DNA of 30,789 nucleotides from a virus (IMGVR_UViG_3300035145_000326:1-30789), one strand, 5' to 3'; counted from the first letter of the stretch, positions 1 to 30,789 are shown. Notes: generated by a model from the sequence alone, not told the origin. Program-made: numbers and translations.

Positions 1-63
1 CATGTAAGCTATAAGCTTCTCAGCATCTGGGGTGGTATGTACTAATGATACTGTATGATACAT
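1..63 (-). CDS. thyX: FAD-dependent thymidylate synthase, N-terminus only (cut by window edge)
   Basis: The minus frame opens with ATG at 63-61 and stays open to the window edge, giving 21 residues that start MYHTVSLVHTTPDAEK and continue LIAY. The pattern V-S-L-(I/V)-x-x-T-P-D-x-E-K-L-I-A-Y is the usual start of ThyX, which makes dTMP from dUMP with methylene-THF, FAD and NADPH. An in-frame TAA at 78-76, 12 nt before the ATG, rules out a longer 5' end. The ThyX signature RHRxxS lies outside the window, so the call rests on the N-terminus alone. Cyanophages often carry nucleotide-synthesis genes, and this gene sits just beyond the packaging module, where a T7-like map usually ends or wraps round to the early genes. 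Confidence 0.7.
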   Translation of the reverse strand, partial: MYHTVSLVHTTPDAEKLIAYM

Positions 64-232
64 GTAAGAGGTGGTTTAACGTAGTTGGTGGTAGTACTTA
101 TAAGATGAGTACGGAAACGAATCATCAGATAAGAAGGAAGGAGGAAGGTTGTCGTTAAGACAACCGCCGAGTTCCTTCCTTCGCAGAAGTCGGGTCCACC
201 CTTCCCTTCTCCTGTATACATGTGGGACCGTT
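64..232 (-). other. Intergenic region between large terminase and the thyX-like gene
   Basis: There is no convincing gene in these 169 bases. A 63-codon frame (267-76) crosses it and overlaps the terminase end, but it reads straight through a hairpin and I recognise no family in it. The region holds the long stem-loop listed separately, a flanking purine-rich tract (131-148), and a direct repeat catgtaag whose two copies are at 1-8 and 61-68, the second covering the thyX start. I see no tRNA cloverleaf and no T7-type promoter consensus. Its place after the last packaging gene would suit an end of the late transcript, or the genome-end or concatemer junction. Confidence 0.5.
133..182 (-). terminator. 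Long two-part stem-loop downstream of the large terminase gene
   Basis: The outer stem pairs GAAGGAAGGA (133-142) with TCCTTCCTTC (173-182), a perfect 10 bp. An asymmetric internal loop (143-146 and 166-172) follows. The inner stem pairs GGTTGTC (147-153) with GACAACC (159-165) around a 5 nt loop. Read on the minus strand it lies 50 nt after the terminase stop, a natural place for a late terminator. The sequence after the stem is TTATC and not a long T run, so it is a poor textbook intrinsic terminator. An RNase III-type processing site or a packaging-related structure are alternatives. Confidence 0.45.
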
Positions 233-1957
233 CTAAACCCAGTTAGGGACTGAGTTTTTACCACCACCTTTTGCTTGTTGTCGTTGTTCGTAATTCATGC
301 CTAAAACCATATGATTTGCAGAGGATTGAGGGTCTTCAATAAACTCTTCTAACATTTGATTCCACTCAATACGTTTACGTTCTTTGATTGCTTCTTGGGC
401 AGAGATACCCATAGCATCTGTAAAGTATTTAACGCCTTGAGCTAGGCAGTCTATTCTGTCGTCGTGTTTAACTGCGCCTTTTTCACGGCACATACGAGAC
501 ATCTGATAGAACAACATGTACATCAATCGTTTTTCAGGAGCTTCATCGGGGTTAGACCGGAAGTCCCACTCGATGACGGACTTGTCAATAACGAGTCGGT
601 GTTGATTGAGGACGGGTTCAAGGGAATCGATGATTCGATCTTCTTTTCTAACAGTTGCTCTGACTTCTTCAACATCGCATCTTTGATTAGTTTGTTGGAG
701 ATGTTTGCGGAACAACTCGCTAACAATACCGTCGCCAAAGTTAGTTTCAATGACAAGCTTAGATACTTCATACTTTTTACAACCTTTTAGAATGTCCAGA
801 AGTGTGTTGTCTGAGTATCCGTCTCTGTAAGCACGCATTTCGTGCAAGTACAAGATACCGTTACGTTGGGAGAGATAAGCTGCTGTCGTCTCATCCGATC
901 CACGACCCGACGGGTCCACAGAGCAGATTGTCTCAGCGTAATCACCCCATTCCCCCTGGAGCTGCATTGGACTGTAGAAATAATCTCCAGGTAGTCCGAC
1001 AGTGGGGAGTTCTTTGATACAATTTTTTGGGTCTGAGCACCAGATGACGGACTCAGGAGCAGACTTAGGGTTAACAGAGGTAACGATAAGGTCCGCACAT
1101 TTAAGTGGAAATTTGTCAGCATCACTAAGTGAGGTGTCTAGCATGAACTGCAACATAAAGTTGCTACGACCCATTGACGCTTCACGTTCAATCAGGTCTT
1201 CATTATCAAAACGGTCATCTGTTACGTCCCATTTCTCTGCACCGTTTTCAACATCTTCGACCAGCTGAGGCGCTAGGAGCCCCTCGTAATTGCTTGTCTT
1301 ACGTGGATACCGTGCAGGCCAAACAAACGGTTTGTAAGAGCGCTCTGCAAGGCGTTTATAGACCGTAAAGGTAGTCTGAGGGGTACCTAAATACATAATA
1401 CGTGAATCATCCTTTGGTGTAAGGATAGATTCAGCTTCTGTACAAAGTTGTAGGAGCTTTTCTCTCATCAACTCCGTCATTGAGTTGCCAGGAACTTCAA
1501 TGTCGTCTAGAATCATGAGGTCGGCGCGAGAGCCCGTCAACTGACCTGTGATTCCAACGGACTTTACGCTTGGGGCTTGGTGGGGTGAGCACTTCACATC
1601 GAAGCTTACCCTGCTCCACCTTGCATCGTCTCCAGTCGGTCGTAAATGAGAAAGCCATGGCGTTTCAATAATAAGTTTTTGTAGAAAGATAGACATGTTA
1701 TCTGCACGTTCTTTAGACGCGGAGATAATCATAATCTTTCGCTCTGGATCGTTAAAGAGAGTCCAGAGAACAAATGCGCCTGTGATCCACGACTTACCAA
1801 CTCCACGGAAAGCCTGTATCTGAAGACGCTTAGGTCCATGTTGAAGATAGTCTGCGATAGCATATTGCGCACGTGTAGGATTGGGTAGATCAAGCTCCGC
1901 CCACAGAGCCTGTAGGAAGAGCTTGAAGTCACCTTGTAGAAGGTCTAGTGTATTCAT
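233..1957 (-). CDS. terL: Large terminase subunit (DNA maturase B, T7 gp19-like)
   Basis: This is the DNA packaging motor: an N-terminal ATPase drives DNA into the prohead through the portal and a C-terminal RNase H-fold nuclease cuts the concatemer. At 574 aa it is close to T7 gp19 (586 aa). A Walker A-like RGVGKSW lies at residues 51-57 and a Walker B LMILDDIE at 147-154. The nuclease shows DPSGRGSDET (D348), IETNFGDG (E404, D409) and HDDRIDCLA (D499, D500, D503) as the acidic cluster. The start ATG at 1957 overlaps the previous stop as ATGA, which supports it. It is the last gene of the packaging module. T7-like relatives package from concatemers with direct terminal repeats, but the repeat itself cannot be identified here. 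Confidence 0.95.
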   Translation of the reverse strand: MNTLDLLQGDFKLFLQALWAELDLPNPTRAQYAIADYLQHGPKRLQIQAFRGVGKSWITGAFVLWTLFNDPERKIMIISASKERADNMSIFLQKLIIETPWLSHLRPTGDDARWSRVSFDVKCSPHQAPSVKSVGITGQLTGSRADLMILDDIEVPGNSMTELMREKLLQLCTEAESILTPKDDSRIMYLGTPQTTFTVYKRLAERSYKPFVWPARYPRKTSNYEGLLAPQLVEDVENGAEKWDVTDDRFDNEDLIEREASMGRSNFMLQFMLDTSLSDADKFPLKCADLIVTSVNPKSAPESVIWCSDPKNCIKELPTVGLPGDYFYSPMQLQGEWGDYAETICSVDPSGRGSDETTAAYLSQRNGILYLHEMRAYRDGYSDNTLLDILKGCKKYEVSKLVIETNFGDGIVSELFRKHLQQTNQRCDVEEVRATVRKEDRIIDSLEPVLNQHRLVIDKSVIEWDFRSNPDEAPEKRLMYMLFYQMSRMCREKGAVKHDDRIDCLAQGVKYFTDAMGISAQEAIKERKRIEWNQMLEEFIEDPQSSANHMVLGMNYEQRQQAKGGGKNSVPNWV

Positions 1958-3075
1958 CGATTAAGTACGGGAAGGTAAACTGACCCATTTCTAACAGCAG
2001 GTTCCATTCTAGGTCCAGCTCTAAAAGTGTCAATTCCAAAATTAGCAAGATCTGCTAAATTACCAACAGCTGGGATATTACCGGCAACTGCTAACTTAGC
2101 TTGTACAACATCAGCAGGGTCTTTAGTTTTTGCTGCTTTAGCTGTACGTCTTGCTGCGTCCTCAATACCAAACGCAACTCCAACAACTGGAAGGGCTGAG
2201 TACAAAGATCTAGCACCTACCAAACGGTTAGGGAAGGACAATTTCATTGACCCTCCAACTAATTTTGGTTTAACAAGCTCTTGGTAACTACCAGTAATTG
2301 CTGGTTCAATAGCAGGACTACGTGCAATTTTACGCATTTCTGCAATTTCTGCCTGTGTATTATCAGGCATATAAGCACGTTCTAGTCCTGGAATCCGCCG
2401 CACTGCCTGCACACGAGGTGCATCTGTAGCCTTACCAACTTCAAAATCTGCAAGCTGAGGACCGATGCGTGCGTCAAGAGCTTCAAACAAAGCTTTTTCG
2501 TTAGAAATTTCAGCAGGTGTAAGGTCACTAGCGTACCCTGCTGTACCAAATCTATGAGCAGTAGTACTTGCGTCAGGGTTTTTACCGATACCAGAAGCAC
2601 GTTCTAGACCAGTTGCTTTGTCGTCAGCTTTGTGTGCAAAGTTAGATAGTGCTGTATCACCACGGATAACACCTTTTTCACCTGTAGCTTGACCAAACCT
2701 CATACCATATTTGTCTTGCAAACGCTGAATAGCGCCGCGAACAACATCTCCCTCAGCTCTTGCCAAGGTGCTACCACCTGTCCGTTGTTGAACTAGGTGG
2801 TGAATAGTATCATCAGCAAGCAATTCCCACGCCTTCATGGTGCTCATTTCCATGCGGCGGATAGCGTTTGTTAGTTTTTTAGCATCTCCACCAGCGGCTT
2901 CAATAGCTTCAGGGTAAGCTTGAGGATCAAGGTCCAGGTTGCTTACCGCTTTTCTAACTTTTTTGAGTAGTGACGGTTCACGACCTGTGGCTTTACGTTG
3001 TACAATCAGATCGTCTTCTAAACCAACCAACAACTCTCTAGCATAGTCATGCAACTGGGCTAGTTCTTTATCCAT
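1954..3075 (-). CDS. Unknown 373 aa protein with an IHH...RTGG motif, between HNH nuclease and large terminase
   Basis: No function can be assigned with confidence. The N-terminal third (residues 1-125) looks helical and charged and contains DDTIHHLVQQRTGGSTL at residues 88-104, with further histidines at 148 and 174. The C-terminal part has two hydrophobic small-residue stretches (about 291-305 and 325-350) in a context like LPVVGVAFGIEDAARR and IPAVGNLADLANFG, which could touch membrane or form a helical hairpin. The adjacent-histidine motif with a following Arg/Gly recalls HH-type HNH/Endo VII-fold nuclease and toxin families, but that is inference from a short motif. The gene overlaps HNH by TAATG and terL by ATGA, so it is expressed with the packaging genes. 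It could also be an ejected or virion protein. Confidence 0.85.
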   Translation of the reverse strand: MDKELAQLHDYARELLVGLEDDLIVQRKATGREPSLLKKVRKAVSNLDLDPQAYPEAIEAAGGDAKKLTNAIRRMEMSTMKAWELLADDTIHHLVQQRTGGSTLARAEGDVVRGAIQRLQDKYGMRFGQATGEKGVIRGDTALSNFAHKADDKATGLERASGIGKNPDASTTAHRFGTAGYASDLTPAEISNEKALFEALDARIGPQLADFEVGKATDAPRVQAVRRIPGLERAYMPDNTQAEIAEMRKIARSPAIEPAITGSYQELVKPKLVGGSMKLSFPNRLVGARSLYSALPVVGVAFGIEDAARRTAKAAKTKDPADVVQAKLAVAGNIPAVGNLADLANFGIDTFRAGPRMEPAVRNGSVYLPVLNR

Positions 3076-3404
3076 TAAGCAATGTGCTCCAATAAAACTT
3101 TTTCACGGAGCCTATTGACTCCAAATCTTGCCCTCATCCATTCAAGGACGTGGGCACTTCCTTTCTCCTGATTACAACGGGTACAGGCACATACGACATT
3201 CGTTGCGACATCCTGACCCCCACGAGACCTAGGATGAACATGATCGATAGATAACTGACTAAGGTCATAAGTTTTTCCGCAATAAATACATGTATGGTCA
3301 AAGTGTTCCTTAATAGAGCGCCTCCACAGGCGCTTGGCTTCTGGAGAGGTCATAGCTATTAAGTTAAAAAGATAGTCGTCAGGAGTTGGAAGAAGGGGAG
3401 TCAT
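3075..3404 (-). CDS. HNH endonuclease
   Basis: This 109 aa protein is one compact HNH domain. It has a zinc knuckle CIYC (C39, C42) paired with CTRC (C74, C77), the catalytic DH at 54-55 inside SIDHVHPRSRGGQ, a conserved N69, and the closing CNQEKG. HNH proteins use one divalent metal to nick or cut DNA. In many tailed phages an HNH protein sits beside the terminase genes and assists packaging cleavage, as shown for HK97 gp74. The position between TerS and TerL suggests that role here more than a free-standing homing endonuclease, though homing cannot be excluded. The start overlaps the upstream stop as ATGA and the end overlaps the next start as TAATG. Confidence 0.93.
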   Translation of the reverse strand: MTPLLPTPDDYLFNLIAMTSPEAKRLWRRSIKEHFDHTCIYCGKTYDLSQLSIDHVHPRSRGGQDVATNVVCACTRCNQEKGSAHVLEWMRARFGVNRLREKVLLEHIA

Positions 3405-3637
3405 GCGCGGCCTTTACGTGCTCGGTTTTTAGATGCTTTTTCAAGAAATGTTTTACCATTCTTTTTGTGTGATACATCTTTACCATCACCGTTGCCATAA
3501 GTTCCGCGTCTCCGATTTTCTTTGTTAAGTGCAGATCGTTTCTTGATCTGTAGTTTAGATGAGTCGTACTTTTTTTGATACGACTTATAGTTACCGTTAG
3601 CGTACTTAGCGCCGCTGTATTTAGACGTGCGAGCCAT
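3401..3637 (-). CDS. Small basic protein with a GDGKDVSH motif (78 aa)
   Basis: A very basic, Lys/Arg/Tyr/Ser-rich protein of 78 aa without membrane segments. It ends with a TYGNGDGKDVSHKKNG stretch (about residues 46-61) and an EKASKNRARKG tail. That layout resembles small phage proteins of the type GDGK-x-V-x-H...N-R-x-R-K, which look like shortened HNH-type beta-beta-alpha units. Here the second zinc half and much of the helix are missing, so nuclease activity is doubtful and nucleic-acid binding is the safer guess. It overlaps terS by 17 nt and is coupled to the HNH gene by ATGA, so it belongs to the packaging operon. The start ATG at 3637 is the only sensible one. Confidence 0.8.
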   Translation of the reverse strand: MARTSKYSGAKYANGNYKSYQKKYDSSKLQIKKRSALNKENRRRGTYGNGDGKDVSHKKNGKTFLEKASKNRARKGRA

Positions 3638-3869
3638 TCATCCTCCGTTGTACAAGCTCGGGGTCTACCTGTGGCATCACCGCCGCTAGTTTAGACAGTG
3701 GGTTACCTTCCATAGCAACACCACTGATGTCGTTAGTTTTAAGCCAGTCGCAAGCTGCTTTTAGATCTGCAGTAGAAGCCTCGCCCGATTTAATACGGGC
3801 AAGGAACTCCTTAGTGACAAGATTATGCAGCTCGTTAAACTGATCTTCAGTCGCTTTTTTCTTTGTCAT
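3621..3869 (-). CDS. terS: Small terminase subunit (DNA maturase A, T7 gp18-like)
   Basis: An 82 aa, mostly helical protein without membrane segments. T7 gp18 is 89 aa and sits in the same place, after the holin-like gene and ahead of the large terminase. The sequence has an N-terminal helix (ATEDQFNELHNLVTKEF), a second helical unit with TADLKAACDWLKTND and a proline/valine-rich end. Small terminases recognise concatemer DNA and activate the large subunit. The identification leans on position, size and the helix-turn-helix-like spacing, because this family diverges strongly in sequence. It overlaps the upstream exported-protein gene by 23 nt. Confidence 0.75.
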   Translation of the reverse strand: MTKKKATEDQFNELHNLVTKEFLARIKSGEASTADLKAACDWLKTNDISGVAMEGNPLSKLAAVMPQVDPELVQRRMNGSHV

Positions 3870-4509
3870 TTACTGCTACAATAGGTACTACGTCATGACA
3901 TAGAACTTCCACACGAGAACCAGGTCTAAACATAAACCCAGCTTTCATAATCTCGGTGCATTTGAGTGCCCTCACAAGTTCGTAGTCAAGACGTAACTTT
4001 GCTTCGTGTTTTTTGGCTATGCTTTTACATAGCTCGATCATCCCACCATCCAAAGGTACACTAAAATTAAGCTGTGCACCAAAGTTGTTATTCCTAACGT
4101 AACCGTCAGTTTCACGAGGAATGGTGTCATTGCCCATGTAAAACGGGCTAAATTGCATTGTAGCGCCGTTACAACTGACGTTGTTGGCGAAGTATTGCCG
4201 AGATGGTGCTCCATTATTCTGGAATTGTACGGCTTGATTTGTTACATTACCCGTAGCGGCTGCCACGGGATTAGAACTGTTTTGAACTGTAGGGTCTTCA
4301 GCTGCAAATGCTGGGCTTACTGAGAGAAGACAGACAGCGAGGTAGTGGTGGAGGTGGACTCGATTAGTTCTTCGATCACGATGTTCTCCACAACTCCTGC
4401 ATCCCGCACGACTGTTTCCAGTTGAAACTGCTCGCCTGCGTTGGTCACTGAATAGGTTGTAGAATCGCTCAAGATATCCCCGCTGGGGGTTACGTTTGTT
4501 CCAGACCAT
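3847..4509 (-). CDS. Exported four-cysteine protein with an unresolved start (possible -1 frameshift product)
   Basis: The open frame runs 220 codons from ATG 4509. The part that looks real begins at about 4355 with a signal-peptide-like hydrophobic run (YLAVCLLSVSPAFA, then AED) and continues to 3847. The mature region has four cysteines (SCNG, LCKS, KCTE, LCHD), enough for two disulfides, and a conserved-looking FSPFYMGND and LDYELVRALKC. The first 50 or so residues are a basic stretch read in the -1 frame of the overlapping exported-protein gene, and I found no ATG, GTG or TTG between 4506 and the hydrophobic segment. Either translation really starts at 4509, or a -1 ribosomal shift joins it to the upstream gene, or a non-standard start is used. 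Function unknown; a periplasmic or virion location is likely. Confidence 0.65.
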   Translation of the reverse strand: MVWNKRNPQRGYLERFYNLFSDQRRRAVSTGNSRAGCRSCGEHRDRRTNRVHLHHYLAVCLLSVSPAFAAEDPTVQNSSNPVAAATGNVTNQAVQFQNNGAPSRQYFANNVSCNGATMQFSPFYMGNDTIPRETDGYVRNNNFGAQLNFSVPLDGGMIELCKSIAKKHEAKLRLDYELVRALKCTEIMKAGFMFRPGSRVEVLCHDVVPIVAVNDKEKSD

Positions 4510-4667
4510 GACTTGTAATCACCACCATAGATGTTCGTCTCAATCGTACGATCGATGTCCACAGTGGTAGTCGTGGTGGATTGCATACTACCCTGAGTAA
4601 AGTTAGGTGTAACTTGCTGAGCTGCAGCAGGTGAGGCTAGAAACAAAAGGATAAGAAGCTTTTTCAT
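4317..4667 (-). CDS. Exported Thr/Ser-rich protein of unknown function (116 aa)
   Basis: It has a clean N-terminal signal peptide, MKKLLILLFLASPAAA then QQV, with a type I cleavage site near residue 16 and no lipobox cysteine. The mature part is beta-prone and rich in Thr and Ser, with the recognisable pieces TPNFTQGSMQS, IYGGDYKSWSGTNV, FQLETVVRDAG and the end TSLSVFSQ. I recall similar small exported proteins in other marine cyanophages, but none with a known role. Its start overlaps the holin-like stop as ATGA, and its 3' half overlaps the following exported-protein frame by about 190 nt. The position matches where T7 keeps its lysis genes, so an envelope or lysis role is possible but not shown. 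Confidence 0.85.
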   Translation of the reverse strand: MKKLLILLFLASPAAAQQVTPNFTQGSMQSTTTTTVDIDRTIETNIYGGDYKSWSGTNVTPSGDILSDSTTYSVTNAGEQFQLETVVRDAGVVENIVIEELIESTSTTTSLSVFSQ

Positions 4668-4960
4668 GGTTCTTTTTTCTTAGAATCGTCTGGTTTGCTA
4701 TTTCTGTTGTTAGAAGTGTTAAGACCAAATGTAGCCAATGCACCAGTAAATACACTGGCTACGAATGTAATGTCGCCACCGCTTTGACCTTTTTTAATCA
4801 TGGGGATGTCAACATAATTAAGAGTAATAATAAAACCACTCCATACTACAACACCTAGTCGAACAAAAGTTCCAAGAATTTCAATATCCTTCTCGGCGTG
4901 TTCTTTCACTTTTTTTAAGAAGGGTTTTTTTTGTTCTTTTTCTTCGTTAGTTTGCTCCAT
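4664..4960 (-). CDS. Holin-like small membrane protein (98 aa)
   Basis: A 98 aa protein with a charged N-terminus (EEKEQKKPFLKKVKEHAEKD), two hydrophobic segments (about residues 30-48, LGTFVRLGVVVWSGFIITL, and about 65-81, ITFVASVFTGALATFGL) separated by a short polar loop, and a charged tail ending KKKEP. Size, two-helix topology and charged ends match class II holins, which open the inner membrane at the end of infection. T7 places its holin (17.5) between the tail fibre gene and terS, as here. It overlaps the upstream gene by 46 nt and the downstream one as ATGA. No endolysin is in this window, so pairing cannot be tested. Confidence 0.7.
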   Translation of the reverse strand: MEQTNEEKEQKKPFLKKVKEHAEKDIEILGTFVRLGVVVWSGFIITLNYVDIPMIKKGQSGGDITFVASVFTGALATFGLNTSNNRNSKPDDSKKKEP

Positions 4961-5340
4961 GCTTGTTTAAGTAGGGGCTTTATTAGTGATACTAAATGTT
5001 TAAAAATAGATGTAGCTGTAAGGGTGGCAGCAACAGAGATAACGGCTGTTGTAGCTGCAGCTGTCATAATTTCAGTTGACGGCATAGGGACTTCTTTATC
5101 CGTAAATGGCACGTCAATCATCTGCACCTCTTTTGGTTTAGGTGCTTTTGTTTTGCTTGGTGCTTTATCCTCGTTTGTTCCCCTCACACCCGGTGGCGGG
5201 CGCAGGTCACTAGGAGGGACTACAAGGGGCTTGTAACTAGGTAACTGAGCCCTTGGTACCTCTAGGACCGGCGCAGGCATCACAGGCGCTTCTGGAAGCG
5301 TTAGAGAAGGGAATGACGGAGGATCACTCCAGGGGTCCAC
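4915..5340 (-). CDS. Proline-rich single-pass membrane protein (141 aa)
   Basis: The first 60 residues are dominated by proline (PPSFPSLTLPEAPVMPAPV, VVPPSDLRPPPGVRG), followed by a Lys/Pro linker. Then comes one hydrophobic helix of about residues 91-113 (IMTAAATTAVISVAATLTATSIF) and a very basic tail (KQAWSKLTKKKNKKNP). There is no cleavable signal at the N-terminus. The shape suggests a membrane-anchored protein with an extended proline arm. A spanin-like or virion role are both conceivable, and neither is shown. It overlaps the 55 aa gene upstream by 17 nt and the holin-like gene downstream by 46 nt, so it is probably co-translated with the membrane cassette. Confidence 0.8.
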   Translation of the reverse strand: MDPWSDPPSFPSLTLPEAPVMPAPVLEVPRAQLPSYKPLVVPPSDLRPPPGVRGTNEDKAPSKTKAPKPKEVQMIDVPFTDKEVPMPSTEIMTAAATTAVISVAATLTATSIFKHLVSLIKPLLKQAWSKLTKKKNKKNPS

Positions 5341-5491
5341 CGAACAAACCTCGTTCGATAAACTTTACTGCCTGATCATCAACAGTGTTGTCGGTTTGTT
5401 CAGCCAGTTTGGCGAGAAGGTCAACGATAAGACGCTTAACCTTTTCAGAGTTGATAAATGAAAAAAGAATTGGACGGATAAGGGTGATCAT
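5324..5491 (-). CDS. Small conserved-looking cyanophage protein (55 aa)
   Basis: Reading the minus strand from ATG 5491 gives 55 residues starting MITLIRPILFSFINSEKVKR, containing LIVDLLAKLAEQTDNTVDD and ending FIERGLFGGPLE. The start overlaps the previous stop as ATGA and the end overlaps the next start by 17 nt, so it fills the only gap between the chaperone-like gene and the proline-rich membrane gene. It looks like two amphipathic helices; the first is quite hydrophobic but carries Arg and Asn, so membrane insertion is uncertain. I recall near-identical small proteins in other cyanophages, with no assigned role. Confidence 0.82.
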   Translation of the reverse strand: MITLIRPILFSFINSEKVKRLIVDLLAKLAEQTDNTVDDQAVKFIERGLFGGPLE

Positions 5492-6015
5492 GGTTCAGTA
5501 GGCCACGCAGTGGCAAGATTAGGGTTATCGATCATGACAGGGTTACCGTCGTCATCAACGACAGGGTTGCTGTCATCATCAGTTTGTTGGATCTGTGCAC
5601 TGCCATACAACAGCTCTTTGAGAGCAGGTACATCGGCACAAGCGTCAATCTCTGTTTGACGTGTGTTGCACACAGTACGTACGTCACGGCGGTAGTTAAA
5701 CCACGGAAGCGGAAGAGAGCCACCAGTTTCACGTGCTTTGATTACACGCCAATCAGATTGACCAAGAGTAGCGCTAGCGTATTCAGATTGCTTAGCTTTC
5801 CAAGTTTCCTTAAGTTGATCGAGATCTTTGGGGTTATCGACACCCCAGTAGAACCGTTGATCCCAAGACGCCACAGGGGCGTCCGAGACTTCAACGATAC
5901 CAATGGCTTGCTTCTCCTCCAAAGAAGTCAGGCGCAGCCAATTAGCGGGATATTGAATCCCGTCATGAACAAATGCCTTGTCATATCGCAAGGTCTTACC
6001 ATTAAGTTGAAGCAT
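5488..6015 (-). CDS. Tail fibre assembly (chaperone)-like protein
   Basis: A 175 aa soluble protein directly after the large adhesin gene. The layout fits Tfa/DUF4376-type fibre assembly proteins: a small beta N-terminus (LQLNGKTLRYDKAFVHDGIQYPANWLRL), a DQRFYWGVDNPKDLDQLKETW segment (about residues 52-72), then a helical part with SDWRVIKARETGGSLPLPWFNYRRDVRTV and DVPALKELLYG, and an acidic end (DDDSNPVVDDDGNPV). Such proteins help a fibre fold or attach, often via the fibre C-terminus, and usually travel next to it. I infer the role from this layout and from position. It overlaps the 55 aa gene as ATGA. Confidence 0.65.
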   Translation of the reverse strand: MLQLNGKTLRYDKAFVHDGIQYPANWLRLTSLEEKQAIGIVEVSDAPVASWDQRFYWGVDNPKDLDQLKETWKAKQSEYASATLGQSDWRVIKARETGGSLPLPWFNYRRDVRTVCNTRQTEIDACADVPALKELLYGSAQIQQTDDDSNPVVDDDGNPVMIDNPNLATAWPTEP

Positions 6016-6030
6016 AGTTAGATGTTGTAA

Positions 6031-9000
6031 TTAGCGTGCGCGGGCGGTTTTGAAGGGATTTTCAGCAAAGGCCATATATATGTATTCGTTACCAGTTTGG
6101 TTTGCCAAGCCACCGGCATATCGCAGCTTGAAGCCATTGCTTAAAAAGTCCACTACGTTGGATGTGCTTTCGGCTGAAGTGGAACTAGGATACAAGTATT
6201 TTTCTGCTGTGTTAAATGTATCTCTTGTTGAGTCAAGCATGATCCAATCGCCGGTTGTGTCGTACCGCTTCAAGATCAAAAATGCTGGACGGAAACCTGT
6301 ATGTACAAAGGGGCCATCTGTGCTTGAATTTCCGGCATATTCTCCAAACGCGCTATAGCCTTCGACAGGTGCAAAGCAGTAGGCGATGTAGGTAGTACTG
6401 TTTGTGTTGTAATTACTGTAAGTTTGAACTGTCAAGGTTGATGAACTGACACCAAAAGTATTAGCAACATTTACCTGTGCGCCTGTAGTGTCAAGCCAAA
6501 GGTAATTGTCATCACCCAAAGACTTATGGTACGTTAGCCAATTACCACTGGCGCTACGGCTTTTAAATAGGACAAATTCTGGCGTAGCATTTAATCCGTG
6601 GCCTATTGTTGTACCAGCCGTTCCATTTCCTGTATAACTAACAATCGAGAACCCAGCCGTTTGATCGGCGCGGACTACAGAATTGACTGATGGGACGTTG
6701 GGAGGGGTTCTATTGTCGTTGACAAGTAACTTGCCATTAACACTTACACCCGCAAACCAATGGTTGCCAGCACCATGGAAAGAAAATCTAGTAATCGATG
6801 TTTCGTTTAGGTTGAGCTTCACTGCTGCGATGTAAGCACCTCCACCAGGGACCTGACCAACCGCGTGAACAATAGTTTGTTGATATAAATTATATTGCGT
6901 GCCGTTTTGATTAAGCTTGACCCACCAGTCAGTGCTTCCAGAGTAATAGCAATAAACAATTACCTCGGTGACGCCACTGGCAAACTGAATCTCAGGAAAG
7001 ACAACCTCGCCGGTAAAACTAGACAAGTTGTTGTTATCTAGGTATCCATTAAAAGCGAGTGGTAGGTTAGTTAGACCAGCAGTAGCAGAAGACGGAACAG
7101 CATAAGCGTTATCACTCCAGCGTTCGTCTTGGTTGTAAACAGAACTATTCAGGCTGCCAGACAACACTGTTGCTCCAGCTGTGCTGTTCGTATTAACCTG
7201 CCCACCCATTCCGCTGTGAACTGAGCAGTAGTAATACAGGGTTGGCGCACTAGCAGCAACAACAATCGTTGTCTTTGCTCCTGCACTGCCAGGCGTTCCA
7301 GTTGTCGTTACACCTGTGGTGTATTCACTGCCGCTGCCATGCGTTCCATCAGACGTAGTGGAGAACCGCAGGGGGTGACCTGAGTTGCTGCTATCCGACT
7401 GGTCAAAGACGTAAGTGCTGCCCTCCTCAAGATCAAGCGTGACCGCACTGGTGCCATGATCATCAAAACGATATTTATTGCCACTATCGCTAACAACTTT
7501 GACGGTGTAGGTTTTGCTGCTGTTTGCTCCGGCGTCCCAAGTCCAGCCAACGTATGTGCCGCCACTTGCGTTAACACCCCCAAATGTTCCAAGAGTTACG
7601 CCATCGCTTGTGAAGGCTTTTACATTCTGCGAAGCAACCGTTTCAACATAAGTATCATTCGGATAAATAGTATTTGTAGCTCCACGAACTGTGTCTGTAA
7701 TGTTATGCCAGTCAGTACCATTATCGCGACGTTTTACCCATATCATGTCTGGGGAAAACTTAAATCCAGTCAGAGTGTTTTCAGCACCCGTTCCGGACCA
7801 AGTTTTAACATCAAAGTAATCCGAACCATCGGCAATCAGCGGGTCGTCAAGGTTCTGCGTGCAGAGTGACTTGAAGCCGGTTGGTGGCGTGTAGGCGAAG
7901 GGGCGTTGGCCGAAGTTGACACTCTGAGATGTAGTTTGAGACCCTCCCGACTGGTGCCCAACAAAAGGCATCAATCCATCACTTGTCGTAATACCGGAGT
8001 GTATCGGGTTAGTGCCTGCAGCGGGGTCTCCAGAAGACAACCATGTACCACTTTGATCTGTTGCCCAAAACTTACCAGTTGACGCATCAAAAGCAAAACC
8101 AAACGTTCCTGTTCGTGTAAGACCACTTTGTGAAATGGTAGTGAATGATCCGTTTGTGAAGGAGTAGTAATTATTATTATCTACAATAATCCCCCAAGAG
8201 GTAGAGTCGCCCCATACGCTGTTATTACCAGGAGACAGTGGCGTAGCAACTCCTGTGCTAGCGTTAGCACCGGTATTAGTTACAACAGTAACTTCAAAAT
8301 ACCAAAGCCCAGACGATGCTGCAATCGTAGCAAAAGAATTATTATAAAGTGATGAACCACTTGCATCAACATCTAAATTACCATTTGAGAGTGTTAATGA
8401 AGACCCTGCATTTAACGGATTCAACGTCGCGTAGTTACCACCGTTGTTACCGCTATCGGCTTCGTAGTTGGTTGGGGAGTCGAGAAGAGAATCACATCCA
8501 CTATTAACTGGATCTCCTAAACTGTTGTCAATTAAATAAGTGACGTTTGACGGAGCATTGTACGAATCTGGCGGACTTGTTGCAATAACAACGGAATACC
8601 AGCGTGGATACTGACCTGAATATGCAACAGTGTCTCTGTACCTAAAAGCAGAAAAAATACGATCACCATTTGCTTCTGCCGTAGGCAATGCAGAAGTTAC
8701 GTCAGTCCAATAATTAGTGGTAGCACTCATATTGGATGAACTTACCGCAACCTCTGTCCCATCAGTGCCGTTGGCATCAGTAAATCGGAAGAATCGATTA
8801 TTGTTATTGGTAGTCTTGTAATAAATGGCAAAGTAAAGGTTGTAGCCTGAAGGAACAGTAATGTTTGACCCTGGAGTCCACGTAATTGTGTCGGCGTTAC
8901 CAGCACCAGAACTAGACCATGTAGTTCCTAGAAAATCAGTATTTGCATCAAAAGCATTAACAACATTGCTTAATGTATAGCCACCTGCGCTAGTGACTGT

Positions 9001-9780
9001 CCCCAGAGCATCGATTTTCTGGAAAGGGGTGTACTCAGTGTGGTCAAGATTATTAACTGTCCAGTTATTCGAGCCAGCCGCATCGTATCCAAGCGCAGCG
9101 TTGCTGCTGTTGTCGGAGAAGTCGAGGTGGAAGCCGTTAGTACCGTATGATCCAGAGTATTTAATCGGACTCCAAACACCAGTGTCTTCGTCAAATTCAC
9201 CGAATGATGTGGGGTCTAAACTTTGACCATCAACATGGTGAATGTCAGCATAGTACAAATTGCTATATGTGCTACCACGCCAATTACCAATTTGATGATT
9301 AACATTATTATTGACAGCAAGGTTGGCGTTTTGGGTTGGGTAGCTTGTGGCTGTATTTACAAGCTGCTCGCCATTCCAATACAAACGAATTCTGTCTGCC
9401 TGAGCAGCAAGTGTTGTATCGACGCGAATAACTAGGTGCCCCCAGGCACTTGGATCTCGTAATTTAGCTGCTGATATAAAGTAGTAAGTGCTGTAATCAG
9501 TAATGTGGAGATCTCCACCGGTGTACCATACTTCAAAAGTATCTGAAATAGTACCGCCGCTACCAGGATATGGACACTCAAAAATTCCTGAGTTTCCAGT
9601 TACGTCTGCAAATTTTATCCAAGCCGAAAAAGTCCATTGTTGCCTATTACCAGCACTAGAAAAATTTTTACTGAGATATGCCGAATCTGCTGAGTTAAAC
9701 CTTAAGCTGCGTTCAATCGTGTAACCAGCAGCGCCGCCAGAACCGGCGGCACCTGCTAAAACATTATTATATACTACCAT
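6031..9780 (-). CDS. Giant multidomain adhesin / tail fibre with lectin-like, SPRY-like and cupredoxin-like domains
   Basis: At 1249 aa this is the second largest protein in the window. Residues about 15-250 look like a LamG/concanavalin-type jelly roll (WTFSAWIKFAD, LRDPSAWGHLVIRVD, RIRLYWNGEQL, YYADIHHVDGQSLDPTSFGEF). Residues about 480-590 resemble a SPRY fold (SSGLWYFEVTVV, GTFGFAFDASTGKFWA). Residues 655-745 have a GFKFSPDMIWVKRRDNGTDW unit, which returns in variant form near the C-terminus (about 1040-1249, ending YIYMAFAENPFKTARAR). Residues about 752-862 look like a cupredoxin, with H802, C852, H855 and M858. Such proteins bind host surface glycans; this one lies after the gp17-like fibre and before a chaperone-like gene, so I infer a receptor-binding appendage. 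Whether it is in the virion needs proteomics. Confidence 0.88.
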   Translation of the reverse strand: MVVYNNVLAGAAGSGGAAGYTIERSLRFNSADSAYLSKNFSSAGNRQQWTFSAWIKFADVTGNSGIFECPYPGSGGTISDTFEVWYTGGDLHITDYSTYYFISAAKLRDPSAWGHLVIRVDTTLAAQADRIRLYWNGEQLVNTATSYPTQNANLAVNNNVNHQIGNWRGSTYSNLYYADIHHVDGQSLDPTSFGEFDEDTGVWSPIKYSGSYGTNGFHLDFSDNSSNAALGYDAAGSNNWTVNNLDHTEYTPFQKIDALGTVTSAGGYTLSNVVNAFDANTDFLGTTWSSSGAGNADTITWTPGSNITVPSGYNLYFAIYYKTTNNNNRFFRFTDANGTDGTEVAVSSSNMSATTNYWTDVTSALPTAEANGDRIFSAFRYRDTVAYSGQYPRWYSVVIATSPPDSYNAPSNVTYLIDNSLGDPVNSGCDSLLDSPTNYEADSGNNGGNYATLNPLNAGSSLTLSNGNLDVDASGSSLYNNSFATIAASSGLWYFEVTVVTNTGANASTGVATPLSPGNNSVWGDSTSWGIIVDNNNYYSFTNGSFTTISQSGLTRTGTFGFAFDASTGKFWATDQSGTWLSSGDPAAGTNPIHSGITTSDGLMPFVGHQSGGSQTTSQSVNFGQRPFAYTPPTGFKSLCTQNLDDPLIADGSDYFDVKTWSGTGAENTLTGFKFSPDMIWVKRRDNGTDWHNITDTVRGATNTIYPNDTYVETVASQNVKAFTSDGVTLGTFGGVNASGGTYVGWTWDAGANSSKTYTVKVVSDSGNKYRFDDHGTSAVTLDLEEGSTYVFDQSDSSNSGHPLRFSTTSDGTHGSGSEYTTGVTTTGTPGSAGAKTTIVVAASAPTLYYYCSVHSGMGGQVNTNSTAGATVLSGSLNSSVYNQDERWSDNAYAVPSSATAGLTNLPLAFNGYLDNNNLSSFTGEVVFPEIQFASGVTEVIVYCYYSGSTDWWVKLNQNGTQYNLYQQTIVHAVGQVPGGGAYIAAVKLNLNETSITRFSFHGAGNHWFAGVSVNGKLLVNDNRTPPNVPSVNSVVRADQTAGFSIVSYTGNGTAGTTIGHGLNATPEFVLFKSRSASGNWLTYHKSLGDDNYLWLDTTGAQVNVANTFGVSSSTLTVQTYSNYNTNSTTYIAYCFAPVEGYSAFGEYAGNSSTDGPFVHTGFRPAFLILKRYDTTGDWIMLDSTRDTFNTAEKYLYPSSTSAESTSNVVDFLSNGFKLRYAGGLANQTGNEYIYMAFAENPFKTARAR

Positions 9781-9782
9781 AA

Positions 9783-10415
9783 TCAGCTATAAGCAAGTGT
9801 GACAACAGCGTGGATTGAAGTACTGCTGCGAACGATGTAATCTACGCGATCAATACCTGCTGCGGTAGTTGTTAGTACCGGCGCGGTGCCGCCAGCAAAG
9901 TCCCAATAAGAACCCCACGCGGCTGTACGGCTACCAGTGCCATCTTGCACAAGGAAGATAGAACCTGATTGACCAGCAGTGCAGTTAGAGGGGTTAGCAA
10001 TAGTTAGGTTTTCACCAAGTGTCAACGTAAAGTTGTTAGAGTCATTGAAGTCAGGTGTCACAGTTGCACCAGAGGTAAGCGTAGTGATTTCACCGCGTTG
10101 TGCTGCAGTAAAGGTTTGAGCAGTGTCAGTCTTTGCAGTGTCAGCATCAAAAGCTTGGATAGTAGATCCAATGTCGGCAATGCTTGCACCCGCAGGAATA
10201 GTGACAGTGCCAGTAAAAGTAGGAGAAGCAATGTCAGCTTTAGCCGATACATCAGCTTGTGTAGAAACAAGGCTGCCGCCCTCTTTTACATACAGTTTGT
10301 CTTGGTCGGTTGCGTAGCAAATTTCACCCTCTTGAATATCAGAAACAGAGGAGTTAAGGTTAGTATAGGTACCGCGAGCAATGCGGATAGGTGTACGATT
10401 AGCTGGGGTTGGCAT
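9783..10415 (-). CDS. Fibre-associated structural protein with Mtd-like N-terminus (210 aa)
   Basis: The N-terminus PIRIARGTYTNLNSSVSDIQ, followed by EGEICYATDQDKLYVKEGG, is the repeat seen at the start of many trimeric phage fibres and of the Bordetella phage tropism protein Mtd (R-x-x-R-x-T...L-x-x-G-E-I-x-x-x-T-D...L-x-V-x-x-G). A PTFTGTVTIPAG segment typical of fibre shafts follows, then a beta-rich C-terminus with GSYWDFAGGTAPVL and VDYIVRSSTSIHAVVTL. It probably forms a short trimeric fibre or a connector between the gp17-like fibre and the large adhesin. The start overlaps the fibre stop as TAATG and only 2 nt separate it from the adhesin gene. I see no variable-repeat or reverse-transcriptase system here. 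Confidence 0.75.
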   Translation of the reverse strand: MPTPANRTPIRIARGTYTNLNSSVSDIQEGEICYATDQDKLYVKEGGSLVSTQADVSAKADIASPTFTGTVTIPAGASIADIGSTIQAFDADTAKTDTAQTFTAAQRGEITTLTSGATVTPDFNDSNNFTLTLGENLTIANPSNCTAGQSGSIFLVQDGTGSRTAAWGSYWDFAGGTAPVLTTTAAGIDRVDYIVRSSTSIHAVVTLAYS

Positions 10416-13093
10416 TAGAATGATCCTCCGTCGATAGTTGTAGAGTTAGATACAAGAGATGTTCCGCTGGCAAAGTTACCACCGTCAACAGTTAGCGCAC
10501 TGGTAAGTGCATCAACATACGCTTTAGTAGCAGCATGAAGGTTAGAAGTAGGTGCACCTGCAAGTGTAAGATCACCAGTCATTGTACCGCCAGCCAGGGC
10601 AAGTTTACCGGCAAGGTTGTTAGTAACAGTAGTTGAGAAGTTTGCATCATCTCCCAAAGCAGCAGCCAACTCGTTAAGAGTGTCAAGTGCAGCAGGGGCA
10701 GAGTTAACAACGTTAGCTACTTCAGTATCGACATAGTTCTTAGTTGCAGCGTCTTGTGCAGCAGTCGGATCACCAATGTTGGTAACCTTATTTGTCAGTC
10801 CGTCCAGATTTCCACCAAGTTGTGGTGTTTGGTCAGACAGCAGGTTAAAGGCAATGGAGCCTTCAGGAATTGTAACAAAACCAGCCTCTTGATCAACTTC
10901 AAAAAACGGGTCATCAGTTTGATTACCGCCAATCTTAAACTTACCATTATGGTCAGTTGTAGCAGTCCAGATTTTACCACCGTTGCTTTCGGTAATCTGT
11001 TTTGTTTCATCGGGCACACCGCCATTTTCAGGCAGGGCGTTGTAGTTAGTACCTGAACCAACGTACTCCATAGTGTGACCACTAGAAGCAATTTGAGATC
11101 TCAGGAAAAATGATACAGTATCATCATCCACAAGACCACCATTCAATCCCAGGTTATTGCTTCGATTAGAAGGGTCAGGACGGCTGATTTTAACAGTCCA
11201 TCCGTTACCGCCTTCGGTGTCAGTACGAGCTGTAGCTGACAAGATAGGGTAAGTAACATTGTTAACAGTAACAAGCATGTTACTAGCAGGGCGGTTTGTA
11301 TCACCAAACCATCCTGTACCAGTAGTAGGTTCGTTAATGTTAAAGGTGAGGTCACCGGAAGATGCAGTACCGTCAGTGTTAGACGTAAAGATTGCAGTAG
11401 TAGATTTACCGTCAGCAATTAATGCCCGCTCACCAAAGTCAGTTGTAGATGCAGCCAGGTTGGCTTGACCACCATTTAGACATTTGATGTGGTACTTATT
11501 AAAGAATGCATAGCTGCTAGTAGCCTGCACATAACCGTTGTTAGTAACAAGAATACCAGGGCCATTTAGACCAACGTGAGTATAGCTGTCGCAAACAATC
11601 GAGCGCAATGGGCTAGTAACTGCTGGTACAGAACCATCAATCAAAAGACCGCCACCAGTCGGTGCAGAGTCAGTATCACCTGCAGAACCACCAGCAGGGT
11701 TAATTACATTGATGTCACTGTTGTCAATCTCAGAATCAGAGAAATTAGTACAGTTCTGGATGTACGGAGATTTGGTAATCGTACAGTTAGGGTAGAACGC
11801 AACGTTCCAACCTTGAGAAGTAGGTAGTGCAGGATCAGCACCATTACCAGTACCTGTACCAGCTTTCATGCCAGTAAAGGTTAGGTTCTGCAAGAATGTA
11901 CCGCTGTTAACACGGAACATAACGCTAGTCTCTGTACCTACAGTAGGATGAATAATACAGCTACGAAGGGCAGTACCTACAATAGAAACGTTAGCACGGG
12001 TAATATCAATCGGACATACCTCTTGATACGTACCAGGTGCAACTACAACAACACTACCATCACCATAAGTGTTGTCAGAGTTGATTTGGTTTACAGCAGC
12101 TTTAATCGATGCTTTAGGACGGCTAATGCGGTGACCATCGTTGCTATCGCTACCTGATGTTGCGTCAACATAGACAACCTTAGGTTGGTTGGTAAACGTA
12201 CCACCAGACGTAATAGCTTGCCAGGCATTACCATCCCAAACAGACAACGTTTTATCGTCTGCAATATCTACCCAGACACGACCTTTACCAATACCAGTGG
12301 TACTAGGCTGATCGTTTTGGACAAAGTTTTCAAAGCGACGGATAGCTGCAACAGAGGTAAAGACACTATCATCAGAACCGCCACCAGAATAGGCAGCTTC
12401 CTGGTCAGCTAATTTAACTTTATCAGTATCTTTAATCTTATCAAGATCAACACTGTTGTCAGCGATGCCTAGCGTAATAGTACCGTCACCATCATCAGTA
12501 ACAGTAATACCAGTACCATCAGTGCCAATATCACCAGTAATAGCAGCGTCAATTTTACTATCAACTCGATCGTCAATAGCTTCTGCAGAGGCAAGTTTAG
12601 TGTCATCACTGACCCAGGTGTCACCATCATACAGCGTTTGATCGAATCTATTCCAATAGTAATTCTCTAAGTAAGTGTAAAGTTCATCAGGAACGTCTTG
12701 ACAATTAGCTTCCTGAATAGCATATCTAACTTGCTCAAAGTTCTTATTAAGGTCATCTGACCGGATAGCTGAGCCAGGGTTAAACAAGGCACGGATGTCG
12801 TCAACCTTAGTGATCCGTCGGATCTTAACGTTGTCAACAGCAGTCTCTCCTGGAACAGTGGGGGTGGCTGGAGACGGTGGCGCACTACCAGTAAACTCTA
12901 CAATAGTAGGGTTAGCATCAGTAATGCGCCAGGGGTAGGTGGCATCTGTCGTAAGTTTTTCGTCGTATTCTTTTGTAACCGCGTTCCAAAAATAAACGTG
13001 GATTTCAGATTTAAAAATGTACGGGAAGTCAAAAGAGAATTGTGTCTTTGTCCCGTTTCCAGCTTGAATTGTTTGTACGTCAGTGCACGCCAT
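10415..13093 (-). CDS. Tail fibre protein, T7 gp17-like N-terminus with beta-helix body
   Basis: The first 150 residues match the T7 gp17 N-terminal attachment domain in pattern (YTG-type start replaced by GNGTKTQFSFDFPYIF, then VKIRRIT, LFNPGSAIRSDDLNKNFEQ and VRYAIQEA), which docks the fibre to the tail. A WVSDDTKLASAEAIDDRVDS linker follows. From about residue 300 there is a right-handed beta-helix region of the pectate-lyase type (VYVDATSGSDSNDGH, VVVVAPGTYQEVCPIDI, then repeated short strands with Asn and Gly) to about residue 700. The end (about 750-892) has shaft repeats such as NLDGLTNKVTNIGDPTAAQD and AATKAYVD. At 892 aa it is longer than T7 gp17 (553 aa) because of the helix. It is probably the main receptor-binding fibre or the base that carries the next two proteins. 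Confidence 0.9.
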   Translation of the reverse strand: MACTDVQTIQAGNGTKTQFSFDFPYIFKSEIHVYFWNAVTKEYDEKLTTDATYPWRITDANPTIVEFTGSAPPSPATPTVPGETAVDNVKIRRITKVDDIRALFNPGSAIRSDDLNKNFEQVRYAIQEANCQDVPDELYTYLENYYWNRFDQTLYDGDTWVSDDTKLASAEAIDDRVDSKIDAAITGDIGTDGTGITVTDDGDGTITLGIADNSVDLDKIKDTDKVKLADQEAAYSGGGSDDSVFTSVAAIRRFENFVQNDQPSTTGIGKGRVWVDIADDKTLSVWDGNAWQAITSGGTFTNQPKVVYVDATSGSDSNDGHRISRPKASIKAAVNQINSDNTYGDGSVVVVAPGTYQEVCPIDITRANVSIVGTALRSCIIHPTVGTETSVMFRVNSGTFLQNLTFTGMKAGTGTGNGADPALPTSQGWNVAFYPNCTITKSPYIQNCTNFSDSEIDNSDINVINPAGGSAGDTDSAPTGGGLLIDGSVPAVTSPLRSIVCDSYTHVGLNGPGILVTNNGYVQATSSYAFFNKYHIKCLNGGQANLAASTTDFGERALIADGKSTTAIFTSNTDGTASSGDLTFNINEPTTGTGWFGDTNRPASNMLVTVNNVTYPILSATARTDTEGGNGWTVKISRPDPSNRSNNLGLNGGLVDDDTVSFFLRSQIASSGHTMEYVGSGTNYNALPENGGVPDETKQITESNGGKIWTATTDHNGKFKIGGNQTDDPFFEVDQEAGFVTIPEGSIAFNLLSDQTPQLGGNLDGLTNKVTNIGDPTAAQDAATKNYVDTEVANVVNSAPAALDTLNELAAALGDDANFSTTVTNNLAGKLALAGGTMTGDLTLAGAPTSNLHAATKAYVDALTSALTVDGGNFASGTSLVSNSTTIDGGSF

Positions 13094-13098
13094 TTTGT

Positions 13099-16000
13099 TT
13101 AATAACGATTAGTTGGGATAGGGCTAAGACCTTGTTCAGCCCGTTGATCGTTGATCTTCTTAATCATAATGCGTTGTTCGATGGCATTACGCATTTCCGG
13201 TTCAAGGTTTGCAAACGCAAGGTTTTCAGCTTCTTTTTGTGCTGTACGTAGCATCATATGGATTTGATCATACTTGCCAATCGGTACATCTTTAGAGCCA
13301 ACAAATTTACGACGCATTACTTTTAACTCCTGAATAGTATTGCGGGCGTCAGCTGTCTTAGAAATACGAGCAATTTCCCTAGCAAAGTATTGCATACGAC
13401 CCATTTCAGCGTTCAATGCATTACGTTCAGCAGCACTAAGTTCAACCCCTTCACGGTTTCTAAATGCAGAAGATACATCATACTCAATGTCATACAGGAA
13501 CTTCTCCTCCTTCGTCATAGCTGGATGGATTTTGACAGGAGAACCAGCGTTCCAAATACGTTGCAGCAAACTGTATTTGTTAGGAGCTTCGCCACTAACA
13601 GGACTAATAACAGTAGGCAATCTATTTGTTTGATCAACCAATCCAATCATTTGGTTACGATTAGCCAGTTGTTCAACGATATTATTGTTAAAATCTTTCA
13701 AGCCACCGTCAAGGATTCGACCAAAGCTATTACGAGCACCAGCCAAAGGACCAAGTGCGTTAACTTGACCGGCAACAAAACGGTTGGCAGCATATTCATT
13801 GCCACTCATAACTTCAACCAACGGACGCAATGCTGAAATACCAGCAGGATCCGTCAATGCAGCAGCAAGGATAAAGCTTAGTTTTTGGAATGCATTTTCA
13901 GTAGCTGCTTCACCAAGCATGTCAAAGTTGTCTGCTACGTTAGCTACAGCAGCAACCCAATTACTCAAACCAGGTCCAAGAACTTCGTTGTATTCAATAC
14001 GAACACCACCAGGACCGATAACAGAACGTGGTTTAAAGTTGCTATTCTTACGACGTGCTGCGTCCAGCTGACGGTCAACAGAACCATCACCGGTAACACT
14101 AAACAAACCATCGCCAAACAGCTTGTCCTTAAGAACAGTACCGATCACCATAGAAGTAAGGAAAGTACCTACTGCCTTGCGTCCGAGTGTACGGTTCTTA
14201 AGATCAATCAAAGTGTTAAGCTTTGCCACTTCGTCCATTTGCTCTACCTTATGACCACGTGTCTTCAGGATACGTTCCATGGTCTCAGGGTTTTCCATAA
14301 ATGTTTGAACTGACGTATAAGCCAGGTCATTAACATCCTGTTGGAAAGACCGCAAAGGAGCAGGGAGGTAGTCGTCAGCAACACGGACAACGTTCATCAT
14401 CGTCGTAGGGAATGTGAGGAACGGTGTTAAACCAGGTATAGTGCGGATAAGTTCACCAACACTCTTACTAAGCTCAGTGTCAAGGTTAAGTGCAATATCA
14501 GCATTGCTGTACTTAACAGCCTTATCTTTGATTAGACCGTCAGCACCAAACATGCTGTTGTACTCAGCAGTAGCTAGCTCTTTGACCCGAGCAGGTGTGA
14601 CTGCTTCGCCAAGCGCTTCAAGCTCATCCATTGCACGGAAACGTGCCTGAGCATTAGCAAGGGTAGCACCAGTCCAGGCATCAAAGCCTGTAAATAGGTT
14701 AGGAACCAGTCGGAACACAGGGTCAGCAGCCATAGCTTGCATCTCCTCGTATTGCTTGACTAAGAATTTAAACCCACTTCTACCACGTGCAGCCTCTTGT
14801 TCAGCAATAAACCTGTATTGCTCTAGCTTTTCTTCCTGTTTAATTACAAGGTCAAGACGAGACTGTCCTTTAACAGCATTGGGGTTTTGAGATGCTTTTG
14901 CAAACATCCTACCTGCATAAGGCAGTGCTTTCTTCTGTGTATCCCAGATAGCACTGTAAGCCATCCAACCACGCTGCAAGGCTTTCATATCTTTGTGGAG
15001 CAGAGCACCGCCAAAGTATGTCACCGGTTCAGCTACCAAACCACTGAGGTTACCAAACAATGCTTTAGCTGCGGTTTCAGGTGCAGACAAGAGACTGTTG
15101 AAATAATTAGATCTTACAGCCTGTGCAATAATGTTAGGTGATTCAGGGTTAGTATCTACAAGAGGTCGGAAGTTAACAAAGCTGTTAAGAATATCCTCGT
15201 TCATCTTTGCAATGGTGTTAATTCGACCATCGCTAAGTTCATACAACTCAAGGAAAGAATCTAGGATGTCAGGACGGTTCTGCTGCAGGTATGTCCAGTT
15301 TTCAGTAAACTTTTCACTATCAGACTGGATCTGCCGTAGTGCAGTAGGATAACCATCTTTAATCTCCTGTGCAATCTGCTCAGGTGATTTAAATAGGTTC
15401 TTGGCTTTCTCACCAAGTCTAGCAAAACCTCTTTTTTTAACAGTAAAGTAACGAGTAGAACCTACCAGTTGTTGTAGGAAGTTGATCTTATCAAGGATCT
15501 GTTCCTGAGCCTGCTCAATAGCAATAGAACCACGGTTCAACCGCATACCTTCAGCAAGGTCAGCAACCTGACCAGCCATAGACGTTGCAGTATATGCCTG
15601 AGCACGGGCAATGTCCATGCCAGTAAATTGCTTGACTAGGCTGTTCACAGAACTAAGTGCATCAGCATAACCATCTTGGGTCAGTACCTCAACACCAGCC
15701 TCATTCTTATAGATCTGTGGGTCCAGCATCCGACGCATATCATCAATGCTAGTGCTAGGGTCAAACAGTTCTAGAACAAGGTTATCACCAGCTTCAACTA
15801 CTTCATCAGCAGATACAGCAAAATCATCAGCAACCATACCAACACGGTCAGCGTCTTTAAGTTGCTTAGTTAGACCAATAGTAATCTCTTCAACACCACC
15901 AGGGGTCTCTGCACCATATTTAAGCGCAGGACCACTAATGAAGTTACCGAGGCGACCATTGACTGTCCCTTTGTTGGTCTGGATACGTGCAGCATCAATA

Positions 16001-17091
16001 CTAGCACCAACGATCCCAAAGTCGTCTACTGTACGAACACCGGTCTCACGGAAATCGTACAGGTCATGTACACCTTTAAGTGGGATGTTTGGATCATCTG
16101 TTTTACTTGCGTTGTAGTAACCCAGTTCATCCAGTGCTTCGTCCTGCTTGGCTTGGTATTCAAGCATAGCTTCTTCCGGCACTTCACTGGTAGACTTAGG
16201 TCTGTTAGCAGCAAGATACTTAACAGCTTGATCGCTTTCACCAACAATTTTAGGTGCGTTTTTAAATACGTCTTTGACTTCGCCAACGGCAGATGCAAAC
16301 TTACCAGCGAATCCAATCATCGGGATCATAAATCCCATAGCTAAATCTTCGTTGATACTCTTCTGCCGTTTAAGGTCAGGGCTATCACCAGCAAGGGTAG
16401 CCCAGTTGTCAGGAATGAAATCCATTGTTTCAGGAAAACCTTGCTTAATTTGACCAAGCAGGTTATCACCTTCGTATTCAGAAGACACAGCACCAACAGC
16501 AACAGAAGCACCAGCTTCGATACCACGGCTACCTACAAACTTCATAAAAGCTGTATTGCCTAGTTGGTTGATCTTAGCTGTTGGTCCTAGCTTAGTTATA
16601 GCTTGAGCTTGCGCACCACGTCCCATAGCCATACCAGCACCCTGGAATGCCATGGTGGGGAAGACAACAGACGAGATACTCCTAACGATGCCAGCTACTT
16701 TATTTTCATAGGGCGTTGCCTTGGGAATTTGAGGCACACCATCGGGAAGGAAGAAGTTAACTGCATCAGCTGCGAAATCAGCAAGACCAGTAACGGCAGC
16801 CATATCAAGCTCACCGCCTTCTTTCCTAATCTGTTCTAAATCAATGTTGCCTTCTGCGTCTTTGTAAGGACCTTCCGTAGAAGGTGCAGAAGTCTCTTCC
16901 TGTTGTGCGGCTTCTTTGGCTGCCATGACAGCCTGCTGGGCTTGTTGCTCCTGCGGCGTAGTCATCTCTTGAGATGCTTCCAACCTTCGTTCGATGTCCA
17001 ATCGTTGTTCATCAGAAAGTTGTGTTTGTCGCTCTTGCTCATCCAGCACTAAGTCATCACCTAGGTTAGAGTATTCTGAGGGATCTTTCAT
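13099..17091 (-). CDS. Internal virion protein D-like (T7 gp16 position), no lytic transglycosylase domain
   Basis: The 1330 aa length is almost that of T7 gp16 (1318 aa), and the gene follows the gp14- and gp15-like genes. T7 gp16 is ejected at the start of infection and forms part of the channel through the cell envelope. Here the N-terminus is an acidic, Gln-rich stretch (residues 1-75), and I do not see the soluble lytic transglycosylase signature (ES, GLMQ) that starts T7 gp16. A small-residue hydrophobic stretch (about 135-160, SSVVFPTMAFQGAGMAMG) and another in the C-terminal half (IPGLTPFLTFPTTMMNVV) could insert in membrane. Most of the rest is predicted helix by eye. The C-terminus has the IHPAMTKEEKFLYDIEYDV segment that I recall from related phage proteins. 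Confidence 0.85.
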   Translation of the reverse strand: MKDPSEYSNLGDDLVLDEQERQTQLSDEQRLDIERRLEASQEMTTPQEQQAQQAVMAAKEAAQQEETSAPSTEGPYKDAEGNIDLEQIRKEGGELDMAAVTGLADFAADAVNFFLPDGVPQIPKATPYENKVAGIVRSISSVVFPTMAFQGAGMAMGRGAQAQAITKLGPTAKINQLGNTAFMKFVGSRGIEAGASVAVGAVSSEYEGDNLLGQIKQGFPETMDFIPDNWATLAGDSPDLKRQKSINEDLAMGFMIPMIGFAGKFASAVGEVKDVFKNAPKIVGESDQAVKYLAANRPKSTSEVPEEAMLEYQAKQDEALDELGYYNASKTDDPNIPLKGVHDLYDFRETGVRTVDDFGIVGASIDAARIQTNKGTVNGRLGNFISGPALKYGAETPGGVEEITIGLTKQLKDADRVGMVADDFAVSADEVVEAGDNLVLELFDPSTSIDDMRRMLDPQIYKNEAGVEVLTQDGYADALSSVNSLVKQFTGMDIARAQAYTATSMAGQVADLAEGMRLNRGSIAIEQAQEQILDKINFLQQLVGSTRYFTVKKRGFARLGEKAKNLFKSPEQIAQEIKDGYPTALRQIQSDSEKFTENWTYLQQNRPDILDSFLELYELSDGRINTIAKMNEDILNSFVNFRPLVDTNPESPNIIAQAVRSNYFNSLLSAPETAAKALFGNLSGLVAEPVTYFGGALLHKDMKALQRGWMAYSAIWDTQKKALPYAGRMFAKASQNPNAVKGQSRLDLVIKQEEKLEQYRFIAEQEAARGRSGFKFLVKQYEEMQAMAADPVFRLVPNLFTGFDAWTGATLANAQARFRAMDELEALGEAVTPARVKELATAEYNSMFGADGLIKDKAVKYSNADIALNLDTELSKSVGELIRTIPGLTPFLTFPTTMMNVVRVADDYLPAPLRSFQQDVNDLAYTSVQTFMENPETMERILKTRGHKVEQMDEVAKLNTLIDLKNRTLGRKAVGTFLTSMVIGTVLKDKLFGDGLFSVTGDGSVDRQLDAARRKNSNFKPRSVIGPGGVRIEYNEVLGPGLSNWVAAVANVADNFDMLGEAATENAFQKLSFILAAALTDPAGISALRPLVEVMSGNEYAANRFVAGQVNALGPLAGARNSFGRILDGGLKDFNNNIVEQLANRNQMIGLVDQTNRLPTVISPVSGEAPNKYSLLQRIWNAGSPVKIHPAMTKEEKFLYDIEYDVSSAFRNREGVELSAAERNALNAEMGRMQYFAREIARISKTADARNTIQELKVMRRKFVGSKDVPIGKYDQIHMMLRTAQKEAENLAFANLEPEMRNAIEQRIMIKKINDQRAEQGLSPIPTNRY

Positions 17092-17111
17092 TGGTTACAT
17101 TAAATGTTTAA

Positions 17112-19646
17112 CTACCGTTTACCGTGAAGGAAAGAGTAGCGGTCTCCATTGGGTAGTTCAATAACTACATAATCACCATGCTCTGTTGGTTCACTTGAAA
17201 CAACTGACGCACCGTTTTTAAGGAAAATTTCTGTTCCTGATTCGAGTCCATAGTCAATACCATGACTACCTCGTGCTACATGCTCATCAAAATTATCGCC
17301 AACATTATTTGTTAGTTCACGAATCCGACCAAGTGGAACCTGTCCAAATTCAGGATCTTTTACTACAACATAATCATCAAGTGCATTAGGTTCAAACCTA
17401 CCACCATCGACCCGTTTCACATCAAGGTGCGGTCCAGTTGATGTAGGTCCAATGTTTCCAGAAGTATAAGCACGTACCATACTAGGACGTACAGCGTTTG
17501 CTACTCTACCGGACATCTGTGCACCACCACGTCCAATTTTAGATGGATCTCCAGACGCAAATAGTTTACGGATTTTTGAATCCGCCTCGTCCATTAGGAT
17601 GGTAGATGGTGTCACACCAAGCAAAGGTTTGTTCTCCCCCATCGCAACATTAGTTGCTTGTCGGTTTGCATTGTAAAGTTCGCTTGGCTTAAGTCCAAGT
17701 CTATCAGCAGCTTCAAGAAAACCTGCAGTATATTGAACATTGCCCGAAACACTTGACGCATGAATAGCATCCATTTCTTGAGCATTAGCCATCGAATATG
17801 GTCTATCAACAATACCTGCACCGTATTTAAGTAGCTGTTCCTGGACATAATTAACTCTTTCTTGTATTTCTACATCAGAGCTTTCGATATTGGGGAACAC
17901 CAGCCTGTTATTTAAAAAGCCGGTGTCTTGGTAAAAGGGGCTGGACTTGTCCCCATTAGTGCCAGCATCAACCAGTTTGTTAAGTTCTTCAAGGGCTTTA
18001 ACCGGATCTCTGTGTATTTCTTTTAGTTTAAGGTACTCGCTGTCTAGACGTGCTTGTACCATAAATGTTTGTGCACTGCCTTGTTGTTCAGCGGCATTAA
18101 TTTTAGTAAGTTTACGCGCCGTAGCTTTAAAACCTTTTTTAATACCTAACGCTGCAGGACCATACTTTGCTTCCTCTTGGGTTGCAAGAGCTTCACGAGC
18201 TTCTTTTTGCTGAGTGCGGTTACGGATACTGTTAACAAAAGGTGCATCAAGAGTACCGTATTTAATCCTACGGTCAATAGCCTCTTGTACTTCCTCTTTG
18301 TTGTCTGCAATACCTTCCGACAACATTGTCTTCAGCTCTTGAGGCATTGGTACACCAAGATCTCTGTACGTTTCTTCTGCAATCTGCTGAGCTTTGTACG
18401 GATCTAGTTCAATACCTCGTTCAAAGTTGTCAATGTTTTTATGAAAATACTCTACACCTTGAGCGTTTCTTAGGCGTTGTGCACGGTTTTGCTGAGCAAT
18501 GTAAGCATCATCACGAGCTTGTAGAATAGCTTTCCAACGTTCAGGCCATTCTTGATCAAAAGTTTTACCGTTACCTTTAAAATCTACTTGACGAAAAACT
18601 TCAATATCAACATCAATAGCTCCACTTGCTCTTGTTTGAAAAGCATCGAGTGCTTCTGTATTACCCTGTGCTAGTTTCCTGTGAGCAAATGCTAAGGTCT
18701 GTGCTTCAGTAGTGTTAGCTGCTTCAATGTTTTTAGCAGTCGATTCAACCTGAGCATCAGCCAGCTCACCTTCAGCTTTACGAGCCTGGTCGTGGTAAAC
18801 CTTGCCAATTTTTCTCAGTTTTTCAACTGCATCAGCAACATACAAACCATCGGTAACACCTGTTAGCTTGAATAGATCTTTTAGGGTAATGTTAAAAAGT
18901 TGCTCGGAAAGATACCTGTTATCCTTTGCTTCAATACCTCTAAACTCTCTACCATCATCAGCCACATATACTGTTTCAGCATCGTTGTAACGACCTGTCA
19001 ACAGGATATCACCATTAACAAGAAATGATTTGTTTGTAACTAGCTGTTTTTCTACACCAGTAGTAGCTGGGTTGCTAGCGTGAGCTTTTTTAGTTTCAAC
19101 AGGGTCTGCGTTTGTTTCAACAGCATCTGCGTTAATTTCAGTGCCAAGTTTAATGCCACCAATACCAAGGGTTGCTTCACCTGCAATCCGCTCTTCCAGC
19201 TCTTCGCGGGAGTAAGTTTCAATAGGTCTTGCAGCAACCTCTGCTGTTAGATCCTCTAATTCCTGCTTTTTTCTTTTAGCCTGGGTTTCAGCTGCCGTAG
19301 CACTAAAATCTACAAGGCTATCAAAAATAGACGCCATTGCCTGTTGGTCAATTTGCGCCTGTTTCTGAGCACCTTGGATATTAGCGATCTCCTGCCTACC
19401 TTCGTTTTCAAGGTTACGCATTTCGATCGCATTATTTTCACGAGTAATCTGCTCTGTATAAGCAGCATTCTCTTTCATTGCCTGGAGGTTTTGATCGCGC
19501 TGATCTTTTTCAGCCCGACGCCTGCGCTCCATTCCTTGGATAAGCCGGTTGCTTTCTTCACGCATCCGGGCAATACCCGCTGTACTTAATTGTTGTGGAC
19601 GAAAACCCTTACTTCGTGAAGCGGGTCTGTACTGGATACGTGCCAT
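17112..19646 (-). CDS. Internal virion protein C-like (T7 gp15 position) with C-terminal M23-like peptidase domain
   Basis: An 844 aa protein (T7 gp15 is 747 aa) with a basic start (ARIQYRPASRSKGFRPQQL), then a long charged coiled coil (about 25-140) and mostly helical body. The last 115 residues differ: STGPHLDVKRV (His740, Asp742), ARGSHGIDYGLESGTEIFL (His795, Asp798), TEHGDYVVIELPNGDRYSF (His823) and LHGKR at the very end. That succession matches phage M23-type domains (GxHLD, HxGxDY, GTxV, HGD..., LH). The usual HxxxD spacing is HxxD here and the final strands are absent, so activity is uncertain. The role inferred is local peptidoglycan opening during DNA entry. The downstream gp16-like gene lacks a lytic domain, which supports this. 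Confidence 0.85.
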   Translation of the reverse strand: MARIQYRPASRSKGFRPQQLSTAGIARMREESNRLIQGMERRRRAEKDQRDQNLQAMKENAAYTEQITRENNAIEMRNLENEGRQEIANIQGAQKQAQIDQQAMASIFDSLVDFSATAAETQAKRKKQELEDLTAEVAARPIETYSREELEERIAGEATLGIGGIKLGTEINADAVETNADPVETKKAHASNPATTGVEKQLVTNKSFLVNGDILLTGRYNDAETVYVADDGREFRGIEAKDNRYLSEQLFNITLKDLFKLTGVTDGLYVADAVEKLRKIGKVYHDQARKAEGELADAQVESTAKNIEAANTTEAQTLAFAHRKLAQGNTEALDAFQTRASGAIDVDIEVFRQVDFKGNGKTFDQEWPERWKAILQARDDAYIAQQNRAQRLRNAQGVEYFHKNIDNFERGIELDPYKAQQIAEETYRDLGVPMPQELKTMLSEGIADNKEEVQEAIDRRIKYGTLDAPFVNSIRNRTQQKEAREALATQEEAKYGPAALGIKKGFKATARKLTKINAAEQQGSAQTFMVQARLDSEYLKLKEIHRDPVKALEELNKLVDAGTNGDKSSPFYQDTGFLNNRLVFPNIESSDVEIQERVNYVQEQLLKYGAGIVDRPYSMANAQEMDAIHASSVSGNVQYTAGFLEAADRLGLKPSELYNANRQATNVAMGENKPLLGVTPSTILMDEADSKIRKLFASGDPSKIGRGGAQMSGRVANAVRPSMVRAYTSGNIGPTSTGPHLDVKRVDGGRFEPNALDDYVVVKDPEFGQVPLGRIRELTNNVGDNFDEHVARGSHGIDYGLESGTEIFLKNGASVVSSEPTEHGDYVVIELPNGDRYSFLHGKR

Positions 19647-19649
19647 AGT

Positions 19650-20864
19650 TTAAAATGCTTTACCTGAAAAATCTACACCGTGGAGGTTAGTAGCCGCACT
19701 GGCAATACCGCTAATGAGAGGTGCCCAGGTGCTCTGCTGTTGAGCCGGAGGAACGAATCCGGGGATAGCCTCCATACGGTCAACAAACTCACGCTCAGGG
19801 GGCATTTCAGGAGCAGGGTCATACGACAACCGTTCAGGAAATAGCATCATGTTAGCGCGGGTATTGACATCAGCGTACTTACGTTCCAATGTAATCTGCT
19901 TAATGTTCTGCTCAGCCTGGCGGATAGCACTCTGCATGTTAGCACGCATAACCTCTTGGTTACCTTGAGCAGTAGCTTCTGCATTTTCAATGGCGTTTTC
20001 AATCTTGCTCAAGTTAAGACCAACACCCAATTCTGCCAAACTAGCGTCTGCATTAATCTCTGCCATAGCGATTGCAGCTTTTTTGTTTCTACCAGACAGC
20101 TCTGACTCTAATGCCATCAGACTTCGGTGCAGGTTTGCCCTGTTAGCTTGTTGTGCCTTAGCAGTTGATTTACCAGCCTGACCGGTCTGAGTGGCACCTT
20201 GAGCCATCAAGCTTTCAACCATTGCAGTTTCTTTAGACAAGGCATTTTGTGATGCCATCTGCATCATGTCAGCTTGTAGGTTTTGTCCAGCAAACTTTTT
20301 ACGGTTTTGGATACCTTCCAGCTGAAGTCCTTGCTCTTGCCTTCCAATGTTACCATCAAAATACGCCTGCTTAAGTGCAGACATATTATCTTGGTGTTGG
20401 AAGTTGTGCTGAATAAATGCTTCTTTAATAGCATCCTGCTCAGCTTGAATACCCTCAGCTTCTGCTACAGCATTTAAACCAAGCTGTGCATTACCAATAG
20501 CTTGGTCTTTTTGGTACTGTTTAAGTGTATTAAGATATTGAAAATCCTGGATTTCAGCACCACGTTGCCAGTTTTGTAGGTTTGTTTCGTGGCTATACTC
20601 ACGCATTGCGTAGTAGTTAGCCTTATCAGCTGCATCTAACTTATCGTTATGTTCGTTAGTTAGTTTAGCAACCTTTTCGTTATGCTCTCGCTGTTTCCTT
20701 TCAGCTTCTCTAGCACGTCTATTTGACCTACTAGCTGATCTGGAGCCCATGATGCCGCCCAGGACTGACATTCCAGCGCCAATAGCAGCGAAGCCCCAGC
20801 TCATCTCAAGACCAGAGACAGCAAGCTGTTGATCCAGTAAATTTTCTTTTGGATTAAACATCAA
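19650..20864 (-). CDS. Internal virion protein B-like (T7 gp14 position)
   Basis: A 404 aa protein, about twice T7 gp14 (196 aa). A glycine-rich hydrophobic segment near residues 22-42 (MSWGFAAIGAGMSVLGGIMG) is the likely membrane anchor, as gp14 forms the outer-membrane part of the ejection channel. The middle (about 45-340) is a long Gln/Ala/Glu/Lys-rich helical region with many Asn and Met residues, including EAERKQREHNEKVAKL and NKKAAIAMAEINADA. The C-terminus has a proline-rich segment (PAPEMPPEREFVDRMEAIPG). The start ATG overlaps the tail tube B stop as ATGA, and only 3 nt separate it from the gp15-like gene. Assignment rests on position, anchor and composition. Confidence 0.82.
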   Translation of the reverse strand: MMFNPKENLLDQQLAVSGLEMSWGFAAIGAGMSVLGGIMGSRSASRSNRRAREAERKQREHNEKVAKLTNEHNDKLDAADKANYYAMREYSHETNLQNWQRGAEIQDFQYLNTLKQYQKDQAIGNAQLGLNAVAEAEGIQAEQDAIKEAFIQHNFQHQDNMSALKQAYFDGNIGRQEQGLQLEGIQNRKKFAGQNLQADMMQMASQNALSKETAMVESLMAQGATQTGQAGKSTAKAQQANRANLHRSLMALESELSGRNKKAAIAMAEINADASLAELGVGLNLSKIENAIENAEATAQGNQEVMRANMQSAIRQAEQNIKQITLERKYADVNTRANMMLFPERLSYDPAPEMPPEREFVDRMEAIPGFVPPAQQQSTWAPLISGIASAATNLHGVDFSGKAF

Positions 20865-23398
20865 GCCCTCCTATAGAATCGTGGGGAATAGTTACCTTCC
20901 CACATCATTGACACCAACGATACAGGGTATGGAAAATCACTTGTCACTTTTAATTCAAAATTAGTATTACGTTGATGGATGGGGACAATAAATTGCCTCT
21001 CCGATTTAACAGGGTTAGTGTCAGCTGAATAGCGGTCACCATCTGTTGTATGCTCTACAGGCTTCCATTCATTAGAACCATCAGCCTTGATTTTAAACCT
21101 GACGGAACCTGTTCTACCAACAGAGAACTTAACTCTGGAAATAGTCAAGGTAGCAGTAAAGTCAGTTACGTTAGTGTCAGGGCGGTAGTAGATCTTAGGT
21201 AGCTCGACCTCAAAATCATAACCATAGCCTACAATAATACCATCAGCATAGTCTGTAAACTTACCTTTAACCTCAAAGTATCTATAACCAGTACCAGTCT
21301 CAACACGCTCTAGTGCTAATGCATAGTAGCCTTCATCTGAATCGATAACTGAATCAGTGCCTACATCTGCTGAAGGAACAGCAAGATACATAGTAGCTTC
21401 TTTATCGTCAATAGGTGTGTAGGGTACGTAGATCTTAGTGATATCATTTGTCTCGTCATACACCACAGCTTCTACAGAAGCGTGAGGCTTGACAGGACGT
21501 GTTGCCATGTCTAGACACGGGCTACCAGTCATGCTAGTAGAGGTTGCTACTACATCACCAGTCGGGATTTCGTCTAGTGTAACCTTACCAATCGTGTATT
21601 CATCTTCGTGCTGAGATACAACGGTGACATCATCATCGATAATATCAGCAGCTTGGATTGTACCAGGTAGTTGCCACTTAACCCATGCTTGGAATAGGTC
21701 CTTCTCTCCGTTGTTATAGAATCTGTAGAGATAGATATATGACGACTGAGTGTCAGTCAACATGACCACAGAGTTCTGAGGGCTAACAGTAAGAGCATCG
21801 ACTGTATCAGGAATCCACTCTAGCACAACCTTACTGATGTCTACCACCAGGGGGCTCTGCTCAATCTCTCGTAGCTGGAGGGTAAACAACTTAGAGTACC
21901 CAGGCACTCTGTTAACAAATGCAGCTGTAGTACCTACGTCAACAGGTGAAATATCAGATGACATCTCATAGTTAGAGATAGACCTAATCACTGTTGTCTT
22001 AGGTGTCATCGTAGTTGCACTAGCAGAATACACCTGGAACTGTTGACGAGCACTGAATAGCAGCAAACCTTGTGGAGAAGGCAGCACGTCATTCAGGACC
22101 ACGGGACGGACACTGGCTACGTTCAAATCAATAGGATCTGAATCGACTTGAGTCAGTGCTGATTTAACAAAGAAGTTAAAGGAGTCGTTAGCAACACCAA
22201 GGAAGATATTATCCTCTGATAGTAAACCAAACCTATTGTTATAAAAAAAGGTAGATGTAACCTTATCACCAATAAAAGACGGTTTAGGATTACTGTTGTC
22301 ATCACCTACCAGCCTAGCAGTCCAAGGGATTGGTTTAAAGTTAAAGGTAGTAGCGCCTGTATTCTCCAGCTGGAAGGGCATGGTAGCAGCATCCAGACCT
22401 GGGGACACATCTCTAGCCAGAGTTTCTTTCCAGAAACCTTTACCACGTGTACCATTAAATGCTTCAAACTCCAAGTAGTAATCATCATCAGCAGAGTTTG
22501 TATTCCGCACTTTTACGTGATGACCGTTAAAGGATTCAGTAGGTAGATCAGCAGATGAACCTACACTGTCTTGGAACACTTCAATACCTACGTTACCTAG
22601 ACCACCCTTAGCTTCAATAGTAAAGGCTGTAGCAGCTCCAGTAGGGGCTGTGTAGTCCGTAACGACAGCGTTGGTACCTGCAGTACGTTTGATGACCAGG
22701 CTGTTTGTATAGGCTTCTAGAGACCATACACCGTCAAAGTCTGCGTTGCTGGCAGTATGCTGCGCCTCAATAGTAGCTTTGATGGCGTCCACCAGGTGGT
22801 GGTTTATATTGACATCACTAGAGTCATACACAAGCATATCATCAAATGTTGTATGGCTTTGTGCATTTACTGTGGTTGTAATGCCTTGAATAGTAACGAT
22901 GTAATCCAGACCGTTGGTGACTGAATTCAGTTTCAGTGTACCTACAGCGTTTGCAGTATATGTATTATCAGACTGCATAGCTGTGGTTACCGTCTTGTTA
23001 GTAATAACAGTAACGTCCTGCACACTACGGAAGTGGTAATCTGACTGTTTTGTACCAGTCAAATAAGCAGTACCAGTATTAGTTACAGTACAAAAGGTAC
23101 CGTCTTCTTTAGTCCATACATAAATGTTAGTACCCTTAATAGCTCCAATGTAAGAACCAGCGTTGTCACGGTCAATAAAAAACCATGCAGCATCAGCTAG
23201 TTCTGTCTTGCTGAACGCAGTGCCATCAGCTTTCTTCAATGTGTTGACATGCTCCATGCCAGGTCTTTTAAGCAGACCAAAGGTAGGATCAGGGTACCCG
23301 TTAACACACTCTGTTACTTGGTTGATTAACTTTTTGTCATCATTTTGGCGGGATACACCACCAAGGAAATTGGGAATTGTCTGGGTTATTGCTGGCAT
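20861..23398 (-). CDS. Tail tubular protein B (T7 gp12-like, tail nozzle)
   Basis: At 845 aa it is near T7 gp12 (794 aa), which forms the hexameric nozzle below the gp11 adaptor. The N-terminus TQTIPNFLGGVSRQNDDKKL and the following VNGYPDPTFGLLKRPGME are the usual start of this family (I-x-N-x-x-G-G-V-S-x-Q...G-L-x-K-R-P-G). Other family pieces are NRFGLLSEDNIFLG, LLLFSARQQFQVYSA and the closing FPYPVSLVSMMWEGNYSPRF. It is beta-rich throughout and has no membrane segment. The start overlaps the tail tube A stop as TAATG and the end overlaps the next start as ATGA. It also carries an inserted-looking region (about 140-280) rich in Thr, Asn and Asp. Confidence 0.94.
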   Translation of the reverse strand: MPAITQTIPNFLGGVSRQNDDKKLINQVTECVNGYPDPTFGLLKRPGMEHVNTLKKADGTAFSKTELADAAWFFIDRDNAGSYIGAIKGTNIYVWTKEDGTFCTVTNTGTAYLTGTKQSDYHFRSVQDVTVITNKTVTTAMQSDNTYTANAVGTLKLNSVTNGLDYIVTIQGITTTVNAQSHTTFDDMLVYDSSDVNINHHLVDAIKATIEAQHTASNADFDGVWSLEAYTNSLVIKRTAGTNAVVTDYTAPTGAATAFTIEAKGGLGNVGIEVFQDSVGSSADLPTESFNGHHVKVRNTNSADDDYYLEFEAFNGTRGKGFWKETLARDVSPGLDAATMPFQLENTGATTFNFKPIPWTARLVGDDNSNPKPSFIGDKVTSTFFYNNRFGLLSEDNIFLGVANDSFNFFVKSALTQVDSDPIDLNVASVRPVVLNDVLPSPQGLLLFSARQQFQVYSASATTMTPKTTVIRSISNYEMSSDISPVDVGTTAAFVNRVPGYSKLFTLQLREIEQSPLVVDISKVVLEWIPDTVDALTVSPQNSVVMLTDTQSSYIYLYRFYNNGEKDLFQAWVKWQLPGTIQAADIIDDDVTVVSQHEDEYTIGKVTLDEIPTGDVVATSTSMTGSPCLDMATRPVKPHASVEAVVYDETNDITKIYVPYTPIDDKEATMYLAVPSADVGTDSVIDSDEGYYALALERVETGTGYRYFEVKGKFTDYADGIIVGYGYDFEVELPKIYYRPDTNVTDFTATLTISRVKFSVGRTGSVRFKIKADGSNEWKPVEHTTDGDRYSADTNPVKSERQFIVPIHQRNTNFELKVTSDFPYPVSLVSMMWEGNYSPRFYRRA

Positions 23399-24279
23399 TA
23401 GCGTTGCAAGGTATGGAACGGCTTGTAAGGACGGTAGAAGTTGCCGCTGTCAGGCGCTCCAAAGAAGGTAAAGTCACCTTGATTACACTCGTACTCCATA
23501 GCTTGAGAACGTGTGGTAAGCTCCTTCTGTTGCAGGATCTGATACTGATTGCTATCACCGATGATACGGCTAGACACAATAGCAGCAGCCCTAGCTACAA
23601 TGTGAGCTTGGATAGGTGCAGGGATATTCTCCCATTCAAAATACCAAACAACATCTACATAAACAATTTCAGCAGTCCATGTGTAAGAATGACCCTTTTT
23701 GTCATACAGCTTACCACCACGGAAGATAGCTTCTTTTTCAATGTTCTCAGGGTAGCTTTGGTTCAAGTCCATCTGCAGAACATCGTCTGGAATCCTGATC
23801 TCATTGTTAGAGTCAGGTGTAATTTTATAATCGAATTCAGTATTAAATGACCAGCCTTCGCTCTGTACCTCACGTGACACTTCTCTCAGGGTGTTGAGTG
23901 CAATCGCAACGTCCGGGTTGGTTTGAGTTTCAACTCTAGTAGTAACCTCACTACGAGTTAGAGTACGTTCAGCTACAGTCTGAGAGATGTTCAGAGTGTA
24001 GTTGTAAGTAACAGGGTCAGTAGCAGGAGTGACTTCTGTACCGGCAACAGCAATAGACGTACCAGCTGTAACACCAGTTCCGCCGATATAAGTACCGACA
24101 GGGATGTTAGCAGTTTCAGTAGTCAAAGTGGTGCCAGAAATAGAGCCAGTAAACCGGCTGACCTCACTAACAACAAAGGTTTCTTCAGTTGTCAACGTGG
24201 TTACAGGAGCCTGACCAACTGACGCCAGGATCTGATTAACAGCTTTAAGCTCAGTGGAGCCAGTAGTTAGGTAAGGCAT
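23398..24279 (-). CDS. Tail tubular protein A (T7 gp11-like adaptor) with a beta-rich insertion
   Basis: The adaptor protein between portal and nozzle. Family pieces are ELKAVNQILASVGQAPVTTL at the start, NPDVAIALNTLREVSREVQS then EGWSFNTEFDYKI at residues 121-153, and YLNQ-like and RAAAIVSSRIIG segments later. In T7 gp11 (196 aa) and usual cyanophage homologues the first two pieces are nearly adjacent. Here about 90 residues (28-120) separate them, with the pattern FTGSISGTTLTTET, VGTYIGGTGVTAGTSI, YTLNISQTV. This resembles the small beta modules (GSISGTTLTV...GTGVxAGTxI...YTVxxSQTV) found inserted in many phage structural proteins. The core fold should be intact. It starts 76 nt after the capsid stop, beyond a terminator. 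Confidence 0.92.
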   Translation of the reverse strand: MPYLTTGSTELKAVNQILASVGQAPVTTLTTEETFVVSEVSRFTGSISGTTLTTETANIPVGTYIGGTGVTAGTSIAVAGTEVTPATDPVTYNYTLNISQTVAERTLTRSEVTTRVETQTNPDVAIALNTLREVSREVQSEGWSFNTEFDYKITPDSNNEIRIPDDVLQMDLNQSYPENIEKEAIFRGGKLYDKKGHSYTWTAEIVYVDVVWYFEWENIPAPIQAHIVARAAAIVSSRIIGDSNQYQILQQKELTTRSQAMEYECNQGDFTFFGAPDSGNFYRPYKPFHTLQR

Positions 24280-24313
24280 AATTGCAAATGAGTATTATTC
24301 TCAATAAAGAATT

Positions 24314-24342
24314 AAAAAAAAGGAGCCCCCGAAGAGGCTCCC
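24314..24342 (-). terminator. Rho-independent terminator after the capsid gene
   Basis: On the minus strand GGGAGCC (24342-24336) pairs with GGCTCC (24327-24322), enclosing a short GC-rich loop that can extend the stem, and the stem runs directly into eight T residues (24321-24314). The stop codon of the capsid gene is 13 nt upstream. T7 has its T-phi terminator at exactly this position, after gene 10, where it lowers transcription of the tail genes relative to the capsid. A partly leaky terminator would give the same ratio here, since no promoter for the tail genes is obvious in the 34 nt that follow. Confidence 0.9.
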
Positions 24343-24354
24343 GTATAACCGCAA

Positions 24355-25494
24355 TCAGAAGGCGGCAGGCTTGGTAGCAGTACCAGCAAACAGTTCCACA
24401 GAAGCGGCGGGATTCAGGTAGTCAGCGCCCATGGCGAGACGACCCAGGATCACGTCACCCTGGTAGATGGTGGACACATCACCACTGGTGACTTGCACCT
24501 GAGGAGCGATGGCTTCCACGCAGCCAGCAGCTTCACGTTGGAAGATGAGGCCACAGCTGTTAGCGAATTCGGTTTCTTCACCGTACTCATTGTTGATACC
24601 AGCAACATCGTTGGCAGCATCTTCAATAGCTTCGGACACGAAGGAACCAGTGTTACCAGGATCGGTCACACCAGGGTTCGTGGCAGAACCAGTACCGTAC
24701 TTGGTACCGTACTGAGAGAAGAACGGAATGTTCATAGACTTGTAGATCTTGATACCGGCGATCTCGACCACGCCGGAACCACCCTGCAGGGCAGAGCCTT
24801 GGGCGTCACGATTCACCAAACCATTGCTACCGACCTCTTGGATCAGGGCATAGTATTGGCGAGGATTGAGGATCCCGACACGCCCGTCCTGGCTGACACC
24901 CTTCTCATCGAGGGCAGCAGCGGCGTCGTAGAATGCGGTCACCAGCTTAGCGGAATCATAGGCATCAGAAGCAGCGGTGCCGGAAGAACCAACACGGATC
25001 TGAGTACCACCCGGCTCGACATAGCCAGTCTTAGTGATCGGAGAAGCAGCACGTGCACCACGAGTGATAGCACGGAAGATCAAACGATCATACTTTTGAG
25101 CAAGAGCGTAACCGATCTTACGAGAGATCTCAGAACGCATGTCGTAATGAGAAAGGGTCTCATCAAGGTCATACAGGAATGCACTGGAGATCAGCAGATC
25201 ATCGACCGTGATGGTCTTCTCAGCCACCGGAGGTGCCCCGTTGGAGTCACCCAGGATGCTGTTGCCAGGCGTATGGAATTCCGCCTTGGTGTGACCAGTG
25301 TAGATGAACTGGAGAGATTTTCCGTTGGTCAGCGTACGACGCATAACCAGATCCCGAGCGATAGCATTATGCTGGAATCCTTTGAACATTTCTCCACTGA
25401 AGAGCTTCAAGTAGAGGGCGCGGGCATCACCCGCACTGTTAGATTGACCCGGGCGCGTAAGCTGCGCGGGGTTCACAGAAGATTGAAAAGCCAT
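24355..25494 (-). CDS. Major capsid protein (T7 gp10-like, HK97 fold)
   Basis: A 379 aa protein, close to T7 gp10A (345 aa). Typical pieces are ARALYLKLFSGEMFKGF at residues about 25-41, MRRTLTNGKSLQFIYTGHT, then VDDLLISSAFLYDLDETLSH (the E-loop to spine helix region), MRSEISRKIGYALAQKYDR and, near the end, YQGDVILGRLAMGADYLNPA. It self-assembles on the scaffold with the portal. Base composition is visibly richer in G and C than in its neighbours, and codons are choosy, as expected of the most expressed gene. This also explains a 335-codon open antisense frame that is not a gene. It has a structured leader upstream and a strong terminator downstream, so its mRNA level is probably set separately. 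No frameshifted minor form is evident. Confidence 0.95.
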   Translation of the reverse strand: MAFQSSVNPAQLTRPGQSNSAGDARALYLKLFSGEMFKGFQHNAIARDLVMRRTLTNGKSLQFIYTGHTKAEFHTPGNSILGDSNGAPPVAEKTITVDDLLISSAFLYDLDETLSHYDMRSEISRKIGYALAQKYDRLIFRAITRGARAASPITKTGYVEPGGTQIRVGSSGTAASDAYDSAKLVTAFYDAAAALDEKGVSQDGRVGILNPRQYYALIQEVGSNGLVNRDAQGSALQGGSGVVEIAGIKIYKSMNIPFFSQYGTKYGTGSATNPGVTDPGNTGSFVSEAIEDAANDVAGINNEYGEETEFANSCGLIFQREAAGCVEAIAPQVQVTSGDVSTIYQGDVILGRLAMGADYLNPAASVELFAGTATKPAAF

Positions 25495-25641
25495 TTCTAA
25501 TAGTTAGAATTTATTTTAACAAGCTTCAAACGTTTGAAAAATTTTTTGTGGTCTATCCCACCGTCATGACGGCTAGAGGTGTCGGCGTACCGGCTCTAAC
25601 CAATGCAAGGGAGGTCCGACTCTGAGGTGCCTCCCAAGCTT
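25495..25641 (-). promoter_or_regulatory. Structured leader of the capsid gene with four dyads
   Basis: This 147 nt non-coding stretch separates the 56 aa gene from the capsid start. It has four inverted repeats: GGGAGG/CCTCCC at 25609-25614 and 25630-25635; TAGAG/CTCTA at 25574-25578 and 25594-25598 with an inner CGG/CCG; the perfect palindrome CCGTCATGACGG at 25561-25572; and the perfect palindrome TTCAAACGTTTGAA at 25525-25538. After them comes an AT-rich run to the start codon, with no clear Shine-Dalgarno. Possible roles are a phage promoter, transcript processing or mRNA stability. No T7-type promoter consensus is visible, so I make no firm assignment. Confidence 0.55.
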
Positions 25642-25812
25642 TTACAGAAGACCTTTAAGGCACTTCTTTTGTTTACGGCATTCTGGCTTTTTATCACCAC
25701 ATTGACCGCATCGTTTGAATACAACCGGGGTATCACCAGGTGTCATACTTGTAACACTAGCTTTAACCTCAGACGATTGCATTGTTTGTGCACTCTTTTT
25801 ACGAGCAGGCAT
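25642..25812 (-). CDS. Small four-cysteine protein, zinc-ribbon-like (56 aa)
   Basis: Translation from ATG 25812 gives MPARKKSAQTMQSSEVKASV, then a middle with TPGDTPVVFKRCGQCGDKKP and an end ECRKQKKCLKGLL. Four cysteines (C35, C38, C45, C51) in the pattern CxxC-x6-C-x5-C among many Lys and Arg suggest a zinc-binding knuckle that contacts nucleic acid or protein. The stop of the 38 aa gene is only 2 nt upstream, so the two are probably co-translated. It sits between psbA and the capsid gene, in a slot that in related phages often holds small unassigned genes. No function is known to me. Confidence 0.78.
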   Translation of the reverse strand: MPARKKSAQTMQSSEVKASVTSMTPGDTPVVFKRCGQCGDKKPECRKQKKCLKGLL

Positions 25813-25814
25813 AA

Positions 25815-25931
25815 TTAGTTAAGAACAGTTTTTTTATATGCTGTGCCACGATAGCACAGTGCGACTTCTTTTTGTTGACGGAGCATTTTGTTATACTCTT
25901 TGATGATGAAGCGCTTTTCGAGATCAGACAT
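25815..25931 (-). CDS. Small protein with a CYRGTAY motif (38 aa)
   Basis: Translation from ATG 25931 gives 38 residues: MSDLEKRFIIKEYNKMLRQQ followed by KEVALCYRGTAYKKTVLN. The N-terminal half is a charged amphipathic helix. The C-terminal YRGxxY resembles the core of the DUF4278 family of small cyanobacterial and cyanophage proteins (TYRGVxY), of unknown function. The match is only a few residues long. It is tightly spaced with the cysteine-rich gene that follows, and lies just after the dyad behind psbA. Confidence 0.68.
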   Translation of the reverse strand: MSDLEKRFIIKEYNKMLRQQKEVALCYRGTAYKKTVLN

Positions 25932-25948
25932 AGTTCGTACAAGATAAA

Positions 25949-25972
25949 CCTAAGCCCCGTTCCATGCTTAGG
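25949..25972 (-). terminator. Perfect inverted repeat behind psbA, possible weak terminator
   Basis: CCTAAGC (25949-25955) and GCTTAGG (25966-25972) form a 7 bp stem with a 10 nt loop, 37 nt after the psbA stop. On the minus strand the stem is followed by TTTATCTT, a broken T tract. It could be a weak terminator or a 3' stabiliser that sets psbA mRNA apart from the capsid genes. Confidence 0.5.
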
Positions 25973-26008
25973 CAACATGCGTCCCAGTGGGATGAACGTA
26001 CGAATTGA

Positions 26009-27088
26009 TTAGCCGATTGCAGGAGCTTGCAGAGCCACAGGAGTAGTGGAAGCAGAAGCAAGATCCAGCGGGAAGTTGTGAGCATTACGCTCGTGCATAA
26101 CTTCAAAACCGAGGTTAGCACGGTTGAGAATATCAGCCCATGTGTTCACCACATGACCTTGACTCTCAGTAATGGATTGATTGAAGTTGAACCCGTTAAG
26201 GTTGAATGCCATGGTGCTGACGCCGAGGGCGGCAAACCAGATTCCAACGACGGGCCATGCTGCGAGGAAGAAATGCAGCGAGCGAGAATTGTTAAAAGAT
26301 GCATACTGGAAAATCAGTCGTCCAAAATATCCATGCGCTGCAACGATGTTGTAGGTCTCTTCCTCTTGACCAAACTTATAACCATAGTTCTGTGAGACCT
26401 CTTCAGTCGTTTCCCGGATGAGCGAAGAAGTAACCAGACTACCATGCATAGCACTAAACAAAGCGCCACCGAAGACGCCAGCAACTCCCAACATATGGAA
26501 AGGGTGCATAAGGATATTATGTTCAGCTTGGAAAACCAGCATGTAGTTGAACGTACCGCTGATGCCGAGCGGCATACCGTCAGAGAAAGAACCCTGACCA
26601 AACGGGTAAACGAGAAATACCGCCGTCGCTGCGGCGACCGGAGCAGAATAAGCAACAAAGATCCAGGGCCTCATCCCTAATCGATAACTAAGTTCCCATT
26701 CGCGTCCCATGTAAGAAAAGACACCAATGAGGAAGTGGAAAACGACGAGCTGATATGGACCCCCATTGTAGAGCCATTCATCAAGTGTATTAGCTTCCCA
26801 AATTGGGTAGAAGTGTAGTCCGATGGCATTGCTGCTCGGAACGACGGCTCCCGATATGATGTTGTTTCCATACATAAGGGAGCCTGAAACTGGTTCACGG
26901 ATTCCATCGATATCAACGGGTGGCGCTGCGACGAACGCCGTAATAAAACAAATAGTAGCGGCGAGAAGGCACGGAATCATCAAGATGCCAAACCAGCCAA
27001 CGTATAAACGGTTGTTAGTGGACGTTACCCACGCACAAAAATCTTCCCACGACGATTGTTGGCGAGAAGAAATTACAGAAGCTGCCAT
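26009..27088 (-). CDS. psbA: Photosystem II reaction centre protein D1
   Basis: The complete 359 aa D1 protein, the fast-turnover core subunit of photosystem II in the thylakoid. All key residues are in place by D1 numbering: Tyr161 and His190 (redox-active pair); Asp170, Glu189, His332, Glu333, Asp342 and Ala344 (Mn-Ca cluster); His198 (P680); His215 and His272 (non-haem iron); and Ser264 (QB pocket). Residue 130 is Glu, the form linked to the high-light D1 type. The C-terminal extension after Ala344 ([13 protein letters not shown]) is normal for processing by CtpA. There is no intron and no frame damage. Cyanophages express D1 to keep host photosynthesis running during infection. It follows the beta-barrel gene by 43 nt, and no clear Shine-Dalgarno precedes it. 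Confidence 0.99.
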
Positions 27089-27131
27089 AATCGTTAAGAA
27101 TAGATTGCCGACCCACCCACCACATATTTAA

Positions 27132-27473
27132 TTAGAAGTTATACTTAGCGCCGACCTTAGTGCCGTAGCCGTTGTCATCTTCACCAGTGATGAAGGAAAC
27201 TTCACCATAGACAGACAGTGCATCGCTCACACTGTAAGAACCACCTGCCTTACCAGACAGCTGGACATCACCGTCTTCACCATCAGGTGCCAGCAGAGCA
27301 GGACCACCCTGCACGTACCAGTTAGCACCTTCGTAACCGACGTGAACATCGGTAGCAGAGCCACCGTAATCAGAGCCAACAAAACCAGAGTTGACTTCGA
27401 TGTTTGCGTAGGGACCAGCAATAGCGCCTTGAGCACAGCCGAGGAGGAAACCGGCAGCAATAATAGATTTCAT
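27132..27473 (-). CDS. Short exported beta-barrel-like (porin-like) protein
   Basis: A 113 aa protein with a signal peptide (MKSIIAAGFLLGCAQGAIAG, cleavage likely near residue 19). The mature part alternates polar and hydrophobic residues in about six strands (YANIEVNSGFVG, TDVHVGYEGANWYVQGG, LSGKAGGSYSV, LSVYGEVSFITG, YGTKVGAKYNF) and ends in phenylalanine, the usual outer-membrane sorting signal. It is shorter than common 8-strand barrels such as OmpX (about 148 aa mature), so a full barrel would need oligomers or be partial. I recall similar proteins in other cyanophages and their hosts. Its place between hli and psbA makes it part of the host-takeover cassette. An outer-membrane role is inferred. 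Confidence 0.85.
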   Translation of the reverse strand: MKSIIAAGFLLGCAQGAIAGPYANIEVNSGFVGSDYGGSATDVHVGYEGANWYVQGGPALLAPDGEDGDVQLSGKAGGSYSVSDALSVYGEVSFITGEDDNGYGTKVGAKYNF

Positions 27474-27489
27474 GATTAGTTAATAGGGT

Positions 27490-27645
27490 TTACTTGTTTT
27501 TCTTTTTAGCAGTTTTAGCGGAACGGCGGAAGTTAGCAGCGGTGGGAGCACCAGGGCTACCGGGTTTCCGCATCTTTTCACCAGATCCTTTCTTGATTCT
27601 CATCCTTTTAGCATGGATGTTAGCGTAAAGACCACGTTTAGCCAT
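27490..27645 (-). CDS. Small basic protein MAKRGLYANIH... (51 aa)
   Basis: Translation from ATG 27645 gives 51 residues beginning MAKRGLYANIHAKRMRIKKG, with EKMRKPGSPGAPTAANF in the middle and a Lys-rich end (KTAKKKNK). Strongly basic, no cysteines and no hydrophobic stretch, so probably disordered and nucleic-acid binding. I recall near-identical small proteins in many marine phages, without a known role. The start overlaps the preceding stop by one base (TAATG). It ends 17 nt before the beta-barrel gene. Confidence 0.88.
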   Translation of the reverse strand: MAKRGLYANIHAKRMRIKKGSGEKMRKPGSPGAPTAANFRRSAKTAKKKNK

Positions 27646-27713
27646 TACTTTTTGCCCCCTTTCTTAGGGGGACGACCTTTCTTTGTACCGTATGTTCCTT
27701 TACCTTGTGGCAT
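27645..27713 (-). CDS. Micro-protein MPQGKGTYGTKKGRPPKKGG (22 aa)
   Basis: A 22-residue frame from ATG 27713 to TAA at 27647-27645, beginning MPQGKGTYGTKKGRPPKK and ending GGKK. It shares one base with the hli stop and one with the next start (TAATG twice), so the frame is tied to both neighbours. The GKGTYG...GRPPKK pattern recurs, from memory, in other cyanophages. The GRPPKK part recalls an AT-hook (GRP core), a DNA minor-groove binder, though this is inference from few residues. Confidence 0.75.
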   Translation of the reverse strand: MPQGKGTYGTKKGRPPKKGGKK

Positions 27714-27907
27714 TACCAGACTCCGGGGATAATTTGACCAGTGATTGCATAAGCACCAAGAGCCGCCATGACGCCAAGCATAGCAAGACGACCATTAAGC
27801 TTCTCAGCCTTTTCATTGTGGTTCACAGTGTACTTTTCGTCGAATGTCATAGGTGGTTCGATTGCATAGAGGTTTAGACGACCCCGTTCTTCAGTAACAG
27901 TAGTCAT
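27713..27907 (-). CDS. hli: High-light-inducible protein (Hli / one-helix chlorophyll-binding protein)
   Basis: A 64 aa single-helix protein of the light-harvesting superfamily. The chlorophyll-binding signature ExxNGRxAMxG is present as E35, N38, R40, A42, M43 and G45, followed by a hydrophobic run (VMAALGAYAITG) and the end TGQIIPGVW, which is characteristic of phage-type Hli. It acts in the thylakoid, where Hlips bind chlorophyll and carotenoid and protect photosystem II during D1 turnover. It works naturally alongside the psbA gene four genes downstream. The start overlaps the scaffold stop (TGATG) and the end overlaps the micro-protein start, which indicates translational coupling to the head genes. 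Confidence 0.97.
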   Translation of the reverse strand: MTTVTEERGRLNLYAIEPPMTFDEKYTVNHNEKAEKLNGRLAMLGVMAALGAYAITGQIIPGVW

Positions 27908-28542
27908 CAGAATGATACATCAGAGTTTTCAAGACGACGCATCAGGTCAGCTCGGTACGCTGGGTCACGATCATAGCGAGGATCGCTCATGGCTGCGACC
28001 AGCTCAGCCTGACTCTTGAATGAATCGTCAGTGTTTTCTGCACCACGACCAGTCAAGGTCTGACCATCTGATCCTACACCATCGTTGTAGCGTGCTTGCA
28101 AAGCTTGGACAGCAAAGAAAATGGCACTTGGGTTACCTTCGTTCATGATACCGTCGTACATCTCAATCTCGTCCTTGGAGAAATTGCTACCAGCCCATTC
28201 AAGCATGGACTTGTATGCCTTTTCACCACCAACCATCTCCATCAGATGGTCGGCTTGCTCTTTGCTAAGCGTTTCTCCGTCTGAACTTTCTTGTTCTTTT
28301 GGTTCTTCCGCTGCAGGCTCGCTCTCGTCTTCGGTGGTCTGTACTTCATCACGTGGTTCTCCAAGTTTCTTTTGAAGTTCTACGTAAGCCTGTTCAAGAG
28401 CCTCAGTATCTTTAAACTTACCTGCAAGCAGTGGTTGCTCACCCTGTTCAAGGGATTCAGCAATAGCAAGAGACTCCTTTTCATCTGAGTTAAGAATCTC
28501 AGGCTCTGCAGGAGTCTCGTTCATTGTAAATGTTTCAGCCAT
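27907..28542 (-). CDS. Capsid assembly scaffolding protein (T7 gp9-like)
   Basis: A 211 aa, very acidic and mostly helical protein between portal and capsid genes, as T7 gp9 (307 aa) is. The N-terminal 100 residues are rich in Glu, with a KFKDTEALEQAYVELQKKLG helix (about 42-61) common in phage scaffolds. The C-terminus DPRYDRDPAYRADLMRRLEN, ending SDVSF, is the usual capsid-binding end of this family. Scaffolds guide coat assembly on the portal and leave before DNA entry. It starts 3 nt after the portal stop and overlaps hli. Confidence 0.92.
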   Translation of the reverse strand: MAETFTMNETPAEPEILNSDEKESLAIAESLEQGEQPLLAGKFKDTEALEQAYVELQKKLGEPRDEVQTTEDESEPAAEEPKEQESSDGETLSKEQADHLMEMVGGEKAYKSMLEWAGSNFSKDEIEMYDGIMNEGNPSAIFFAVQALQARYNDGVGSDGQTLTGRGAENTDDSFKSQAELVAAMSDPRYDRDPAYRADLMRRLENSDVSF

Positions 28543-28545
28543 TTA

Positions 28546-30126
28546 TTACTGGGGTGGTAGTTGTTGTTCTTGTGCCTGTTGTGCAGCTTGCATCTGTGCA
28601 GCGTCAGCTTTCTGTGCTACGGCTGCCATCTGTGGTGCTTGCTGCTGTGCCATCATTGCCTGCTGCTGCTGTAGCTGTTGAGCTTGCTCAGCTTGCAGCT
28701 CTTGCATACTCTTCACAAGGTTGAGTACGTCAATACCAGACGATGCTGCCAGGCGTTTGATAACTTCATCAGGGTTGATGTATTGTGCAATAGCTTCAGG
28801 ACCCATAGTTTGAGCGATGACAGTAAGGAACTGTGCAAGGCTCTCACGATCTTGACCACGACCAAGGGCATTGATGCCAGCCACGATAGTGGGGCGTACA
28901 ATACCGCCTTGCGGCAGGCGTGGGATGTCGCCAGTCTTCTGTGCGACGTTAAGCTTACGATTGAGATACGGAACCAGGAACTCAACAGTCAGCAAACTGA
29001 ACAGTCCACCGAGTTGCTGCTCCAGCTCCAGCTGTGTCATCCGAACCTCTTCCGCTGTAGTGCGCTCACTGTCCCTCACGTTGAGGATCAGGAATGCTTC
29101 GTTCAGGCGTTGAGTTAGTGACCCAATCATCTGATACGCAGTGGAGAAGTCCGCTGTCTTACCAACCTGTACCACACCAATGTCATCAGGGCGTCCCTGG
29201 ATGATAGCACCGTTACCTGCCTTGGCAAGTGTCTGGGGCTTGGTGGTACTGCTTGGGCTGACAGTAAACACTACCTTAGCAGCTGCTGCGCTGCCTTCAA
29301 CGATGGCTTGTGACAGAGCTTCAAGTGACTTCAGGTCACCGAGGAACTCCTCTACCCTACCACGTCCATAGACTTCTCCATCAACGTGGTTGAATCGTAG
29401 CACAAGCCAGGGGTTAGCGTCAAACGGAGCCTTGCCCATAGACTTAGGGAGGATGTTACCCTCCAGCTCCTGGTGCCAGACCCATCTGTTGTTGTCAAGC
29501 TTTACATGGGTATAGATTACACATTCATCATTTGGGATGTGTCCATCGTCAACCACAGAATCCTGAGACTTACTCTCATATTCCGGATAAAATTTTTTGA
29601 TTAATTTTTTCGAGATTGTTTCTTTCGTTACAATTTCAATAACGTTACCGTTACCATCCCTGTCTACCACGTATCGAGAAAGAGGATAGAGTTTCAATCC
29701 ATCCTTACTCATAAAGATCAGGGCATTACCAGCTACGACCAGGTGCTTAAGTGCTTGGTGAACGACCACACGGTCACCGGACTCCGCAATGGATTCCATA
29801 ACAGTGCGTTCGATCTTAGCAAACGACAAGTCAAGTTCAGATCTGATCTCAGGACCAAGTTCATCAGGAAGGTTTACATCGTTAACCTGCAACTTAAAGA
29901 AGCTAGTTTGCGGTGGGAGCAGAGCAAGCATCAGCTTACTTGCAAGAGTCACCACACCTTTAGCTCCTGTTGATTGCCAGGGTGTTGTAAGTTTAAGAGC
30001 ACTTTTAGTTGTGTGCTCATCTTCCCGGATAAGATATGGCAGAGTCAGTTCAGATGCTTGTCTAGCAGCATTTAGAAACTGGGAACGGCTCGAAGACAAT
30101 CTGTCATAACGTTGTTTAGCAGTCAT
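28546..30126 (-). CDS. Portal protein (head-tail connector, T7 gp8-like)
   Basis: 526 aa, close to T7 gp8 (536 aa). Family pieces include AKQRYDRLSSSRSQFLNAAR, LTTPWQSTGAKGVVTLASKL then MLALLPPQTSFFKL, the KHLVVAGNALIF helix, YGRGRVEEFLGDLKSLEAL and TAEEVRMTQLELEQQLGG. Twelve copies form the ring through which DNA enters and leaves. The C-terminus is a Gln/Ala/Met-rich tail (about residues 470-526), lower in complexity than the rest and probably disordered or coiled around the barrel. The start overlaps the upstream stop as TAATG. Confidence 0.96.
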   Translation of the reverse strand: MTAKQRYDRLSSSRSQFLNAARQASELTLPYLIREDEHTTKSALKLTTPWQSTGAKGVVTLASKLMLALLPPQTSFFKLQVNDVNLPDELGPEIRSELDLSFAKIERTVMESIAESGDRVVVHQALKHLVVAGNALIFMSKDGLKLYPLSRYVVDRDGNGNVIEIVTKETISKKLIKKFYPEYESKSQDSVVDDGHIPNDECVIYTHVKLDNNRWVWHQELEGNILPKSMGKAPFDANPWLVLRFNHVDGEVYGRGRVEEFLGDLKSLEALSQAIVEGSAAAAKVVFTVSPSSTTKPQTLAKAGNGAIIQGRPDDIGVVQVGKTADFSTAYQMIGSLTQRLNEAFLILNVRDSERTTAEEVRMTQLELEQQLGGLFSLLTVEFLVPYLNRKLNVAQKTGDIPRLPQGGIVRPTIVAGINALGRGQDRESLAQFLTVIAQTMGPEAIAQYINPDEVIKRLAASSGIDVLNLVKSMQELQAEQAQQLQQQQAMMAQQQAPQMAAVAQKADAAQMQAAQQAQEQQLPPQ

Positions 30127-30789
30127 TATACGTTAAGCATTTTGTTCGGAGATTTTTCTGTAGCAGCACCAATAGAAAGTGCATCAGAAGTAGAAGCTTT
30201 AACCTTACCTCTACGTTTGAAGCCAGCAAGACCACCAAAGATACCACGCATCGGGGTAGAACCAAGTGAGAACTCAGCTTGCTGACCAGCACGAGCCTGG
30301 TTAGCTGCAGCAGTTTGTGCAGCAAGTTCACGCTGTTGACGTGCAAGTTCCTGCGCTTCCTGCTGCTCTCGAAGTTGTGTCTGATACTGAGTGTTCATGT
30401 CTTCCAACGCTTTAGTGTTAGCGTCCATGATAGTTTTTAACTGATTACCAAAACCAGTCTGCATATCGCTTATCTGACCCCGCAAGGTATTGATGGTGTC
30501 AGTATAACCACCAATCTGACCTGAAATTGTACCAAGTTGAGTTGTCAGTGTATCAATCTGACTTTGGTATGGGTTGGTAACTGTAGCTGGTGTTTCAGTA
30601 TTGGTTGTAGCTGGTGTAGACTCCGGTGTGGCGGCAGGTGTGGTCGTTGGTGCTGCTGCTGGTGCATCTTTGTAGATATTCAGAGTGCCACCACTATAGC
30701 GACCACTTCCGCTGTATCTAATACTGTCAACCAAAACCTTACCTTCACCACCAGTAAAACTATATCCTTCTTTAATTCCAAGCTTACTT
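30126..30789 (-). CDS. Coiled-coil protein upstream of portal, 5' end beyond the window
   Basis: The frame is open to the window edge, so the gene is cut at its start. The codon at 30734 that could be taken as a start is TTG, and 18 in-frame codons precede it, including YSFTGGEGKVL. The visible part has a Ser/Gly/Tyr stretch, then a Pro/Ala/Thr linker (about 30650-30580), a coiled coil (SQIDTLTTQLGTISGQIGGY, LRGQISDMQ, then YQTQLREQQEAQELARQQ) and a glycine/basic end (GIFGGLAGFKRRGKVKAS). T7 has small tail-assembly/adsorption proteins (gp7.3, gp6.7) in this slot, and a virion or assembly role is plausible here, but I recognise no family. Confidence 0.85.
   Translation of the reverse strand, partial: SKLGIKEGYSFTGGEGKVLVDSIRYSGSGRYSGGTLNIYKDAPAAAPTTTPAATPESTPATTNTETPATVTNPYQSQIDTLTTQLGTISGQIGGYTDTINTLRGQISDMQTGFGNQLKTIMDANTKALEDMNTQYQTQLREQQEAQELARQQRELAAQTAAANQARAGQQAEFSLGSTPMRGIFGGLAGFKRRGKVKASTSDALSIGAATEKSPNKMLNV

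Follow-up and report, generated by a model that had tools for sequence, protein, structure and literature searches.

Cupredoxins are known both as electron carriers and as domains of enzymes. In plastocyanin, azurin and amicyanin, Asn usually stands right after the first His ligand of the copper, and in multicopper oxidases the first ligand is part of a His-Pro pair. Metals on phage tails have been discussed for iron, in connection with the iron-binding HxH motifs of tail fibres such as T4 gp37, on which the Trojan Horse idea builds, and iron on a marine phage tail protein has been proposed to be relevant to attachment and metal cycling (PMC11705849). A cupredoxin in phage tails was undescribed in the open-access papers searched, and for cupredoxin together with cyanophage the open-access literature gave only unrelated work on Borg elements. 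Here, we focus on a candidate type-1 copper site in a predicted tail adhesin, including its fold, the conservation and loss of its ligands, and its distribution in marine phages and cells.

The window, that is, the whole stretch of viral DNA analysed, comprises 30,789 b and encodes a T7-type terminase, a nozzle protein, an internal virion protein and a head-tail adaptor; it is part of a T7-like marine cyanophage. The gene under study encodes a 1249-aa protein that is predicted to be located in the virion from its gene position and from the names of its families. Its parts, together with a tail fibre gene nearby, are as follows:

6031..9780, minus strand: gene of the predicted tail adhesin (1249 aa), an ATG-start open frame; PHROG virion structural and tail fibre families; DUF7483
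9277..9660, minus strand: LamG / concanavalin-like domain, residues 41-168; PF13385, 33.5 bits against a cut-off of 27.6
7927..8304, minus strand: SPRY-like stretch, residues 493-618; PF00622, 24.5 bits, just below the cut-off of 26.3
7528..7830, minus strand: first part of DUF7483, residues 651-751; PF24299 profile positions 1-105, E 1.3e-27
7186..7512, minus strand: predicted cupredoxin domain, residues 757-865; AlphaFold2 pLDDT 85.6; top PDB matches type-1 copper domains, Z 10.1; profile of relatives reaches plastocyanin and amicyanin
6691..7185, minus strand: remainder of the insertion, residues 866-1030; low-confidence linker and second beta-rich stretch, pLDDT mostly 32-56; lacking in HTVC202P gp51 and SS120-1 gp29
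6055..6690, minus strand: second part of DUF7483, residues 1031-1242; PF24299 profile positions 115-330, E 7e-77
10415..13093, minus strand: T7-type tail fibre gene, two genes upstream of the adhesin; PF03906, 34 bits against a cut-off of 25.2

PF03906 (the T7 gp17 N-terminal domain) was absent from the 1249-aa protein itself in the Pfam profile search, and an NCBIfam search of this protein gave no match. The original prediction had placed the copper domain between a SPRY-like part and glycan-binding parts. This architecture holds in so far as a LamG domain is present, at the N-terminus, but the SPRY match falls just under its cut-off, and the part C-terminal to the module is the second half of DUF7483; the insertion of the module within DUF7483 had not been foreseen. 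Several other frames in the window were also observed. Directly before the adhesin comes a 210-aa protein (9783-10415, minus) whose similarity to the N-terminal domain of Mtd (major tropism determinant) is weak and falls below the cut-off (E 0.0029). A 109-aa frame near the terminase gene (3075-3404, minus) resembles HNH endonucleases, with CxxC and SIDHVHPRSRGG. By eye, a 359-aa psbA-like frame (photosystem II D1; 26009-27088, minus) lies amid the structural genes, and adjoining it is a 113-aa frame (27132-27473, minus) with a signal-peptide-like start and a C-terminal stretch like that of an outer-membrane beta-barrel.

The four predicted ligands of the window copy, and their conservation among the copies collected in this study, are given below:

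7375..7377, minus strand: H802 (in SGHPLRFS), predicted first copper ligand; conserved in 212/218 full-coverage copies
7225..7227, minus strand: C852 (in YYYCSVHSGMGG), predicted thiolate ligand; conserved in 212/218 full-coverage copies
7216..7218, minus strand: H855 (in YYYCSVHSGMGG), predicted second His ligand; 212/218, and retained in 1/6 of the copies missing the others
7207..7209, minus strand: M858 (in YYYCSVHSGMGG), predicted axial ligand; Met in 210/212 His/Cys/His copies, Leu once and Gln once

The open frame and all four positions had been predicted exactly, and the pattern C-x(2-5)-H-x(2-5)-M has a single match in the whole 1249-aa protein. The claim of a type-1 copper ligand set with amicyanin spacing likewise held on comparison with the sequence of PDB 1aac, to which the amicyanin query was identical: amicyanin DYHCTPHPFMRG has the same C-x2-H-x2-M spacing as the window copy, in which the distance from the first His to the Cys is 50. 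An extra His of the DGTHG loop, H814 (7339-7341, minus), is retained in 91% of the loop-bearing copies.

The assignment to the cupredoxins was borne out by structure prediction and fold search, and residues 757-865 almost certainly adopt this fold. AlphaFold2, supplied with residues 745-870 and 32 homologues, returned a model with a pLDDT of 85.6 and a pTM of 0.81. In the Foldseek and VIA searches the best solved match was 2dv6, the three-domain nitrite reductase of Hyphomicrobium (Z 10.1, rmsd 2.8, 102 aligned residues), and these searches gave small laccases (Z about 9) and rusticyanin (Z 8.7) among the other top solved matches; in a separate 610-residue model, the cupredoxin region matched the same type-1 copper domains at Z 9.2. 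In the model, H802 stands immediately before a strand, C852 closes the penultimate strand, and H855 and M858 lie in the loop leading to the last strand, a modelled placing like that of the ligands in cupredoxins. The fold match and this topology suggest that the four ligand side chains converge at one site. Giant viruses of Pithovirus- and Marseillevirus-like type also have small beta-sandwich proteins whose fold matches that of the model.

The fold searches also bear on whether the domain is an immunoglobulin-like decoration in which a Cys-His-Met motif arose by chance. One cyanophage relative bears the annotation PF07686 (Ig V-set), and antibody chains, together with Factor VIII, appear in the searches. 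The antibody chains, however, are among the weak matches and rank under the copper proteins, which make up nearly all the top structure matches; moreover, sequence profiles reach plastocyanin, and the motif is conserved, with His/Cys/His/Met in 210/225 copies. On these grounds the immunoglobulin-like reading, which has next to no chance of being right, was dropped in favour of a cupredoxin.

Kinship to copper proteins can also be traced at the level of sequence, most clearly when divergent copies are combined. Searching the PDB with the single window-domain sequence gave nothing useful (weak matches to toxin repeats, E 0.4 or worse), and a profile of closer relatives gave nothing better than E 0.5. 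A profile of 15 divergent copies reached plastocyanins (1.3e-4), copper nitrite reductase (3.6e-4) and amicyanins (5e-4); its top match, the designed repeat protein Pizza6, was dismissed since that match rests on the strand repeat. Profile-profile comparison by hhalign aligned the module with plastocyanin at 83% (E 9.5e-6), with the Cys and His aligned, and with amicyanin at 40% (E 2.9e-4), and the protein's own DUF7483 part, taken as a negative control, scored 0.1% probability. Against the Pfam Copper-bind profile (PF00127) the window copy reached 13.5 bits (E 0.1), under the cut-off of 21.2, whereas a relative from Woeseiaceae scored 25.1 bits, above it. The family is thus close, and the window copy itself is no member of PF00127. 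Within the explanation that we prefer, the module is a divergent branch related to the plastocyanin/azurin family.

Whether the ligands are maintained was followed in several samples. Both His and the Cys were present in 100% and the Met in 99% of a first set of 94 distinct domains. The full set comprised 225 distinct copies from phages, bacteria and archaea, seven of them with partial coverage and ligands not fully scorable; 210 had His/Cys/His/Met, and in two the Met alone was changed, to Leu and to Gln. A value of 100% for His/Cys/His in the intact subset follows by construction, so the informative figures are the 212 of 218 full-coverage copies retaining these three residues, and a sample retrieved independently of the ligands. 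The latter was obtained with a 60-aa query holding no ligand, from 80 loci, and in its approximately 86 genuine copies the Cys and both His were present in all, with Leu for Met in one. Ascertainment bias from motif-containing search patterns was thereby ruled out as the cause of the conservation, and the free variation of Cys, His and Met among homologues considered in the original prediction was not seen. Even where identity falls to 35-40%, no positions are better conserved than His, Cys, His and Met. The steps from Cys to His and from His to Met are three residues in 210/210 intact copies, while the distance from the first His to the Cys varies from 41 to 65, and the motif therefore goes beyond chance. 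The first His is followed by Pro in about 95% of the intact copies, and in the 6vox alignment the His-Pro of multicopper oxidases is visible alongside the module.

The six full-coverage copies that lack the site are equally instructive. In all six the first His and the Cys are gone and several fold residues remain, and the second His is retained in one. Copies without the site occur mostly in the gp7 baseplate proteins of cyanomyoviruses and in a small protein of PSS2 type with its relatives; others are the second copies within long structural proteins. We read the joint loss of the first His and the Cys, with fold residues kept, as the mark of a single metal site, retained or given up as a whole. 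In a tree, viral and cellular copies are intermixed and the site-less copies fall into more than one group, the alignment having too few columns for deep order. Two kinds of site-less copy may be described further. In the gp7-type baseplate genes of cyanomyoviruses (L290, L311, L312), a ligand-bearing copy is followed by a ligand-less copy in one protein; gp080 of cyanophage PSS2 (L294, 3992-4330) and its relatives (L298-L301) are small, consist almost purely of the cupredoxin fold, and are without the first His and the Cys.

Since the baseplate gp7 and PSS2 gp080 copies indicate that the scaffold alone is usable, the module could in principle be a metal-free relic in which ligand residues were inherited without function. 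This is very improbable, in view of the fixed spacing, the ligands being the most conserved positions even among distant copies, and the lack of drift in the ligand-free sample. The suggestion that the domain had lost its metal is likewise unsupported for the window copy, whose ligands are intact; it describes the gp7 and gp080 copies instead. From the ligand pattern, we consider that the module probably contains a functional metal site. The metal is, with somewhat less assurance, likely to be copper. Cys with two His and Met is typical of copper rather than zinc. Pro in place of Asn after the first His, although multicopper oxidases also have His-Pro, and the score of the window copy under the PF00127 cut-off count against the copper explanation preferred here.

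The main rival retains the fold and the ligands and takes the metal, zinc or a copper without other role, as merely a structural staple stabilising an exposed module in seawater. The joint retention and loss of the ligands would fit any metal site, and the module occupies spacer-like positions in long fibres and in cadherin- or collagen-like proteins. For zinc, however, the ligand set is not the typical one, and copies without the first His and the Cys keep their fold residues, which argues that the fold does not need the metal. We regard such a staple as having roughly one chance in a few, which places it ahead of the other alternatives.

The module is mobile in the sense that closely related adhesins exist without it. 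Gp51 of the Pelagibacter phage HTVC202P and gp29 of the cyanophage SS120-1 match the sequence on either side, but their flanks are separated by about 5 residues in the former and by none in the latter, and whole-genome searches found no copy of the module in either phage. Since these flanks are nearly contiguous, residues ~753-1030 of the window protein represent an insertion between the two DUF7483 parts. It starts with the cupredoxin (757-865), which is followed by a linker modelled with low confidence and by another beta-rich stretch; in the relatives L007 and L018 the cupredoxin alone occupies this site. In other proteins, of about 120 to 2685 aa, the module is N-terminal, internal or C-terminal; they include a T7-type fibre with PF03906 (L089) in which it lies near the C-terminus. 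In a small phage-type family, phrog_28581 (L175 from 2758, L173, L174), the module is C-terminal; L175 has N-terminal CxxC pairs resembling a zinc ribbon, followed by two module copies.

The suspicion that this is a widespread, undescribed module of marine phage proteins agrees with the survey. In a tblastn search with a consensus-like query, 328 phage records matched at E 0.05 or better; almost all belong to phages of Synechococcus and Prochlorococcus, together with some of Pelagibacter and Methylophilales, and no description of the module appeared in the open-access papers searched. Cultured carriers include Synechococcus phage S-B68, Pelagibacter phage HTVC028P and cyanophage S-TIM5. With the window sequence as query, 24 phage records were found at 1e-5; scans of IMG/VR gave at least 600 matches, and plasmids gave no match. 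Cellular carriers include SAR86, Woeseiaceae, Porticoccaceae, Bacteroidota and Marine Group II archaea; some of the carrier contigs are 0.46 and 1.06 Mb long, so these copies are cellular. Several cellular copies adjoin cadherin, Ig or collagen-like repeats, in proteins that include exported ones and archaeal collagen-like lipoproteins, and a Bacteroidota genome (L324) encodes a 134-aa stand-alone cupredoxin, apparently exported, with the same layout as the module. Some match at E 1e-8 was present in 33 of 61 SAR86-family genomes. Many genomes of this family encode a conserved protein of ~636 aa in which a divergent domain copy is present (L322, 740-2584).

Taken as a whole, our preferred explanation, to which we give a probability of about 55%, is that the module is a genuine cupredoxin with an intact type-1 copper site that serves as a mobile adhesin module, is loaded with copper after release and has a role in attachment. 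In the window protein it is plugged into the linker between the two DUF7483 parts, and in relatives other tail proteins carry it at other places. The domain would be made metal-free in the host cytoplasm, where free copper is vanishingly low, so that loading is expected after lysis, with copper picked up on release of the virion. The resulting metal-locked, surface-exposed module may help the virion to engage or hold marine cell surfaces. Taken by itself, the attachment role is tentative. That unrelated marine microbes have the module in their surface proteins speaks for a part in contact or adhesion at surfaces, and the sister phages without the module indicate an accessory rather than a part needed for assembly; against this, several copies are N-terminal or mid-chain and give no pointer to direct receptor contact.

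A more active role for the metal has also been considered, in which the copper centre swaps electrons at the host surface and so senses the state of the host or of the light, or triggers a step of infection. The ligand set and the exposed C-terminal loop are as in electron-transfer cupredoxins, and the axial Leu and Gln seen in some copies are variants known from redox proteins. However, neither a partner protein nor a second centre was seen, carriers of the module include phages whose hosts are not photosynthetic as well as collagen-like lipoproteins of archaea, and in many proteins the copies lie far from the fibre tips. For this last reason a redox trigger is less likely than a structural staple, and on balance it is improbable. 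Doubtful, though somewhat less so, is the broader proposal that the tails of many marine phages bear true type-1 copper centres, which take up their metal from seawater or lysate after release and serve as a ligand or redox switch for recognition of, or commitment to, the host surface; if it were true, phages would be an additional particulate copper-binding pool in the ocean.

What the preferred explanation brings into view is an apparently intact type-1 copper site used as a mobile building block of predicted virion tail proteins, for which the baseplate copies without the first His and the Cys provide natural negative controls. If copper is bound, the discussion of metals in phage tails and in attachment would gain a second metal, and copper would seem to be involved in the contact of marine phages with their hosts and in the cycling of trace metals. 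Compared with the plastocyanin/azurin family (PF00127, including amicyanin), the module shares the beta-sandwich, the His followed by Cys-x2-His-x2-Met in the last loop, and a profile match; it differs in having His-Pro instead of His-Asn, in a long conserved Gly/Thr-rich loop ahead of the Cys strand, in the window copy falling under the Pfam cut-off, and in being inserted in tail and surface proteins rather than acting as a free electron carrier. The N-terminal domain of 2dv6 and the small laccases are the best structural matches; there too the cupredoxin is built into a larger protein, and His-Pro at the first ligand is as in multicopper oxidases, but no type-2 or type-3 copper partner domain was seen for the module, and identity is about 12-19%. 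The HxH fibres resemble it in placing a metal, predicted in the case of the module, on a marine phage tail protein; they share no motif with it, and theirs are paired-His iron sites in fibre trimers (PMC11705849), whereas the module forms a domain of its own in which a copper site is predicted.
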